Source: Plantactinospora sp. BC1 (GTDB lineage Bacteria; Actinomycetota; Actinomycetes; Mycobacteriales; Micromonosporaceae). Taken from it: 64,000 bases of DNA. The stretch lies in contig NZ_CP028158.1 of the NCBI RefSeq assembly GCF_003030345.1, positions 5,952,001-6,016,000 of the forward strand, in the 5' to 3' direction. This document shows, in pieces, positions 1 through 64,000 of the stretch (position 1 is the first letter of the stretch; every line of letters starts with the position of its first letter). Both the position numbers and the translations under genes were made by a program. The notes under the pieces were generated by a model that was not told the origin of the DNA, ran no database searches, and saw only the letters and a program-made list of their open reading frames with translations.

Positions 1-2
1 TC

Positions 3-1097
3 TCCGACGACGGGTCGTCGGACGACTCGGTCTCGGTGGTGCGGTCCTTTTCGGACCGGCTGCGCGTGAAATACCACTTCCAAGCCGACGAGGACAACCG
101 GGTGTCGCTGGCCCGGAACGAGGGCGCCCGGCTCGCCTCCGCGCCGATCCTGGTCTTCCTCGACACCGGGGCACTGCCCGGGCCGGACTTCGTGCAGCGG
201 CACTTCCTGGCCCACCGGGACGAGACGGCGCGTTGCGCCCTGCTCGGGTACGCCTACGGATACAACCCGGAGGCTCCGATGTGGGAGGTGGCGGACATCG
301 TCCGGCAGCACACCCCGGAGGAGGCGGTACGCCGCTACGGCCAGGTGCCGGAGTTCCTCGACCTCCGGGAGAAGCTGCTGGCGGAGTGCGACGACGACCT
401 GGAGCGGCGCAGCATCCCGTGGCAGGTCTTCTGGACGATCAACTGCTCGATGCGTACCGACGACTTCTGGGCGGTGGGCGGCTTCGACGAGGGTCACCGG
501 GGCTGGGCCGGGGAGGACCTGGAACTCGGGTACCTGCTGCACCGCCGGGGCCTGCCGATGCGGCTCGACCGGGCGGCCTGGGTGATCGAGGCGTTGCAGG
601 AGCGCAAGCGGCGCGAGCAGCTCGACGAGTTCAAGCGGAACATGCTCCGCTTCGCCTCCCGGCATCCGGAGCCGGTCAACGAGATCGGCTGGGCGCTGGT
701 CGACGACGACCTCTTCTGGCCCTGGGAGGACGAGTACAACGCCCTGCTCCGGCACACCCGCGAGGTACGCGAGCTGGACGTGGCGGCCGAGATCGAGCAG
801 GCGTTGCGGGGCAGCTCGCCGACGGACACGGTGGCGGTGGTCGGCGCGGGCGGGCACGTCCCCGACGCACTGCGGCCGGCGACGCTGCTGGACTTCGACC
901 GGGAGCTGGTGGAGCGGGCCGTACGCGGCGGGCGGCACGTCGGTCACCACGCGCTCGGCCTGCGTACCCCGCTGGCCGAACGCTCCGTCGACGTCGTGGT
1001 CATCACCTCCCGGCTCGCCGGTCTCTGGGACCGGTGGAAGGACCGGTTCCTCGCCGAGGCGCACCGGATCGGCCGGGACGTGCGCTGCTTCTCCTGA
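3..1097 (+). CDS. Family 2 glycosyltransferase, 5' end outside window
   Basis: The open frame runs in from base 3, and its first residues, DDGSSDDS, are the nucleotide-sugar binding motif of GT-A fold family 2 glycosyltransferases, so the true start lies upstream of the window. Further on, FLDTGALPGPDF resembles the second acidic (metal-binding) segment. The stretch FWTINCSMR...GGFDEGHRGWAGEDLELGYLL matches the acceptor-side Glyco_transf_7C region, where the ED pair is usually catalytic. The last 80-90 residues (VAVVGAGGHVPDAL onward) have no domain I can name. The acceptor is unknown. It could decorate an enediyne core or belong to a neighbouring locus. A strong hairpin follows the stop. Confidence 0.8.
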   Translation, partial: SDDGSSDDSVSVVRSFSDRLRVKYHFQADEDNRVSLARNEGARLASAPILVFLDTGALPGPDFVQRHFLAHRDETARCALLGYAYGYNPEAPMWEVADIVRQHTPEEAVRRYGQVPEFLDLREKLLAECDDDLERRSIPWQVFWTINCSMRTDDFWAVGGFDEGHRGWAGEDLELGYLLHRRGLPMRLDRAAWVIEALQERKRREQLDEFKRNMLRFASRHPEPVNEIGWALVDDDLFWPWEDEYNALLRHTREVRELDVAAEIEQALRGSSPTDTVAVVGAGGHVPDALRPATLLDFDRELVERAVRGGRHVGHHALGLRTPLAERSVDVVVITSRLAGLWDRWKDRFLAEAHRIGRDVRCFS

Positions 1098-1110
1098 GCC
1101 AGCAACGACG

Positions 1111-1142
1111 ACGGGGGGCCGGCGCGAGCGCCGGCCCCCCGT
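1111..1142. terminator. Bidirectional hairpin terminator
   Basis: A perfect 14-bp stem (1111-1124 with 1129-1142) with a CGAG loop lies between two convergent genes and is followed by TTT on the plus strand. It probably ends both the glycosyltransferase and the flavin monooxygenase transcripts. Confidence 0.75.
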
Positions 1143-1161
1143 TTCGGCATCTGCCTCGCGG

Positions 1162-2346
1162 TCAGAGATACATCGTGTTCGGCGCCAGCCCGCAGAGGAT
1201 CCGCCCGTACAGCTCCGCGTTGGTGTTCGGGTGCATCAGTGCGTGCATGTTGAGGGTCTGGATGTCCCGGTCGATGCGCTGGATCGGCACGTCGTCGTAG
1301 ATGGACGTACCGCCGCTGCCGGTCTTCAGCACCCCGACCGCCTCCTTGGTCAACTGGAAGACGCGGCCCAGGTCGGCCCGGGCCCGGACCCGGTCGACGA
1401 GCTGCCACGCCTCACCGGTGGCGTACTTCCCGTCCAGCAGCTCCACCAGCCGTTGGGCGTGGAACTCGGCCTCGTCGGTCTTCATCGCCGCCTCGGCGAC
1501 CTGGAAGTGGGTGATCGGCGCCTCGCGCTGGCTGGTGTACTCGGTGTAGGTGATCTTCCGGTCACCGAGCCGGTCGAGGAACGCGTCCAGCGCGGCTCTG
1601 GCCAGCCCGACCGCGGTCGCGGCGAAGGTGGCGCAGCCGGTCGGGACCAGCGGCTGGCGGAACAGCGGTGAACCGGCGTTCGCCTTCGAGGCGTACTGCT
1701 CGGCCAGGATCGCCACCATCGGCAGTACCCGGTGCTGCGGGACGAAGACCTGCTTCGCCACCGTACTGACGCTGCCGGTGCCCCGTAGGCCGGCGGTGTG
1801 CCAGTCGTCGACGATCTCCAGGTCGGAGATCGGCACCAGCGCCATCAGCGGCCACTGGGAGCCGTCCGGCGCCGGCCCCATCGCGAGGATCGCCTGCCAC
1901 TGGCTGTGCAGCGCGCCGCTGATGAACCGCCACCGCCCGTTGACCACGACACCGCCGTTGGTCGGCTCGGCGCTGGCGGTCGGACTCAGCACCCCGCAGA
2001 CCCGCACGTCGGGCTCGGCGAAGACCTCGTCCTGGGCCTCGTCCGGGAAGAGGCCGGCGATCCAGTTGCTGATCGACCAGACGGCCGTGTTCCAGCCGGC
2101 CGAGCCGTCGCTGCCGCTGATCCGGCTGATCACCTCGCGGACGGTGCCGGCGTCGCTCTCGTACCCGCCGTAGCGCGCGGGCACCCGCATCCGGAAGATC
2201 CCGGCGGCCGACATCGCCTCGACGACCTCGTCGTGCAGCCGCCGGTGCTGGTCCGTCCATGCCGCGTGCGACCGCAACAGGGGTACCAGTTCCTCCGCCC
2301 GCCGGACCAGTTCCACCCGCTGCGGAACGTCGGTTTTCAACACCAT
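1162..2346 (-). CDS. HsaA-like (acyl-CoA dehydrogenase fold) flavin-dependent monooxygenase
   Basis: This 394-residue protein has the acyl-CoA dehydrogenase/group D monooxygenase layout: an N-terminal helical part (ARYGGYE), a central beta part (GRWRFISGALHSQW, WHTAGLRGTGS) and a C-terminal helical part (LTKEAVGVLKTGSGGTSIYDD). The WHTxGLRGTGS and C-terminal features are typical of HsaA/p-HPA-type hydroxylases, which use reduced flavin from a separate reductase to hydroxylate phenols. The flavin reductase at 15383-15934 is a plausible partner, as SgcE6 is for SgcC in C-1027. The substrate (phenol, polyketide or anthraquinone) cannot be read from sequence. Start: ATG preceded by GGAGGAG. Confidence 0.8.
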   Translation of the reverse strand: MVLKTDVPQRVELVRRAEELVPLLRSHAAWTDQHRRLHDEVVEAMSAAGIFRMRVPARYGGYESDAGTVREVISRISGSDGSAGWNTAVWSISNWIAGLFPDEAQDEVFAEPDVRVCGVLSPTASAEPTNGGVVVNGRWRFISGALHSQWQAILAMGPAPDGSQWPLMALVPISDLEIVDDWHTAGLRGTGSVSTVAKQVFVPQHRVLPMVAILAEQYASKANAGSPLFRQPLVPTGCATFAATAVGLARAALDAFLDRLGDRKITYTEYTSQREAPITHFQVAEAAMKTDEAEFHAQRLVELLDGKYATGEAWQLVDRVRARADLGRVFQLTKEAVGVLKTGSGGTSIYDDVPIQRIDRDIQTLNMHALMHPNTNAELYGRILCGLAPNTMYL

Positions 2347-2454
2347 GACTCCTCCAGACCTGCGTGAGAAGCGGACCGGCCGGCCTGGCCGCCCACCTCT
2401 GACCGTGACATTTCGGTATCAACCACGCACCTTCGGGAATGCGCAATGACCGGC

Positions 2455-3705
2455 TCAGCCCGTTGCCGCTGCCCGCCGGTCGCGGTCGGCGAAGGCGATC
2501 AACCGGGCGTTGAGCACCACGCCGACCAGCAGCGGTACGAGCCCGGCCAGGGTCCAGCCCAGGCCGACCAGCTCGGCGGACCAGCCGACCAGCGCCGGGC
2601 CGATCAGGATGCCGGCGTAGGTGAAGGTGCTGAACCGGGAGAGGAACGTCGCCGCACCCGGCCCGTCACCCCCGGCGTGCCCGACCGCGCTGAAGACCAG
2701 CGGCAGCAGCACCGACCCGCCGAGGCCGAGCAGCCCGAACCCGGCGATGGCGGCCGTCGGCGACGGGACCAGCAGGACGACCGCGAGGCCGCAGACGGCC
2801 AGTACGCCACCGGCCCGGAAGAGCGCCGGGGCGCCGTAGCGCACGTGCAGCCGGTCGCCGACGAGCCGGCCAGCCGTCTGGCAGGCGGTGAACGCGGTGA
2901 GGCCCAGCGGGGCCAGCGCCAGCGTCGCGTCGTGGTAGTCGTGCAGGAAGACGCCGCTCCAGCTGATCACCGTGGCCTCGGCGACCATCGTGACGAATCC
3001 CATCGCGCCGAAGAGCAGCAGCGTCCGGGTCCAGCCGGCCCGCCAGCCCGGCCGTACCCGCTTGCGGTCGGGCGAGCGTGGCACGTGGTCGGCCGAGGGC
3101 GGCAGCAGCCACGCGGTGATCAGCAGACCGGCGACCAGGCAGACCGCGCCGACCGCCAGGAAGTGCCCGGTCGGCGAGACACCGGCCCGGGTGAACCCGG
3201 CGGCCACCAGCGAACCGGTCGCCGCGCTGAGGCTCCAGGCCGCGTGGCAGCCGTTCATGATGGGACGGCCGCGTACCCGTTCCACCGCGACGGCGTGGGC
3301 GTTCATGGAGACGTCCAGGACGCCGATCACCGTACCCAGCACCAGCACCGCCAGCCCGAGCTGGACGGCGCCGCCGGCCAACCCCACCCCGACCAGCGCC
3401 ACCGGGAGCCCGACCAGGGTCAGCCGGATGACCCGGACGCTGCCGAACCGGGCCACGAAGACCCCGACGAGCTGCATCGTGAGGACCGCGGCCACGCCGT
3501 AGACGGTCAGGACGAGGCCGAGTTCGCCGTCGCTGAGCCGGTGCTCGGTCTTCAGCCCCGGCAGCCGGGCGATGTAGCTGGTCATCAGCAGCCCGTTGAC
3601 GAAGAAGACCGCCGTCACGGCCCAGCGGGCCCGGGCCGCCACCGCGGCGCTGATCGGCTGCGGCTCGCCGGCCGTCTCCGCCGCTTCGAGAGTGTGCTCA
3701 GTCAT
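2455..3705 (-). CDS. MFS transporter, YbjJ-like
   Basis: A 416-residue protein with about 12 hydrophobic helices. The segment SMNAHAVAVERVRGRPIMNGCHAAWSLSAA between helices 4 and 5 is the signature of the YbjJ-like branch of the major facilitator superfamily. Substrates of this branch are mostly unknown. Because it lies between a flavin monooxygenase and a DUF899 gene in the cluster, a role in product or precursor export is possible but unproved. The ribosome site before the ATG is weak (GGGAC). Only 16 bases separate it from the upstream DUF899 gene, so the two probably share a transcript. Confidence 0.8.
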   Translation of the reverse strand: MTEHTLEAAETAGEPQPISAAVAARARWAVTAVFFVNGLLMTSYIARLPGLKTEHRLSDGELGLVLTVYGVAAVLTMQLVGVFVARFGSVRVIRLTLVGLPVALVGVGLAGGAVQLGLAVLVLGTVIGVLDVSMNAHAVAVERVRGRPIMNGCHAAWSLSAATGSLVAAGFTRAGVSPTGHFLAVGAVCLVAGLLITAWLLPPSADHVPRSPDRKRVRPGWRAGWTRTLLLFGAMGFVTMVAEATVISWSGVFLHDYHDATLALAPLGLTAFTACQTAGRLVGDRLHVRYGAPALFRAGGVLAVCGLAVVLLVPSPTAAIAGFGLLGLGGSVLLPLVFSAVGHAGGDGPGAATFLSRFSTFTYAGILIGPALVGWSAELVGLGWTLAGLVPLLVGVVLNARLIAFADRDRRAAATG

Positions 3706-3721
3706 GCGTTGTCCCGCACCC

Positions 3722-4423
3722 TCAGTAGCGGTCGTGGTGCCGCAGCCAGCCGGCCTTGTCCTGGATCAACGGCCGGCCCTGCGGGGTGAGTTCCAGGTAG
3801 TTGTCGATGCCGTGCAGCAGCGCGGCGCCCTCCCCGTAGGTGGAGTAGGTGTGGTAGACGTCGCCGCCGCCCTGGACGAAGACGCTGAGGCCGCCCGCCT
3901 CGCCCGAGGTCTGCCCGCCGGTCCGCTCCAGCGTGGCCCGGTCCCGGTAGTTGTATTCCACCGGAGCCACCGCCTCGTCCAGGGTGACGTGGAAGTCGTA
4001 GTTGAAGTCGCTGCCGTGCGACGAATACCACGGCAGGCTCCAGCCCATCCGGGCCTTGAACGACTCGATCTTCGCCAGCGGTGCCCGGGACACCAGCACC
4101 AGCGTGGTGTCCCGGGCGTAGAGGTGCGACAGGTGGCCGATGTTGTCGACCAGATAGGAGCAGAACTTGCAGCCGTGCTCCCAGGCCGGGTCGAACATGA
4201 AGTGATAGACGATCAACTGGCGGCGCCCGGCGAAGAGGTCGAGCAGCGTGACCTTGCCCTCCGGGCCGTCGAAGACGTACTCCTTCTCCAGCTTCACCGC
4301 CGGCAGTGCCCGCCGCTGCGCACCCACCTCGGCCAGCCGGCGGGCGGCCTCCTCCTCACTGGCCAGCAACCGCTTGCGGGCGGCCAGCCAGTCCTGCCTC
4401 GACGCCACCTGTACGTCGCTCAT
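3722..4423 (-). CDS. DUF899 thioredoxin-like family protein
   Basis: This 233-residue protein is recognisable from the N-terminal LAARKRLLASEEEAARRLAEVGAQRR helix, the KEYVFDGPEGKVTLLDLFAGRRQL strand region, and a CKFCS motif at the position of a thioredoxin active site. DUF899 proteins have a thioredoxin-like fold and no settled reaction. The pair of cysteines spaced by two residues suggests redox chemistry, but this is inference. The C-terminus (YHTYSTYGEG, LDxTPxGR-like) is typical of the family. Start: ATG with GAGGAG upstream. Confidence 0.8.
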   Translation of the reverse strand: MSDVQVASRQDWLAARKRLLASEEEAARRLAEVGAQRRALPAVKLEKEYVFDGPEGKVTLLDLFAGRRQLIVYHFMFDPAWEHGCKFCSYLVDNIGHLSHLYARDTTLVLVSRAPLAKIESFKARMGWSLPWYSSHGSDFNYDFHVTLDEAVAPVEYNYRDRATLERTGGQTSGEAGGLSVFVQGGGDVYHTYSTYGEGAALLHGIDNYLELTPQGRPLIQDKAGWLRHHDRY

Positions 4424-4518
4424 CTCGTTCTCCTCTTCCGCCTCGACGGGGCTCTCATAGGTAGGTCGGAGCAGAGGGGCCGGAGGACGACAGCCGGCCG
4501 AGGGTTCCGGTGGAAGAC

Positions 4519-5991
4519 CTACGGCCGGGCGGCCGGCGCGGGCCGGACCTGCTCGTCCGGGGCGGCGACGGCGGCCCGACGGCGGCCGGGGAGCGCCACC
4601 GCGAAGGCGAGCGCGACCACCGCGAACGCCACGCAGGCGACGAAGCCGGCCCGGAATCCGTTGGTGAGCGCACTGGGCTGGTCGGGCCCGGTGGAGAAGG
4701 AGACCGCCACGGTCGAGACGATGGCGATGCCGAAGCCGCCGCCGACCTGGAAGGCGGCGTGCACCAGCCCGGACGCCAGACCGGACTCCGACTCCGCGAC
4801 CCCGGTCAGCGCGACGATCGAGGCGGTGGTGTGCGCGATGCCCAGACCGAGACCGAAGATCACGAAGGGGAAGAAGAGGTCGCCGAGGTAGTCGCCCCGG
4901 ACACTGATCATGATCAGCATCGCGCACGCGACGCCGAGCATCAGCACCCCCGGCACGGCGGCCGGGCGGAACCCGCGCCGGGTGACGACCGCCTGCCCGA
5001 CGTACGCGCCGAGCACCGCCATCACCGGCATGATCGAGCCCAGGAAGCCGTACTCGATGGCCGAGTACCCCAGCACCTGCTGCCCGTAGAGAGAGGAGAG
5101 GAAGGAGAGTGAGAAGACCAGCATCGCGACGACGACCATCAGCAGATTGCCGGTGGCGACGGTACGCATCCGCAGGGTACGCAGCGGCACCAGCGGCGCG
5201 CTGGACCGGGCCTCGATCCCGACGAAGACGACCCCGAGGACGACCACCAGGGCGAGCAGGCCGGTGGTCTGCACGCTCGACCAGCCCGCGGCGGGCGCCT
5301 CGGAGATCGCGTACACCAGCGCCACGAGCGCCGCCGTACTGGTCAGCGCCCCGGCCAGGTCGAAGGTCCGCCGCCGCCCGTGGTCCCGGCTCTCCCGCAG
5401 CACCATCGGACTGACCAGCAGCAGCACCAGCACCACCGGTACGTTCACCAGGAAGACCGACTCCCAGCCGAGATTGCTGGTGAGCCAGCCGCCGACCAGC
5501 ATCGCCGCGGTGGCGCCGATGCCGCCGACCGCCGACCAGGCGGCGATGGCCTTGTTGCGCTCGGCCCCCTCCTCGAAGGTGCTCATCAGGATCGACAGCG
5601 CGCTCGGCACCATCATCGCCGACGAGACGCCGTGCACGGCCCGGGCCGCGATCATGACCTCGGCGTTCCAGGCGAACCCGGAGAGCAGCGAGGTGAGCAG
5701 GAAGCCGATCAGGCCGGCCATGAAGATCCGGCGCCGGCCCAGCAGGTCCGCCGAGCGGCCGCCGAGCAGCAGCAGACCTCCGAAGGTGAGCAGGTTGGCG
5801 GTCAGGATCCACTGCGCCGCGCTGGCGTCGAGGGCCAGCGCCGACTGGATCGCCGGCATGCCGACGATGACGATCTGCGAGTCGAGAATCACCATGAAGC
5901 TGGCGCAGCAGAGCACGACCAGCGCGGTCCAGCGACGTGGATCGCGCTCGCCGTGCGCGGTGGATGTTGCGGTTACCCCGGCTGGTTCCAT
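4519..5991 (-). CDS. DHA2-family (EmrB/QacA-like) MFS drug exporter
   Basis: About 490 residues with some 14 transmembrane segments. The first segment ends in the DSQIVIVGMPAIQ motif, which is motif C/D1-like for DHA2 drug:proton antiporters. GGRSADLLGRRRIFMAG is the conserved loop 2-3 motif. It is the best candidate for product efflux and self-resistance, comparable in type to SgcB of the C-1027 cluster. I chose the ATG at 5991 because GAGGAGGAG precedes it; a start upstream would read through that site. It ends 95 bases before the DUF899 start and begins 74 bases after the FAD monooxygenase stop. Confidence 0.85.
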   Translation of the reverse strand: MEPAGVTATSTAHGERDPRRWTALVVLCCASFMVILDSQIVIVGMPAIQSALALDASAAQWILTANLLTFGGLLLLGGRSADLLGRRRIFMAGLIGFLLTSLLSGFAWNAEVMIAARAVHGVSSAMMVPSALSILMSTFEEGAERNKAIAAWSAVGGIGATAAMLVGGWLTSNLGWESVFLVNVPVVLVLLLVSPMVLRESRDHGRRRTFDLAGALTSTAALVALVYAISEAPAAGWSSVQTTGLLALVVVLGVVFVGIEARSSAPLVPLRTLRMRTVATGNLLMVVVAMLVFSLSFLSSLYGQQVLGYSAIEYGFLGSIMPVMAVLGAYVGQAVVTRRGFRPAAVPGVLMLGVACAMLIMISVRGDYLGDLFFPFVIFGLGLGIAHTTASIVALTGVAESESGLASGLVHAAFQVGGGFGIAIVSTVAVSFSTGPDQPSALTNGFRAGFVACVAFAVVALAFAVALPGRRRAAVAAPDEQVRPAPAARP

Positions 5992-6065
5992 CTCCGCTCC
6001 TCCTCGTTCCACCGATCGGCACGACGGCCCGCGCGGCGACGGTGCCGGCGGGCCGTCGGGCCGGG

Positions 6066-7415
6066 TCAACCTCCGTTCGACCGGCGCAGGGTCGGAAACA
6101 AGACCCGCGAGACCATCGCCGGACGCATCAGGGTCTCCGGCCGGTCGACAAGACCGGCCACCCGCATGAAGGCGCGGGAGACGACCGGGTCCCGGGTCGC
6201 CGCGGTCTGCAACCTCGGCATGTAGGCGTTCCCCAGCCGTACCTTGAGGCCGCGCCGGCCGGCGACCCCGGGGAAACCGAGGTCGCCGCCGGCCGACATG
6301 TCCCAGGGCGGGTCGATCGCCCGGGCCAGGTCGCGGAAGTACCGCTGCGCGCCCCGCACGCCGTCCGCCAGGTACTGACGCAGCACGACCGCCCCGATCG
6401 CCGCCACCGTCATCCCCTGGGCGTAGATCGGGTTGAACACGCAGGCCGCGTCACCGAGCACGAGCAGCCCCTCCGGCAGCCGCGCCAGCCGCTCGTACCG
6501 GCGCCGGATGCTGCTGGGAAAGTGGAACGAGACCGGGGTGGTCAACGGCTCCGCCCGGCGGACCGACTCGAAGATCTGCGGCACCGGCAGCGAGCGGACG
6601 TACTCCAGGAAGCCGTCCGGGTCGGTCGGCGGCCGGTCACCGAGAATTCCGTTCAGCGAGACCGAGTAGCGGTCGGGGAGCCGGGCGAAGGTCGCCCCGC
6701 GCGGGTTGCCGGGGGTGGCGACCGAGATGATCGCGATGTCGTCGCCGATCGGGTCGATGGCCAGCGGTGCCTGGAAGTCGCAGGTGGTGTAGGTGAGGTC
6801 CATCCTGACCTCCTCCTCGCCGACCCGGGGATAGCCCAGCTCCGTCAACCAGCGCGGGGTGCGGGATCCGCGTCCCGTGGCGTCGACGACCAGGTCCGCC
6901 GGCAGCGACCGCCGGCCGCCGGGCCCGCCGTCGTCCCGCCGGTGCACCGCGACGCCGGTGATCCGGCTGCCGTCCGGGCTCGCTTCGAGCCCGACGACGT
7001 CCGTCCGGTCCAGAAAGTCGACATTGGACAGCTCGCCGACCCTGGCCCGCATCCGCTCCTCCAGCAGCCAGCGACCGGGCGAGATGCAGACCAGGTCGGT
7101 CTCCACCTTGCGGATCATCCGGCCGTTGAAGTGCCAGCCCAGGCTGGTACCGAAGTCGCGGGTCGGCACCCCACCGGCGGCCATCTCCTTGGTGAAGCCC
7201 GGAAACAGCTCCTCGATGATCTGCTGGCCGCGGGCGAGCAGGCCGTGGATGTGACGTCCCTGCGGAACGGCCCGGCGCGGACCGGTCGCGCCGACCAACT
7301 GGTCGCGGTCCACCACGGTCACACCGCGGTAGAAGTCCGCGAGGACTCGGGCGGCGAAGAGGCCGGCCACACTCCCGCCCAGCACCACCGCCCGGTCACC
7401 GACATGTTCGTTCAA
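6066..7415 (-). CDS. FAD-dependent monooxygenase / oxidoreductase (PHBH-like fold)
   Basis: The protein begins with a Rossmann dinucleotide motif (VVLGGSVAGLFAARVLADF). It continues with an ADLVVDATGRGSRTP segment and the GLLVLGDAACVFNPIYAQGMT motif that binds the FAD ribityl chain, so it is a single-component FAD oxidoreductase of the 2-polyprenyl-6-methoxyphenol hydroxylase type, about 449 residues long. Its role in the cluster is probably oxidation of the polyketide or of a peripheral aromatic unit. I chose the TTG at 7415 because GGGAGG lies five bases upstream and the Rossmann motif follows within ten residues. Longer ATG starts would reach the divergent gene. Confidence 0.75.
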   Translation of the reverse strand: MNEHVGDRAVVLGGSVAGLFAARVLADFYRGVTVVDRDQLVGATGPRRAVPQGRHIHGLLARGQQIIEELFPGFTKEMAAGGVPTRDFGTSLGWHFNGRMIRKVETDLVCISPGRWLLEERMRARVGELSNVDFLDRTDVVGLEASPDGSRITGVAVHRRDDGGPGGRRSLPADLVVDATGRGSRTPRWLTELGYPRVGEEEVRMDLTYTTCDFQAPLAIDPIGDDIAIISVATPGNPRGATFARLPDRYSVSLNGILGDRPPTDPDGFLEYVRSLPVPQIFESVRRAEPLTTPVSFHFPSSIRRRYERLARLPEGLLVLGDAACVFNPIYAQGMTVAAIGAVVLRQYLADGVRGAQRYFRDLARAIDPPWDMSAGGDLGFPGVAGRRGLKVRLGNAYMPRLQTAATRDPVVSRAFMRVAGLVDRPETLMRPAMVSRVLFPTLRRSNGG

Positions 7416-7588
7416 GGGGACCTCCCGGGCTCCGCCGCCGTCACCGCGACTGTCACACCGCGGCCGGAGGTCGCGCATCTTCCCCGTTGCTGTCACGCGG
7501 CCGACCCGGCACCGTGTCCGTCCTCGTGCCCCGGCCGGAAGCTGATAGCCTCCCGACGGTGACCTGACCCTCACGAAAGGTGGCGACG

Positions 7589-7930
7589 GTGAAGTACCTG
7601 TTGATGGTCTGCGTCGACGAGTCCGTCCAGTTGAGTCCGGAGGAGTCCGCGGCCGAGGTCAAGGCCGCGACCGCGTGGGCTCAGCAGATGCAGGCGCGCG
7701 GCGTACGGGTGCTCGGCGACCGCCTCCGGCCCACCACCGAGGCCACCACGGTGCGGTTGCGCGACGGCGAGCTGCTGGTCTCGGACGGCCCGTTCGCCGA
7801 GACGAAGGAGCAGCTGGCCGGCTTCGACGTCATCGAGTGCGCCAGTCTCGACGAGGCGATCGAGGTCGCCTCCGCCCATCCCGGCGCCCAGATCGGCACC
7901 GTGGAGCTGCGGCCGTTCTGGCAGGAGTGA
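7589..7930 (+). CDS. YCII/DGPF-domain protein, ECF42 partner
   Basis: A small protein (113 residues) beginning MKYLLMV and carrying the DGPFAETKEQLAGF motif that names the DGPF family, a dimeric alpha-beta fold related to YciI. DGPF genes travel with ECF42 sigma factors, and here one lies convergently at 8006-9262. The biochemical function of DGPF proteins is not established. I chose the GTG at 7589 because AAAGG lies eight bases upstream and because the family usually starts at this residue. The in-frame GTG nine bases earlier has no ribosome site. Confidence 0.85.
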   Translation: MKYLLMVCVDESVQLSPEESAAEVKAATAWAQQMQARGVRVLGDRLRPTTEATTVRLRDGELLVSDGPFAETKEQLAGFDVIECASLDEAIEVASAHPGAQIGTVELRPFWQE

Positions 7931-7947
7931 CCCGCACTCGTCCGCCG

Positions 7948-8023
7948 GTTCCGCCCACCGCGCCTGCCCGCCGGTTCGGCTCACCGCGCCTGCCCGCTGT
8001 TCCGCCTACCGCGCCTGCCCGCG
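7948..8023. repeat. Imperfect 26-bp tandem repeat, about 3 copies
   Basis: Three copies (starting at 7948, 7974 and 7999) of a unit centred on CACCGCGCCTGCCCGC follow one another. The third overlaps the last codons and the stop of the minus-strand sigma gene, so the end of that gene has been locally multiplied. No function is evident. Confidence 0.7.
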
Positions 8024-9262
8024 CACCAGGCGGGCCGCCCGGTCCTCCAGGTAGCGGCGCTCCAGCAGGCTCGCCGTGCGGCGCGCGGCGAGCCGGTAGC
8101 ACGAGTGCGCGGCCGTGTGGTCGCCCGCCATCTCCAGCAGGTGTGCCCGGGTGGCCTCCAACCGGTGCTGCCCGGCGAGCCGGCCGTCGGCGGCGAGCCC
8201 GCCGAGCAGGTTGAGTGCCGCCTGCGGGCCGTGCACCATCGCCACCGCCACGGTGCGGTTCAGCGCCACCACCGGGCTGGGCGAGACCTGTTGCAGCAGG
8301 TCGTAGAGGCCGAGGATCTGCGCCCAGTCGGTCTCCTCGGCCCGCGCCGCCTCCGCGTGCACGGCGGCGATCGCGGCCTGGAGCTGGTACGGCCCGGCCG
8401 GTCCCCTCGGCAGGGTACTGGTCAGCAGCGATATCCCTTCCCGGATGGCGTCCCGGTCCCAGCGGTCGCGGTCCTGCTCGCTCAACGGGATCAGCGTGCC
8501 GTCGGCCCGGGTACGCGCCGCGCGCCGGGCGTCGGTGAGCAGCATCAGCGCCAGCAGCCCGGCGACCTCGCCGGCCGCCGGCCACCGACGGTGCAGCTCC
8601 CGGGTCAGCCGGATGGCCTCCCCGGTCAACTCGCCGCGCTGCAACTGCGGCCCGGACGTCGCCGTGTAACCCTCGTTGAAGATCAGATAGAGCACGTGCA
8701 GTACGACCCGGAGCCGGTCGGGCAGCTCCCACTCGGGTGGCAGCCGGAACGGGATGCCGCTGGCCCTGATCCGCTGCTTGGCCCGGCGGATCCGCTGCGC
8801 CATCGTCGACTCGCTGGTCAGGAACGCGTTGGCGATCTGCTCCGTGGTCAGGCCGCCGACCGCGCGCAGCGTCAGCGCGGCCTGGACGGGCGGGGAGAGC
8901 GACGGATGGCAGCAGAGGAACAGCAGCCGCAGGGTGTCGTCCCGGTCCTCCGGGCGCTCGACGTCCGGGCCGGGTACCCACTGCTCGTCCGCCGGCAGCC
9001 GCGCCGCCGTACTCACCTCCCGGCGCCGTCGGGCGAGTTCGCTGCGGTACTGGTCGGCGAGCCGGCGCGCCGCCACCGTGGTCAGCCAGCCACGGGGGCT
9101 CTCCGGCACACCCTCGGCGGGCCACTGCGTCGCGGCCGCCACCAGCGCCTCCTGGACCGCGTCCTCGCAGGCGTCGAAGGTGCCGTGCCGGCGCACCAGC
9201 GTGGCGAGCACCTGGGGCGCCAACCGGCGCAACAGGTCGACGACCTCGCCGTCAATCTCCAT
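8006..9262 (-). CDS. ECF42-type RNA polymerase sigma factor with TPR-like C-terminal domain
   Basis: A 418-residue protein. Residues 1-180 hold region 2 (FDACEDAVQEALVAAATQWP, GWLTTVAARRLADQYR) and region 4 (LTLRAVGGLTTEQIANAFLTSESTMAQRIRRAK). The rest is the long C-terminal helical extension with YLIFNEGY, LLALMLLTDARR and SPVVALNRTVAVA that defines the ECF42 group. No anti-sigma gene is adjacent. In ECF42 the extension itself is thought to control activity. The DGPF gene at 7589 converges on it, and targets of such sigma factors usually include that gene. Start: ATG at 9262. A related module lies at 50449-52462. Confidence 0.9.
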   Translation of the reverse strand: MEIDGEVVDLLRRLAPQVLATLVRRHGTFDACEDAVQEALVAAATQWPAEGVPESPRGWLTTVAARRLADQYRSELARRRREVSTAARLPADEQWVPGPDVERPEDRDDTLRLLFLCCHPSLSPPVQAALTLRAVGGLTTEQIANAFLTSESTMAQRIRRAKQRIRASGIPFRLPPEWELPDRLRVVLHVLYLIFNEGYTATSGPQLQRGELTGEAIRLTRELHRRWPAAGEVAGLLALMLLTDARRAARTRADGTLIPLSEQDRDRWDRDAIREGISLLTSTLPRGPAGPYQLQAAIAAVHAEAARAEETDWAQILGLYDLLQQVSPSPVVALNRTVAVAMVHGPQAALNLLGGLAADGRLAGQHRLEATRAHLLEMAGDHTAAHSCYRLAARRTASLLERRYLEDRAARLVRGQAR

Positions 9263-9505
9263 GGCTCCATCATGCAACGAGCGGCCTGAGCACGGACCCC
9301 GGTCGGTCGGTGCGGCGGCACGCAAGCCAGCAAGTTGGAAGAATTCTCGCCACTGACCAGCGTCTATGGTGATGACGTGATCGAGGGATCCGGGCATCCG
9401 GGCAGCGATCGAGCGGCGCAGCAGCGACCACGACAATTCTGATTCCCGGTGCCCGCCCGCCCACATCCGGTTGATTTCGCGGATTAGCCAATGGAGGTAC
9501 CGACC

Positions 9506-10744
9506 GTGGAAAAGGCTGTCTGCCCATTCGTCCTCGACCCCGAGGGCCGGGACACCCACGCGGAAACCGATCGGCTGCGCGAGCAGGGCCCCATTGCCCG
9601 GGTGGAACTCCCGGGCGGCGTCCTCGCCTGGTCGGTGCACAGCTACGAGTTGGCCAAGCAGATCCTGATCGACGAACGGTTCTCCAAGAACCCGCGCCGA
9701 AACTGGCCGGCGTTCATCAACGGGGAGATTCCGCCGGACTGGCCGCTGATCACCTGGGCGGTGATGGACAACATGGCCACCCACGACGGTACCGACCACA
9801 CCCGGCTGCGCGGGCTGCTCCTGAAGGCGTTCACCACGCGTCGGGTCGAGGCCATGGCACCCCAGCTGGAGACGACGGCGAAGGAGCTGCTCGACGAGTT
9901 GGCCACCGCCGCCCCCGACGAGGTCGTGGACCTGAAGACCCGGTACTGCCAGGCGCTGCCGGCCCGGATGATGTGCGACCTCTTCGGCGTGCCGGACGAG
10001 TCCCGCGCGGACGTACTGCGCGGTGGGCACGTCAACGTGGACACCAGGATCACCCCCGAGGAGGCGGCCGCCAACGTCGACCAGTGGACCAAGGCGATCG
10101 CCGATCTCGTGGTGTACAAGCGGGAGCACCCCGGCGACGACCTGACCACGGCCCTGATCGCGGCCCGGGACGAGGACGGTTCCCGGCTGACCGACGACGA
10201 GCTGATCGGGACGCTGCACCTGATGCTGGGAGCCGGCTCGGAGACGATGGTCAACTCGCTGAGCCACGCCATCATCGCGGTACTCGACGACCCGGCGCTG
10301 CGGGCCAAGGTGATGTCCGGTGAGGTCTCCTGGAACGACGTGATGGAGGAGACCCTGCGGGTGGAGTCCCCCGTCGCGCACCTGCCGTTCCGGTTCGCCA
10401 CCGAGCGGTTCGAGATCGGCGGGGTGACGATCGAGCAGGGCGACCCGGTGATGATCGATTACGCCGGCCTCGGCCGGGACCCGGAGCTGCACGGCGAGAC
10501 CGCCTGCGTCTTCGACGCCACCCGGAAGGACAAGACCCACCTCTCCTTCGGCCACGGCGTGCACTACTGCCTCGGCGCGCGGCTGGCCAAGCTGGCGACC
10601 CTGATCATGCTGCCGGCGCTCTTCGACCGCTTCCCGCACCTCGAACTCGCGACGCCGAAGGACCAGCTCGCCCCGCAGGGCACCTTCATCATGAACGGCC
10701 GGCGCGACGTCCCGGTCTACCTCTGGGGCCGGGTGAGCGTATGA
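9506..10744 (+). CDS. Cytochrome P450
   Basis: A 412-residue class I bacterial P450. The I-helix oxygen-binding motif is GAGSETMVN, the K-helix ExxR is EETLR, and the heme loop is [15 protein letters not shown] with the thiolate at Cys355. A ferredoxin and reductase are not adjacent. The gene is translationally coupled (ATGA) to the epoxide hydrolase, so the pair may epoxidise and then open a substrate. I chose the GTG at 9506 because GGAGG lies eight bases upstream; an ATG at 9491 is the alternative. The 243-base spacer to the divergent sigma gene is less GC-rich and probably carries promoters for both. Confidence 0.9.
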
Positions 10745-11901
10745 AGCCGTTCCGGATCGAGATCCCGCAGGCCGACCTGGACGACCTGGACCGGCGGCTG
10801 GCGAACACCCGCTGGCCGACCGAGATGCCCGACCGCGGCTGGGAGCGGGGCGTACCGCTGGACTACCTCCGGGAGCTGGTCGAATACTGGCGCACCAGCT
10901 ACGACTGGCGGGCGGCCGAGGCGAAGCTGAACTCGTACCCGCAGTTCAGCACCGAGATCGACGGCGCGAACGTGCACTTCCTGCACGTCCGGTCACCGGA
11001 ACCGACGGCGGTGCCGCTGCTGATCACCCACGGCTGGCCCGGCTCCTTCGTCGAGTTCCTGGACGTCATCGGCCCGCTCACCGACCCCCGGGCGCACGGC
11101 GGGGATCCGGCCGACGCCTTCCACCTGGTCGTACCCACCCTGCCGGGCTTCGGCTTCTCCGGCCCGACCAGCGAGCCGGGCTGGAACGTTCCCCGGATCG
11201 CCGCCGCCTGGGCGGAGCTGATGCGTCGCCTCGGCTACCAGCGGTACGTGCCGCAGGGCGGCGACGTCGGGGCGTGGATCACCCTCACCCTCGCCGGACT
11301 CGACGCGGAGCACGTGCTCGGCGCGCACGTGAACTTCCTCTTCACCGCTCCCCCGCCGGACCCGGCGGCGCTGGCCGGCCTCGACGGCGGGGACCGGGAA
11401 CGACTGGAACTGCTGGCGAAGTTCCTCGCCGACGGCTCCGGGTACATGCTGCTCCAGGCCACCCGTCCGCAGACCCTGGCGTACGCCCTCACCGACTCGC
11501 CGGTCGGGCAGCTCGCCTGGATCGTCGAGAAGTTCCGGGAGTGGAGCGACTCGGCGAAGGTCCCCGAGGACGCGATCGACCGGGACCGGATCCTCACCAA
11601 CGTCATGCTCTACTGGCTCACCGCGACCGCCGGCTCCTCGGCCCAGTTCTACTTCGAAACCGCCGACCAGCTCCCGACCGCGCCGACCCCGCCGGCCGCG
11701 CCGCCACCGCTGCCGGTACCGCTCGGCGTGGCCGTCTTCCCCCGTGACTCGGCCCGGCCGGTCCGGCGCTTCGCCGAGCCGGCGTTCCCGAACATCGTGC
11801 AGTGGCACGAGTTCGACCGGGGTGGGCACTTCGCCGCCCTGGAGGAGCCCGACCTCTTCGTCGACGACCTTCGCGCGTTCACCCGGGTGCTGAACCGGTA
11901 G
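10741..11901 (+). CDS. Epoxide hydrolase (SgcF/NcsF-type alpha/beta hydrolase)
   Basis: 386 residues, the usual length for microsomal-type bacterial epoxide hydrolases. An N-terminal EHN domain ([23 protein letters not shown]) precedes an alpha/beta hydrolase core with HGWPGS (oxyanion, about 98-103), nucleophile Asp175 in QGGDVGAW, and catalytic His363 in [10 protein letters not shown]. SgcF and NcsF-type enzymes open an epoxide on the enediyne core to a vicinal diol. A family member of this size in an enediyne cluster supports a nine-membered core. It overlaps the P450 stop by four bases, so both are made together. Confidence 0.9.
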
Positions 11902-12059
11902 CCACGATTCCCCGAGACGACGCCGTGGCGCGCGCGCATCACGGTCGTCCGGCCGGCGCGGCCGCCGTCGTGGGCACAGCCCCTCGGCGGCGGTCGCGCC
12001 GTTCGTCCGTCCACTGGGGACGTCCGTGCGCGTCGGCGACCGTCCGGACGGCGGGGTCG

Positions 12060-12938
12060 TCAGTTGTCCGGCATGTGCACGGTACGCAGGAAGACCGGCA
12101 GCAGCCACGGGCGCCGGCCGCGTACGACGAGCCGGCCGGTCAGCGCGCCCCGCAGCCGGGACATCCGGCCGAAGAGCACCAGGTTCAGCGTCGGCGGGTC
12201 GAACCAGAGCCGTACGTCGTCGCCGCGCTCCGGCTCGGCGACCGTCACCCGGCCACGGTTCCCGTCGTACCGGCCGGTGCCGTCCAGGACGATCGTCAGC
12301 GGGCGGGTGTGCCGCGACCTGAACTGCACGGCGATCCGCCGCCGTGGGGGTGGTGCCGTGCTGTCGAGCAGCGCGCCGTAGCCGTACGAGGTCACTCCGA
12401 CCAGGAACAGCTCGATGAAGAGGCCGGCGTCCCGGGCCGGGATCTCCCACCGGAGCGAGCCGGCCCGGGCGATGTCCCAGCCGTGGATCAGCAGCTCGTT
12501 GGTGAGGTGGGCCAGCAACCCTCCGAGCGGGAGCCGGGACCCGCCCAGCCAGTCGACCGCCTCGGTGGGATCGCGCCCGTCGGTGGCCCGCAGTATCGAC
12601 CGGACGTGCTCGCGCAGCCGGTCCTGGAGCGGCACCAGACCACGCTCCACGATGTACTGCCGCAGCAGCAGGTCGTTGAGGTCCCGGACGGTGTCGACCT
12701 GGGTCTTGCGGAGCTGGGTGTCCAGCCGGGCGTCCCGGCCGCTGTCGCTGCCGGGCTCGACGATGGTCTCGCAGGCCCAGGCGAGCGACACCATGTGCGC
12801 CGCCGTCTGCTCGACCGACCAGGACCTCGTCGCCCGGGCCGCCGGGTCCGGCACCGCGGGCAGCAGGTCGGCGAAGCGGTCGCCGGCCCGGCGCAGCGCG
12901 TCGCGGGTCTCCGCCCACTGTCCGTCGGAAATGATCAC
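12060..12938 (-). CDS. DinB/maleylpyruvate-isomerase-N family protein (TIGR03083-like)
   Basis: A 292-residue protein. The N-terminal four-helix bundle (WSVEQTAAHMVSLAWACETI, and GLLAHLTNELLIHGWDIAR) carries the conserved histidines that bind a metal in mycothiol-dependent maleylpyruvate isomerase and DinB proteins. The C-terminal half (RRIAVQFRSRHTRPLTIVLDG, LTGRLVVRGRRPWL) resembles the SCP2-like tail of these proteins. A mycothiol-linked isomerase or transferase role is possible. The substrate is unknown. GTG start with GGAGG four bases upstream; it overlaps the stop of the preceding SDR gene by four bases. Confidence 0.7.
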   Translation of the reverse strand: MIISDGQWAETRDALRRAGDRFADLLPAVPDPAARATRSWSVEQTAAHMVSLAWACETIVEPGSDSGRDARLDTQLRKTQVDTVRDLNDLLLRQYIVERGLVPLQDRLREHVRSILRATDGRDPTEAVDWLGGSRLPLGGLLAHLTNELLIHGWDIARAGSLRWEIPARDAGLFIELFLVGVTSYGYGALLDSTAPPPRRRIAVQFRSRHTRPLTIVLDGTGRYDGNRGRVTVAEPERGDDVRLWFDPPTLNLVLFGRMSRLRGALTGRLVVRGRRPWLLPVFLRTVHMPDN

Positions 12939-13969
12939 GTCGCCTCCATGACGGCCGCCGCGCCGGCGAGCCGGTCCGGGATGTGTCCGGCACGGTGCAG
13001 CCAGCGCACCGTGTCGCGCATCGTGGTCTCGAAGGTGGTGCCGGCGGGACCGAGGAGCCGGTCGGTGGCGCCGGTGTCGACGGGGCGGCCGACCAGGCAG
13101 GTGTAGATGGCGCCGTACTCGGCCGGGATGTGCACCGGCACCAGCCGCTGGACCAGGCTGGCCAGCACGCCGACCGGCAGCATGGCGGGGGCCGGGAGGT
13201 GGACGGCGGGCAGCCTCCGGCCGGTGACCCGGCGCAGCACCCGGACGAACTCGCGGGTGTCGACGTACCGGCCCTGGGCCAGGAACCGGCGGGGTCCCCG
13301 GCCCGGACTCAGCACGGCGGCGTGCAGCCGGGCGACGTCCCGGACGTCGCCGACCGGGAAGCCGCCCGACGGCCAGATCGGCATGAGGCCGCGCAGCGCG
13401 TTGCGGACCCGGCCGGCCTGGTCGCCGAGCTTCGGGTCGTGCGGGCCGAGGGTGGCCAGTGGATAGCTGATGACCACCGGGGCACCGGCCCGCTGGGCCC
13501 GCCGGGCGACCGCCTCCGCGCCGGCCTTCGTCGCCATGTACGTCTCGCGCGGCGCGCCGACCGGGGACCCGGGGTGCAGCGGTTCCCGGTCGGCGGGGAG
13601 CAGGGCGGCGAAGCTCGACACGTACACGATCGGGTCGGCACCGGCCGCCCGGGCGGCGTCGAGCACCAGTTCGGTGCCCCGGACGTTGACCGCGCGCATC
13701 GCGGCACCGGCCCGGCTGTCGAAGCTGTACACCGAGGCGGCGTGCAGCACGGCGTCGCAGCCGCGTACCGCCCCGGCGACCGCGTCCGGGTCGGTGACGT
13801 CGCCCCGGCACAGTTCGAGACCGTCCAGGTCGACGCCGAGCGGCCCGAGCGCGGGGGCGACGCCGGCCGGGTCGCGGACCAGCAGGCGTACCCGGTGCCC
13901 CGCGCGCAGGATCTCCGCCACCGAGTGGGAGCCCAGGAAGCCGGTGCCTCCGGTTACCAAAACCAGCAC
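12935..13969 (-). CDS. Extended SDR: NAD-dependent epimerase/dehydratase family
   Basis: A 344-residue protein beginning with the extended-SDR cofactor motif VTGGTGFLGSH, followed by LHAASVYSF, VYVSSFAAL and a YMATK segment supplying the catalytic Tyr and Lys. Extended SDRs act as epimerases, dehydratases or ketone/lactone reductases. Its place right after the cassette P450 (67-base gap) and its coupling to the DinB-like gene suggest a late step on the polyketide or on a sugar. The start is GTG with only a weak upstream ribosome site. Confidence 0.8.
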   Translation of the reverse strand: MLVLVTGGTGFLGSHSVAEILRAGHRVRLLVRDPAGVAPALGPLGVDLDGLELCRGDVTDPDAVAGAVRGCDAVLHAASVYSFDSRAGAAMRAVNVRGTELVLDAARAAGADPIVYVSSFAALLPADREPLHPGSPVGAPRETYMATKAGAEAVARRAQRAGAPVVISYPLATLGPHDPKLGDQAGRVRNALRGLMPIWPSGGFPVGDVRDVARLHAAVLSPGRGPRRFLAQGRYVDTREFVRVLRRVTGRRLPAVHLPAPAMLPVGVLASLVQRLVPVHIPAEYGAIYTCLVGRPVDTGATDRLLGPAGTTFETTMRDTVRWLHRAGHIPDRLAGAAAVMEAT

Positions 13970-14036
13970 GTCGCCATCGTCCAGTCCCGGCCGGGTCGGC
14001 CGCTAGGGTCGAGATTCCTCGATATGGGGCACTCGG

Positions 14037-15392
14037 TCAGGCGGCGTGCACGGTCATCGGCAGGCCGCCACGGATCCGCAGCGAGAGCATCGGCTCGGGC
14101 ACCACCCGGTGGCCGGGCGCCACTCTCAGCCGCAGCTCGCGGGCGACCATGGCGACGACGAAGACCGCCTCCATCATCCCGAGGTGGTTGCCGACGCAGA
14201 ACCTCGGTCCGGCCCCGAACGGGATGTACGCGTACCGCGGCCGGTGCCCGGTCTGGGCGCGGGCCGGGTCGAACCGCTCCGGGTCGAAGCGCTCCGGATC
14301 GTCCCAGAACCCCGGGTGCCGGTGCAGGGTGTACGGGCAGATCAGCACGTCGGCACCGGCCGGTATCCGGTAGCCGCCCACCTCGTCGGCCTGCTGGGCG
14401 ATCCGGGAGAGCATCCAGACCGGCGGGTAGAGCCGCATCACCTCCTCGACCACCATCGTGGTGTACCGGAGTTCGCGCAGGTCCTCGTACTCCGGGCGCC
14501 GGTCCCCGAGTACGTCCCGGGCCTCGGCGCGTACCCGCTGCCAGACCTGCGGGTGCCGGTCGAGCAGGTGGAAGGTCCAGCCGAGCGTGCTGGCCGTGGT
14601 CTCGTGGCCGGCGAGCAGCAGCGTGACCAGTTCGTCGCGCATCCGCCGCCGGCCGACGGCCGGGTCGGCCTCCTCCGATGTGGACGTGATCAGCCGGGAG
14701 AGCGCGTCGTCGCCGGTCGGGTCCCGGGTCCGGTCCCGGACCAGCTCGTCGACGATGCGTTGCAACTCGGCGCGGGCCCGCCGGAACCGTAGCTGGTGCG
14801 GCAGCGGCACCCACATCGGCACGGCGCTCTGCGAGACCATCTCGAACATCGCCTGGTCCTGCATCGCCTCGAAGGCCTGCCCGAGCGACCCGAAGGCGCC
14901 CAGGTCGGCGTCGAGCAGGGTGCGGCCGAGCACGCCGAGGGTGAGTCCGGTCATCTCGCGCACCACGTCGACCGGTTCGCCGTCCTGCCGGGCCCGGAGC
15001 CGGACCATCAGCTCCGCCGCCTCCTCCGCGATCACCCCGGCCTGCCGGGCGATCCGCCGGTGCTGGAAGACCGGCTGGATCACGCTGCGCTGCTTGCGCC
15101 ACAGCTCGCCCTCGCTGGTCAGCAGGCCGTCGCCGAGCGCCCGTCTGGCCTGGGCCAGCCCGAGTCCCTTGTGGTAGTTGCCCGGGTTGTCCGCCAGCAC
15201 GTACTTGGCATGGTCGGGGTGGTTGAAGAAGTAGAGCACCTTCGGGCCCATGGCGATCCGGACGGCGTCGCCGTACGCCCCGGCCGCCGAGGACATCAGC
15301 CCCAGCCGGTCCCGGACGAGTTTCCACAGTAGACGGGGCGCGGACCGGGCCGGTGGACCCGGCGGGACCCGGACGGAGGCGGTCAGGGACAC
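14037..15392 (-). CDS. Cytochrome P450 of the enediyne operon (possible E7 equivalent)
   Basis: A 451-residue P450 closer to the E-class/CYP102-like branch than the other one in the window. The N-terminus has GPKVLYFFNHPDHAKYVL and NYHKGLG, the I-helix is LLLAGHETTAST, the K-helix EEVMR, and the heme loop FGAGPRFCVGNHLGMME with the thiolate at Cys399. It is the last gene of the run PksE-TEBC-flavin reductase-P450 and overlaps the reductase by ten bases. In nine-membered clusters a P450 (SgcE7 type) is part of the conserved set, so this is a candidate equivalent. GTG start after GAGGTGACC. Confidence 0.85.
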   Translation of the reverse strand: MSLTASVRVPPGPPARSAPRLLWKLVRDRLGLMSSAAGAYGDAVRIAMGPKVLYFFNHPDHAKYVLADNPGNYHKGLGLAQARRALGDGLLTSEGELWRKQRSVIQPVFQHRRIARQAGVIAEEAAELMVRLRARQDGEPVDVVREMTGLTLGVLGRTLLDADLGAFGSLGQAFEAMQDQAMFEMVSQSAVPMWVPLPHQLRFRRARAELQRIVDELVRDRTRDPTGDDALSRLITSTSEEADPAVGRRRMRDELVTLLLAGHETTASTLGWTFHLLDRHPQVWQRVRAEARDVLGDRRPEYEDLRELRYTTMVVEEVMRLYPPVWMLSRIAQQADEVGGYRIPAGADVLICPYTLHRHPGFWDDPERFDPERFDPARAQTGHRPRYAYIPFGAGPRFCVGNHLGMMEAVFVVAMVARELRLRVAPGHRVVPEPMLSLRIRGGLPMTVHAA

Positions 15393-15934
15393 GTCGTGGT
15401 CACCTCGCTCACGTCGTTGGTGCGGGCGGCCGGACCGGTCCGGTCGAAGCGGCCGCGCAGGAAGACCAGCGCGTCGGCCGCGTCCGGCTGTTCGGCGGAG
15501 AGCACGGTGCCGAGGAAGATGGTGTGGTCGCCGCCGTCGTAGCTGCGCCAGACGTCGCACTCGAAGTGCGCGAGCGCGCCGGAGATCAGCGGCGCCCCGG
15601 TCACCGGCCCGGGACGCCAGTCGACGGAGTCGAACTGGGCCGCGCCCAGCGGCCGCCGCCGGTCGGCGAAGTACCGGGCGACGGCCTCCTGGCGGGCGGC
15701 GAGCACGGAGATCCCGAACGACCTGGTGCCGTCGAGGCAGCCGTGCATGATCGCCTTCCGGTCGATGCAGACCAGCAGCAGCGGCGGATCCAGCGACACC
15801 GAGGCGAACGAGTTGGCCGTCATGCCGTGTGGCACCCCGCCGCCGACGGTCACCACCGTGACGCCGGTGGCGAACGCCCCACACGCCCGGCGCAACGACT
15901 GGGCGTCGACGGTTCTGCGCGCCTCCAGTGTCAT
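15383..15934 (-). CDS. NAD(P)H:flavin reductase (SgcE6/HpaC-like)
   Basis: A 183-residue flavin reductase of the HpaC/DIM6 domain type, shown by RRACGAFATGVTVVTV, HGMTANSFASVSLDPPLLLVCID and the closing FLRGRFD strand. Such enzymes hand free reduced flavin to a partner oxygenase. In C-1027, SgcE6 serves the SgcC hydroxylase. The likely partner here is the HsaA-like protein at 1162-2346. The start ATG overlaps the thioesterase stop (ATGA), and the stop lies inside the P450 start, so it is tightly coupled to both. Confidence 0.88.
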   Translation of the reverse strand: MTLEARRTVDAQSLRRACGAFATGVTVVTVGGGVPHGMTANSFASVSLDPPLLLVCIDRKAIMHGCLDGTRSFGISVLAARQEAVARYFADRRRPLGAAQFDSVDWRPGPVTGAPLISGALAHFECDVWRSYDGGDHTIFLGTVLSAEQPDAADALVFLRGRFDRTGPAARTNDVSEVTTTCP

Positions 15935-16380
15935 GGCTGGCTCCCCGCCGGCAGGTACGCGTCGAGCGCCCGGGCCAGCGCCTCCGGCACCCGGGCCGGC
16001 GCGGTGGCGCCGTTCGGCCCGCGCATGCAGGCGACCCGCTGCCGGCCCCGGGCGACCAGGGTCTCCCCGCCGCCCGGGTCCAGCCGGAGATAGTCGAAGC
16101 CGAACTCCAGCTGGGTGTGCGCCAGGTCCACCAGCCGCATCCGGACGGCGAGTTCGTCGAAGGCGGTTATCTCGGCGAAGAACTCGCAGTCGACCTTCAG
16201 GGTGAACAGCTTCAGGTCGGCCTGGAGGTCGGCCAGGACGTCCGGGGCCCGCTCCTTGAGGAACATCTCCCGGCACCGGCCCTGCCAGCGCAGGTAGTTG
16301 ACGTAGTAGACGTTCCCGACGAGGTTCGTCTCCTCGAACCCCACGGTGTGCAGGTACTCGTAGTACTTGTCCATGATCAT
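15931..16380 (-). CDS. tebC: Enediyne hot-dog thioesterase (TEBC, SgcE10/CalE7 type)
   Basis: A 149-residue single hot-dog thioesterase with the family segment FEETNLVGNVYYVNYLRWQGRCREMFL near residues 15-41. TEBC enzymes release and decarboxylate the PksE-bound polyene, giving heptaene or related polyenes. The gene follows PksE with an ATGA overlap (start ATG 16380-16378), the standard enediyne order. A second ATG six bases downstream is also possible. Confidence 0.93.
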   Translation of the reverse strand: MIMDKYYEYLHTVGFEETNLVGNVYYVNYLRWQGRCREMFLKERAPDVLADLQADLKLFTLKVDCEFFAEITAFDELAVRMRLVDLAHTQLEFGFDYLRLDPGGGETLVARGRQRVACMRGPNGATAPARVPEALARALDAYLPAGSQP

Positions 16381-19300
16381 GACCACCCGTCGGTCAGTAC
16401 CGCGACCACCACCGGCGCGGTGACGCCGTGCAGCCGGGTCGCGAGCGTGGCGATCCGCAGCGTGCCGGAGGCGAGGACCAGCCACCCGTCCCGGCGCACC
16501 GGGCCCAGGGTGAGCGGGACGTGCGCCGGCAGGCCCGCCTTGGCCAGGCATTCCAACGCCGTCCAGATCCGGGTGGCGGCGGTGTGCGGGTCCTCACCCA
16601 GTTCGGTGGCGGCCAGCCCGGCCAGCCCGGCGTGCTGGCCGAGCAACGCCCGCCAGTCCGCCTCGTCCCGTTCCGCGACCGGTTCGACGTCGCAGCCGAG
16701 CGTGCCGGCGGCGGCGACGCAGAGCGTCACCCCCGCGCCGTGCGAGACCGAGATCGTCCGGTCGCCGTCGACCTCGGGCCGACCGTCCGGCCGGTACCGG
16801 ACCTGCGTCGCCGCGCCGAGCGCCCGGCCGGCGGCCACCGCGGTGTGCCGGCGGTCCCGCGCCGTCTGGTCCGCCGGTACCGGCTCGACCGCGACCCCGA
16901 TCCGGGCGCCGACGACGTCCTCCAGGGCCCGTTCCAGGTACGGGCCGAGCAGCGGTGCCACCCACGGACCCCGGCCGTCCTTCTTCCGTACGGCGCGCAG
17001 GCGCAGCCCGTCCCACCGCTCGACGACCGCGCCGTCCGGGGTACGCACCGCGATGTCGTAGACGTACGTGTCGCCGTCCCGGCTGCGTTCCGTGGCGCAG
17101 AAGCGCACCTCGTCGACGTCGTCCAGCGCCCGCCCGGCCGGGTGGACCCGCTCGACCCCGGCCGGCAGCAGCGTGGCGTGCGGCACGCAGACCTGGTTTC
17201 CGTGCATCAGGGCGTCCCGCATCCCGGGGTCGGCGAGCAGCCGCTCGCCCGGGAGGAACGGCGCGATCCAGTCGACCGTCGGGTCGACCGCCAGGTCGGC
17301 GTCGACGTGCCGGGCGGCGGCCCGGTGGTACTGCCGCAGCCGGTGGAACCGCTTGCCCTGGAACAGCGTGTCGCCGTAGAGGTCCCGGGCCGGCTCCAGC
17401 GGCACCGGCGGCAGTCCGGCACCGGCCTGCTCCGGCGGGCCGTCCGCGACGGCGGCGTCGGTGAAGCGCAGCCGGGCCAGGAAGTGGTCGACGACGAAGT
17501 CGGTCTCCGCGCTGCGGATCGCCACCGCCACGGTGTCGTCGTCGACCACGGTCGCGGCGATCCGGATCGTCGTGCTGCCGTCCGGCGGCACCACGATCGG
17601 GCGCGGGAACTCGACCTCCTCCAGCACCGGTACGCTGTCCCGCCCGGTGACCGCGACCGCCGCCTGCGTCATCGCCTCCATCCCGAACACCGCCGGGAAG
17701 AGGAGGTTGCCGTCGAGCAGGTGGTCGCCGAGGTAGCGGTCGGTGCCGGCGTTCAGCTCCACCTCGCAGACCAGCTCGACGCCGTGGTAGCGGACGAGTG
17801 GGCGGTCGACGAAGCGCAGCAGCGGCAGTTCGGGCGTCTCCCGGCGTACCGTGTCGATCCCGTCGGTACGGCCACTGACCACCACCGCGGCCGGCGCCTC
17901 CGGGTCGGCGAGCAGCCGCCGCAGCAGGCGTACCCCGTCGTCGGGGGTGATCGGGGTGATGCCGTCCCGGTAGAGACCCTCCACGACGGAGAGTCGCTCC
18001 CCCATTCCCACCCCGGACCAGACCGACCACTCCAGGCAGAGCGCCCGGCAGCCGGGGTGCCGGGCGGCGACCTCGGCGGTGAGGTCGGCGAGCCACTCGT
18101 TGGCGGTGGCGTAGTGCGCCTCGCCGCGCAGCCCGGCCCGGCCGATGATGCTGCCGAAGCTGACCAGCAGCCGCAGCCGGTCCGGGTCGACCGCGTCGAG
18201 CACCGCGCGCAGGCCGTCGATCTTCGGCGCGAAGGTGCGGCGGAACGCGTCGGCGTCGAGGTTGGCCAGCGCGGCCGGCTCGTTGCGCCCGGCGCCGTGC
18301 AGTACGGCGGTGACCGGTCCGAGCGCGGTGGTCAGCTCCGCCACGGCCTGCCGTACCTGGGCCGGGTCGGTGACGTCCGCGCGGGCGTAGTGCAGCCGTA
18401 CCCCGGCCGCCGCCATCCGGCTCAGGTTCGCCGCGAGTTCCGGGTCGTCGGCCGGGTCGGACCGGCCGAGTACCGCCATCTTCGCACCGGTGTCGGTGGC
18501 CAGCGCCAACGCGCACTCGGCCGTGATCCCCTTCCCGCCGCCGGTGACCAGCAGCACGTCCCCGTCGTCCAGCGGCTGGACGACCCGGGTCGGCCGCACC
18601 GGCATCGGGCGCAGCGTCGGTACCCGGCGGACCCCGGCGGCGTCGTAGTACGCCTCGGAGAACCGGGTCGTGCCGCGCACCTCGGCCACCACGTGACCGA
18701 CGGCGGCCGGCGTCGGCGGTACCTGCACGATCGTGGTACGCACCTGCGGCGCCTCCAGCCGGAGCGTCTTCGCCAGCCCCGCCGCGCCCCGGCCGTGTTG
18801 CACCAGCACGAACCGGGTACCGGCGGCGCCGGTCGCGGCCGCCTTGGCGCCGAGCAGGGCCAGTTCGAGGTGCTGCTCGGTGCAGTCCGGCGGCAGGCAG
18901 ACCAGGATCCCGGCGCCGACGTCGGCCCGTTCCAGGGCGTGCCGCAGCGGCTCGGCGACCGGGCTGTCGGCGGGCGCGTACACCCGCCACCGGCCGCTGG
19001 CCTCGGGCTCGCCGCGCGGGGGCGGCCCGGTCTCGTCGAGGTCGACCCGGAACGCCCGGGACCAGGCCGCGGCCCCGGCGACCACCGCGGACGGCCCGGC
19101 GTCGCCGGCCGGCGCGTTCTCGGCCAGCTCCGCCAGCGCGTCGGCCAGCTCGCGTACCGTCGCGGTGGCGAAGTTCGTCGGCCCCTGCGGGGCGCCCGCG
19201 GCGATCTGCTGGGCCACCTGGTTGACGAGCTGCCCGACGGTGATCGAACTCAGGTGCAGGTCGTCGAGGAGCCGACTCTCCTCGCGGACCAGCTCCAGCG

Positions 19301-22148
19301 GCAGCTCCGCGCGCTCGGCCGCCAGCCGGCGAAGGGTGTCCACTATCGACTCGCCGGGATGCTCCGTCCGGTCGGCCGGGGCGGGCGCCTCGGCGGGTGC
19401 GTTCCGGCGGACCGCACCGCGCAGGCTGATCGGCGGTGCCGCCTCGCAGGGACTTTCGAAGAAGGTGAACTCGGCCCCGACCTGGAGCGGGCGGACGAGC
19501 CGGCCGTGGAAGAGCCCGGCGTGCACCGGGGCCGCGCCGACGACGTACGCGGCGCCCACCACGGCGAGCAGCCCGGCGAGCGACTCGTCGTCGGTGTCCA
19601 GCGGTACGGCCGGCACGTCGGTGGCCGCCGCGGCCAGCCCACTGAGCACCCGGCCCGGACCGACCTCCACGAAGAGGTCGATGTCCTTCGCCACCAGCGT
19701 CACCGCCTGGGTGAAGAGCACCGGGTCGGTGATCTGGCGGCGCAGCAGCGCCGGCACGTCGGTCTCCGGCGCCAGCGGCTCACCGGTGACCGTGGAGACG
19801 ATCCGCCGCCCGACCGGGCCGACCGGCTCCTCGGTGAGCCGTCCCGCGAAGACCTCGGCGGCGGGCGCCACCAGCGGCGAGTGGAACGCGTGCGACACCG
19901 GCAGCCGGCGCCAGCCGATCCCGGCAGCGTCGGCGCGGCGTCCCAGGTCCTCCAGCGCCGCCACCGTACCGGCGACCACCGTCTGCTGTGGACCGTTGTA
20001 GGCGGCGATCACCACCGGTAGGCCGGTCAGCAGCGGCTGTACCACCTCCGGCGACTCGTTGATCCCGACCATGCTGCCCGAGGCGCTGTGCTCGGCCATC
20101 GTCCGGCCCCGGACCGAGGCGATCCGCAGCAGGGTCTCCTCGTCGAGCGCGCCGGCCCAGTGCAGGGCCGAGATCTCGCCGAGGCTGTGCCCGACGGCGG
20201 CGGCGGCCTCCACCCCGAGCATCGACAGCGCGCGCAGGCCCGCCGCCGAGCCGGTGACGATCCGGGGCTGGGCGACGGCCGTCGCCACCATGTCGCCGCC
20301 GGTGGGCAGGGCTGCCGAGGCGTACACCTCGGCCACCTCGGCGAAGCGGCGGCGCAGCGCACCGCCGCTGGTGCCCCGGCCGGAGCCCTGGCCGGGGAAG
20401 AGGAAGGCGATCCGGCCCGGCCCGCTGGCGTGGCCGAGGAAGGCCCGCCCGTCCGCCGTGAAGAGCGTGGTCTCGCCCGCGTCGAGCGCCTCGCAGAGGG
20501 CGCGGAGTCGCCGCTGCGCGTCGTCCGGCGAGGAGACCACCACGGCGGCCCGGTACGGCCCGCCGCGCAGTTCCCGGTGCAGGGTGGCGGCCAGGTCGGC
20601 GAGCTGGGCGTACGACAGGGTCGGCACGAAGTCGAGGACCAGTTCCAGCCGGGTACGCAGTTCCGCCGGGGTGACGCCGTCGACGACCAGCAGTTCCACG
20701 TCCTGCACCGAGGCGGCCAGCGCGCGGGTACGGGTGTCGAACGGCACCCGGCGGGCCGGGTCGGTCTGGTCGAGCACGATGTGCGTGTTGATCCCGCCGA
20801 AGCCCATCGCGGTGACACCGGCCCGCACGGCGGTACCGGTCGGCCACGGCTCGGCCTGGCGCAGTACCCGCAGTGCCGCCGCCTCCTCGTCGAGCAGTTC
20901 GTGCGGCTCGACGCAGCCGACGGCCGGCGGGAGCACCTGGTGGTGCACGGCCATCGCCGCCTTGATCAGGCCGGCCACCCCGGCCGCCGCCTTGGTGTGC
21001 CCGATCATGCCCTTGATCGAGCTGATCACGGCCGGCGGCGCCTCGGAGTCCGCCGCGCGGCGGGCCAGGGAGAGCGCCGTGAGTTCGGTCGCGTCACCCA
21101 CCTCGGTGCCGGTGCCGTGCCCCTCGAACAGCCCGATGGTCTCGATGCCGAAGCCGGCCCGCTCGTACGCCCGGCGCAGCGCGAGCTGGTAGCCGCTCAC
21201 CTCGGGCCGGGTGATGCCGCCCTTGCCGTCCGAGGAGATGCCCCAGCCGGCGATGGTGGCGTACACCCGGTGCCCGGCCTGCCGCGCCTCCTTCTCGCGC
21301 ATCAGCACGACCATTCCGCAGCCCTCGCCCGGCCAGAAGCCGTTGGACCTGCGGTCGTAGACCCGCATCTCGTGCCGGGCCAGCGCGCCGGTCTTGGCGA
21401 ACCCGACGATCTCGAACGGGTCGATCGAGAGGTCGACCCCACCGGCGACCGCGACGTCGACCTCCCCGTCGACCAGCGTCTTGCAGGCGGTGGCGACCGA
21501 CAGCAGCGAGGAGGAGCAGGCGCCGTCGACGGTGTAGCCGCCGCCCTTGAGGTCGAAGTGGTTGCAGATCCGCCCGGCGATGGTGTTGGAGAGCCCACCG
21601 GCGAGGGTGTCCTCGTCGATGGCCGGGAACGGGCTCTTGAAGGTCTCCTCGAAGTCGTCCAGGAACGTCGAGAGCTGGTCGTCGTCCCAGTCCTGGTCCT
21701 TCAGCGCGGCGGCGACCATCCGGCGGACGTAGGGCCAGCGCAGCCGCAGTTGGTTGGCCCGGGAGAACTCGCCGGTCAACGTGTTGCCGACGACCACGCC
21801 GGTACGCTCGCGCGGCAGTCCCTCGGCCATCGGGAAGCCCGCGTCGGCGAGCGCCCGGGCGGCGGTGTCCAACGCCAGCCAGTGGGTCAGGTCGGTGGAG
21901 CGGTACGTGCTGCCGGCGATCTTGTAGGCGATCCGGTCGAACCGGTACCCCTCGATCACCGCCGCCGTGCGGGCGTAGAAGCGGTCCGGTGTGGTCGGAT
22001 CGGCGTCCCAGTAGTCCTCCAGTCGCATCCGCTGGTCGGGCAGGCGCCGGAACGCCCGCCGGCCGGCCAGCGCGTTTTCCCACAGTTCCTTCGGCGAGGT
22101 GGCGTCCGGGTACTGGCACGCCATGCCCACCACGGCGATCCGGGTCAT
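16377..22148 (-). CDS. pksE: Enediyne iterative polyketide synthase PksE
   Basis: 1923 residues, the usual PksE length. Domains in order: KS about 1-460 with Cys211 in TVDGACSSSLLSVA, His344 in EGHGTG and His384 in IGHTKAAAG. AT-like region about 575-870 with FPGQGS and Ser655 in GHSLGE. ACP about 940-1010 with the DLHLSSI motif (Ser968 the likely phosphopantetheine site). KR about 1190-1400 with VTGGGKGIT, Ser1333 and Tyr1346. DH about 1455-1720 with His1476 and the spaced Gly/Pro of HxxxGxxxxP. C-terminal PPTase about 1745-1923 with GCDVEP and WTALECLAK. The KS-AT-ACP-KR-DH-PPTase order is diagnostic of enediyne PKSs, which build the linear polyene precursor and prime their own ACP. No key residue appears lost. 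Coupled to UnbU (ATGA) and TEBC (ATGA). Confidence 0.97.
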   Translation of the reverse strand: MTRIAVVGMACQYPDATSPKELWENALAGRRAFRRLPDQRMRLEDYWDADPTTPDRFYARTAAVIEGYRFDRIAYKIAGSTYRSTDLTHWLALDTAARALADAGFPMAEGLPRERTGVVVGNTLTGEFSRANQLRLRWPYVRRMVAAALKDQDWDDDQLSTFLDDFEETFKSPFPAIDEDTLAGGLSNTIAGRICNHFDLKGGGYTVDGACSSSLLSVATACKTLVDGEVDVAVAGGVDLSIDPFEIVGFAKTGALARHEMRVYDRRSNGFWPGEGCGMVVLMREKEARQAGHRVYATIAGWGISSDGKGGITRPEVSGYQLALRRAYERAGFGIETIGLFEGHGTGTEVGDATELTALSLARRAADSEAPPAVISSIKGMIGHTKAAAGVAGLIKAAMAVHHQVLPPAVGCVEPHELLDEEAAALRVLRQAEPWPTGTAVRAGVTAMGFGGINTHIVLDQTDPARRVPFDTRTRALAASVQDVELLVVDGVTPAELRTRLELVLDFVPTLSYAQLADLAATLHRELRGGPYRAAVVVSSPDDAQRRLRALCEALDAGETTLFTADGRAFLGHASGPGRIAFLFPGQGSGRGTSGGALRRRFAEVAEVYASAALPTGGDMVATAVAQPRIVTGSAAGLRALSMLGVEAAAAVGHSLGEISALHWAGALDEETLLRIASVRGRTMAEHSASGSMVGINESPEVVQPLLTGLPVVIAAYNGPQQTVVAGTVAALEDLGRRADAAGIGWRRLPVSHAFHSPLVAPAAEVFAGRLTEEPVGPVGRRIVSTVTGEPLAPETDVPALLRRQITDPVLFTQAVTLVAKDIDLFVEVGPGRVLSGLAAAATDVPAVPLDTDDESLAGLLAVVGAAYVVGAAPVHAGLFHGRLVRPLQVGAEFTFFESPCEAAPPISLRGAVRRNAPAEAPAPADRTEHPGESIVDTLRRLAAERAELPLELVREESRLLDDLHLSSITVGQLVNQVAQQIAAGAPQGPTNFATATVRELADALAELAENAPAGDAGPSAVVAGAAAWSRAFRVDLDETGPPPRGEPEASGRWRVYAPADSPVAEPLRHALERADVGAGILVCLPPDCTEQHLELALLGAKAAATGAAGTRFVLVQHGRGAAGLAKTLRLEAPQVRTTIVQVPPTPAAVGHVVAEVRGTTRFSEAYYDAAGVRRVPTLRPMPVRPTRVVQPLDDGDVLLVTGGGKGITAECALALATDTGAKMAVLGRSDPADDPELAANLSRMAAAGVRLHYARADVTDPAQVRQAVAELTTALGPVTAVLHGAGRNEPAALANLDADAFRRTFAPKIDGLRAVLDAVDPDRLRLLVSFGSIIGRAGLRGEAHYATANEWLADLTAEVAARHPGCRALCLEWSVWSGVGMGERLSVVEGLYRDGITPITPDDGVRLLRRLLADPEAPAAVVVSGRTDGIDTVRRETPELPLLRFVDRPLVRYHGVELVCEVELNAGTDRYLGDHLLDGNLLFPAVFGMEAMTQAAVAVTGRDSVPVLEEVEFPRPIVVPPDGSTTIRIAATVVDDDTVAVAIRSAETDFVVDHFLARLRFTDAAVADGPPEQAGAGLPPVPLEPARDLYGDTLFQGKRFHRLRQYHRAAARHVDADLAVDPTVDWIAPFLPGERLLADPGMRDALMHGNQVCVPHATLLPAGVERVHPAGRALDDVDEVRFCATERSRDGDTYVYDIAVRTPDGAVVERWDGLRLRAVRKKDGRGPWVAPLLGPYLERALEDVVGARIGVAVEPVPADQTARDRRHTAVAAGRALGAATQVRYRPDGRPEVDGDRTISVSHGAGVTLCVAAAGTLGCDVEPVAERDEADWRALLGQHAGLAGLAATELGEDPHTAATRIWTALECLAKAGLPAHVPLTLGPVRRDGWLVLASGTLRIATLATRLHGVTAPVVVAVLTDGWS

Positions 22149-23161
22149 GCGGTCACCACCTCCTTGCCGGCGGACTCCCGGTCTGCCGGTTCGTGGCCGT
22201 TCGGCGAGGCGACCAGGGCGGGGGCGACCGCGGCGGCCGCGGCTGCGGTGGCCGCGGCCTCACGTTGCTCGCGGGCCTGGTTGACGAAGTGCACCGACCA
22301 GAGGAAGCCGCCCCGGATCAGGCAGACGATGGCGGTGGCGAAGAAGATCCCGTACGCGATGCCGGCGCCGGTGACGATGCCGTAGACGACGGCCACGCCG
22401 GCCCCGAACGCGACCTGGGAGGCCGGGCGGGACGGGCTGGTACCGGGGTCGGTGACCATGTAGTTGGTGAAGAGGACGAAGGCGACCCCGGTCATCATCG
22501 CCAGCGCGGCCGGGATCGAGGTGTCCAGCACGATTCCCCGGAAGACCGCCTGTAGGACGAAGGCACCGAGCCAGCCCATGATCAGCCACATCCGACCGGT
22601 GAGCATTCCGTTGATCATCGTGCCGCCGAAGATGATGACCGCCGGGATGATCCAGTCCACGACCCCGCCGACGTACTCGGTGAAGTGGTACGGCGGCGCG
22701 ACGCTGGCCCACGGGAAGAGCAGCAGGACCATCGTGATGCCGAAGTTCGACGGGTTCATGTAGTGCCGCAACCGGCCGCGTACCGGCGCCCGCAGCACCC
22801 ACTTGGCGCCGATCGCGACGGCGATGCCGAACATCATCGGCAACACCCGGTCGTTGACGTAGATCAGCATGTTCAGCGCGAGGCTGGTGATGTGCGCCGG
22901 GTAGAGGAACTCGACCATGCCGCGTACCCCGCCGCCGAGGAACCGTGGCGACCGTCCCTCGACCCGGGCGCCGATGACCTCCAGGACGATCTCCAGCGTG
23001 TACCCGGTCGCCAGTGCGATGAACGGCCAGGTCCACGCCTGCTCGAAGCCGAAGAGCGTGTAGCCGAGGATGTTGAACACGGTGATCGAGATGGCGAAGT
23101 TCCGCAGCGCCTTGATCACCTTTGGGTCGTGCCGGGGTGGATTCTTGGTCTTCTCGGCCAT
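22145..23161 (-). CDS. unbU: Enediyne membrane protein UnbU (E5 type, RnfD/NqrB-like)
   Basis: A 338-residue integral membrane protein with about eight to nine hydrophobic segments. LRHYMNPSNFGITMVLLLFPWASVAPPYHFTE and VALFTNYMVTDPGTSP-like stretches are characteristic of UnbU and recall the RnfD/NqrB quinone-linked proteins. UnbU belongs to the five-gene minimal enediyne cassette. Its reaction is not established, and electron transfer at the membrane has been suggested by fold. The C-terminus is an Ala-rich helix. ATG after GAGGCGGAG; it overlaps PksE by four bases and begins seven bases after UnbV ends. Confidence 0.92.
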   Translation of the reverse strand: MAEKTKNPPRHDPKVIKALRNFAISITVFNILGYTLFGFEQAWTWPFIALATGYTLEIVLEVIGARVEGRSPRFLGGGVRGMVEFLYPAHITSLALNMLIYVNDRVLPMMFGIAVAIGAKWVLRAPVRGRLRHYMNPSNFGITMVLLLFPWASVAPPYHFTEYVGGVVDWIIPAVIIFGGTMINGMLTGRMWLIMGWLGAFVLQAVFRGIVLDTSIPAALAMMTGVAFVLFTNYMVTDPGTSPSRPASQVAFGAGVAVVYGIVTGAGIAYGIFFATAIVCLIRGGFLWSVHFVNQAREQREAAATAAAAAAVAPALVASPNGHEPADRESAGKEVVTA

Positions 23162-23168
23162 CTCCGCC

Positions 23169-25241
23169 TCACCTCTCCCGCGCTTGCGTACCGAGCTCGA
23201 GCGCGTGCCAGCCCGGGTCTAGTCGAAGGTCCTGTTGGTGCACCTGTCCGGTGCGGTCCCGCCACCGCAGGTTGACCTGCACCGGCCCGCTGACGTCGTG
23301 GCCCAGCCCGATGTGCACCTCGTGGCTGCGCTTGCCGGAGTGCCCGCTGCCGCCGTCCACCCGGCCGAGCAGCTTCCGCCCGTCCTCCGTGGTGACCGTC
23401 ACCTGCGCCCCCACCACCGGGGAGCAGAACATCGGTGCCGTCTGCGCCGTATCCCCGGCCGGGGCCGGTTCGGCCGCCTCCGGGGCGGCCGGGGTGTCCG
23501 CCGTACCCGAGCCCGTCGGCGCCGTGCCGGTGCCCGGCGGCGTGCCGGCGGCCTCGGCGGCCGGCGGCGCCGGGTGGGTGAGCCGCAGCCCCAGGAAGGC
23601 ACCCGGCGACGGGCTCTGGTTGTGGTAGAAGACCGGCGCGTCCCACTGCCGGGCGACCGCGAAGTCGAGCCGGCCGTCACCGTCCGCGTCACCGGTCGCG
23701 ATGCCCCGGGTCGGCACCGGAACCGCGAGGCCGAGCTGCCCGGCCAGGTCGGTGTAGCGCCCGTCGGGATTCTTGACGAAGAAGTGCAGCCGCTGGGCGC
23801 CACCGATGTCGTCGCCCGCCTCCAGCCTCGGCCACGCCCCCGGGTGCTCCAGCAGGCCGTCGTTGGTCATCGCCAGCTCCTGGAGCTGCGGCCAGCGGTT
23901 CACCTCGCCCTTGAGGAAGCCGGTGGTCTGGGCCACCTGCAACTCGCCGCTGTTGTCGAAGTCGGCCAGCTTCACGTCCCAGCCCCAACCGGACCAGGCG
24001 AGCCCGAGCGGCGCGCTGCGGTCCTCGAAGGGCGCCCTGCCGTCACCGAACCGCGCACGCAGCTCGTCGACGTTCTTCGCGGTGTTCACGAACGCGAAGT
24101 GGCTCTCCTCCAGCCCGAACGTGGTGGTGATGTTGCTGACGAACATGTCGTACAGGCCGTCGCCGTCGAGGTCGCCGAAGTCGACGCCCATGCCCTTGAA
24201 GGAGTCCGCCCCGACCCGCTTGGAGTTGGGCACGAACGCCTGCCGGGCGGACTTGACGGCCGAGAACTTGAACCGCCCCGGCGTGGACTGGTTGTAGAGC
24301 AGCCGGTCCGGGCCGAAGTCGTGCGCGAGGTAGAGCTCCGGCAGGTTGTCGCCGTCGAAGTCGTTGGCACCGGAGGCGAGCGCCCAACCCTTCGAGACCT
24401 CTCTGGGCAGGGCGTTCGCGACCATCTCGTACGTCGCCGTCGGCTGCTCCCCCGAGGTGGCGCCGGTCCACCGGAACAGGTAGTCCTCGCCGCCGTTGAA
24501 GGCGTGCGACATCGACCGGTTCATCGCCACCCCGCCGGACTTGGTGTCGTCCAGCACCGGGCCGTGCGGGAAGTAGTTGCCGATGTAGATGTCGAGGTGG
24601 CCGTCGCCGTCGAAGTCGTCGACCGCGGCCGTGTTGGTGTTCCAGAGCGGCCCGTCGTACGCCGTGCCGCTCGCCCCGCGTACCAGCTCGACGGCCTGGT
24701 ACGACGCCCGGTCGAGCGAGGTGGCACCCGACCGCGCCAGGTAGAGGATCGGGGTACGCCCCCACAGGTAGACGAGCAGGTCCATCCGCCCGTCCTCGTT
24801 GAAGTCGCCCGGTACGCAGCCCATCGGGGCCATCGCCCGCTGCGCCGGCAACGCCGTGAGGTCCACCGCGAACGGCCGGTACCGGTCCGCCCGCGCCCCC
24901 GGTACCGGCGTCACCACCACCTGGTCGATGCGCGGGTCGGTGATGCAGAGGTCGTTGGCCAACCCGTCACCGTCGAGGTCGTTCATGGCGATCCCGGCGC
25001 CCACCGAGGAGATCCAGGCGTCGATGTGCCGGTAGTCCTTGTTCACCTTGCGGATCGTCTGCTGCGGGAAGCCGCCCGGCATCGCGACCGAGTAGGGCGT
25101 GAACCCGAACCGGCCCGCCAGACCGTCCAGCTCGGCGGAGGAGGCGGTGGGTAGCCGGGCCGCCTGGAAGAACGCGGCCATCAGGACCACCGCGACGATC
25201 CCGGGCAGCTGCCTGCGCAGCCAGCCAGCTTTCTGAGCCAT
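23169..25241 (-). CDS. unbV: Enediyne cassette protein UnbV (FG-GAP repeats plus ASPIC/UnbV domain)
   Basis: A 690-residue protein with an N-terminal signal/anchor (GIVAVVLMAAFFQAA, about 13-28), so it lies outside the membrane. At least seven Asp-rich calcium-type loops follow, for example DLDGDGLAND, DFNEDGRMD, DFDGDGHLD, DLDGDGLYD and DADGDGRLD, typical of FG-GAP beta-propeller blades. The last 80 residues (VTVTTEDGRKLLGRVDGGSGH...DPGWHALELG) are the ASPIC/UnbV domain. A Pro/Ala/Thr/Gly-rich linker of about 50 residues interrupts the end of the propeller. UnbV is part of the minimal enediyne cassette, and its role is not known. Starts three bases after the UnbL stop. Confidence 0.93.
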   Translation of the reverse strand: MAQKAGWLRRQLPGIVAVVLMAAFFQAARLPTASSAELDGLAGRFGFTPYSVAMPGGFPQQTIRKVNKDYRHIDAWISSVGAGIAMNDLDGDGLANDLCITDPRIDQVVVTPVPGARADRYRPFAVDLTALPAQRAMAPMGCVPGDFNEDGRMDLLVYLWGRTPILYLARSGATSLDRASYQAVELVRGASGTAYDGPLWNTNTAAVDDFDGDGHLDIYIGNYFPHGPVLDDTKSGGVAMNRSMSHAFNGGEDYLFRWTGATSGEQPTATYEMVANALPREVSKGWALASGANDFDGDNLPELYLAHDFGPDRLLYNQSTPGRFKFSAVKSARQAFVPNSKRVGADSFKGMGVDFGDLDGDGLYDMFVSNITTTFGLEESHFAFVNTAKNVDELRARFGDGRAPFEDRSAPLGLAWSGWGWDVKLADFDNSGELQVAQTTGFLKGEVNRWPQLQELAMTNDGLLEHPGAWPRLEAGDDIGGAQRLHFFVKNPDGRYTDLAGQLGLAVPVPTRGIATGDADGDGRLDFAVARQWDAPVFYHNQSPSPGAFLGLRLTHPAPPAAEAAGTPPGTGTAPTGSGTADTPAAPEAAEPAPAGDTAQTAPMFCSPVVGAQVTVTTEDGRKLLGRVDGGSGHSGKRSHEVHIGLGHDVSGPVQVNLRWRDRTGQVHQQDLRLDPGWHALELGTQARER

Positions 25242-25244
25242 GTG

Positions 25245-26219
25245 CTAGCACCTTCCGATAGAGACGAACTCGTTGGCGATGCGTCGGCGCCACACCTCGT
25301 AGGCGGGCTCGGTTCCGTGCACCGGTGCGTCCGGGCGGCTCCCCTCGCTCAGCCGCGCGGCCTCGGCGGCGGACATCCCGCAGAAGACCCGGGTGGCGAG
25401 CTCGTTGTGCGGGACGAGCAGGCCGGCGCGCAGCCGGGCGGCGGCGCCGAACGCCGCGCCCTGGGCGAGCTGTGGCCGGCACTCCCCGGCCGCGTCCCAC
25501 AGGGTGCGCAGTTCGGACTCGTCCGCCCCGCCCGCGTAGGTGGCGGCCAGGCCGGCGCCGGAGTACAGGTCCGGCCACCGGTGCCGGGGGAACGTCTCGA
25601 TGGTCTCGACCACGAGCGCCGGGGCGGTGCCGCAGACGAACCAGAGGGCCCGGCCGACGCCCTGGTCCAGCACCCGGTTCGCGTACCACCGCGGCCCCTC
25701 CACCGGCCACGGGAACCGGTCGTGCTGGTACCGCTCGTGCACGTACCGCTTCGTGTGGAAGTACGCCTGGTGGAAGCCGTACCCGTCGAGCGCGAGCCAG
25801 CGCAGCACCGGATCGGCCGGTGCGATCCGCGACCAGCGCGCCCGGGGCAGCCGCGCCATCGCCCAGCCGACGCCGACATAGGCCATGTAGACGTGCGCCT
25901 GTCCCGCCCCGGCGAGGAAGCGCGAGACATTGTCGCCCCGACTCAACGGCAACGCGTCACGAATGGCGAACCCCATCGCGGCACCCTCGTAAGCGAATCC
26001 GCGAAAGCGCACCGGGACCCGTTCGAGTTCGGTTTCCGCCTCGTCGGCGGTACGCGCCTGCGCGGCGTACGAGAAGCCGGCCAGAAACGTACTCCCAATC
26101 GTCTCCAGCAATTCCTTGGAGGCCGCGTCCTTCTCGTGGAAGCCGCGTACGTCCAGCCTGGTCGCAGAGGTGCTGGGGGTCAGAATGCGCCGCCGCAGCC
26201 CTCGCCAAACACTAGTCAA
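25245..26219 (-). CDS. unbL: Enediyne cassette protein UnbL (DUF1702, E3 type)
   Basis: A 324-residue DUF1702 protein. Recognisable parts are VRGFHEKDAASKELLETIG near the start, RGFAYEGAAMGFAIRDAL, YVGVGWAMARLP, WLALDGYGFHQAYFHT, DQGVGRALWFVCG and SGAGLAATYAGG. UnbL is the first gene of the conserved enediyne cassette, and its function is unknown. The start is a TTG at 26219 preceded by GGGGGAGAG. It opens the operon that runs to the P450 at 14037. A second DUF1702 gene lies at 29867-30859. Confidence 0.9.
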   Translation of the reverse strand: MTSVWRGLRRRILTPSTSATRLDVRGFHEKDAASKELLETIGSTFLAGFSYAAQARTADEAETELERVPVRFRGFAYEGAAMGFAIRDALPLSRGDNVSRFLAGAGQAHVYMAYVGVGWAMARLPRARWSRIAPADPVLRWLALDGYGFHQAYFHTKRYVHERYQHDRFPWPVEGPRWYANRVLDQGVGRALWFVCGTAPALVVETIETFPRHRWPDLYSGAGLAATYAGGADESELRTLWDAAGECRPQLAQGAAFGAAARLRAGLLVPHNELATRVFCGMSAAEAARLSEGSRPDAPVHGTEPAYEVWRRRIANEFVSIGRC

Positions 26220-26393
26220 CTCTCCCCCAAGGCATTCGATGGCTGTTTGCCGGTGGTTTGCGACTAAGCTTCGCAGAGCGACCGGACCGAGTCTTCTTCC
26301 GCGTTGCTGCGGTTTTCTTCCAACATGCCCTCGTCATTGCCGTCGACACGACGAAACCCCGGCAACTAATGCCGGGGAATTAACGTACGCGAA
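26220..26393. promoter_or_regulatory. Presumed promoter region of the core enediyne operon
   Basis: This 174-base spacer is clearly less GC-rich than its surroundings and separates the upstream minus-strand AhpD-like gene (with its terminator) from the TTG start of unbL. The promoter of the unbL-to-P450 operon should lie here. I could not assign -35/-10 boxes with confidence. Confidence 0.45.
26357..26377 (-). terminator. Hairpin terminator of the AhpD-like gene
   Basis: A perfect 8-bp stem (26357-26364 with 26370-26377, CCCCGGCA/TGCCGGGG) with a 5-base loop lies 17 bases past the stop of the minus-strand gene and is followed by TTTCG on that strand. Confidence 0.7.
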
Positions 26394-27461
26394 TCAGGAA
26401 ACGCGATCTGCCACGTGGAGTGCGCCGATCCGCCGCGCCGCCGCGTAGCTCGCCCAGGCGGTCGCCTCGACCAGCGCGGAGTCCCGAGGCTCGGTCAGCC
26501 GGAACTCCCGTACGGTGTCCTCGTCCACCTGGTGGGAGGCGAACGCGGTCAGCAGTGCCAGCCGGCCCGCCGCCCGGTCGGCCTCCGGCAGTTCGGCGAC
26601 GAGCCGCTCGCACCACTGCCGGCTCAGTCCCGCCTCCTCGCCCCGCCAGCCGCGCAGCCGGTCGTCCACGAGTTGCCGCACCGCCGGTGACAGGGCCCGC
26701 TCGCCGGCGCGGTCGAACGCGGCGAAGGAGCGGGCCACCGCCTCGGCGATCTCCGGTTGCCCGGCCGCCCAGGCGGCGTCCGGCGGCAGCGGGGCCTCGG
26801 GCAGCAGCCGGAGCGAGCGGCCCGCCGGCTGCACCTCCCGCAGCGAGGCGCTGAGCATCAGGCTGATCCCGTGCTTGACCCGGCGCCGGGCCCGTGGACC
26901 CAGCCGTGGCGGGAGGAGGAAGTTCGCCAGGAAGACGTTGACCATCCGGCCGAGGTAGTGGAAGCCCACGACCACCCCCACCAGCTCGGCGCGTTCGGCG
27001 GACGAGAACGCCGGCCGGGGCAGCACCGCCTCGTCCGGCTGGTGCGCCGTCCTGCCCCACGCCGCCAGATCCCGGATCCGGGGGTCGGCGATCTCGTCCA
27101 CCCGGTCCCCCGCGACGGCCTCGGCGTCCTCCTCGGTGGCGAGGTCGTAGATGCCGATGCTGTGCATGTCGACGCAGTACGGGCAGATGTTCGCCACCGA
27201 GACGGCCGCGGCGACCGCCTCCTTCCCGAGCCGGTCGACCGCGCCGCCGGCCAGCAGCGGCTCCCGCATCAACATCCAGTACCCGGCCAGGGCCTCCGGC
27301 GCGGGCGAGTGCAGCAGTACCGGCGGCACCACCAGGCGCATCTCCTCGGTGACCTGCCGGTAGACCGCCGCGACCAGCCCGTCGGCCCTCCCGGGCGGGA
27401 CGGTACGGACGTACTTCACCTGCCGCTGGACCACCGACGAGATGACGCGACCGGCAACCAT
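26394..27461 (-). CDS. AhpD-like carboxymuconolactone decarboxylase-fold protein (copy 1)
   Basis: A 355-residue protein whose first half holds an AhpD-type redox motif: Glu81, Cys93 and Cys96 (ICPYC) and His100. In AhpD these residues relay protons and electrons for peroxide reduction. The second half (about 180-355) has no motif I can name but ends in TAWASYAAARRIGALH, shared with the copy at 33374-34462. A redox role in core maturation or in protection against the radical-forming product is plausible. ATG after GGAGGAGAC. It is the last gene before the core operon and has its own terminator. Confidence 0.75.
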   Translation of the reverse strand: MVAGRVISSVVQRQVKYVRTVPPGRADGLVAAVYRQVTEEMRLVVPPVLLHSPAPEALAGYWMLMREPLLAGGAVDRLGKEAVAAAVSVANICPYCVDMHSIGIYDLATEEDAEAVAGDRVDEIADPRIRDLAAWGRTAHQPDEAVLPRPAFSSAERAELVGVVVGFHYLGRMVNVFLANFLLPPRLGPRARRRVKHGISLMLSASLREVQPAGRSLRLLPEAPLPPDAAWAAGQPEIAEAVARSFAAFDRAGERALSPAVRQLVDDRLRGWRGEEAGLSRQWCERLVAELPEADRAAGRLALLTAFASHQVDEDTVREFRLTEPRDSALVEATAWASYAAARRIGALHVADRVS

Positions 27462-27511
27462 GTCTCCTCCTGCGTCCTCGACGACCTACCGCCGGCCCAC
27501 CACCGCCGCCG

Positions 27512-28504
27512 CTATGACCACGGCGCGGTCGGGTACCACGGGATGATCTCGCGGCGGGCCAGCAGCCGGACGTCCCAGTAGAGGAACGTGAAGACGCCGG
27601 CCACCAGGAGCGCGACCGCGGTGATCGTCGCGACCCGGCTCGGCCTCGCGGCGAGCCAGCCGCGCAGCCGGGGCCCGCTGACCAGCGCCACCACTGCGAA
27701 GAGCAACGCCATCACCAGGATGTTGCCGATCGACTGCAACGTGAACGCCAGCGCGCCGTAGAGCGGGTTGCCGCTCTCCGCCGCGTCCCGGAACATCTGC
27801 CGGAACAGTGCGAACGGGCGTCCGATCAGGAATCCGCCGATCAGCGCCCCCAGCACGACCATCGGCGCGTTCGGGAACCTCCGCGAGACGCGCGCGAACG
27901 GGTCGGGCACGATGCCGAGGGCGGCCAGCCCGAGACAGGTCATGGCGAGCCCGATGACGCCGAAGACCACCAGCGACTGGACGCTGCGGGCCGAGAGACT
28001 GCCCGCGCTGTTCGCGGCCGTCGAGAACTGCGGCATCGCGGTGCCGACCAGCCCGACGACCGCGCCGTACGTCGCGGAGACCGCGATCATCCCCACCGCG
28101 AGCCACCCCAGCGGGGCGAACATGTGCCGCAGCCGGCTCCATCGCCCGCCGGTGCCGAGCATCGGCGCCATCGCACCGAACGCGGCGATGTTGCAGGCCG
28201 TGAAGGTGCCGGCGAGACCGGAGACGAACGCGAACGCCACCCCGGCGCCGATCCCGGCGATCGGGGTCTCCTTGGCGTCGTGCCCGAGCAGCGTGTCCGC
28301 CACGCTGTCGCCGATCGTGCTGTCGACGAACTCCGCCGACCAGACGACGGTGAGCAGGAAGCCACCCAGGACGCTGAGCCCGAGGATCAGCCACCGCCGC
28401 CGGGGGAAATGGCCGTTGACCAGCATGGAGGTGGCCCGTGGCGTCGCGGCGGTGCCAGCCGTCGTCTCCGGCGGTCCGATCTCGGTGCTCATCCGGCGTG
28501 CCAT
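27512..28504 (-). CDS. Multi-pass membrane protein, possibly DsbD/CcdA-like
   Basis: A 330-residue protein with about seven to eight hydrophobic helices after a short cytoplasmic start. The segments GLAGTFTACNIAAFGAMAPMLG, GWLAVGMIAVSATYGAVVG and NPLYGALAFTLQSIGNILVMALLFAVV recall the membrane core of DsbD/CcdA thiol-transport proteins. The paired cysteines of those proteins are not both present (a single Cys in FTACN), so a thiol relay of the normal kind is unlikely. I cannot name a function. It is transcribed with the AhpD-like gene (50-base gap). ATG after GGGAGGCGCG. Confidence 0.55.
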   Translation of the reverse strand: MARRMSTEIGPPETTAGTAATPRATSMLVNGHFPRRRWLILGLSVLGGFLLTVVWSAEFVDSTIGDSVADTLLGHDAKETPIAGIGAGVAFAFVSGLAGTFTACNIAAFGAMAPMLGTGGRWSRLRHMFAPLGWLAVGMIAVSATYGAVVGLVGTAMPQFSTAANSAGSLSARSVQSLVVFGVIGLAMTCLGLAALGIVPDPFARVSRRFPNAPMVVLGALIGGFLIGRPFALFRQMFRDAAESGNPLYGALAFTLQSIGNILVMALLFAVVALVSGPRLRGWLAARPSRVATITAVALLVAGVFTFLYWDVRLLARREIIPWYPTAPWS

Positions 28505-28680
28505 CGCGCCTCCCCTGCGGTACCCGACTCTCCGTAAAGCATGCGGCGACGGGGCGCGACGGTGTTCTCCCAAGATGCGCTCCGGCCCGCAGAAAGTAAG
28601 CACGCTGAGAGAACGGACTCACGCCGGGTGACGACTACGGTCGGCCGGGACCGGTAGTCCACCACGGGAGGGAGACACCC

Positions 28681-29268
28681 ATGGTCAACGGTTCGGCGGT
28701 CGCTCCGCCAGCTGGTCCGATCGCCCGGCTGAACCGGAACCACCACAGGACGGCGTTGAACCTCTACCTCTTCATCGTCGTCGCGCACTGGGCCGAACAC
28801 CTGGTGCAGGCGTACCAGATCTGGGTGCTCGGCATGCCGCGGCCGGAGGCACGCGGCGTGCTCGGCTGGTACTACCCCTGGCTGGTCAGCTCCGAGTGGC
28901 TGCACTACGGATACGCCCTCGTCATGCTGGTCGGCCTCTTCCTGCTGCGGCCCGGCTTCGTCGGGCGGGCGCGGACATGGTGGACGGTGGCGCTGGTCAT
29001 CCAGTTCTGGCACCACATCGAACACCTGCTGCTGCTGGTCCAGGTGCAGGCCGGCGTCAACTTCTTCGGCGCGGCGCAGCCGACCAGCATCGCCCAGCTC
29101 GTGCTCGCCCGGGTCGAGCTGCACCTCTTCTACAACTCGGTGGTGTTCATCCCGATGGCGATCGCGATGTACCTGCACCTGCGCCCCAACCGGGCCGAGC
29201 TGGCCGAGTACACCTGCAACTGCGTCGCCCGGTCGAGGTCGGGTCAGCCCGTGCCCTCGGCGGTCTGA
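28681..29268 (+). CDS. Histidine-rich small membrane protein, unknown function
   Basis: A 195-residue protein with four to five hydrophobic helices. Conserved-looking histidine clusters lie in or near the helices: NHHRT, HWAEHLVQAYQ, WLHYGYA, FWHHIEHLLLLVQ and ELHLFYNSVVF. Spaced His/Glu residues in membrane helices are typical of metal sites, for example in membrane di-iron oxidases and desaturases, but the exact eight-histidine pattern of those is not present. A metal- or heme-binding oxidase is a guess only. ATG after GGGAGGGAG. It is followed after six bases by the CopC-like gene. Confidence 0.6.
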   Translation: MVNGSAVAPPAGPIARLNRNHHRTALNLYLFIVVAHWAEHLVQAYQIWVLGMPRPEARGVLGWYYPWLVSSEWLHYGYALVMLVGLFLLRPGFVGRARTWWTVALVIQFWHHIEHLLLLVQVQAGVNFFGAAQPTSIAQLVLARVELHLFYNSVVFIPMAIAMYLHLRPNRAELAEYTCNCVARSRSGQPVPSAV

Positions 29269-29274
29269 CCGGTC

Positions 29275-29805
29275 ATGCCCTCCCGCGCCACCGCACCGAT
29301 CGCGCTGGCCCTGCTGGCTGTCGCCGCTGGTGTCCTGTTCGGGACGCCAGCGGCCGCCGGTGTGCCGGGCACCCTCGTGGCGAGCGACCCGCCCGACCAG
29401 GCGGTGCTCACCGCCGGGCCACCCGGGGTACGTCTGACCTTCTCCGGCCCGCCGGTCGAGGCGGGCTCGCACGTCTCCGTGCTCGACGGCGACGGCTCCA
29501 CCCTGACCACCGGACCGCTGGTGGTCCGGCCCGGCCGCGCCGTCTGGCAGCCGATCGCCGTCGACGCGCCGGGTGACGTGGTCGTCGCCTACCACGTCGA
29601 ACTCAGCAGCGGCGGTGCGGCCTCCGGCATCCTGCGCTTCAGCGTCGGTACCGGAGAGCTGCCCGCACCGCTGCGCGCCGCCATACCCACCGGCGACCAC
29701 GGGCACGGCGTCGACCCGATCAGCGCGTTCCTGCTCGTGGTCGACGGGCTCGTCGCGCTCGGCGTACTGGCGCTGCTGTGGCTGCGCCGCCCGCTCCCGC
29801 CGTGA
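29275..29805 (+). CDS. Secreted CopC-like Ig-fold protein with C-terminal membrane anchor
   Basis: 176 residues. There is a signal peptide (about 1-28, ending AAAG), a CopC-type Ig-like domain (ASDPPDQAVLTAGPPGVRLTFSGPPVEAGS...VVAYHVELSSGGAASGILRFSVG, about 35-125) and one C-terminal helix (FLLVVDGLVALGVLALLWLRR). CopC proteins bind copper with an N-terminal His and further His residues. Here the mature N-terminus starts GVPGTLVAS and the usual His ligands are absent from the domain, so copper binding is doubtful. The ribosome site is weak, and translation probably depends on the upstream gene. Confidence 0.7.
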   Translation: MPSRATAPIALALLAVAAGVLFGTPAAAGVPGTLVASDPPDQAVLTAGPPGVRLTFSGPPVEAGSHVSVLDGDGSTLTTGPLVVRPGRAVWQPIAVDAPGDVVVAYHVELSSGGAASGILRFSVGTGELPAPLRAAIPTGDHGHGVDPISAFLLVVDGLVALGVLALLWLRRPLPP

Positions 29806-29866
29806 CCGGACGACCCGGGCGGCGCCGGGGCCCGGGCCGGGCCCACTCCGCCGCCCGCCGCCGGTC

Positions 29867-30859
29867 CTAGCTCGGGGTGCCGCGCAGCTGGGACGCCACC
29901 CGCGCCCCGACCCGCTGCCGCCAGATCTCGTAGTCCGGATCGGCACCGGAACCGAAGCCGTCCGCCGCCACGTCGTCGGCGAGCGTCGCCGCCGCCGGCA
30001 CCGTCAGCCCGGTGAGGAGGCCGGTCGCCAGCTCGGTGTGCGGGGGCACGAAACCGGCGAAGTCCCGGGCCTTGGCCGCGAAGACCGCGCCCTGGGCCAG
30101 GTGCGGGAGGGCGTCACCGGCCACCCCGCGCAGCACCGTGAGGCCGTGCGCGTCGCTGCCGCCGGCGAAGGTGGCCGCCAGGCCGACCCCGCTCCACAGG
30201 TCGGCCTGGCGCTCGGTGGCGAAGCGTCCCACCGCCGTCGCCACGTCCGGCGCCACCCCGCCGTGGATGAACCAGAGGGCACGGCCGATGCCCTGGTCGA
30301 CCGCGCGCGGGAAGTAGTCGGCCCGGCCCTGCCACAGGTACGGCGCCGGCCGGCGCTGCTCGGTGACCCAGCGGTCGGTCTCGAAGTAGGCGCGGTCGAA
30401 GCCGTACCCGTCCACGGCCAGCCAGCTCATGGTCGGGTAGTACGGCACGCCGCTCAGGTCGGGCAGCACGTTGCGCCACAGGATGCGCGGCAACCGGGCC
30501 ATCGCGAAGCCGATTCCGATGTACGTGAGGAAGGTGTGCGGCCGACCCGGTCCGCGCAGCAGGTCCCGCGCCCGGTGGCCCCGGCCGCCCGCCATCGCGT
30601 CGCGCACCGTGTAGGCCATCGCGGCCCCCTCGTACGCGAACCCCCGCTGTTCGGCCTCCACCAGTTCCAGCCGGCGTTCCACCTCCCACGGCGCCCGCGC
30701 CTCGATCGCCCACTCGAAGCCACAGAGGACCGCCTGCGGAATGGCCTCCAGCCGGCGGGTCGCGTCGGTGGCACGGACCGGAAAGCCGCGCGCCGCGAAG
30801 GTCACCTCGGTGAACGACGGCGTCAACGCCAAACGGCGCAGCGAACCGAGCATCGGCAT
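29867..30859 (-). CDS. Second DUF1702 (UnbL-like) protein
   Basis: A 330-residue paralogue of unbL. It shares RGF near the start, RGFAYEGAAMAYTVRDAM, YIGIGFAMARLPR, WLAVDGYGFDRAYFET, DQGIGRALWFIHGG and SGVGLAATFAGG with the copy at 25245-26219, while the ends diverge. Some enediyne clusters hold an extra UnbL-like gene. Its function is unknown. It stands alone on the minus strand between two plus-strand groups and has its own TAGGAG site six bases before the ATG. The 295-base spacer to the divergent plus-strand gene is less GC-rich and should hold promoters for both. Confidence 0.85.
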   Translation of the reverse strand: MPMLGSLRRLALTPSFTEVTFAARGFPVRATDATRRLEAIPQAVLCGFEWAIEARAPWEVERRLELVEAEQRGFAYEGAAMAYTVRDAMAGGRGHRARDLLRGPGRPHTFLTYIGIGFAMARLPRILWRNVLPDLSGVPYYPTMSWLAVDGYGFDRAYFETDRWVTEQRRPAPYLWQGRADYFPRAVDQGIGRALWFIHGGVAPDVATAVGRFATERQADLWSGVGLAATFAGGSDAHGLTVLRGVAGDALPHLAQGAVFAAKARDFAGFVPPHTELATGLLTGLTVPAAATLADDVAADGFGSGADPDYEIWRQRVGARVASQLRGTPS

Positions 30860-31154
30860 GCCGGGCTCCTAATCCGATATAGGGGGACAGCTCATCCCAT
30901 GGTGGCGCGGCCCCGAGGAAAATCCGTCTCCTGCCGTGCGCTGTCGGGGCCCGGCAAGGGCTTGTGCGGCAGCCCGCGCCAGCGCAACGAAGAAGATGAT
31001 TTCCAACCCCCGTATCGGGAGGATTGTCGTCTAACGGATCGGATTACGCCGAGCATCCGTGCGCACCTTCTCCGAAACCATTACCGGCCCAGCGGACCGG
31101 GCTAATTGGAGCAGGACGCCCACGACAGGCTCCGACACGACAGGAGGGAATGCC

Positions 31155-31724
31155 GTGCAGCCCGACGAACACGATGCGGGGCCGGCCCGTACAGCCACCA
31201 TAGAGGCATTCGCCGACACCATCATCCCGGGAGCGAAGCGGTCACCCGACGACCGGGCGGTGGCGGGTGCCGACCCGACCGGAGGCGCGGTGGCGGCGGG
31301 CGCCCTCGAACTGCTCGAACAGCCCGGCGGCGGGCTGTCGGAGGCGCTGGACTCGCTGTTCTACACGCTGAACGACCACGCCCTCGAATACGCCGCCGAG
31401 CACGGTTTGACACTCGACGACGACGTACCCGCCTTCGTCGCACTCTCCTTCGAACACCGCACCGCACTGGTACGGCAACTCACCGCACCCGTTCATCCGG
31501 AAAAACAGATGTGGGTCGCTCTCGCCCTTTTCAGCAACATGGCATTCGACAGCGCCGCGCACATCAGTACGGCGGAGGCATTCGCCGGGCAACATCCGGG
31601 GCTGTTGACAATCGGCTATTTCCGGCCGGACGCCGACGGCCTGCACCGTTTTCCGCAGTACTCGTACGGTCGCGCACTGGCCCCGATCCACCCACAAACC
31701 ACGGTGACAGGTGATCCAGCATGA
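31155..31724 (+). CDS. Gluconate-2-dehydrogenase-subunit-3-like small partner of the GMC oxidoreductase
   Basis: A 189-residue protein starting at a GTG with AGGAGGG seven bases upstream. IEAFADTIIPGAKRSPDDRA near the start resembles the TIIPxxxxxP segment of gluconate 2-dehydrogenase subunit 3-like proteins, which act as small partners of GMC flavoenzymes. It overlaps the GMC gene by four bases (ATGA), which supports a two-subunit enzyme. In nine-membered enediyne clusters an equivalent pair (E8/E9 type) may exist; I state this from memory and with caution. No twin-arginine signal is visible. Confidence 0.65.
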   Translation: MQPDEHDAGPARTATIEAFADTIIPGAKRSPDDRAVAGADPTGGAVAAGALELLEQPGGGLSEALDSLFYTLNDHALEYAAEHGLTLDDDVPAFVALSFEHRTALVRQLTAPVHPEKQMWVALALFSNMAFDSAAHISTAEAFAGQHPGLLTIGYFRPDADGLHRFPQYSYGRALAPIHPQTTVTGDPA

Positions 31725-33361
31725 CAACAGCCACGGAGTCGACGGACATCGTCGTGATCGGCAGCGGTTTCGGCGGTGCCATCGCGGCCTACCATTTCGC
31801 CGCCGGTGGGGCCCGCGTCGTGGTCCTGGAACGCGGACCATGGTTGCAGGCCGAGGAGTTCGACCACGACTTCAAGCTGGGATCGTCGTACACCCGGGTG
31901 TTCGACTTCGTCGTCGGCGACGGGATGAGCGTGCTCAGCGGAAACTGCGTCGGCGGCGGCAGCGTGGTCTACTTCGCCACGATGCCGCGGGCGCCCCGGT
32001 TCGTCTTCGAGCGGCACGGCAGCATCGGCCGCCGGATGTGGCCGGCCAGCATCACCAGGGACAAGCTCGATCCCTGGTACGACCGGGTCACCGAGGCGCT
32101 GCCGGTCACCCGGCAGTCCTGGGACCGGGTGCCGTACGCGGGCGGCCTCTTCGCGGCGGCCTGCGCGCACGCCGGCCGTACCGCCAACCCGCCGCCGTCG
32201 GCGGTGGACCTGGACGAGTGCGTGAACTGCAACTGGATGATGGCCGGCTGCCGGTTCGACGCCAAGCGGTCGCTGCTGCTCAACTACCTGCCGGCCGCCG
32301 TCGCGCACGGTGCCGCGATCCGGCCGTTGCACGAGGTGCAGCACCTGACCAGGAACGACGACGGCGGCTACCGGGTGCACTACCGGATCGTCGACGCCGA
32401 GGACTACCGGATCCTGCACGACAGCGGCACGATCGACGCCAAGCTCGTCGTCCTCGCCGCGGGTGCCGGCGCGACGCCGGTGATCCTGCAACGCTCGGCG
32501 GCCACCCTCGGCCCGATGCCGCACGCGGTCGGGAGGTACTTCTCCGGCAACGGCGAGCGCCTCAACACGGCGGTCTTCGACGAGGACCGGGTACGCGAGG
32601 TGCTCGGACTGTCCCGCCCGGGCGGCCAGGCCTACGAGGCGTACCAGATCGGCCGGGGCCCGACGGTGGCGAGCTGGGACCGGTTGGACGGCCGGCTGCC
32701 GGAGTACGAGCGCTTCTCGCTCGAGCAGTTGTATTTCCCGCCCGGGCTCGGCACCATCCTGGCCCAGGTGCCCGGTGCCACCGGTCCGTCCTGGTTCGGT
32801 GTGCAGAAGAAGGAGATGCTGCGGCGCTGGCAGTCCTGGCTGACCATCTTCACGATGTCCGAGGACGACAACGAGGGCGTCTTCGGGCCGCCACCGGAGA
32901 CCGGGAACGCGCACCGGCTCTCCATGCAGATGCTCGGCGACGGGCCGCTGCGCTACCGGCCGACGCCGAACACCTGGCGCGGCTGGTCGTTGGCGGACGC
33001 CGAGGTCAAGGACATCCTGGAGCGTGACGGCCTGGCCCGGGTGGCGCCGTGGACCAACGACCTGGTCGGCGCCTACACCGTGCATCCGCTGGCGTCCTGC
33101 CGGATCGGGGACGACCCGGCGACCTCGGCACTGGACGACCGGCACGAGCTGCGGGGGCATCCCGGCATCTTCGTCACCGACGGCTCGGCGGTGCCGGGTG
33201 CGTTGACGGTCAACCCGGCGCTCACCATCGCGGCGCTGGCCGAGCGGGCCATGCCCGGCATGGTCCGGGCCGCCCAGGAGCGGGGTGTCGCCGTGCGGTA
33301 CGGCGCTCCCGGACCGGGTGCCGGCACGGCCTCCCGGGTCGCCATGGCCCGGACGGCCTGA
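31721..33361 (+). CDS. GMC-family flavoprotein oxidoreductase (cholesterol-oxidase-like)
   Basis: A 546-residue GMC oxidoreductase. The FAD motif IVVIGSGFGGAIAAYHFA lies at about 10-27, GNCVGGGSVVYFATMPRAP matches the second GMC signature region, and the C-terminal active site has His455 in HPLASCRIG and Asn498 in TVNPALTIAALAER. Such enzymes oxidise alcohols, often sterol-like hydrophobic ones, to carbonyls. Here the substrate is probably an enediyne core intermediate. Cysteines in ECVNCNWMMAGCRFD (about 167-180) look like a metal- or disulfide-forming cluster, also seen in bacterial GMC relatives. Coupled to the small gene upstream and followed after 12 bases by the AhpD-like gene. Confidence 0.85.
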   Translation: MTTATESTDIVVIGSGFGGAIAAYHFAAGGARVVVLERGPWLQAEEFDHDFKLGSSYTRVFDFVVGDGMSVLSGNCVGGGSVVYFATMPRAPRFVFERHGSIGRRMWPASITRDKLDPWYDRVTEALPVTRQSWDRVPYAGGLFAAACAHAGRTANPPPSAVDLDECVNCNWMMAGCRFDAKRSLLLNYLPAAVAHGAAIRPLHEVQHLTRNDDGGYRVHYRIVDAEDYRILHDSGTIDAKLVVLAAGAGATPVILQRSAATLGPMPHAVGRYFSGNGERLNTAVFDEDRVREVLGLSRPGGQAYEAYQIGRGPTVASWDRLDGRLPEYERFSLEQLYFPPGLGTILAQVPGATGPSWFGVQKKEMLRRWQSWLTIFTMSEDDNEGVFGPPPETGNAHRLSMQMLGDGPLRYRPTPNTWRGWSLADAEVKDILERDGLARVAPWTNDLVGAYTVHPLASCRIGDDPATSALDDRHELRGHPGIFVTDGSAVPGALTVNPALTIAALAERAMPGMVRAAQERGVAVRYGAPGPGAGTASRVAMARTA

Positions 33362-33373
33362 CGGGGGTGCGCC

Positions 33374-34462
33374 GTGGGATCGCTGTTCGCACGCGTCGCG
33401 CGCCGGGCGTCCGCGGCGCACATCCGGCACCTCGCCCGGGTCGCACCGGGTAGCGAGACCGGCCTGGTGGCCGAGGTGTACCAGCAGATGGAGGCCGACT
33501 TCGGCATGGTCGCGCCGCCGATCGGGCTGCACGCGCCGGCACCGGCGGCGCTCGCGGCGAGTTGGCTGATGCTGCGGGAGTCGCTGCTGGCCGGCGGGGT
33601 GGTCGACCGGTCGGTCAAGGAGGCGGTGGCGGCGGCGGTCTCGGTCGCCAACCGGTGCCCGTACTGCATGGAGGTGCACGGGGCGGCGATGGCGGGACTG
33701 TCGTCCGGCGCGGACGCGGACGCGATCGTCGCCGGCCGGTTCGACGCCGTCGCCGATCCCCGGGTACGCGAGTTGGCCCACTGGGCCTGGGCGAGCGGGC
33801 GACCGGAGGCCGGTGGTCGACCGGTCCCGTTCCCGGCCGAGCAGGCACCGGAGGTCATCGGGGTGGTGGTGACCTTCCACTACCTCAACCGGATGGTCAG
33901 TCTCTTCCTCACCGAGTCGCCGCTGCCGCCGGTACCCGCTCCGGCGCTGGGGATGGTGCGGCGGGGGGCCAGGTTCGTCATGGGAACTCTGGCGCGGCGG
34001 CGCCCGACGCCGGGTACCTCGCTCGAACTGCTGCCTGACGCGCCGCTGCCGCCGGACCTGTGCTGGGCCGCCGGTCGACCGCCGGTCGCGGCGGCCTTCG
34101 CCCGGGCCGCCGCGGCCGTGGAGCACGGCGCGCACGGTGCCGTGACCGCCGAGGTACGAGGGCTGGTGCTGGGCATGCTGGCCCGGCGGGTCGGCGTGGA
34201 GCCGGGGTTCGGCGCGCCGGCCTGGCTGACGGAGGCGGTCGCGACGGTGCCGGCGGGTGACCGACCCGCCGCCCGGCTCGGCCTGCTCACCGCGTTCGCT
34301 CCGTACCGGGTGACCGGCGAGCTGGTCGACCAGGTCAGGGGCGATCTCGACGAGGCGGGGCTGATCCACCTGACCTCCTGGGCGAGCCTCGCGGCTGCCC
34401 GGGCGATCGGTGCACGGTTGTGGCCGGCCGAGTCGGCGCCGCCGGCCGGGCGTCACATTTGA
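33374..34462 (+). CDS. AhpD-like carboxymuconolactone decarboxylase-fold protein (copy 2)
   Basis: A 362-residue paralogue of the protein at 26394-27461, with the AhpD-type motif Glu83, Cys95 and Cys98 (RCPYC) and His102. The two align along most of their length, including HYLNRMVS/HYLGRMVN and the closing TSWASLAAARAIGA. It probably shares a transcript with the GMC pair (12-base gap). This ties the AhpD-like family to the GMC oxidation step or to detoxification of peroxide made by it. GTG start. Confidence 0.75.
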   Translation: MGSLFARVARRASAAHIRHLARVAPGSETGLVAEVYQQMEADFGMVAPPIGLHAPAPAALAASWLMLRESLLAGGVVDRSVKEAVAAAVSVANRCPYCMEVHGAAMAGLSSGADADAIVAGRFDAVADPRVRELAHWAWASGRPEAGGRPVPFPAEQAPEVIGVVVTFHYLNRMVSLFLTESPLPPVPAPALGMVRRGARFVMGTLARRRPTPGTSLELLPDAPLPPDLCWAAGRPPVAAAFARAAAAVEHGAHGAVTAEVRGLVLGMLARRVGVEPGFGAPAWLTEAVATVPAGDRPAARLGLLTAFAPYRVTGELVDQVRGDLDEAGLIHLTSWASLAAARAIGARLWPAESAPPAGRHI

Positions 34463-34816
34463 CGTGGACGTTTCCGGGCGGTGACGACAGGGCTACATCG
34501 GTGAAGTAGTGCGCACCGCTATCCGATTTTAACTTCGTGATTGCGGAGCAGATAGAGGATGACGAATCTCAGTGTTGCTGGGAGGCCCTGCTTAAGTTAA
34601 CCTCAACGTGGCGGAACGCATCGACGAGGGCGAGTGGACTGAAGCGCCGGGGGCATGGAGCTTCGAAAACCCTTCTGTTATCTACCAATCAACTCATGCT
34701 GCCGGGCAGCCGACGACGGTAGGCCCTGCTTTCTACCTCTCCGCTGGTTCGACCATTGCCGACACTTTTTGGTGACCGAATCAAGCCCGACATTCGAGTC
34801 TTCGGGAGGAGCAGGA
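34463..34816. other. Less GC-rich intergenic region upstream of the AraC gene
   Basis: These 354 bases contain no gene I can support. Composition drops visibly, with runs such as TTAAGTTAAC near 34593. The drop continues into the DNA-binding half of the AraC gene, which suggests either a regulatory region or recently acquired DNA. The AraC promoter must lie here. Confidence 0.5.
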
Positions 34817-35989
34817 GTGGACGACCCCATCGAGCAGGCCGTGGGCCGCGCTATTGCCGCAATGCGCGAGAACCTCGGCGAGCAGCTCACGGTAGATGAC
34901 ATCGCCCGTGCCGCGATGTTCAGCAAGTTTCACTTCACCCGGATATTTCAGCGCGCGACCGGTGTCTCTCCCGGTCGCTTCCTCTCGGCACTGCGATTGC
35001 AGCGGGCAAAACATCTTCTGGTGTCGACGTCGCTAAATGTAGCAGACATCAGTGTGCGGGTGGGGTACAACAGCGTGGGTACCTTCAGTACCCGCTTCAG
35101 CAGAAGCGTCGGAATGTCACCGACCGCCTATCGCAAGCGATCCGGATTCGCACCACACATACCCGTCGACCCGTATCTCGGTGTGGACGGACGCTCGTCC
35201 GGACGGGTCTCCGGACGGGTCTGGCCGGCTCAGGCGGAGGAGAACAGCCTCATCTTCGTCGGCCTCTTTCCCGACCGGATTCCGCAGGGCCGGCCGGTGC
35301 GGTGCGCGATCCTGTCCGGGTGGGGCCAGTACCGATTCGACAGCGTGCCGGCCGGCACCTGGTATCTGCTGGCGCAGGAGGTGACCGGCGACCCGCGCGC
35401 GGCGATCGGCGAGCCGGACGGCGTCGACGGGTCGGTCTCGGTCGCCACGAACGGGCCGCTGACCATCGGTCGGGACACCTTCATCCAGGCCGACCTGCTG
35501 CTGAAACCGGCGGGGACGCTGGACCCGCCCGTGCTGCTCGCCCTGCTCGACGCCCGGAACACGGCACTGGCCGGCGTGCCGGAGCCGGAACCCGCCCGGG
35601 CCGCGGCGACCCGCCCGACCGGAGACGCCGGCTCGGTGGACATCGCCCTACCTGGCAACAACATAAATATCGACGCAAAGGTACGTATTGACGCAACTGA
35701 TAATCTTGGCGAGCTAAACCAGGTGCGGTGCGGCACCTCTGGAACCACCAGCAACGCCACCGGGGGGCTAGATGCGCATATCCGATCTCAGCCGGCGGAC
35801 CGGGGTCTCCGTTGCCACGATCAAATTCTACCTACGCAGGGGTCTGCTTCCCAAAGGCGTACCGACCCAGCGGAACCAGGCCGAGTACAACGAGAGACAC
35901 CTGCACCGGATCCGTCTCATCAGGGCGTTCACGAACATCGGACAACTCGACCTCTCCACCGTCGGCGAGCTGCTCGCAGCCATCGATGA
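34817..35989 (+). CDS. AraC-family regulator with C-terminal beta domain
   Basis: A 390-residue protein. An AraC/XylS DNA-binding domain fills residues 1-110 (LTVDDIARAAMFSKFHFTRIFQRATG, LNVADISVRVGYNSVGTFSTRFSR). About residues 120-280 (FVGLFPDRIPQGRPVRCAIL, VPAGTWYLLAQEV, GRDTFIQADLLLKP) form a beta-rich domain that may sense a ligand. The start GTG follows GGAGGA by six bases. The end is odd: the frame stays open 218 bases into the MerR gene, and the last 70-odd residues look like shadow translation. Either a natural overlap or a frameshift near 35650-35770 must be considered. The likely role is pathway control. Confidence 0.7.
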   Translation: MDDPIEQAVGRAIAAMRENLGEQLTVDDIARAAMFSKFHFTRIFQRATGVSPGRFLSALRLQRAKHLLVSTSLNVADISVRVGYNSVGTFSTRFSRSVGMSPTAYRKRSGFAPHIPVDPYLGVDGRSSGRVSGRVWPAQAEENSLIFVGLFPDRIPQGRPVRCAILSGWGQYRFDSVPAGTWYLLAQEVTGDPRAAIGEPDGVDGSVSVATNGPLTIGRDTFIQADLLLKPAGTLDPPVLLALLDARNTALAGVPEPEPARAAATRPTGDAGSVDIALPGNNINIDAKVRIDATDNLGELNQVRCGTSGTTSNATGGLDAHIRSQPADRGLRCHDQILPTQGSASQRRTDPAEPGRVQRETPAPDPSHQGVHEHRTTRPLHRRRAARSHR

Positions 35990-36449
35990 CGAAAAGCTGT
36001 CGCTTCCGGACCTGTACGAGGTCGTCAACCGGGCCCGTTTCCCGGAGCAGCCGCCCCTGGACGACGTCAAGGGGATGCGCGGCGCGCGCTCCGACGTGGA
36101 CGGGTTCGTCCAGGAACTGGGCTGGGAGGTCGACCCCGAGGTGGCCGGCAGGCTGGCGCACGTGGTGGTGACCCTGCGCCACCTCGGCTGCGAGTGCGAC
36201 ATGGACTTCTTCAGCCCGTACGCGGCCGCGGCCGAGCGGCTCGTCGTCCAGGAGCTCGATCTGCTCCCGTCGAACTCCGCCAGCACCGACCGGGCCGCCG
36301 CGGTGGTACGGATGGTGCTCCTCGACGCCGCGCTGGCCACGGTACGCCGGATGGCGCAGGAGCACTTCGTGGCCCAGCGATTCGACGCGGCGTCATCCGC
36401 GACCGGTGAGACCGGCGCGGTGGGTCAGCGCACCGGGGTGGCGAACTGA
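35772..36449 (+). CDS. MerR-family transcriptional regulator
   Basis: A 225-residue regulator with the MerR winged helix at the N-terminus (MRISDLSRRTGVSVATIKFYLRRGLL, YNERHLHRIRLIRAFTNIGQL). The C-terminal part, with LGWEVDPEVAGRLAHVVVTL and CECDMDFFSPYA, is a helical effector domain without a motif I can assign. It probably responds to an organic ligand or to redox state. It lies directly after the AraC gene and converges, with a 25-base overlap, on the TIGR03084-like gene. Confidence 0.88.
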   Translation: MRISDLSRRTGVSVATIKFYLRRGLLPKGVPTQRNQAEYNERHLHRIRLIRAFTNIGQLDLSTVGELLAAIDDEKLSLPDLYEVVNRARFPEQPPLDDVKGMRGARSDVDGFVQELGWEVDPEVAGRLAHVVVTLRHLGCECDMDFFSPYAAAAERLVVQELDLLPSNSASTDRAAAVVRMVLLDAALATVRRMAQEHFVAQRFDAASSATGETGAVGQRTGVAN

Positions 36450-37225
36450 CCGGGGCGGCGCCCCGGGCCGGCCGGCCCGCGGTACGCCTGGGCGATGTCG
36501 AGCCACCGGTCGGCCTCCACGCCCGTCGCCGTGAGGTCGAGATCGTCCCGGTGCCGACGCCTCGTCACCAGCAGGCAGAAGTCGACCGCCGAACCGGTGA
36601 TCCGGTTCTCCCCGTCGGCCGGGCCGAACGTCCAGAGCGTGCCTGACGGCGCGGTCAGCTCGAAGCGCAACTCGACCTCCGGAGTCGGCAGGTCACGCGC
36701 CTGGTAGCCGAAGTCCCAGGTGCGTACCGCGAAGGCGACCAGGTGGCCGACCCGATCGGTGTGCTCACGCCGTACGCCGAGCGCGTCGGCGATGTCCTGG
36801 CCGTGCCCGAAGAGCTCCATCAGGCCCGCCGAGGCGAGTACGGCCGCCGGGAGCGGGCGGACCAGCCACGGCACGACCCGGTCCGGCGGTACGGCCGCGA
36901 GCGCCTGCTCCGCACGGGCGCGTTCGGCACGCCAGCGGCTGAGCAGGACGTCCGGCGGCTCGGCCAGGAACTCGGCCATCGCGTGCGCCACGTTCGCGTT
37001 GAAGTTGGGACTGAGCTGCGAGGTCATCGCGGTGAACCGATCCGGGTCCACCACGGCCAGCGCCGCCATCCGGAAGGTGGCGGACAGGTGGGCGACCTGG
37101 TGTGCGATCGTCCAACCCGGCGCCGGTGTGGGCAGCGCCCACTCGGCGGCGTCGAGCCCACTCACCATGCGGTCGACCTCGTCGCCCTCCACGACGAGGT
37201 CCTGGACCACTCTTGTCTCGGTCAT
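36425..37225 (-). CDS. TIGR03084-like metal-binding protein (DinB/MDMPI fold)
   Basis: A 266-residue protein. WTIAHQVAHLSATFRMAA and LFGHGQDIADALGV carry the three histidines of the MDMPI/DinB four-helix bundle, and the C-terminal FELTAPSGTLWTFGP...DDLDLTATG matches the TIGR03084 wing. Family members are presumed metal-dependent and mycothiol-linked, with unknown substrates. The gene is distinct from the DinB-like gene at 12060 but of related fold. Only 21 bases separate it from the SgcJ-like gene upstream, so the two are probably co-transcribed. Confidence 0.8.
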   Translation of the reverse strand: MTETRVVQDLVVEGDEVDRMVSGLDAAEWALPTPAPGWTIAHQVAHLSATFRMAALAVVDPDRFTAMTSQLSPNFNANVAHAMAEFLAEPPDVLLSRWRAERARAEQALAAVPPDRVVPWLVRPLPAAVLASAGLMELFGHGQDIADALGVRREHTDRVGHLVAFAVRTWDFGYQARDLPTPEVELRFELTAPSGTLWTFGPADGENRITGSAVDFCLLVTRRRHRDDLDLTATGVEADRWLDIAQAYRGPAGPGRRPGQFATPVR

Positions 37226-37246
37226 GCGTCTACCGCCTCTCCTGGA

Positions 37247-37672
37247 CTATCGGGCCGGATCGCGCGGGCAGTTGTGGTAGACCGCCAGCAGCCATGCGTC
37301 ACCGCGCTTCACCAAGATCCAGGACGCCCGGATGGCCGCCTCGGCGGAGAGTTCCGACTCGCCGGGGGCGAGCACTCCGCCGACCGTCGTCAGCGCGACC
37401 GCGCCGGGCGCGAGCGGGACGACCTCGACCGGCTGGCCCGTCACCCGGGTCCCCCGGTAGGCGCCGGCGAATTGCGCCGCCATGAACGAACGGATCTCGT
37501 CGCGCCCCTTCCGGTAGACCCCGGGAAGAATGAGCGCGCCGTCCTGGGTGAAAAGCTCGGCGAATCCGTCGGCATCGTGCTTCGCCCAGATTTCCACCAT
37601 GCGGGCGGGGACTGCGGCAATCGCGGCACGGTCGGCCTCGGCGGCCGTTGTCGCTGGTCCGGTAATCGTCAT
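37247..37672 (-). CDS. SgcJ/EcaC-type NTF2-like protein
   Basis: A 141-residue SnoaL/NTF2-like protein of the SgcJ/EcaC family (TIGR02246): VEIWAKHDADGFAELFTQDGALILPG, GRDEIRSFMAAQFAG and the closing SWILVKRGDAWLLAVYHNCP. SgcJ is found in nine-membered enediyne clusters and is linked to early polyene formation. This hit is the main reason to extend the cluster boundary to here. I chose the ATG at 37672, with GAGGCGAGG upstream, over a GTG twelve bases earlier. Confidence 0.82.
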   Translation of the reverse strand: MTITGPATTAAEADRAAIAAVPARMVEIWAKHDADGFAELFTQDGALILPGVYRKGRDEIRSFMAAQFAGAYRGTRVTGQPVEVVPLAPGAVALTTVGGVLAPGESELSAEAAIRASWILVKRGDAWLLAVYHNCPRDPAR

Positions 37673-37924
37673 GCCTCGCCTCACTTCCTGTCGAATCCTC
37701 GCGAGCTGCCGAGCCCCTTGGCGGGCGATCTCCTCGCTGGGATCACCCTGGCACGCGGGCCGGGACGACGCATCTCTGGTCTTGCGGCGTCACCGACCGA
37801 CCCGACGCCGATGCGGGCGTACCGCCGCCACCGAAGGAAATTGACGTCTGACAATTGCGCACACCAGCAGCATCGCGGTGCCGCCCGGCGGGTCCCGACC
37901 ATGGCGGACCGTCGAAAGGTGCGC

Positions 37925-38374
37925 CTAGACCCGTGGAATGTCGAACAGCTGCGGAAACCTCGCGGTCAGCCCGAGGTCGCCCTTCGTCTTGAGCTTTCCC
38001 TTCATCGCCAGCGTGACCGGGTGGGCGTTTCCGGTCACCATCCGGAGGAAGTCGACCGCGCCGACGGTCAGCGTCAGCTTCGGCTGCCGCTGCGGCTCGG
38101 GCGACAGCGCGCAGGCCCCACCGTCGATGACGATCTCGTAGACGTCCACGGCACCGTCCGGTCCGTCGCCGATCCTCCAGTGCACCACCGCCGACGTACC
38201 GCCGGCCCGGTCGCCCCGGAAGACGCCCGGCATCCGCCCGACCACCGTGTCCAGTACCGCCCGGCGCCGGCTGCCGCACATCAGCGCCCGCAGCTCGTCG
38301 GTCGGGGTCGCCTTGACCAGCAGGGCCAACTCACGAGCGTCCAGCGTTGCCGGATCGAGGTCCTCGATGGGCAT
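37925..38374 (-). CDS. SCP2-like sterol-carrier domain protein
   Basis: A 149-residue protein made almost entirely of an SCP2-like domain: VVHWRIGDGPDGAVDVYEIVIDGGACAL, PKLTLTVGAVDFLRMVTGNAHPVTLAMKGKLKTKGDL. SCP2 domains bind hydrophobic molecules, and free-standing bacterial ones have no firm function. It may belong to the enediyne cluster, to the peptide cassette, or to neither; 251 bases separate it from the SgcJ-like gene and 373 from the peptide gene. ATG with GGGAGG upstream. Confidence 0.8.
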   Translation of the reverse strand: MPIEDLDPATLDARELALLVKATPTDELRALMCGSRRRAVLDTVVGRMPGVFRGDRAGGTSAVVHWRIGDGPDGAVDVYEIVIDGGACALSPEPQRQPKLTLTVGAVDFLRMVTGNAHPVTLAMKGKLKTKGDLGLTARFPQLFDIPRV

Positions 38375-38747
38375 CTCATCCTCCCGGTGGCACGACCGCA
38401 CCGGTCGTCACCAGGCCCGGCCGGGGCGAGCCCGCTGCCGGTGGGCTGGTGCGCCGGTGCCTGTCCATCCTGGTCACCGGCGCGGCCACCGCTCATCTCC
38501 TGACTTGCTGTCCGCCGTCGAGACCGGAGGCGTGCCTGGCCGGGGTCGCCGAGCCGGCGTGCCGAACGTGCCGACGTACCGGCCGGTCGCCTGAGCCGTG
38601 GTGCGGCCGGCTCTGAGTACCGGTACCCAGAGCCGGCAGGGGCTGGAAGCAGCGGCGCCGGGCCGGATCCGGCGCGCCGATCGGAGCGGCCCCGCAGCAG
38701 CGGATCGCTCCCGGCGCGCCGGCCGGCCCGGCACCGGGATCAGTCGG
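38375..38747. other. Intergenic region between peptide gene and SCP2 gene
   Basis: In these 373 bases I see only the palindrome at 38606-38637 and presumably the SCP2 promoter. Open frames here read as GC-rich shadows. Confidence 0.5.
38606..38637. terminator. Long palindrome, likely terminator of the peptide gene
   Basis: Arms GCCGGCTCTG (38606-38615) and CAGAGCCGGC (38628-38637) pair perfectly. The bases between contain GTACCGGTAC, itself self-complementary, so nearly all 32 bases can pair. It lies about 110 bases past the stop of the minus-strand peptide gene. No T tract follows. Confidence 0.6.
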
Positions 38748-38942
38748 TCAGCAGCCGCAGCCGTCGTTCGCCCACGGGGTGCAGTATCCGCTGCCGTCGT
38801 GGCACTGGCGCCGCTGCGCCTGCCCGCGCCCGCCGCAGCCGGTGGGCAGGCAACGGTACTGCGGGATCCACAGGGCCGACGCCTTCACCTCGGGGACGAC
38901 CAAGCCGACCAGCCGGTCGGTCAGCGCACGAAACTTCGACAC
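38748..38942 (-). CDS. Cys-rich small peptide precursor (putative)
   Basis: A 64-residue peptide. Residues 1-23 are a leader-like amphipathic part (MSKFRALTDRLVGLVV...) ending in A21-S22-A23, the -3/-1 pattern used by S26 signal peptidases. Residues 24-64 hold six cysteines (31, 36, 47, 54, 62, 64) and end DGCGC, with an RRQC and a GYC motif between. There is no long hydrophobic Sec signal. The GTG start has GGAGG fourteen bases and AAGG about seven bases upstream. It is divergent from the thioredoxin-ABC-peptidase operon, which supplies what such a peptide would need: disulfide chemistry, export and leader removal. I recognise no described family. No modification enzyme (lanthionine, radical SAM, YcaO) is nearby. 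Confidence 0.65.
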   Translation of the reverse strand: MSKFRALTDRLVGLVVPEVKASALWIPQYRCLPTGCGGRGQAQRRQCHDGSGYCTPWANDGCGC

Positions 38943-39019
38943 GCTTCACCTTCTTTCCTCCGCCGACCGCGGGGCGCGGTCGCGCGGCGCCGACGCTAGA
39001 CCGCCGCCGTACGTGATCA

Positions 39020-39048
39020 ATACATGGCGCGATGTAGGCGCCATGTAT
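39020..39048. promoter_or_regulatory. Inverted-repeat operator in the divergent promoter
   Basis: A perfect 11-bp inverted repeat, ATACATGGCGC (39020-39030) and GCGCCATGTAT (39038-39048), with a 7-base spacer. It is centred between the divergent peptide and thioredoxin genes and is a likely binding site for a dimeric regulator. The SARP at 42078 is one candidate, although SARPs usually bind direct repeats. Confidence 0.65.
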
Positions 39049-39105
39049 CCGAACGTGCGTACAGTCACCCGGCTGCACTTCGCCCCGGAGCTCGGAGGAG
39101 TACCC

Positions 39106-39636
39106 ATGCTGCCGATCCTGACCGCCGCCGTCGTCCTGGTCGGCGCGCTCGGCCTGCTGAACCTGGCCCTGACGCTGGGGCTGGTCCGACGGATGCGCCA
39201 GTACGGGCACCTGCTCGAAGGGCTGGAGCCGGCGGAGCTGGGCGCCTCGACCAAACCGGTCGGCTCGGCCGTCGCGCCGTTCACCGCGACCGCGCTCGAC
39301 GGGACCGTCGTCGATGCCGACTGGTTCACCGAGCCGGTCGTGGTCGGGTTCTTCTCGCCCGGCTGCCCCGCCTGCAAGGACCTGATCCCCGGCTTCGTCG
39401 CCGTCGCGGCTACCCGGCGGGCGCTCGCGGTCGTGGAGAAGGGGCCGGAGCCGGCCGACGAGTACACGGAGCCGCTGTCCCGGGTCGCCACCGTACTCGC
39501 CGACGAGCAGGCTCGCGGCGCGGTCGCGGCGTTCGGGGTACGCGCCTTCCCGGCCGTCTGCCAGGTCGACGCGACTGGCGTGATCACCGGGACCGGCGTA
39601 CACCTGGTTCCGTCGCACGCCCCGGTGGCGGCGTGA
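39106..39636 (+). CDS. Membrane-anchored TlpA/MauD-like thioredoxin
   Basis: A 176-residue protein with an N-terminal anchor (about 1-27) that places the domain outside the membrane, followed by a thioredoxin fold with the active site FFSPGCPACKDLIPG (CPAC) and the cis-Pro region VRAFPAVCQVD. The arrangement resembles MauD and TlpA, which handle disulfides in exported proteins; MauD serves the Cys-rich methylamine dehydrogenase small subunit. The obvious client here is the six-cysteine peptide encoded divergently. ATG with GGAGG eight bases upstream; coupled (GTGA) to the ABC gene. Confidence 0.85.
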   Translation: MLPILTAAVVLVGALGLLNLALTLGLVRRMRQYGHLLEGLEPAELGASTKPVGSAVAPFTATALDGTVVDADWFTEPVVVGFFSPGCPACKDLIPGFVAVAATRRALAVVEKGPEPADEYTEPLSRVATVLADEQARGAVAAFGVRAFPAVCQVDATGVITGTGVHLVPSHAPVAA

Positions 39637-41438
39637 GGCTGGTACGGACGCTCGGCAGGGCGGTCGGCCTCGCGGCCCGGGCCGCGCCGGGCGCCCTCGC
39701 CGTCCTGGTGGCGCTCACGGTGGCCGCCGCCGCCGTGCCGGTCGTGGCGGCCTGGTTCACCAAGGGCATGCTCGACGAATTGGCCAGCCCGCGACCGGCC
39801 TGGTCCGCCCTGGCCGGCATCGTCGCCGGGCTCCTGGTCGCCGGCCTGGTCGGCGCGGTGCAGCCGCACCTGTCGGAGTACGTGCAGGAAGACCTCGGAC
39901 GCCGGGCGAGCCTCGTCGCGCAGGACCGGTTGTACCGCGCGGTCAACCGCTTCCAGGGGCTCGGCCGGTTCGAGGACCCCGACTTCCTCGACCGGCTCCG
40001 GATGGCCCAGCAGACCGGCCAGGAGACGCCGGGCCAGATCATCCTGACCGCGCTCGGACTGGTCCGGACCAGCGTCACCATGGTCGGCTTCTTCGGCATG
40101 CTGCTGGTGGTCGCCCCGCAGATGGCCTGGATCGTCGTGCTGGGCGCCGTACCCACCTTCGTCGGGGAGGTGCGGCTCGCCCGGCGGCGGGTCCGGACGA
40201 CCCTCGAAATCACCGCGCTGGAACGGCGGGAGACGTTCTACGCCCGACTCCTCGGTGACGTGGCCGCCGCCAAGGAGATCCGGCTGTTCCACCTCGGCGA
40301 CCACCTGCGTCGGCGGATGAGGCGCGACCGTACGTCGATCAACCTGCTACACCGGCGGATGGACCGGTGGACGCTGCTCACCCAGGGCGGACTGGCCCTG
40401 GCGGCGGCCGGGATCGCGGCCGCCGGGCTGTTCTGGGCGGTACGCTCCGCCGTGGCCGGCACGCTGACCGTGGGGGACGTCTCCGTCTTCGTGGCGGCGG
40501 TGGCGTCGGTGCAGACCAGCCTCGGCGCAATGGCGACCGGCCTGGCCGTCGGGCACCAGCATCTGCTGATCTTCGAGCGGTACCTCGACGTCGTCCGCGC
40601 CGGTCCCGACCTGCCGCCGGCCGGGTCGCCCCGGCCGCTGCCCGGGTTGCGCCGTGGCATCGTGTTGCGCGACGTCTGGTTCCGCTATTCCGACGACCAT
40701 CCGTGGATCCTGCGCGGTGTGGACCTGACCATCCCCTGCGGCCAGGCGGTCGCGCTGGTCGGGGTCAACGGCGCCGGCAAGAGCACGCTGGTGAAGCTGC
40801 TGTGCCGCTTCTACGACCCGACCCGCGGCGCCATCCTCTGGGACGGCGTCGACCTGCGGGAGGTGCCGGTGGAGTCGCTGCGCGAGCGGCTCAGCGGCAT
40901 CTTCCAGGATTTCATGCACTACGACCTCACCGTCCGCGACAACATCGCCTTCGGCGACCTGGCGGTGGCCGACGACGAGCCGGCGGTGACCCGGGCCGCC
41001 GAGCGCGCCGGGATCCACACCGTCCTCGCCGGGCTGCCGAACGGTTACGACACCATGCTGACCCGGCTCTTCGCCGACGACAGCGCGCAGGCGGGCGTGG
41101 TGCTCTCCGGCGGCCAGTGGCAGCGGGTGGCACTCGCCCGCGCGCTCGTCCGGGACGAGCGGGACCTGCTCATCCTGGACGAGCCGAGCGCGGGGCTCGA
41201 CGCCGAGGCCGAGTACGAGATCCATCACCGGCTGCGCGAGCACCGGGCCGGGCAGACGAGCCTGCTCATCTCGCACCGGCTCGGCGCGGTCCGCGACGCC
41301 GACACGATCGTGGTGCTCGACGGTGGCGTGGTGATCGAGCAGGGCGACCACGACACGCTCGTCGCGGCGGACGGACACTACGCCCGGCTCTTCGCGATGC
41401 AGGCCGAGGGGTACGCGACCGTGGGGGCGCACCGGTGA
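39633..41438 (+). CDS. Export ABC transporter, fused membrane and ATPase domains
   Basis: 601 residues. The six-helix type I export domain (about 1-320) is followed by an ATPase domain with Walker A GVNGAGKST at 377, the signature LSGGQWQRV at about 491, Walker B DLLILDEPSAG at about 511, and the H-loop LISHRLGAV. No C39 peptidase domain is present at the N-terminus, so leader removal must be by another enzyme, and the S26-like protease gene follows directly (GTGA overlap). Transporters of this half-size type act as homodimers and often export peptides. Confidence 0.9.
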   Translation: MRLVRTLGRAVGLAARAAPGALAVLVALTVAAAAVPVVAAWFTKGMLDELASPRPAWSALAGIVAGLLVAGLVGAVQPHLSEYVQEDLGRRASLVAQDRLYRAVNRFQGLGRFEDPDFLDRLRMAQQTGQETPGQIILTALGLVRTSVTMVGFFGMLLVVAPQMAWIVVLGAVPTFVGEVRLARRRVRTTLEITALERRETFYARLLGDVAAAKEIRLFHLGDHLRRRMRRDRTSINLLHRRMDRWTLLTQGGLALAAAGIAAAGLFWAVRSAVAGTLTVGDVSVFVAAVASVQTSLGAMATGLAVGHQHLLIFERYLDVVRAGPDLPPAGSPRPLPGLRRGIVLRDVWFRYSDDHPWILRGVDLTIPCGQAVALVGVNGAGKSTLVKLLCRFYDPTRGAILWDGVDLREVPVESLRERLSGIFQDFMHYDLTVRDNIAFGDLAVADDEPAVTRAAERAGIHTVLAGLPNGYDTMLTRLFADDSAQAGVVLSGGQWQRVALARALVRDERDLLILDEPSAGLDAEAEYEIHHRLREHRAGQTSLLISHRLGAVRDADTIVVLDGGVVIEQGDHDTLVAADGHYARLFAMQAEGYATVGAHR

Positions 41439-41953
41439 GGACGGCGCTGGCGGTCTGCGGCCTGCTGATCGCGACGGGCGGCTGGGTCGGCTGGTTGCGC
41501 GCCCGGCTCGTCGTGGTCACGGTCGAGGGCGGCAGCATGGAACCGACGCTGCACGGCCGGGACCGGATCGTGGTCCGCCGCACGCCGGCCCGCCGGCTGC
41601 GGGTCGGCCAGATCGTGGTACTGGAGCAGCCGCGACCCGGGCCGCGACCCGGCGGTCCGACCTCCGGCGGCGGTATCCGAGGCCGTCGCTGGATGATCAA
41701 GCGCCTCGCCGCGCTCCCCGGCGACCCGCTGCCGCCCGGTGTCACAGTGGACGGTGGCGCCGCCTCGGTGCCGGCCGGCCGGGTGGTCGTGCTCGGCGAC
41801 AACCGCGACGCCAGCACCGACTCGCGGACGTTCGGGCCGGTACCACTCGACCAGGTGCTCGGCGTCGCGCTGCGCCGATACGCCGGAGGCGGACCCATCA
41901 TCGCGGAGACCCCTCACCGCCCGGCCGGGTCGGGCCCACCGGCCGCGGCCTGA
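41435..41953 (+). CDS. S26 signal-peptidase-like serine protease
   Basis: A 172-residue protein with one N-terminal helix (about 4-22), the catalytic serine Ser34 in EGGSMEPTL, the general base Lys89 in RWMIKRLAALPGD and the box E segment GDNRDASTDSR. All catalytic parts of a type I (LepB-like) signal peptidase are present, but the protein is short. Its operon position after a peptide-type ABC exporter suggests a dedicated processing protease for the Cys-rich precursor. GTG start overlapping the ABC stop. Confidence 0.88.
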   Translation: MRTALAVCGLLIATGGWVGWLRARLVVVTVEGGSMEPTLHGRDRIVVRRTPARRLRVGQIVVLEQPRPGPRPGGPTSGGGIRGRRWMIKRLAALPGDPLPPGVTVDGGAASVPAGRVVVLGDNRDASTDSRTFGPVPLDQVLGVALRRYAGGGPIIAETPHRPAGSGPPAAA

Positions 41954-42077
41954 GGCCCGGCACCGTCCACATCGGCCGGCCCGGTCCACAGGCCACTTCG
42001 GCCGCTGTGGATATTGAAGCTCTCCATCTCCCGTGGTACGCATACCTCACATGGGTCGACTGTCGGGGGAGGCGGCC

Positions 42078-44063
42078 ATGCGGTTGACGGTGCGCGTGCT
42101 CGGTCCGATCGAGGTGCATCTGCCGAGCGGGATCCACCCGGTGCGGGGGTGCAAGCCGGTCAGCCTCCTCACCACCCTGCTGTCCCAGGCCAACCGGTCG
42201 GTCAGCCTGGACCGCCTGGTGGCGGCGCTGTGGGACGCGGAGCCGCCCCGCTCGGCGGTGGCCAACATCCGGACGTACGTGCAGATCCTGCGTGATCTCC
42301 TGCGCGGCAGCTCGGTACGGCTGGAGCGGGAGTCCGGAGGCTATCTGCTGCGGGTGACGGAGGCCGACTGCGACCATCTCAGTTTCGCCCAGCTCGTCAC
42401 GGAGGCGTACGCCGAGACGGCCGGGCCGAGACGGACCATCGAACTGCTGGAGCGGGCCCTCCAGCTCTGGCGCGGCGCCGAAGCCGCGGCCGGGGTGCCC
42501 CGACACGGTGCGGTCGGCACCTGGTTGAACGCCCTGGACGAGCAACGGCTACGCGCGGTGGAACGCATCGCGGAGGCCCGGGTGGCGGTCGGCGAGCCGG
42601 ACCGGGCGGTACGCGACCTGGACGACCTGTTGGCGGTCGCGCCGCTGCGCAGCCGGGCCTGGTGGCTCAAGATTCTCGCCCACCACCGCCTCGGCGAACA
42701 CGACCTGGCACTGGCCGGCTACCGGTCGGCGGCGAGCGTCTTCCGCGACGAACTCGGCATCGAGCCGGACCCGGAGCTGACCGAGCTGTACCGGTCGCTG
42801 CTGAAGTGGGAGCCGGTCGCGATCGGTGGCGAGGCGACCCGACCGGCCGAGGTGACCCCGATCCGGCCGACGTCCGGCCCCGCCGCCAGCCCGCCGGCCG
42901 GTGACACCATCCCGACCCACGACGCGGCCCCGGCCGGTGACACCATCCCGACCGACGACGCGGCCCCGACCGGTGACGCCCGCCCCGTCGGCGGCGCCCC
43001 GCCGGGCCGGCCGGGCCGGCAGTACCGTCTCGTGGTCGCGACGCCCCGGCCGGAGTGGTACCCGATCGTGCACCGGGTGCCCGAGCCGCCGGCACTCGTC
43101 GGCCGGAACGAGGTCCTCGCCGAGCTGCGTGCCGCTCTGCTGACCCCGCATCGCGGCTCAGGGGCACGGGTCGAGGTCGTGCACGGTCCGCCGGGTGTGG
43201 GCACCTCGGCGCTCGCCCAGCGCGCCGCGCACGACCTGGCCGACGCGTACCCGGACGGGCAGCTCTATCTCGACCTGCGCGGGTGGCCGAGCGGGGGGCG
43301 CGCCGGTACCAGCCCGATCCAGGCGGTGCTGCGCCGGCTCAGCGTCGCCCAGTCGCCCGAGGACGTGCTGGAGGCCGGTGACCTGCTCCGTACCGCCAGC
43401 ACCGGCCGGCGCCTGCTGCTGCTGGCGGACAACGTCAGCACACCCGCGGAAGTCCGGCCGCTGCTGTCCCTCGCGACCGGCTGTTGTCTGCTGATCACCT
43501 GTGGGTACCCGCTGGGTGTCATCCCGGCCGCCCAGCGGCTCGCGCTCCGGCCGCTCGGGGTGGCCGACTCGGCAGAGTTGCTCCGCGGCATGCTCGGGCG
43601 GGAGCGCGGCGGCGAGGAACTCGACCATCTCGCGGTGCTGTGTGGCGGGTTGCCGCTGGCGTTGCGCATCGCCGCGGCCCGGCTCATCGACCAGCCGACG
43701 CTGCCCGCCGCCGCGCTCATCAACCGGCTCCGGGACGACCGTCGGGCCCTCGGCGAGTTGGAGGTCGACGACCTGAGCCTCCGCTCCCGGCTGGTCGGTG
43801 TGCTCCGCACGCTCGGCGCCGAGGCCCGCGGGGCGTTCCCCCGGCTCGCGGAACGCGGGGAGTTCGCGCTGGCCGACGCGGCCCGCCGGCTCGGCGCCTC
43901 GGAGGCGACCACCGAGGCGGTGCTCGACGAGCTGGTCCGTACCCACCTGATGGTCTTCACCCAGCACGGCCGGTACCGGATGCCCAGGTTCGCCCGGCTG
44001 CTGGCGGAGGAGCTGCGCGCCCGGCCCCGGTACCCGATGCTGGCCGGCCCGTCCTCGGCCTAG
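42078..44063 (+). CDS. SARP/AfsR-like regulator with BTAD and NB-ARC-like domains
   Basis: A 661-residue regulator. It has an OmpR-like winged helix (about 1-90: RVLGPIEVHLPSGIHPVRGCKPVSLLTTLL, ALWDAEPPRSAVANIRTYVQILRDLL), a BTAD helical domain (about 95-245), a Pro/Ala/Asp linker with a 12-residue repeat (about 270-310), and an NB-ARC/STAND-like ATPase (about 340-600). The Walker A, GPPGVGTSALA, has Thr where Lys is expected, so nucleotide use is questionable. SARPs activate secondary-metabolite and peptide clusters. Its position next to the peptide cassette makes that operon the first suspected target. ATG with GGGGGAGG upstream. Confidence 0.88.
   Translation: MRLTVRVLGPIEVHLPSGIHPVRGCKPVSLLTTLLSQANRSVSLDRLVAALWDAEPPRSAVANIRTYVQILRDLLRGSSVRLERESGGYLLRVTEADCDHLSFAQLVTEAYAETAGPRRTIELLERALQLWRGAEAAAGVPRHGAVGTWLNALDEQRLRAVERIAEARVAVGEPDRAVRDLDDLLAVAPLRSRAWWLKILAHHRLGEHDLALAGYRSAASVFRDELGIEPDPELTELYRSLLKWEPVAIGGEATRPAEVTPIRPTSGPAASPPAGDTIPTHDAAPAGDTIPTDDAAPTGDARPVGGAPPGRPGRQYRLVVATPRPEWYPIVHRVPEPPALVGRNEVLAELRAALLTPHRGSGARVEVVHGPPGVGTSALAQRAAHDLADAYPDGQLYLDLRGWPSGGRAGTSPIQAVLRRLSVAQSPEDVLEAGDLLRTASTGRRLLLLADNVSTPAEVRPLLSLATGCCLLITCGYPLGVIPAAQRLALRPLGVADSAELLRGMLGRERGGEELDHLAVLCGGLPLALRIAAARLIDQPTLPAAALINRLRDDRRALGELEVDDLSLRSRLVGVLRTLGAEARGAFPRLAERGEFALADAARRLGASEATTEAVLDELVRTHLMVFTQHGRYRMPRFARLLAEELRARPRYPMLAGPSSA
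42895..42970 (+). repeat. 36-bp tandem repeat inside the SARP linker
   Basis: Two nearly identical 36-base units encode AGDTIPTHDAAP and AGDTIPTDDAAP, followed by a partial third (TGDA). The repeat only lengthens the linker between the BTAD and NB-ARC-like domains. Confidence 0.75.
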
Positions 44064-44115
44064 CGGTCGGCTGCGGCGTCGATGCCGCCGCTGTCCTGGT
44101 GGGCGCTCGAAGACG

Positions 44116-44146
44116 TCCGGGCCGGCCGCGAGGCGGCCGGCCCGGA
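44116..44146. terminator. Bidirectional hairpin terminator
   Basis: A perfect 13-bp stem (44116-44128 with 44134-44146) and a CGAGG loop lie between the convergent SARP and katG genes. Confidence 0.75.
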
Positions 44147-44164
44147 GATCGGGAACTTCGGAAA

Positions 44165-46402
<2,238 letters not shown>

Positions 46403-46924
46403 CTAACTGTTTGCTCGTGCCGTTGGTTGCTTGGGTCCAAGATTGTCCGGGCGGTCGTGCCGGGCGGGCGGCGTGTGCGATCCGTCGTCGGGCGCGGCGG
46501 AGGCCGCCGCGACACATCTGGCGCACCTGCCCCAATAGACGACCTCGGCCTCGTCGATCCGGTAGCCGGACCCGTCGGGTGGGGTCAGGCAGGCGGTGTA
46601 GCCGGCCGCGCCGTCGACGTCGACGATGGCCCCGCAGGACTGACAGACGAGATGGTGGTGGTTGTCCCCGGTCCGCGTCTCGTAGCGCGCCACCGAGCCC
46701 GTCGGCTCGAATCGCCGCAGCAGACCCGCGGCGGTGAGCGCGTGCAGGATGTCGTAGACGGCCTGGCGGGAGACCTCACCAAGATCTTCGCGGACGACAC
46801 CGATGATCGAATCCGTGTCGGCGTGCGGACGGTCGTGTACCGCGGAGAGCACGGCGACCCGGGGGCGCGTCACCCGTAGCGCGGCCCCCCGCAGCATGCT
46901 CTCGAAGTCGGACGTCGTCGGCAC
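46403..46924 (-). CDS. furA: Fur-family peroxide/metal regulator FurA
   Basis: A 173-residue Fur-family repressor. The winged helix has LRVTRPRVAVLSAVHDRPHADTDSIIGVV and SRQAVYDILHALTAAGLLR, and the metal regions are HHHLVCQSCGAIVDVDG and YWGRCARCVAA with two CxxC pairs for structural zinc. It should bind upstream of itself and repress the furA-katG operon until oxidised. I chose the GTG at 46924 by comparison with the family start (VPTTSDFESML); a longer GTG start at 47005 is possible. A long, polar tail (about 140-173) is not conserved in the family. Confidence 0.9.
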   Translation of the reverse strand: MPTTSDFESMLRGAALRVTRPRVAVLSAVHDRPHADTDSIIGVVREDLGEVSRQAVYDILHALTAAGLLRRFEPTGSVARYETRTGDNHHHLVCQSCGAIVDVDGAAGYTACLTPPDGSGYRIDEAEVVYWGRCARCVAAASAAPDDGSHTPPARHDRPDNLGPKQPTARANS

Positions 46925-47100
46925 GCCGTGAAGTCTCGCGGTTTTTCTGGAATCAATCAAGTCTCGGCCCGGGTCTCCCGACCTCACGTCGGACCGGAGA
47001 GTCACACGTCACACAGCCGTGCGATCGAACGAACTCACAATCTATCGGACGACGGCCCGCACCGAGACCCCGGCGATCCGGAATTACCCCGCACTTCACC

Positions 47101-47150
47101 GCAGGTTCAGACACCTCACCGGAGGTTCAGACACCTCACCGCAGGTTCGG
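47101..47150. repeat. 20-bp direct tandem repeat, 2.5 copies
   Basis: GCAGGTTCAGACACCTCACC (47101-47120) is followed by an almost identical unit (47121-47140, one change) and half of a third. It lies about 180 bases upstream of the furA start. A protein-binding iteron or simple slippage are both possible. Confidence 0.75.
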
Positions 47151-47250
47151 CAACCCACCCCTCGGGCCACGGAGATCCACCGGCGTCACACCCGCCCGCG
47201 CCCGCGCGCCGCACCATCTCGCCCCGGCCGGCATCCCCCGCAGACCGAGG

Positions 47251-47279
47251 CGGGTGCCCCGCCTGACGCAGGGCACCCG
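47251..47279. terminator. Hairpin after the secreted-protein operon
   Basis: A 9-bp stem, CGGGTGCCC (47251-47259) with GGGCACCCG (47271-47279), lies 13 bases past the stop of the minus-strand gene at 47292. Confidence 0.65.
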
Positions 47280-47291
47280 GTTCGGCGACGG

Positions 47292-48056
47292 TCAGGGGCG
47301 CGGCCGGAGCAGGTCGGCGAGCGCCCGCTCCGCCAGGTCCAGCGCCGTCTCCGCCATCGTCCGGTCGACGATGGTGGGGCGGCTCAACTCGCCGGGTTGC
47401 CAGTTGTAGTCACCGTAGTGGTGTTCGGCCCGGCCACCGACCGTTCGTTCCTGGCCCGTCACGGTCCGGCCGTTGAACGTGCAGGTGTGGGTGAGCGTGC
47501 CGGTCGGGTTGTCGATGGAGTCCCTACAGGTCGGCCTGACGTTGCGGATGATGTGTTCGAGCGCCTCCTGGTACTCGGCGTACATGACCCTCATGTTGGG
47601 GACCCTGGCCTGGGCGATGAGCAGCACCTCCCACTGTGCGATCAGGGCCTTGCCGACGATGTCCCGCTCTGCGTCGCCGTCGAACTCGGTGAGTTTCTCG
47701 CGCGCGTTGTTGGTCCCCTGATAGACCGTGTTCACGTACAGCGGGAGCAGCGGCGGCAGGTCCATCATCTGTGCGCCGTTGATCGCGTACCGCACCTGGC
47801 TTCTGACGTCGGCGATCTGCAGGTTGTTGAGCTGCGTCAACAGGTCGGTTTCGACGCCGGCCAGCGCGGCCTTGATGTCCTGGGTGAACTGGACGAGTTC
47901 GGCGGGGGTGAGCCCGTCGGCGGCCGAGTCCAAGAAGACCGCCGTCACCCGGATCATGTCGAGGTACCGGTTGAAGTCCGCCGCCGCGGCCGGTCGCGCC
48001 GTGCCGGTCAGGAACAGGAGCGTTCCCATCACGGCCGCGAGGACCCGGCGCCTCAT
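47292..48056 (-). CDS. Secreted protein of unknown function (paralogue B)
   Basis: 254 residues with a signal peptide (MRRRVLAAVMGTLLFLTGTARPAAAA). The mature part is predicted mostly helical. It shares a pattern with the upstream gene: GLTPAELVQFTQDIKAAL...IADVRSQ against GVTPAQLERAKREILGAI...AADVRA, and a later EALEHIIRNVRPTC against EAVLNKIKPAC followed by a Cys-containing beta segment (TLTHTCTFNGRTV). I do not recognise the family. It overlaps the upstream gene by four bases (ATGA), so both are made together. Three cysteines or fewer would allow one disulfide. Confidence 0.75.
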   Translation of the reverse strand: MRRRVLAAVMGTLLFLTGTARPAAAADFNRYLDMIRVTAVFLDSAADGLTPAELVQFTQDIKAALAGVETDLLTQLNNLQIADVRSQVRYAINGAQMMDLPPLLPLYVNTVYQGTNNAREKLTEFDGDAERDIVGKALIAQWEVLLIAQARVPNMRVMYAEYQEALEHIIRNVRPTCRDSIDNPTGTLTHTCTFNGRTVTGQERTVGGRAEHHYGDYNWQPGELSRPTIVDRTMAETALDLAERALADLLRPRP

Positions 48057-48844
48057 GCCCCGGCCCGAATCTGCTTCAGCCGCGGCAGTTCCCGCAGAAT
48101 CGAGGGCCGTACGGTGTTGCGCATCACGTTCGTCTCGACGAAGGCGTAGTCGATCGGGTTGATCAGCTGTGAGCCGGCCTGGAGTTCCGTCCACGATTCG
48201 ACGTCGCCGGTGTGTGCCCGGCAGGCGTAGGTGTGTTCGGTGACCCAGGCGAACTCGGGGTCCCAGATGGTGCCGTAGGAGTGTCCGCACGCCGGCTTGA
48301 TCTTGTTCAGCACCGCCTCGTAGCTGGCGATCAGGTCGTCCAGCAGGGGCGTACTGTCGAAGCCGAACTTCGCGAACGTGACCATCGCGATCGAGTAGAT
48401 CTCGCCCATCACCCGCGCGATGTGGTCCGCCGCGCCGAGGTCCTGCACGGCGTCGAAGTAGGCCGACGACAGGGTCGCGCAGTTGAGCGAGCTGTCCAGG
48501 AACACCGACAGCGTGTAGATGTCCATCTGGTCGATGTTCGGCATCAGGAGGGTGTTGGAACGGGCGCAGGCGCGCACGTCGGCGGCGGCGATGCCGTCGA
48601 TGTGGGCGAGGATCTCCTGTTGCGACTGGTTGATCGCGCCGAGGATCTCCCGCTTCGCACGTTCCAGTTGGGCCGGGGTCACCCCGCCGCCACCGCCGCC
48701 GAACAAGCTGCCCGCCACCGCCACGGCGACGTTGATCCAGAACGACGCGTCCACCGCCCTGGCCGGTTTGGCGGACCCGCCCACCACCATCGATACGGCG
48801 AGGCACCCGGCCAGCAGGCCATTGAGAAGGCGTCTTCGCATCAT
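48053..48844 (-). CDS. Secreted protein of unknown function (paralogue A)
   Basis: 263 residues with a signal peptide (LLNGLLAGCLAVSMVVGGSAKPARA). A hydrophobic stretch and a poly-Gly run follow (VAVAVAGSLFGGGGGGVTP, about 40-58), then helical segments with cysteines (ACARS, LNCATLS, IKPACGHS, TYACRAH). The order of segments matches the downstream gene, so the pair arose by duplication. Function unknown. A membrane-active or adhesive role could be imagined from the Gly-rich hydrophobic part, but nothing proves it. ATG 48844 or 48841 with GAGGGAGGG upstream. Confidence 0.75.
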   Translation of the reverse strand: MMRRRLLNGLLAGCLAVSMVVGGSAKPARAVDASFWINVAVAVAGSLFGGGGGGVTPAQLERAKREILGAINQSQQEILAHIDGIAAADVRACARSNTLLMPNIDQMDIYTLSVFLDSSLNCATLSSAYFDAVQDLGAADHIARVMGEIYSIAMVTFAKFGFDSTPLLDDLIASYEAVLNKIKPACGHSYGTIWDPEFAWVTEHTYACRAHTGDVESWTELQAGSQLINPIDYAFVETNVMRNTVRPSILRELPRLKQIRAGA

Positions 48845-49068
48845 GTCCCTCCCTCGGTCAGTTCGCATCGACATAGGTCGAACTGCCGGCGTAGTCTGGC
48901 CCAGACCACTGGACAGCGGCTGAACGCCGACTGGACAGCCCATCCGTCAGGCCGGCGCCTCATCCGTCGCGCCGGCACCTCGTCCGTGGGGCGGCCGCCG
49001 GGCAGCCCCCGGTGGCGGGTCTGCGGCGTCTTCCGGTGGCGGATCTGCGGCGTCGTCGTTCCGCACGG

Positions 49069-50304
49069 TCATGCCTCGGGTCCGTGACTGCCGGGCGTCC
49101 CCCGGCCGATCGGCGAGGCGAGCTCCTCCGGTGGCCGTTGCCGATTCCGCACCGCGTCGAGCAGCGCGACCAGGGCCAGCACTCCGGCCACCACGCTCAG
49201 TCCGACCATCGGCGACCAGCGGGCCAACGCCGCCGTGACCAGCAGCAGGACCGCCAAGCCGACCATCCGGGACCGGGAGATCCGGCCGAAGATCTGGTGA
49301 TCCAGCCACACCCGGGCGGCGAGGAAGAGCACCGGACCACCCACCACGAACAACAGCCACGTCGGCCGCAGCGGCCCGTACGGGTGCGCGATCACCAACT
49401 CGTAGCCGACCGCCGTGACGAGCACGCTGAGCACGATCAACCCGTGCGTCCGATCCGATGCCGTACCCAACTGGCCGGGCATACCCGCCCGCCCCAACGC
49501 CTCGGTCAGCAACAGACCGGCGCGGTGGAAGTAGATCCGCCACAGCAGCGCGCTGGTGGCGAAGGCGACCGTGAAGGCGGCGGCGCGCTCCGCGGAGTAG
49601 TTCACGCCGCTGAATACGACGGCGATGATCGCGATCGACTCACCGAGCGCGATGAGGAACATCTGCTGGTGCCGCTCGGCCAGGTGCTCCCCGGCGATCC
49701 GCCAGCGACCGACCGCCGCGGCCCCGAGCCACGGCAGCGGCCAGCCCAGGGCCCAGGCGAGATAGTCCACGGCGAGCGCGGCAGCCCACAGCGGCAGGCG
49801 AAGCCAGTCCGGGCCCAACGCGCCGACCAGCCAGAGCGGCGCGGAAACCGCCGCCCAGGCGGCGAGCCGAAACGGCACCAGCCGGCGTGGGTGGCCACGC
49901 AGCGCGACGGCGACCACCAGCGGCCGCACCACCATCACCATCAGGTACGCGACGGTGAACGGCAACGCCCGCTCCTCCAGGGCGCGCGGCAGCGCCACCG
50001 CCATCACCAGGGCGGCGAACATGGTGCCGACCACCACCGCCTGAATGACCGACCGCTCCGGCTCGTAGCGACTGGTGATCCAGATGGTGTGCGACCAGAT
50101 CAGCCAGAGTGCCAGGAACAGCAGCAGGGTACGACCGAGCCCGGCGACGAGCGTCCAACCGGAGTCGTCGCCGAGGTCGGCGAACCGCTGCGAGACCCGG
50201 GTGAGGGCGACGACGAAGGCCAGGTCGAAGAAGAGTTCCAGGAAGGTGGCGCGTCCCGAGGTCGTCGCAGAGCGCAGCAGTTCGGCACCGCGTCCCGCCA
50301 CCAT
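49069..50304 (-). CDS. Low temperature requirement protein A (LtrA) family membrane protein
   Basis: A 411-residue multi-pass membrane protein. FLELFFDLAFVVALTRVSQ near the start and ERHQQMFLIALGESIAIIAVVFSG in the middle are the LtrA family signatures. The family was named from a Listeria cold-sensitive mutant, and its biochemical activity is not known. ATG after a G-rich stretch (GGGGGCGGGCG). No operon partner. Confidence 0.88.
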   Translation of the reverse strand: MVAGRGAELLRSATTSGRATFLELFFDLAFVVALTRVSQRFADLGDDSGWTLVAGLGRTLLLFLALWLIWSHTIWITSRYEPERSVIQAVVVGTMFAALVMAVALPRALEERALPFTVAYLMVMVVRPLVVAVALRGHPRRLVPFRLAAWAAVSAPLWLVGALGPDWLRLPLWAAALAVDYLAWALGWPLPWLGAAAVGRWRIAGEHLAERHQQMFLIALGESIAIIAVVFSGVNYSAERAAAFTVAFATSALLWRIYFHRAGLLLTEALGRAGMPGQLGTASDRTHGLIVLSVLVTAVGYELVIAHPYGPLRPTWLLFVVGGPVLFLAARVWLDHQIFGRISRSRMVGLAVLLLVTAALARWSPMVGLSVVAGVLALVALLDAVRNRQRPPEELASPIGRGTPGSHGPEA

Positions 50305-50448
50305 CGCCCGCCCCCGTCCGCCCCTGTGGCACCAACGAGTCGGTCGCCGACAGGGTTGCGTCGGCCCCTGCCGCGCCCCGTACGCATGGTCCGGAAGTGG
50401 TCGGGCCCGCCGCGCGGGGTGCCGGAACAGGCTGGTCGGGCGTGTCGG

Positions 50449-51693
50449 TCAGCCGGCGAGCTGGTCGCGGCGGCGGGTCAGGTAGGCCCGCTCCGCGCGG
50501 TTGCCGGCCAGCCCGATGGCCCGGTCGTACGCCGCCCGCGCCTCGCCGCCGCGCCCGAGTCGCCGCAGCAGGTCGGCGCGGGCGGCGTGGAAGGCGTGGT
50601 AACCGTCGAGTACCTCGGCGAGCCGGTCGATCTCGGCGAGCCCGGCCCCGGCGCCGTCGACCTCGGCGACCGCGACCGCGCGGTTGAGCCGCACGATCGG
50701 CGAGGGGTCGATCAGCACCATCCGGCCGTAGAGGGCGACGATCGCGGGCCAGTTGGTGTCTCGGGCGGACCGGGCCTCCGTGTGGACCGCGTTGATCGCG
50801 GCCTGCAACTGGTAGCGCCCGGCTGGGTCACCGCCGGCCGCCACCGCCTCGATCCGCTCCCGAACCAGGGCCCTGCCTTCGGCGATGAGGGTACGGTCCC
50901 ACGCGCCGCGATCCTGCTCGTCGAGGGTCGCCAACTCTCCGCTGCGGGACAGCCGCGCCGGTCGCCGGGCGTCGGTGAGCAGCATCAGGGCGAGCAGGCC
51001 GGCCACCTCGCCGTCGTCCGGGAGGAGGGTCCGGAGCAGCCGGCCGAGCTGGATCGCCCGGTCGGTGAGGTCGACGCGTACCGGGTCGTCCCCCGCACCG
51101 GCCAGGTAGCCCTCGTTGAAGATGAGGTAGACGACCGCGAGTACGCCGGCGAGCCGCTCGCGGATGTCGGCGGCCGACGGTACCCGGTAGGGAATGTGTG
51201 CCGCCTTGATCTTCGTCTTGGCGCGGGTGATCCGGCGCGCCATCGCGGTCTCCTGGACCAGGAAGGCGCGGGCGATCTCGGCGACGGTGAGGCCGCCGAC
51301 CAGACGCAGGGTGAGCGCCACCCGGGACTCCATCGCGAGCGCCGGGTGGCAGCAGGTGAAGACCAGTCTGAGCCGGACGTCCTCGACCGGGCCGGTCGGT
51401 TCCGCAGGGGTGTCGTCGTACACGATTCGGGCCGCCTGGTGTTTGGCGTCGCGCTGTGACTCGCGACGGAGCCAATCGATCGCCTTGCGTCTCGCGGTGG
51501 TGGCGAGCCAACCGCCGGGGTTGGGCGGTACGCCGTCGCGCGGCCACCGCTCCGCGGCCGCCGCGAACGCCTCGGCCGTCGCCTCCTCGGCGACGTCGAG
51601 GTCGCCGCACCGGCGGGCGAGGTCGGCGACCACCCGCGCCCACTCCTGCTGGTGGGCACGGATGATCGCCTGCTCGACGGTGGGACCGGTCAC
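50449..51693 (-). CDS. ECF42-type sigma factor, second module
   Basis: 414 residues. Region 2 (LDVAEEATAEAFAAAAERWP, GWLATTARRKAIDWLRRES), region 4 (LTLRLVGGLTVAEIARAFLVQETAMARRITRAK) and the long C-terminal ECF42 extension (YLIFNEGYLAG, LLALMLLTDARRPAR, SPIVRLNRAVAVA) are all present. It overlaps the DGPF gene upstream by four bases, so here sigma factor and DGPF proteins form one operon, unlike the convergent module at 7589-9262. GTG start. Confidence 0.9.
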   Translation of the reverse strand: MTGPTVEQAIIRAHQQEWARVVADLARRCGDLDVAEEATAEAFAAAAERWPRDGVPPNPGGWLATTARRKAIDWLRRESQRDAKHQAARIVYDDTPAEPTGPVEDVRLRLVFTCCHPALAMESRVALTLRLVGGLTVAEIARAFLVQETAMARRITRAKTKIKAAHIPYRVPSAADIRERLAGVLAVVYLIFNEGYLAGAGDDPVRVDLTDRAIQLGRLLRTLLPDDGEVAGLLALMLLTDARRPARLSRSGELATLDEQDRGAWDRTLIAEGRALVRERIEAVAAGGDPAGRYQLQAAINAVHTEARSARDTNWPAIVALYGRMVLIDPSPIVRLNRAVAVAEVDGAGAGLAEIDRLAEVLDGYHAFHAARADLLRRLGRGGEARAAYDRAIGLAGNRAERAYLTRRRDQLAG

Positions 51694-52085
51694 GGCGTCG
51701 GCAGCGCTGGTACGGATTCCGCGGTGCGGAAGGGCCGCACCTCGACCCTGCCGCGACACGCCTTCGACCCCTCGACGGCGAGCGCCAGCGCCACGTCGAG
51801 GTCGGCCGCCTCGACCACCCAGAAGCCGCCGAGGTGTTCCGGCGTATCCAGGTAGGGCCCGTCGGTGAAGACCGGTCTCCCGCCCTGCCCGTCGACGGTG
51901 GTGGCGGTCGTCGCGGGCTCCAGGCCGCCGGCGAAGACGAGGTGACCGTCCCGCCGAAGCCTCTCGTCGAAGGCGCCGGTGTCGACGACCGCCTCCGGCA
52001 TCGCCTCGTGCTGCGGGTGGGTGCCCGGCTCGGTGCGCTCGGCCGTCCCGTGGACGGACAGCAGATACCTGGGCACCGGACTCAC
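51690..52085 (-). CDS. DGPF/YCII-domain protein (module 2, second copy)
   Basis: A 131-residue DGPF-family protein with FTDGPYLDTPEHLGGFWVVEA. It lies between another DGPF gene and the ECF42 sigma gene with four-base overlaps on both sides. The DGP is followed by Tyr instead of Phe. GTG start. Function of the family unknown. Confidence 0.85.
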   Translation of the reverse strand: MSPVPRYLLSVHGTAERTEPGTHPQHEAMPEAVVDTGAFDERLRRDGHLVFAGGLEPATTATTVDGQGGRPVFTDGPYLDTPEHLGGFWVVEAADLDVALALAVEGSKACRGRVEVRPFRTAESVPALPTP

Positions 52086-52462
52086 TCCGCCCCGGAGCCG
52101 GTGCGCCGGGCCCGCCCGGGACGGGGGAACCGGTGCACCTCCTGCGGCCAGTCGAGCACGGTGGCGAGCCGGCCGGCCCAGTATCGCGCCGTCTCGTCGT
52201 CGGGTACGTCCACGACGGCGAAGCCGCCGAGGTGCTCCTTGGTCTCCACGTACGGCCCGTCGGTGAAGACGGGCTTGCCGTCGACCGACTCGACACCGCA
52301 GATTGCGGTGGACCGGTCGAGCGCGCCGTTGCTGAAGATCAGGACGTCCTCCGCCAGCATCTCGTCGACCACGGCCCGGGCGGCCGTGGCCTTCTCGGCC
52401 AACTGCTCCGCCGTGTGCTCAGGCACCCACTCGTCGTTGAAAGTGATCAGGTACTCCGGCAT
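52082..52462 (-). CDS. DGPF/YCII-domain protein (module 2, first copy)
   Basis: A 126-residue DGPF-family protein starting MPEYLITFNDEW and carrying FTDGPYVETKEHLGGFAVVDV. It is the first gene of the DGPF-DGPF-ECF42 operon, with a clear GGAGGAG site. The promoter should lie in the 234 bases before the divergent peptidase gene. Confidence 0.87.
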   Translation of the reverse strand: MPEYLITFNDEWVPEHTAEQLAEKATAARAVVDEMLAEDVLIFSNGALDRSTAICGVESVDGKPVFTDGPYVETKEHLGGFAVVDVPDDETARYWAGRLATVLDWPQEVHRFPRPGRARRTGSGAE

Positions 52463-52696
52463 GTCGTCTCCTCCTGCGTCCGAGCTGAGGGCCTGTCCGG
52501 CTCCTCCGGTCCGGCAGCCTGACCAGCTGCCACACACGAGTTCCACGAACGGCCACGCCCTGATACGACACCATCCCGGAGATTTCCTCTTCCGGGCGGC
52601 CCCGACCTGCGAGAAGGTTCCCGCACTACACTGAGCCCCGGCGTGGTCCCTGATCTTGGGACACGTCCACCTCCCGCGCGCGAACCTGGAGCCCCC

Positions 52697-53356
52697 TTGA
52701 AGCTCTTGCTCACCTCGGGCGGCGTCACGAACCCGAGCATCGACTCGGCGCTCGTGCAGCTCCTCGGCAAGCCGATCGCCGAGTGCCACGCGCTCTGCGT
52801 CCCGACCGCACTGTGGGGTCACCCGATGTGCGGCCCGGCATCGGTACGGGGTTTCGTGGCCGCCGAACCCGACTGGCAGCACCTGTCCGGCCTGGGCTGG
52901 GCGTCGCTCGGTGTACTCGAACTCACCGCACTGCCCACCGTCGACCGGGAGCGATGGGTGCCGTGGGTCCGGAAGGCCGACGTGCTCCTGGTCGACGGCG
53001 GCGACGCGACGTACCTGTGCCACTGGATGCGGGAGTCCGGGCTGGCCGACCTGCTGCCGTCGCTGCCCGACACGGTCTGGGTGGGAGTGAGTGCCGGCAG
53101 CATGGTGATGACCCCCCGAATCGGGTCGTACTTCGTCGAGTGGCCCTCCGCGCCGGACGACCGCACCCTGGGAGTCGTCGACTTCTCGATCTTCCCGCAC
53201 CTGGACGCGTTCCCGACGAACACCCTGGTCCACGCGGAGCGGTGGGCCGCCGAGATCGGCAATCCGGCCTACGCCATCGACGAACAGACCGCCATCAAGG
53301 TCGTCGACGGCTCCGTCGAGGTGGTCTCCGAAGGGCGGTGGACGAAGTTCGGGTAG
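52697..53356 (+). CDS. Peptidase S51-like protein
   Basis: A 219-residue peptidase E-like protein with LLLTSGGVTNPSI at the start, VDGGDATYLCHWMRESGL and the nucleophile Ser in GVSAGSM. Peptidase S51 enzymes (dipeptidase E, cyanophycinase) cleave Asp-X or related peptides with a Ser in a GxSAG turn. The late His of the active site cannot be assigned with certainty. The TTG at 52697 with CTGGAG upstream fits the family start; a GTG 54 bases earlier is possible. Confidence 0.8.
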   Translation: MKLLLTSGGVTNPSIDSALVQLLGKPIAECHALCVPTALWGHPMCGPASVRGFVAAEPDWQHLSGLGWASLGVLELTALPTVDRERWVPWVRKADVLLVDGGDATYLCHWMRESGLADLLPSLPDTVWVGVSAGSMVMTPRIGSYFVEWPSAPDDRTLGVVDFSIFPHLDAFPTNTLVHAERWAAEIGNPAYAIDEQTAIKVVDGSVEVVSEGRWTKFG

Positions 53357-53429
53357 CGGTCGCCCGGCATTTTGTGTCCTCGCCTCGTTGGACGTGACCC
53401 TGTCGAACCTTGTCCACCGGTAGCACCTC

Positions 53430-54152
53430 CTAGCGCGCCCGCCCTGCCGCAGGACTGACCGGCCGACGAGGTCGCGCGGCCAGGATCTGTCCGGTCGTCG
53501 CCGAGGCCCACAGCCAGCCGAGGGCACCCCCGGCAAGCATGACCCGGTAGTCGGGGATCACCATCCCGACGACGGTCAACCCGAGGTAGGCGACGGCGGT
53601 GCCGTGGCTCACCGCGGCCCACCCACGTCGGTCGGTGCGCCGGAAGCGGTACCCGAAGACGAGGGCGGCAACGACCAGCGCCAGCCCCATCAGCGGGTTG
53701 GCGAGAATGTGCAGCATGCCATGCCAGCTCAGCTCTTCGGGCGGCCCGGCGGGCGCACCGGCCGGATAGCCGTGGCCGGGGTCGACGACGAGGACGCCAC
53801 CCATCAGCAGCGCCGCCCCGTAGACGGCGATGAGGATCGGGCCCCAGGTGCCGGCCGGGCTGCCATGCAGCATTCGGCGCAGGCCCGCCGCCGAGGCGAG
53901 TATCAGCAGGCCGGCCACGATGAAGTTGGCGATCTGGATCCATCCCGCCGCGCCCAGGCTGAGCATGCTCAGGGGGTGGATCCTCGGGTCGACGTCGGCC
54001 TTCGCCGCGAACTGGACGAGGGTCGTGGCGAGGAAGAGCGGGCCGGCGAGCACGCCCGCCGCGAGCAGGACGACGGTACGCCGGGACGGCGCTGGACGTC
54101 CGTCCGTCGCGGGTTCGGCCGAGGCGCCGACGGTGGTGGTGGCCAGGGACAT
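53430..54152 (-). CDS. DUF998-like membrane protein
   Basis: A 240-residue protein with six hydrophobic helices, including LLAAGVLAGPLFLATTLVQ, HPLSMLSLGAAGWIQIANFIVAGLLILAS and HGMLHILANPLMGLALVVAALVFG. Such arrangements are typical of DUF998 membrane proteins, for which no function is known. ATG with TGGAG upstream. It stands alone. Confidence 0.75.
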   Translation of the reverse strand: MSLATTTVGASAEPATDGRPAPSRRTVVLLAAGVLAGPLFLATTLVQFAAKADVDPRIHPLSMLSLGAAGWIQIANFIVAGLLILASAAGLRRMLHGSPAGTWGPILIAVYGAALLMGGVLVVDPGHGYPAGAPAGPPEELSWHGMLHILANPLMGLALVVAALVFGYRFRRTDRRGWAAVSHGTAVAYLGLTVVGMVIPDYRVMLAGGALGWLWASATTGQILAARPRRPVSPAAGRAR

Positions 54153-54316
54153 CGGTACTCCAGGAGTGTTGGTGACGAGGGTCGGTGGTTGTCGTCGGTC
54201 CGCGTCGGCGGGATACCAGCGGCCCGGTGACGCCCTCAACGATTCGCGAACCGCCGACGCCGACCAAGCCATGATCGGGCTACGACCGTTGACCCAGATT
54301 CAACGAAGGAGCACCC

Positions 54317-54475
54317 GGCAGCCTCCCCCAGCGCATCTTCGTGCTGGCCTACAACCCCGCCAAGGGCAGGCTCAGCCTGACCGCCAACCTCGGCATCCTG
54401 CTCCGGGCCGCAGCCCTCGCCGACCTCTACCGGGGCGGTCACCTCACCGACGAACGCGGCCGCGCCACCATCGGC
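54317..54475 (+). pseudogene. Fragment of a GPP34 (GOLPH3-like) gene
   Basis: The translation LPQRIFVLAYNPAKGRLSL, then LGILLRAAALADLYRGGHLTDERGR, matches the N-terminal region of actinobacterial GPP34-domain proteins. The start codon is not where expected, and homology stops after about 50 residues, running into the upstream region of the protease gene. This is a remnant of a deleted gene. The remaining bases of 54153-54648 hold the protease promoter and nothing else I can support. Confidence 0.6.
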
Positions 54476-54648
54476 ATCCCGCACCCCTGCCACGATCCAC
54501 GGGATGTCGGGTCGGGGATCGATGTCGGTCGCTTGTTTTCCATCCTTTCCCGACGGACTACCTTGGCTGGGAAGGACGGCCACCCTCGCATCGCTTCCGT
54601 TCCGGTGAACTACGGACGAAGGCATGCGCATGGCGTACGGGAGGATTC

Positions 54649-57600
54649 ATGCGCACTCGACGAGGGCCGTGGCGCGGGCTGCTGGCCGCCGTTCTGGTCG
54701 GCTCGCTGCTCCCGGCCGGCGTCGGCCCGGGAGCCGGTACGGCCGCACCGACCGGTACTGCCGGCCCCCGCGCGGCCAGTGCTGGCTCGCCGAGCGGCGG
54801 CGTGGCCGGGGCTGGCGAGGTGGCTCGGGACCTCGTCCTCGTCACCGGTGACCGGGTGACCCTCAACCCCACCGGCGCGGTCGGGATCGAGCCCGGCGAG
54901 GGCCGGGACGGCATCAACTTCGCCACCTACCGCGACCCCGACGGGCACGTCCACGTCGTACCGTCCGACGCGGAGGACCTTCTGGCGCGAGGCGAACTCG
55001 ACCGGAACCTGTTCGACGTGACCACGCTCGCCGAGTACGGCTACGACAGCCGGGGCGGGGGCACGCCGCTGATCGTGACGTACGCCAGGATCGGCGACAG
55101 TCCCGTGGCGCGCGGGCGGTTCGCCAAGGGCGGCGCGCGACTCACCCGGGAGTTACCCAGCGTGCGCGGCGCCGCGGTCGAGTCGTCGCCCGGCACGGCG
55201 GCGAAGCTCTGGAACGAGATCACCACCGAGGTCGCCACCGGCGCCGGCCGGCGGAAACTGCGCGACGAGATCGGCCAGGTGTGGTTGGACCGCAGGTTGA
55301 GCCTGCACCTGGAGAGCAGCGTGCCCCAGGTTGGTGCGCCGACGGCCTGGGCCGCCGGCTACGACGGAACCGGTGCGAAGATCGCCGTACTCGACTCGGG
55401 CATCGACGCCACCCACCCCGACCTGGCCGGGAAGGTCGTCGCCGCGCGGAACTTCACCTCGGAGGCCGATGCCCGGGACCTGCTCGGCCACGGGACGCAC
55501 GTGGCCTCGATCGCGGCCGGCACCGGCGCGGCGTCCGACGGTACCCGCCGGGGTGTGGCACCCGGCGCCGCGCTGCTCAACGGCAAGGTCTGCACCGCAG
55601 CGGCCTCGAACAACTGCCCGGAGTCGGCGATCATCGCCGGCATGCAGTGGGCCGCGCAGCAGGGCGCGGACGTGGTCAACCTCAGCCTCGGCGGGCTCGA
55701 CACCGTCGGCGTCGATCCCATGGAGCAGGCCGTCAACACCCTCACCGCGCAGTACGGCACGCTCTTCGTGGTCTCGGCCGGCAACCGCGGTCCCGGCGAG
55801 ATGACGGTGGAGACCCCCAGTACCGCCGACGCGGCACTGTCGGTCGGTGCCGTCGGCGACGACGACTTCCTGCCCTACTTCACCGCCCGCGGCCCGCGCA
55901 TCGGCGACACCGCGATCAAGCCGGACCTGACCGCACCAGGGGTGAGCATCACCGCGGCGGCCAGCTCCACCGCACCCTCGACGCCACCCGGCGAGTTCTA
56001 CGTGGCGAACGAGGGTACCTCGATGGCCGCGCCGCACGTGGCCGGCGCGGCCGCGATCCTCGCACAGCGCAACCCGGAGTGGACCGCGACGCAGCTCAAG
56101 TCGGCGTTGCTGGGCTCGGCCCAACCCCACGACCCGACACCGGTCATCGAACAGGGCGCCGGTCGGCTCGACATCGCCCGCGGGTACGACCAGCGGCTGC
56201 TCGCCGACCCGCCGAGCCTCAGCCTGGGCCGCCAGCAGCACCCGCACCACGACGACCCGGTGCTCAACCGCACCGTGACCTACACGAACACCGGCACCTC
56301 CGCCATCACCCTGAGCCTGGAGCTGACGACCCGGGACCCGAACGGCTCGGCCGCGCCGGCCGGAATGTTCTCCCTCGGCGCCTCCTCGGTAACCGTGCCG
56401 GCGGGCGGCAGCGCCGCCCTACGGTTCACCGCCGACACCGCGCTGAACGGCCCGGAGGGGCACTACGGCGGGACCATCACGGCGACGGCCGCCGACGGGG
56501 TACGCGTCGTCACCCCGTACGCGGTCGACCGTGCCGTCGCCGGTGGGGAGGTCACCTTCCGGCACCTCAACAGCGTCGGCGAGCCGACCAGCGAACGCAG
56601 CACCATACTGTTCTCCCTGGACGGCGGGGAGGACTACTTCCTCGGCACCGAGAGCGAGCCGATCACCCGGTACATCCGGGCGGGGACGTACCTCCTCCAG
56701 TCCTGGATCACCGACTCGGCCGACTTCGAATCCCGGCAGACGATGCTGGTCGACCCGAGCGTGCGCATCGACGGCGACCAGACCATCACCCTCGATGCCC
56801 GGCGGGGGCGGCCGGTCGACGTCGACATCACCGACGACCCGAACGAGGGGACCGTCAGCGTGGAGCTGGGATACTGGTGGCGCGACAACGCCGGCAACAT
56901 GCGGTCGTACAGCAACCTGCTCGATGGCGGTCGGCCGCTCGCCTTCGGCCAGGTCGACCCCGAGCAACGCACCCCCGGGCTGACCAGCTTCCTGAACATC
57001 ACCCTGGCCGCGCCCGGGCCGGGCGGCGACTTCGTCAACTCGCCCCGCAGCTACCACCTGGTGCGGCGGTTCGAGCAGTACGTACCGACCGGATTCACCC
57101 AGACCCACTCGACCGCGTCGCTGGCCCGGGTGGACGCGCGACTCGGCGAGAGCACCCCGAACACCCGGGGAAACAAGACGTCGTACCCGTCCTTCGGGGA
57201 GCAGCGCTGGGCCGGCCAGTTCGCGATCCAGTTCGACCTTCCCTTCACCCACACCGAGTACTACAGCGCCGCCGCCGGTCTGCGCTGGTTCTCGACGTTC
57301 GGGGACCATCATCCGGCGACCCGCACCTCGACGATCTCGTTGCAGAGCGCACCACGCGCCTACCGCGCCGGGACCATCGTCACCGAGGGGTGGAACGAGC
57401 CCGTGCTCGGCCCGTCGTACTCCGCGCTGCTGCTGCCGTCCGACGGCGTGCACCGTACCGGCGACACCATCCATCTGGACCCGACGCTCATCGGCGACGG
57501 TTCCGGCCACTCCGGGTGGAGCAACGCCACGCCGCGGTACACGCTCCGTCGCAACGGGACGGTCATCGCCGACAGCACCGACGGCCCCTGGCCCGACGTG

Positions 57601-58059
57601 ACGGTACCGGCCACCCGGTCGACCTTCCTCTTGGAGGGCCGGGTGGAACCGATGGCGCCGGCTGAGCTCTCCACCCTGGTCACCGCCGTCTGGACGTTCC
57701 GCTCGGGCACCGCGAGCGGCAGCACACCGGTACGACTTCCGCTCTGGACGGTGTCGTTCCGGCCGGCCCTCGACGAGAACAACGTCGCGAAATCGGGTAC
57801 GACCTTCAGGCTCCCGGCGACGCTCGCGGCCCAGCCCGGCTCGACGCCCGGCAGTGTGCGAAAGGTGACCGTGCAGTATTCGACCGACGACGGGAGATCG
57901 TGGAGGAACGCCACGGTCACGGGATCCGGCAACACCCGGACCGTCGCGGTGCGGCACCCGAACACGTCCGGGTTCGTCTCCCTGCGGGCGACGGTGACGG
58001 ACTCGGCGAACAACTCGGTGAAGCAGACAGTCATCCGCGCGTACCGGATCGCTCCATAG
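54649..58059 (+). CDS. Secreted subtilisin-like serine protease (S8) with large C-terminal part
   Basis: 1136 residues. A signal peptide (LLAAVLVGSLLPAGVGPGAGTAA) is followed by a propeptide-like region (about 50-215). The S8 catalytic domain (about 230-505) has Asp249 (VLDSGID), His281 (GHGTHVAS) and Ser458 (GTSMAAPH). Beta-sandwich regions follow: about 540-640 (RTVTYTNTGTSAITLSLELT...GHYGGTITATA, a Fn3-like subtilase domain) and more to the C-terminus, ending VSLRATVTDSANNSVKQTV. It resembles large actinobacterial extracellular subtilases that degrade proteins outside the cell. ATG after GGGAGGATTC. Confidence 0.92.
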   Translation: MRTRRGPWRGLLAAVLVGSLLPAGVGPGAGTAAPTGTAGPRAASAGSPSGGVAGAGEVARDLVLVTGDRVTLNPTGAVGIEPGEGRDGINFATYRDPDGHVHVVPSDAEDLLARGELDRNLFDVTTLAEYGYDSRGGGTPLIVTYARIGDSPVARGRFAKGGARLTRELPSVRGAAVESSPGTAAKLWNEITTEVATGAGRRKLRDEIGQVWLDRRLSLHLESSVPQVGAPTAWAAGYDGTGAKIAVLDSGIDATHPDLAGKVVAARNFTSEADARDLLGHGTHVASIAAGTGAASDGTRRGVAPGAALLNGKVCTAAASNNCPESAIIAGMQWAAQQGADVVNLSLGGLDTVGVDPMEQAVNTLTAQYGTLFVVSAGNRGPGEMTVETPSTADAALSVGAVGDDDFLPYFTARGPRIGDTAIKPDLTAPGVSITAAASSTAPSTPPGEFYVANEGTSMAAPHVAGAAAILAQRNPEWTATQLKSALLGSAQPHDPTPVIEQGAGRLDIARGYDQRLLADPPSLSLGRQQHPHHDDPVLNRTVTYTNTGTSAITLSLELTTRDPNGSAAPAGMFSLGASSVTVPAGGSAALRFTADTALNGPEGHYGGTITATAADGVRVVTPYAVDRAVAGGEVTFRHLNSVGEPTSERSTILFSLDGGEDYFLGTESEPITRYIRAGTYLLQSWITDSADFESRQTMLVDPSVRIDGDQTITLDARRGRPVDVDITDDPNEGTVSVELGYWWRDNAGNMRSYSNLLDGGRPLAFGQVDPEQRTPGLTSFLNITLAAPGPGGDFVNSPRSYHLVRRFEQYVPTGFTQTHSTASLARVDARLGESTPNTRGNKTSYPSFGEQRWAGQFAIQFDLPFTHTEYYSAAAGLRWFSTFGDHHPATRTSTISLQSAPRAYRAGTIVTEGWNEPVLGPSYSALLLPSDGVHRTGDTIHLDPTLIGDGSGHSGWSNATPRYTLRRNGTVIADSTDGPWPDVTVPATRSTFLLEGRVEPMAPAELSTLVTAVWTFRSGTASGSTPVRLPLWTVSFRPALDENNVAKSGTTFRLPATLAAQPGSTPGSVRKVTVQYSTDDGRSWRNATVTGSGNTRTVAVRHPNTSGFVSLRATVTDSANNSVKQTVIRAYRIAP

Positions 58060-58334
58060 CCCGAGCCCCCGGACCGCTCCCGCGATTCGACGTAGCTTCC
58101 GTGAGCGCACCGCGGCAGTCCGCCATCGGGCCCGGATGAGGTCGAGTCGGAACCGTCCGTCCGGGCATCGACGCCGGTGGCTCTGGTGTCCGTGCTCCGC
58201 CCCTGCTCCTGCTCGCCCCGCTACTCCGGCTCACCGGTCTGCTCCGGCGTCGGCACTCGCGGATGGCGCGCTGGCGAAGGGCCTCTGTCCGGCACCTGCG
58301 GCTGCCGCACCGGTACGCCGACCGAGCCACGCCC
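58060..58334. other. Intergenic stretch with no recognisable gene
   Basis: The bases after the protease stop carry no frame I can link to a family. Together with the neighbouring fragments this looks like a rearranged zone. Confidence 0.4.
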
Positions 58335-58465
58335 CTGAGAGAGTGTTGTGATACCTCGGCGTGACCTTTGCTGACTCTTTGGACGAAGATCACTTCTGTG
58401 TCGTTGTGTTTGTAAACCGGCGTACGAGTCGTCGCTGACTGATCGGCAGTGGGCGGTGATCGAGG
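58335..58465 (+). mobile_element. Remnant of an IS5-type insertion sequence (left end and transposase start)
   Basis: GAGAGTGTTGTGATACC near 58339 looks like an IS terminal sequence, and bases 58423-58464 translate to YESSLTDRQWAVIE, the usual N-terminus of IS5-group (IS4811-like) transposases. Composition is lower in GC than around. Only the first 130 bases remain. The reading breaks off exactly where the TauE fragment begins (58466), so this is a deletion scar. Confidence 0.65.
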
Positions 58466-58609
58466 GTGCACGGTGGCGGACGCAGCCGCTGGGTTGGTGC
58501 CGATTGCCAGCAGCAGCGTGGTGGGGGTGACGCCGTGCACCATGACGGGACTGCCGACGACTAGCTGCGCACCCAGCCCTACCAGTGCGATGAGCAGAAG
58601 TTTTCGCAC
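58466..58609 (-). pseudogene. Truncated TauE/SafE-family permease fragment
   Basis: From a GTG with AAGGAA upstream, 48 codons read MRKLLLIALVGLGAQLV...GVTPTTLLLAIGTNPAAASATVH. This is the conserved N-terminus of actinobacterial TauE/SafE (sulfite exporter-like) permeases, which normally run to 250-300 residues. After the His codon the homology ends at the IS remnant. The SPVMVHG stretch already departs from the usual SLGMGYG, so the fragment is decaying. Confidence 0.65.
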
Positions 58610-58662
58610 GGGCGTTCCTTCCCTGAAAGGTGGTCGAGGGTATGCTTGACTGTTTTTTTTAG

Positions 58663-59222
58663 ATGGGTAGAAGAGACAGGCGCAGTCTGGCCGGACCGTC
58701 CGGCTCGTCCTCGTACCGCTGCTCTGTGCGCACTTCCTCGCCGCCGGGCTGGCCCCGGCGGCACCGGCAGCGGCGCACGGCAGCAAGATCAAGCTTCTGG
58801 TCGCCGGTGACGGCGCCACCGGGGTGACCGTGCAGGCCAGCTACGCCGACGGCCATCCGCTGGACAACGGTGCCCGGCTGGTGGTGACCGCCACCGGTGA
58901 GGGCGGCCGGACGGTCGGTCCGCTCCAGCTCGACCCGGCCGGCGAGGGGAAGGGCTTCTACAGCACCGGGCCGCTCCTCACTCCCGGACCCTGGCAGGTC
59001 ACGGTCACCGCGCCGAAGCCCACCCCGGCCACGGTGCAGGTGGTCGTGCAGGCCCGCGCCGCCCAGGCCGCCCCGCCGGCGCCCGCGCCAGGCGCGGCCG
59101 GCACGCCTGACCCGGCCGGCAACTCGACCACCCGGCTGTGGTGGCTGGCCGGCGCCGCGATGGCACTCGCCGCCCTCGCCACCCTCGGCGCCCTCCTGGT
59201 ACGCACCCGCCGCCGCGCCTGA
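58663..59222 (+). pseudogene. Frameshifted secreted, membrane-anchored protein (YtkA/CopC-like)
   Basis: The main frame reads, before 58824, LVLVPLLCAHFLAAGLAPAAPAAAHGSKIKLLVAG, a signal peptide, then a beta domain (VTVQASYADGHPLDNGARLVVTATGEGG...GPWQVTVTAP) and a C-terminal helix ending RTRRRA. No ATG, GTG or TTG opens this frame before the domain; an in-frame TAG lies just upstream. An ATG at 58663 starts MGRRDRRSLAG in another frame, which would join the signal peptide after a one-base shift near 58695. So either the gene is broken or the sequence has an error. It resembles YtkA/CopC-type domains of copper- or redox-linked proteins. An internal GTG at 58824 would give a protein without a signal. 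Confidence 0.55.
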
Positions 59223-59230
59223 CCCCACTC

Positions 59231-59290
59231 ACCTGGACACCAGATGCGTCAACCGCGCCGGGTAACGCCTCTGCCGTCCAGGTCGACGCC
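59231..59290. repeat. 60-bp palindromic repeat, copy A
   Basis: This begins ACCTGGACACCAGATGCG and ends GTCCAGGTCGACGCC. It is about 85% identical to copy B at 60386-60445. Its arms are less perfect than those of copy B. The two copies flank the AbiEi/DUF559-type gene. Confidence 0.75.
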
Positions 59291-59485
59291 GTCGGGGCGT
59301 CCGCTCCCGGCGGCAGCCTCCGCCCCGGCGGCAGCTTCCGCGCCCGACCGCACCGCCAGCATCCGCGCCGGCGCCAGCTTCCGCTTGGGCGGCAGCTTCC
59401 GCTCGGGCGGCAGTGGCGGGTGGCGGGGCTGGCGTTCCTGGTGGACGGGGCAGCGCGACGACGAGGGCTGCGGCACGCTGGTCCG

Positions 59486-60407
59486 ATGCCTCGTCCTCCC
59501 CGGGTACCGGCCAGGTTGGCGTTCCTGCCCTTCTCGGCGAGGGTGGCCGTGTCAGAGGGGTTGCTCAGCCGGAGCATGCTGCGCGGGCCGGCCTGGCACC
59601 GGCTGCTTCCCGACGTCTACGTGCACCGCGACGGTTACCGGGAGGACGACCACCGGATGTGGTGCGACGCGGTCGCGCTCACCCTGCCCCCGGGCGCGGC
59701 CATCGGCGGGCTGAGCGCCGCACATCTGTGGGGCGTACCGCTCCTCCCCCGGGACGCTCCGGTCACCGTGCTGGTGCCGGGGGTCACCCGACCCCGTCCC
59801 CGGGAACGGGTCCGCTACACGCTCGCGAAACTCTCCCCCGACGACGTGACCCGGTTCGGCGGGCTGCCGGTCACCACGCCGGTGCGTACCGCGTTCGACC
59901 TGGGACGGAAGCCACCGCGTACCGAGGCGGTGGTGGCGGTGGACGCGCTGCTGAACCGTCGGCTGGTGAAGCCCGCCGCGCTCACCGACTATCTCGCCGC
60001 GCGTCCCGGCTGGCCCGGCGTACCACTGCTGCGCGAGGTCCTCGGCCTGGCGGAACCGCTCAGCGAGTCGCCGATGGAGACCCGCCTGCGGCTTCTGCTC
60101 GTCGATGCCGGCCTGCCACCGCCGACGGCACAGCACGACGTGTACGACGCCCGGGGGCGGTTCGTCGGTCGGGTGGACCTCGGGTATCCCCCGGCTGCGG
60201 ATCGCCATCGAGTACGAGGGCGACCACCATCGCGAGCGGGCGCACTTCCGTCAGGACGTCGCCCGGCTGAACGACCTTCGCGCCGCCGGCTGGGTGGTGC
60301 TCCGCTTCACCGCCGACGATGTCCTGCGGCATCCCGCCCGCGTGGTCGCCCAGGTGGCCCAGGCCATCCGGGAACGCCTCCAACCACCTGGACACCAGAG
60401 GCGCTAA
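59486..60407 (+). pseudogene. AbiEi/DUF559-type endonuclease-domain protein with a frameshift
   Basis: The N-terminal part (SEGLLSRSMLRGPAWHRLLPDVYVH, GLSAAHLWGVPLL, GLPVTTPVRTAFDLGR) is typical of the AbiEi-like/DUF559 proteins common in actinobacteria, whose C-terminus is a Vsr-like nuclease fold. That C-terminus (IAIEYEGDHHRERAHFRQDVARLNDLRAAGW, VLRFTADDVL) is present but one frame off. The shift occurs at the five-C run 60188-60192, where one C too many separates VDLGYP from RLRIAIEYEG. Without it the protein would be about 306 residues. A real mutation or a homopolymer error are both possible. The stop codon lies inside repeat copy B. Confidence 0.7.
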
Positions 60408-60445
60408 CCGTGCCGGGTAACGCATCTGGTGTCCAGGTCGACACC
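60386..60445. repeat. 60-bp palindromic repeat, copy B
   Basis: Perfect 14-bp arms ACCTGGACACCAGA (60386-60399) and TCTGGTGTCCAGGT (60425-60438) enclose a partly self-complementary centre. It overlaps the end of the AbiEi/DUF559-type gene and pairs with copy A at 59231-59290. Confidence 0.8.
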
Positions 60446-60517
60446 GCCACACCGCCAGCGCCGAGGCGGCTGCCGGCGGGTGGCGGGGGTTGGCCCGGCG
60501 GCGCTGGTCCGGCGGGT

Positions 60518-61474
60518 TCAGAGGAGGGTGCGCAGGGTGGTGAGGTCGTCCGGGGTGGGCTGCCAGCGGCCGGCGTTGGCGTTGGCGCGTACCTGGTCGG
60601 GGGTGGTGGCACCGGCGATCACCGAGGTCACCGCCGGCTGGGCGGCCAGGCCGCCGATCGCGACGTCCAGCAGGGAACGGCCGCGCTCGGCGGCGTACTT
60701 CTCCAGCGCCTCGATGGTGTCCCACGGCGCCGACGCCAGCCGGGCGGCGTACCTCGGGCTCGTGCCGGCGAGCCGACTGTCCGAGGGCGGCTGGGCACCC
60801 CGCTTGTACTTGCCGGTGAGCAGCCCGTCGGCGAGCGGGAAGAACGGCAGCAGGCCGAGCCCGAAGTGCTGCGCCGCCGGCACCACCTCGGCCTCCACGC
60901 CCCGGTTCAGCAGGCTGTACTCGTTCTGCGCGCTGATGAACGGCGAGTAGCCCCCGGTACGCGCCGTCCAGGCGGCGTCGGCGATCTGCCAGCCGGTGAA
61001 GTTGGAGTTGCCGACGTAACGGACCTTGCCGGCCCGGACCAGGTCGTCCAGCGCGCGCAGGGTCTCCTCGATCGGCGTACCCGGGTCGGGTTCGTGCATC
61101 TGGTAGAGGTCGATGTGGTCGGTGCCGAGCCGGCGCAGGGACGCCTCGACCGCCCGGGCGACGTAGCGGCGGGCGCCTCGGGCGCCGAGGTCCGGCCCGT
61201 TCATCCCGGACATGCTCATGCCGAACTTGGTCGCCAGCACGATGTCGTCGCGCCGGCCGCGCAGCGCGGCACCGAGCAGCTCCTCCGACCCGCCGTGCGG
61301 CTCGCCGTAGATGTCGGCGGTGTCGAAGAGGTTGATGCCGGCGTCGAGGGCGGCGTCGACCACGGCCCGGGTACCGGCGGCGTCGAGCTTGCGGCCGAAG
61401 TTGTTGCAGCCGACCCCGACGACGGACACCACGAGCCCGGAGTCGCCCAACCGGCGATAGGTCATCTCAGTCAC
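60518..61474 (-). CDS. Aldo/keto reductase
   Basis: A 318-residue NADPH-dependent aldo/keto reductase. The catalytic residues are in DTADIYGEPHGGSEELLG (Asp, Tyr), VLATKFGM (Lys) and DLYQMHEPD (His). The cofactor end shows VIAGATTPDQVRANANA. It probably reduces small carbonyl compounds. There is no link to its neighbours. GTG 61474 or ATG 61465 could be the start; I prefer the GTG, with AGGG eight bases upstream. Confidence 0.92.
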   Translation of the reverse strand: MTEMTYRRLGDSGLVVSVVGVGCNNFGRKLDAAGTRAVVDAALDAGINLFDTADIYGEPHGGSEELLGAALRGRRDDIVLATKFGMSMSGMNGPDLGARGARRYVARAVEASLRRLGTDHIDLYQMHEPDPGTPIEETLRALDDLVRAGKVRYVGNSNFTGWQIADAAWTARTGGYSPFISAQNEYSLLNRGVEAEVVPAAQHFGLGLLPFFPLADGLLTGKYKRGAQPPSDSRLAGTSPRYAARLASAPWDTIEALEKYAAERGRSLLDVAIGGLAAQPAVTSVIAGATTPDQVRANANAGRWQPTPDDLTTLRTLL

Positions 61475-61572
61475 GAGATCAACCCTATGCCGCCGTCCCG
61501 GGCCGGAGACTCCGCACCGGAGTCCGCTCACCCGGCCAGGGGACGCCATTCGAGAAAATGATTCGACGACGA

Positions 61573-61586
61573 TTCACGTACGTGAA
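61573..61586. promoter_or_regulatory. 14-bp perfect palindrome in a divergent promoter
   Basis: TTCACGTACGTGAA lies between the aldo/keto reductase and the glycosyltransferase, in a less GC-rich spacer that also has a TATATC box near 61632. It may be an operator. Confidence 0.4.
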
Positions 61587-61717
61587 ATCGACTGGCGTAC
61601 TGGCGCGTCGCGCGCGTACGCCGGAAACTGCTATATCGTGGGCACGGATACGGCGACCTCTGCGATTACCCCGTGCCGTTAACGGTCGCCGCGCGAGGTG
61701 TCGAAAGGCGGGTTCAC

Positions 61718-62704
61718 ATGGCGGTGAACGGCCGATTCGACCGGCCCGGCTCGGAGATGTCCGTCGTTCCGGCCCAGGTCAGCAGGGAGAGCAACGCACC
61801 GGTCGAGGTGACCGTCGTCCTGCCCTGCTACAACGAGCAGGCGCACGTGCTGACGGAAATCGAGCGCATCTGCGCGGCAATGGACGCCAGCGGCCTCAAT
61901 TACGAATTGCTGGCGATCGACGACGCCTCCACAGACGACACGCTGGAGATCCTGCGCGGGGCGACCGGACGGTTTCCCCGGCTCCGGCTGCTGGCGTTCC
62001 ACCGCAACGGCGGTTCCGGCACGGCACGCCGGATCGGCACCGAACAGGCGCGTGGCGCCATCGTGGTGTGGACCGACGCGGACATGACCTATCCGAACGA
62101 GCGGATTCCCGAGTTCGTCCGGCTGCTGCTCCGGGACCCGCACGTCGACCAGGTCGTCGGCGCCCGTACGAGCGAGCAGGGCAGCCACAAGTTCCTCCGG
62201 GTACCGGCGAAGTGGCTCATCCGCAAGATCGCCGAGCGGCTGGCCGGCACCCGCATCCCCGACCTCAACTCCGGGCTGCGGGCCTTCCGCCGGGACGTGT
62301 CGCTGCCCTACCTCCGGCTGCTCCCGCCGGGGTTCTCCTGCGTCACCACGATCACGATGGCGTTCCTGCACAACCAGCACGACGTGCACTACGTGCCGAT
62401 CTCCTACGCCCGCCGGTCGGGTTCGTCGAAGTTCCACTTCGTCCGGGACGCCTACCGCTATCTCCTCCAGGTGCTCCGGATGGTGATGTACTTCAACCCG
62501 CTCAAGGTGCTGATGCCGCCGTCGTTGCTGCTGCTCACCGTCGGCTCCGGGAAGGTCGTCTACGACCTGGTCGCGCATCCGGTCCGGATCGCCACCAACA
62601 CGGTGCTGCTGCTCTGTGCCGGCCTGATCGTCGGTGCGGTGGCGCTGCTCGCCGACCTCATCGTGCGGTCCAGAATCGACTGGCCGCCCGGAAACCGCTC
62701 GTGA
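61718..62704 (+). CDS. Family 2 glycosyltransferase, polyprenyl-phosphate type
   Basis: A 328-residue protein with a GT-A domain: VTVVLPCYNEQAHV, AIDDASTDDTLEIL, WTDADMTYPNERIPEFV and the acceptor part LNSGLRAFRRDV. Two C-terminal hydrophobic helices follow (LLLLTVGSGKVVYDLV, TVLLLCAGLIVGAVALL). This matches dolichol-phosphate-mannose-synthase-like enzymes that load a sugar onto a polyprenyl phosphate at the membrane. The next gene, a membrane glycosyltransferase, would use that donor. ATG with AGGCGGG upstream; a GTGA overlap couples it to the next gene. Confidence 0.88.
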   Translation: MAVNGRFDRPGSEMSVVPAQVSRESNAPVEVTVVLPCYNEQAHVLTEIERICAAMDASGLNYELLAIDDASTDDTLEILRGATGRFPRLRLLAFHRNGGSGTARRIGTEQARGAIVVWTDADMTYPNERIPEFVRLLLRDPHVDQVVGARTSEQGSHKFLRVPAKWLIRKIAERLAGTRIPDLNSGLRAFRRDVSLPYLRLLPPGFSCVTTITMAFLHNQHDVHYVPISYARRSGSSKFHFVRDAYRYLLQVLRMVMYFNPLKVLMPPSLLLLTVGSGKVVYDLVAHPVRIATNTVLLLCAGLIVGAVALLADLIVRSRIDWPPGNRS

Positions 62705-64000
62705 CCGAAGCGGTGCCGACCGCCGCCGCGCTGCTCCGGGTCCGAGGCATCGGCCTGCGGGTCCGGGACACGGTGGCCCGGGTACGCGAGAGCAGGCCGG
62801 TGCCGTCGTCGTCCGGGCGCCCCGACGGGCCGGTCGACGACGCGTCCGGGCCGGACCCGGACCGGGTCGAGCGGCTGGGCCGGGCCGGTGTCGCCGCGAT
62901 CACCGGCATCGTCGCGCTGACCTGGTTTCCGCTGCTCGGCATGCCGTTCGGCGACAACCACCTGGGCCGGATCATCGGCCGGTACGCGCTGCACCTGCGC
63001 AACCTCCAGGAGCAGGGCATCCTCGGCTCGCACTTCGGTGCCGACTGGCTCCCGTACGCCTCGACGCCGTACGCGCACCACCCGCCGCTGCTCAACCTGC
63101 TCACCGCGCTGACCGGCCTGCTGCCCGGGGACGGTGAATACCAGGTGTGGCTGCCGGCGTACCTGCTGGCACTGCTGATCGTCCCGGCCGGCGCCGCCCT
63201 GCTACGCGGCCTCGGGCTGCGCTGGTCGGCCACCCTGCTGGCGCTCGGCCTGATGGTCGCCACCCCGTTCTACTGGATCTACAGCCCGCTGATGTTCGAC
63301 CTCGGGCCGATCCTGGCCCTCTCCGCGCTGGTGCTGCGGCTGCGCGCCCGCCCCGATCCGGCGCCCCGGCTCGTCGCCGCCGCCTGCGGTGCCGCGCTGC
63401 TCACCACCCTGGTCTCCTGGCCCGGTGTCGGGTTCGCCGCCGTACTCGGGCTGTGGCTGCTGGCGGCCCGTCGGGTCGACCGGGTGACGGTACTGGTCGG
63501 CGCGAGCATGCTGGCCGGGGTCGCGATCAGCCTCGCCTTCGTGGTCGGGGTGACCGGGATGGCGATGCTCGGCGGGCAGGCCGAGCTGCGCAGCACCGGT
63601 GGCGGCTACACGGTGCGGCAGTTCCTCCGCCGACAGTGGCACTACGCCTACGACCTGCTGCCGCTCTGGTACCTCGGCGCGCTGCCGGTCGGTGCGGTGG
63701 TCGGGCTGCTGGACCGGCGTACCCGGGTCTACCTGGCGATGGCGGTCGCCTTCACCGTCGCCTGGATGCTCGGGTTGAGCAACGGCGCCTACGTCCACTC
63801 GTACTGGTCCTATCCGGTGCTGGTGGTCGGACTGGTCGGCACCGGTGTGCTGCTGGACCGACTCGTCGGCCGGCTCACCGGCTCCGTCCCGGACGACGGC
63901 CTCGACGCACCGGTCCGGGAGGGTGACGCCGCGGGTACGCCGGAGGCGGTGCGCCGATTCGTCCGGACCAGGAGGTGGCTGGCCCGACGGCGGGTCCGGG
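62701..64000 (+). CDS. Integral membrane glycosyltransferase (ArnT/PMT-like), 3' end outside window
   Basis: From the GTG at 62701, which overlaps the previous stop, the frame stays open to the window end, at least 433 residues. An N-terminal cytoplasmic stretch is followed by a first helix (AGVAAITGIVALTWFPLLG) and the loop GMPFGDNHLGRIIGRYALHLRN, with an acidic residue where GT-C enzymes keep a catalytic Asp. Then come STPYAHHPPLLNLLTALTGLLPG and many further helices. It is a GT-C type enzyme that should move a sugar from a polyprenyl phosphate carrier to an acceptor outside the membrane. The acceptor is unknown. Confidence 0.75.
   Translation, partial: MTEAVPTAAALLRVRGIGLRVRDTVARVRESRPVPSSSGRPDGPVDDASGPDPDRVERLGRAGVAAITGIVALTWFPLLGMPFGDNHLGRIIGRYALHLRNLQEQGILGSHFGADWLPYASTPYAHHPPLLNLLTALTGLLPGDGEYQVWLPAYLLALLIVPAGAALLRGLGLRWSATLLALGLMVATPFYWIYSPLMFDLGPILALSALVLRLRARPDPAPRLVAAACGAALLTTLVSWPGVGFAAVLGLWLLAARRVDRVTVLVGASMLAGVAISLAFVVGVTGMAMLGGQAELRSTGGGYTVRQFLRRQWHYAYDLLPLWYLGALPVGAVVGLLDRRTRVYLAMAVAFTVAWMLGLSNGAYVHSYWSYPVLVVGLVGTGVLLDRLVGRLTGSVPDDGLDAPVREGDAAGTPEAVRRFVRTRRWLARRRVR

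Follow-up and report, generated by a model that had tools for sequence, protein, structure and literature searches.

A putative maturation and export cassette for disulfide-bonded peptides in Plantactinospora sp. BC1 and other actinobacteria

Gene organisation of the locus

Plantactinospora sp. BC1 is a soil actinobacterium. The window analysed here, a 64 kb stretch of NZ_CP028158.1, holds a gene for a cysteine-rich peptide beside genes for a thioredoxin-fold protein (TRX), an ABC exporter and an S26-type protease. The peptide gene (38748-38942, minus strand) begins with GTG, is preceded by an SD-like GAGGAAAGAAGG and encodes 64 residues; re-reading of the frame bore out that all six cysteines lie in the last 34. 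The leader, MSKFRALTDRLVGLVVPEVKASA, consists of 23 residues without cysteine and ends in A-S-A. From this AxA motif, cleavage is predicted 3' of the codon for Ala23 (38874-38876, minus strand), leaving a core of 41 residues with six cysteines, for which the calculated average mass with three disulfides would be 4466.9 Da (monoisotopic 4463.88). The GC3 of the frame is 0.92, and a single pairwise comparison with the relative L031 gives a dN/dS of ~0.05 for the leader and ~0.5 for the core. The frame is confirmed as behaving like a real gene under selection. The precursor and its relatives (19 members) gave only single, chance-level matches to Pfam and NCBIfam (E 0.04 or worse). A motif scan for an aliphatic residue followed by P-x2-3-A-x-A, then 18-75 residues with at least four cysteines, with a start codon within reach, returned this frame alone from the 64 kb window and no frame from 20 random stretches (~13.8 kb each) of related genomes.

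Divergent from the peptide gene, and separated from it by 163 bases, is a run of three genes on the plus strand encoding TRX (39106-39636, 176 residues), the ABC exporter (39633-41438, 601 residues) and the protease (41435-41953, 172 residues). GTGA overlaps join TRX to ABC and ABC to S26, and the coordinates agree with the coupled, divergent arrangement first described. The exporter is a fused TM-NBD protein for which Pfam reports ABC_membrane and ABC_tran and no C39 peptidase domain, as had been claimed. The assignment of the protease as S26-like also stood: it matches PF10502 (E=1.2e-22), it carries the S26 boxes GxSMxP and KR, its profile matches signal peptidase I structures, and Ser34 and Lys89 are invariant in 11/11 aligned proteins. 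By sequence, then, this short protein is assigned to the S26 signal peptidase family with its Ser/Lys dyad.

TRX has an N-terminal hydrophobic segment and a CPAC motif with cysteines at positions 87 and 90, in keeping with the membrane-anchored thioredoxin of the initial annotation, and both CxxC cysteines are invariant in 11/11 aligned proteins. The likeness to MauD proved weak, with a score of 19 bits against NCBIfam TIGR02661, below the curated cut-off of 188.6; four of 11 relatives reach E 1e-3 or lower against that model, the strongest match being 1e-9. Matches to PDB profiles include ResA, TlpA and DsbE-type proteins, and on sequence the protein is best described as MauD/TlpA-like, not MauD. 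The HMM for MauE built here found none in the whole window, and MauE is also absent from the loci of the three best matches of the window peptide (L031-L033); 4/10 of the cassettes found through the peptide lack it. A second cassette of the same genome, ~4.1 Mb away, does have MauE. Three MauE representatives pass the Pfam cut-off for PF07291, and a CxC motif is kept in 37/37 aligned sequences.

The SARP/AfsR-type regulator (42078-44063, plus strand; alternative start GTG 42033) was recognised by its BTAD domain (PF03704, E=1.1e-27), an AAA_16 match falling below the Pfam cut-off. Its presence after the protease gene was correctly noted at the outset, and it lies outside the translational coupling, since its start (GTG 42033 or ATG 42078) is ~80-125 bases past S26. 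Within the divergent promoter lies a tandem 11-bp repeat, GGCGCGATGTA/GGCGCCATGTA (39026-39047, plus strand), with a perfect 11-bp dyad (39020-39048) overlapping it. All 22 bases of the repeat are identical in L031, and they are offered, as a lead only, as a candidate SARP operator. The exact dyad pattern was confined to loci of the genome that carries the window; none of the loci fetched from other genomes had it. Shared SARP heptamer repeats were rejected: an 11-bp period was seen in 12/86 upstream stretches against 2.6 expected, and periods of 9, 12 and 14 were equally raised (10, 11 and 11), so that the signal is unspecific.

A peptide family linked to the cassette

The gathered family comprises 93 distinct peptides, that of the window among them, with a common leader, LADRLLxxxVPxxxAxA, and a variable core. 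P-x2-4-AxA stands at the leader end in 84/93, a regularity that is partly selected because the leader motif served both in finding and in splitting the peptides. Three of the 93 fell outside the leader pattern and are excluded from the counts over 90 peptides; alignment A1 contains 18 frames and that of the window, with L042, L046 and L050 omitted as chance from the 21 frames read. Cysteine is absent from the leader in 90/90 peptides. The number of core cysteines is even in 82/90 and odd in eight, and a looser leader pattern gave an even number in 85/93. Among non-redundant cores the fraction is 54/59, from greedy clustering at 40% identity; single linkage at 40% had collapsed to two clusters, one of them even. 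For comparison, seven other residues occur in even number in 30-46 of 78. Even parity is as expected from pairwise disulfides. The cores mostly contain 6, 8 or 10 cysteines (at least eight in 54/90), and cysteine makes up 18% of core residues; glycine, serine, threonine and tyrosine are also abundant, and cysteine spacing varies from core to core. Two precursors are encoded in 12/90 loci.

The association of peptide and cassette was tested by anchoring on the ABC gene instead of the peptide. In 60 such loci fetched from the host family, TRX was present in 60, S26 in 57, the peptide in 55, MauE in 47 and SARP in 41; MauE is therefore part of the usual cassette. Divergent cysteine-rich frames were present in two of the five peptide misses. 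No precursor was found for the family cassettes L172, L219 and L222 or for L269 of a second genus, which is very probably Streptomyces. There, 20 of 46 listed loci were fetched; all 20 had TRX, S26 and MauE, and the peptide was found in 16 by HMM and in 19 with the motif scan added. In 20 random control stretches neither the peptide nor S26 was found, and a thioredoxin-like protein was found in two. The link between peptide and operon thus withstood a search that could have revealed operons consistently lacking the small gene. The expectation of a cysteine-rich frame within 500 bases of the triad also held, the peptide lying at most 500 bases from a cassette gene in 67/71 loci scored for both. 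Among plasmid records, 10 of 29 were fetched; TRX, S26 and MauE were present in 10 each, and the peptide in 10 at E 1e-3 and nine at E 1e-5. A tblastn search of the plasmids with a single peptide gave no match at E 0.1, and, as 10/10 plasmid cassettes were positive by profile at E 1e-3, such single-sequence searches are too weak.

Starting from the peptide, 17 loci held a convincing precursor, of which seven had no cassette within ~6 kb; the four genomes to which these seven loci belong carry the ABC gene elsewhere. The ABC gene is found in 138/354 genomes of the host family and in 37/199 of the second genus. In a sample of the phylum it was detected in 2/396 (the window's own genome and G222), which makes the cassette a rarity in the phylum at that cut-off. 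The peptide profile likewise yielded 2/396 in this sample, with only 15 candidates scored per genome, and that figure is not a fair count of the peptide. A contig scan with the ABC alignment picked up generic ABC motifs, with a best identity of 45% among the matches listed (80 loci).

Among ORFs of at least 70 residues, the only families in more than six of the 60 loci are ABC, TRX, SARP, S26 and MauE, which indicates no other modifying enzyme. The initial annotation had placed the peptide outside the lanthipeptide, lasso, YcaO and radical SAM classes, and this is upheld: no such enzyme appears in the Pfam results for the nine genes at 35.8-44.1 kb, and no class-defining enzyme is among the families that recur in the 60 loci. 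A RiPP of one of these classes was accordingly rejected. Nor did an immunity gene recur across the 60 loci (ORFs of at least 70 residues, matches of at least 60 bits).

Proposed maturation route and alternative readings

These features are best read as a cassette for maturing and exporting a disulfide-bonded secreted peptide, which belongs to a large family of actinobacterial peptides whose leader is conserved and whose core varies; we put the probability of this sequence-based reading at roughly 0.8. SARP would turn on the genes to either side of the divergent promoter. The leader (LxDRLLxLVPxxxAxA), which is short and looks amphipathic, would direct the precursor to its dedicated ABC exporter and not to Sec. 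Its hydrophobic stretch is short, with a best 10-residue mean hydropathy of 1.5 (family median 1.3, maximum 2.3; 2.8 in one Sec-type example), which is still compatible with Sec. The membrane-anchored S26 protease, judging from the motif and the conserved dyad, would cut after AxA (A-S-A here) to release the 41-residue core. The membrane-anchored CPAC thioredoxin would form three disulfides, as cysteine parity and gene content suggest, and the MauE membrane protein present in most relatives would pass the electrons on. TRX could instead reduce or isomerise rather than oxidise. The view that the operon exports, trims and oxidises the peptide is supported in that it fits the even cysteine parity, the cysteine-free leader mostly ending in AxA, the Ser/Lys dyad of S26 and the invariant CxxC of TRX. 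The most likely role of the peptide appears to be a bacteriocin-like antagonism, which is favoured because the cores vary fast and two precursors occur in 12/90 loci.

The main alternative is a signalling role, in which the peptide would be a signal or developmental factor rather than a weapon and the disulfides would merely stabilise it outside the cell. This is possible, if distinctly less probable. The lack of a recurring immunity gene, within the ORF and score limits given above, and the presence of SARP in 41/60 loci speak for it, whereas variable cores and second precursors would be unusual where a conserved receptor is needed, and no receptor-like gene recurs in the 60 loci.

Other fates of the cysteines are less plausible. 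They might be joined by thioethers or another cross-link in a RiPP for which the MauD/MauE-like proteins are unusual modifying enzymes, and the abundance of glycine, serine, threonine and tyrosine in the cores would suit this. Such a reading is nevertheless improbable given the even parity that pairwise disulfides predict, and given that the sole recurring enzymes, a CxxC thioredoxin-fold protein and MauE with its CxC, are both of redox type. Families of cyclases, radical SAM enzymes, YcaO proteins or dehydratases do not recur in the 60 loci. It is more improbable still that the cysteines bind metal, as in a secreted metallophore or metallothionein-like peptide, with TRX and MauE holding them reduced. 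The high cysteine content and the ability of thioredoxin-fold proteins to act as reductants are in its favour; the variable spacing, the absence of a metal-related gene family recurring nearby and the oxidising tendency expected at the outward face of an aerobe's membrane are against it. Finally, small GC-rich frames are common, and TRX, ABC and S26 could serve another substrate, so that the peptide could be a chance ORF next to an unrelated transport operon. This is scarcely credible in view of its occurrence in 55/60 loci and 0/20 controls, the dN/dS of the leader and its recurrence in a second genus.

Relation to known systems

To our knowledge, few bacterial disulfide-rich peptides have been described, and genes for the machinery that folds them seldom accompany theirs. 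In the pediocin-like class IIa bacteriocins a dedicated thiol-disulfide protein and an ABC exporter, PedC and PedD, are encoded in the peptide operon; the C39 domain of the exporter removes a double-glycine leader, and the core carries YGNGV. In contrast, the window leader ends in ASA, the ABC protein has no C39 domain by Pfam and the peptide lacks YGNGV. Membership of class IIa was ruled out on the first two grounds.

The idea was anticipated in part by decRiPPter (2020), whose uncharacterised Streptomyces candidates include MauE/MauD clusters in which the precursors are rich in cysteine, under a strict filter that also required transporter, peptidase and regulator genes (PMC7794033). The usual cassette of the peptide family and these candidates share an actinobacterial cluster, MauE (with MauD also in one family of those candidates) and a cysteine-rich predicted precursor. 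The decRiPPter prediction was confined to Streptomyces, with precursors of at least eight cysteines. Compared by description only, the window peptide differs in having six cysteines and no MauE, whereas 54/90 of its relatives have at least eight and 47/60 loci have MauE. The accessible text of that paper contains no leader, AxA or S26 logic and no cysteine parity. MauE as a whole word with RiPP retrieved only this paper, and no report of an isolated product of the peptide family was found; both results are weak evidence from a literature scope that mostly excludes subscription papers. The terms 'S26', 'signal peptidase', 'MauE' and 'disulfide' do not occur in the accessible main text of a review of RiPP leader proteases from December 2023 (PMC10885120).

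TMcin of Staphylococcus, also compared by description, combines an ABC transporter with a leader protease and a DsbA-type protein, both dedicated, for the disulfide of a secreted bacteriocin, but has one disulfide, a transmembrane-helix core, an S2P-clan protease and a separate ATPase/permease ABC (PMC13252029, accessible part). Actifensin, a defensin-like bacteriocin, has an actinobacterial precursor of comparable length (69 residues) with a six-cysteine core, three disulfides, and ABC genes and a protease nearby; the genes named with it encode a subtilisin-like protease and a LuxR regulator, besides hypothetical ones, with no MauD/MauE or S26 named in the accessible text (PMC6989792). The C6-defensin motif given there, C-x5-12-C-x3-C-x9-10-C-x4-5-C-x-C, occurs in 0/93 peptides, and this relation was rejected. 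MauD and MauE of methylamine dehydrogenase maturation likewise tie a thioredoxin-fold protein and MauE to a disulfide-rich polypeptide (MauE role from the accessible part of PMC7794033), whereas the substrate here is a ~40-residue peptide and TRX falls far short of the MauD cut-off (19 bits against 188.6).

On balance, though by no great distance, the evidence leans towards a distinct and widespread actinobacterial class, in which an AxA leader is read by a dedicated ABC exporter, cut after export by a dedicated S26 protease and the product folded by a MauD/MauE-type pair, with weapon-like variable cores. A single recognisable cassette points to dozens of cysteine-rich cores that are unlike one another (59 clusters at 40% identity) and so provides a hook for genome mining. 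It also offers a direct test of an S26 protease as a leader peptidase and may serve as an expression toolkit for disulfide-rich peptides.

Gene content and association of the cassette

The cassette (38748..44063) consists of genes for a Cys-rich precursor peptide, a CPAC thioredoxin-fold protein (TRX), an ABC exporter, an S26 protease and a SARP. All five lie at the positions where the initial annotation had placed them. To escape the circularity of a peptide-based search, the ABC protein was chosen as an anchor and is present in 138 of 354 Micromonosporaceae genomes (E 1e-110 or better). Sixty ABC-anchored stretches were fetched among the places listed (the greater part of the first forty, plus twenty lower down, favouring sites far from contig ends), none of which contributed to the building of the peptide profile. 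TRX is found in all 60, S26 in 57 and the peptide in 55 (peptide cut-off E 1e-4), so the earlier proposal survives its own test, a search for homologous operons lacking a nearby Cys-rich small gene. Two of the five misses (L214 and L216) contain divergent short Cys-rich frames (E 0.001 and 0.009), and in the other three of the 60 (L172, L219 and L222) no recognizable precursor was found near the cassette. L172 and L219, like L269 from a second genus, hold ABC, TRX and S26; L222 holds ABC and TRX without S26. In 20 other stretches drawn from 20 of the same genomes, the peptide was absent by profile or motif (0/20), as was S26 (0/20), and thioredoxin-like matches occurred in two.

When every ORF of 70 residues or more in the 60 loci is compared with every other, five widely recurrent families emerge: ABC (60/60), SARP (41/60), TRX (48 loci by BLAST, 60 by HMM), S26 (38 by BLAST, 57 by HMM) and, in 37 loci by BLAST and 47 by HMM, a membrane protein some 200 residues long. 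This last family is MauE (PF07291, E 2e-22 to 3e-25 for three representatives), with a CxC kept in 37/37 proteins, and by HMM it is absent from the window and from L031–L033. All other clusters are confined to at most six of the 60 loci. Among these ORFs no recurrent cyclase, dehydratase or radical SAM enzyme was seen, nor a recurrent immunity gene, of which a very short or fast-changing one would escape. Across 71 loci the peptide is encoded on the same strand as the nearest cassette gene in 56 and on the opposite strand in 15, at a median gap of 118 bases. L165 and L254 each contain two thioredoxin-fold genes, the extra one directly before the peptide gene.

The precursor peptides

Searching 200 family genomes with the peptide itself gives a match at E 0.1 in 108, probably mostly by chance, and reaches E 1e-3 at eight places beyond the window's own. 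From 21 frames read in 20 fetched loci, 18 convincing relatives were recognized in 17 loci; TRX, ABC and S26 are also present in 10 of these, and in seven no cassette was found within about 6 kb. Orphan precursors, lacking a cassette within about 6 kb, occur at L035, L036, L039, L041, L043, L044 and L049, the last with three in tandem (5502-6145). The four genomes that house all seven loci each have ABC elsewhere, which suggests that the orphans are processed in trans. The window's own genome contains a second complete cassette ~4.1 Mb away (L164, C1:1868000-1887000), with TRX, MauE, S26 on the opposite strand, a large SARP, ABC and its own 8-Cys peptide (9189-9371, minus strand), which begins MTRHVG and has close sequence relatives in L199, L208 and L212.

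A P-x2-4-AxA motif ends the ~24-residue leader in 84 of 93 distinct peptides, a regularity that is partly selected since the pattern served to find and split them; cysteine parity was unselected. The leader is free of cysteine (0/90), and the core (median 41 residues) has an even number in 82/90 peptides, with 6, 8 or 10 in 79. Even numbers persist in 54/59 cores after clustering at 40% identity; for the comparison residues G, S, T, Y, R, A and W they occur in 30–46 of the 78 cores left by clustering at 70%. Over 800 random pairs, leaders average an identity of 0.45 and cores one of 0.31.

The window peptide frame (38748..38942, minus strand) behaves as a translated, selected gene, judging from the SD-like GAGGAAAGAAGG preceding its GTG start, its GC per codon position (0.65/0.60/0.92) and its substitution pattern against the closest relative, L031, of the same genus (75% identical). 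The 23 leader codons differ by seven synonymous changes and one non-synonymous (dN 0.021, dS 0.436), the core by nine and 18 (dN 0.223, dS 0.448), and all six cysteines are conserved. For this single pair, the leader appears strongly constrained and the core loose.

Proposed maturation and regulation

S26 enzymes cut after small residues at -3/-1, as is established for signal peptidase I. The AxA of the precursor sits at the position expected for such cleavage, and the Ser/Lys dyad of S26 is kept in 11/11 aligned proteins. TRX resembles ResA/TlpA/DsbE-type proteins and keeps its CxxC in 11/11, downstream of an N-terminal hydrophobic segment. The best reading of these features is that the precursor would be exported by the ABC protein, cleaved by S26 after ASA, and its core oxidized to three disulfides. 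Export by ABC seems likelier than by Sec because the hydrophobic stretch of the leader is short (7 uncharged residues); its best 10-residue mean hydropathy is 1.5, against 2.8 in one Sec-type example.

Within the divergent promoter lies a tandem repeat of 22 bp, unchanged in L031, that is a possible SARP site. The exact dyad pattern of the window promoter was not found in the loci fetched from other genomes, and 11-bp-period repeats were rejected as a family-wide cassette feature, period 11 not being specific across the family. The same promoter holds a perfect 11-bp inverted repeat, ATACATGGCGC-N7-GCGCCATGTAT (39020-39048), whose L031 counterpart has one mismatch in each arm. Next to SARP, a putative KatG (catalase-peroxidase, 44165-46378), with a Fur-type regulator (46403-47005) upstream of it, was identified by eye on the minus strand.

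Known systems and distribution

The decRiPPter paper (PMC7794033) describes for Streptomyces three candidate RiPP families that contain MauE, one of them MauD as well; their predicted precursors carry eight or more cysteines, and a modifying role is proposed. In our view they represent this same type of cassette, likened by description and not by sequences, so the discovery was partly anticipated. The literature search found no characterized product of such a cassette. TMcin (PMC13252029) is a functional parallel built from other parts. Actifensin-type defensins are alike in size and disulfides, but their cysteine spacing occurs in 0/93 of these peptides, and the portions of their literature at hand do not mention the cassette's maturation genes. 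As read from its genes, the cassette is a variant of the known systems that provide a secreted, disulfide-bonded peptide with an exporter and an oxidase of its own; its leader protease is unusual and its product predicted.

In the second genus ABC is present in 37/199 genomes. This genus is very probably Streptomyces, since one of its ABC places, in G765, shares its end coordinate, 1472057, with the hit in plasmid NZ_CP108509 of Streptomyces sp. NBC_01237. TRX, S26 and MauE occur in all 20 loci fetched out of 46 listed places, SARP in 10, and the peptide in 16 by profile and 19 with the motif added; L269 has none by either. At E 1e-80 ABC is also found in 29 plasmid records (26 Streptomyces, 16 of them S. 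clavuligerus, two Embleya and one Nonomuraea). All 10 plasmid records fetched contain TRX, S26 and MauE, with the peptide in 10/10 at E 1e-3 and 9/10 at E 1e-5, labelled 'hypothetical protein' where annotated. The cassette is real, conserved and widespread across two actinobacterial groups.
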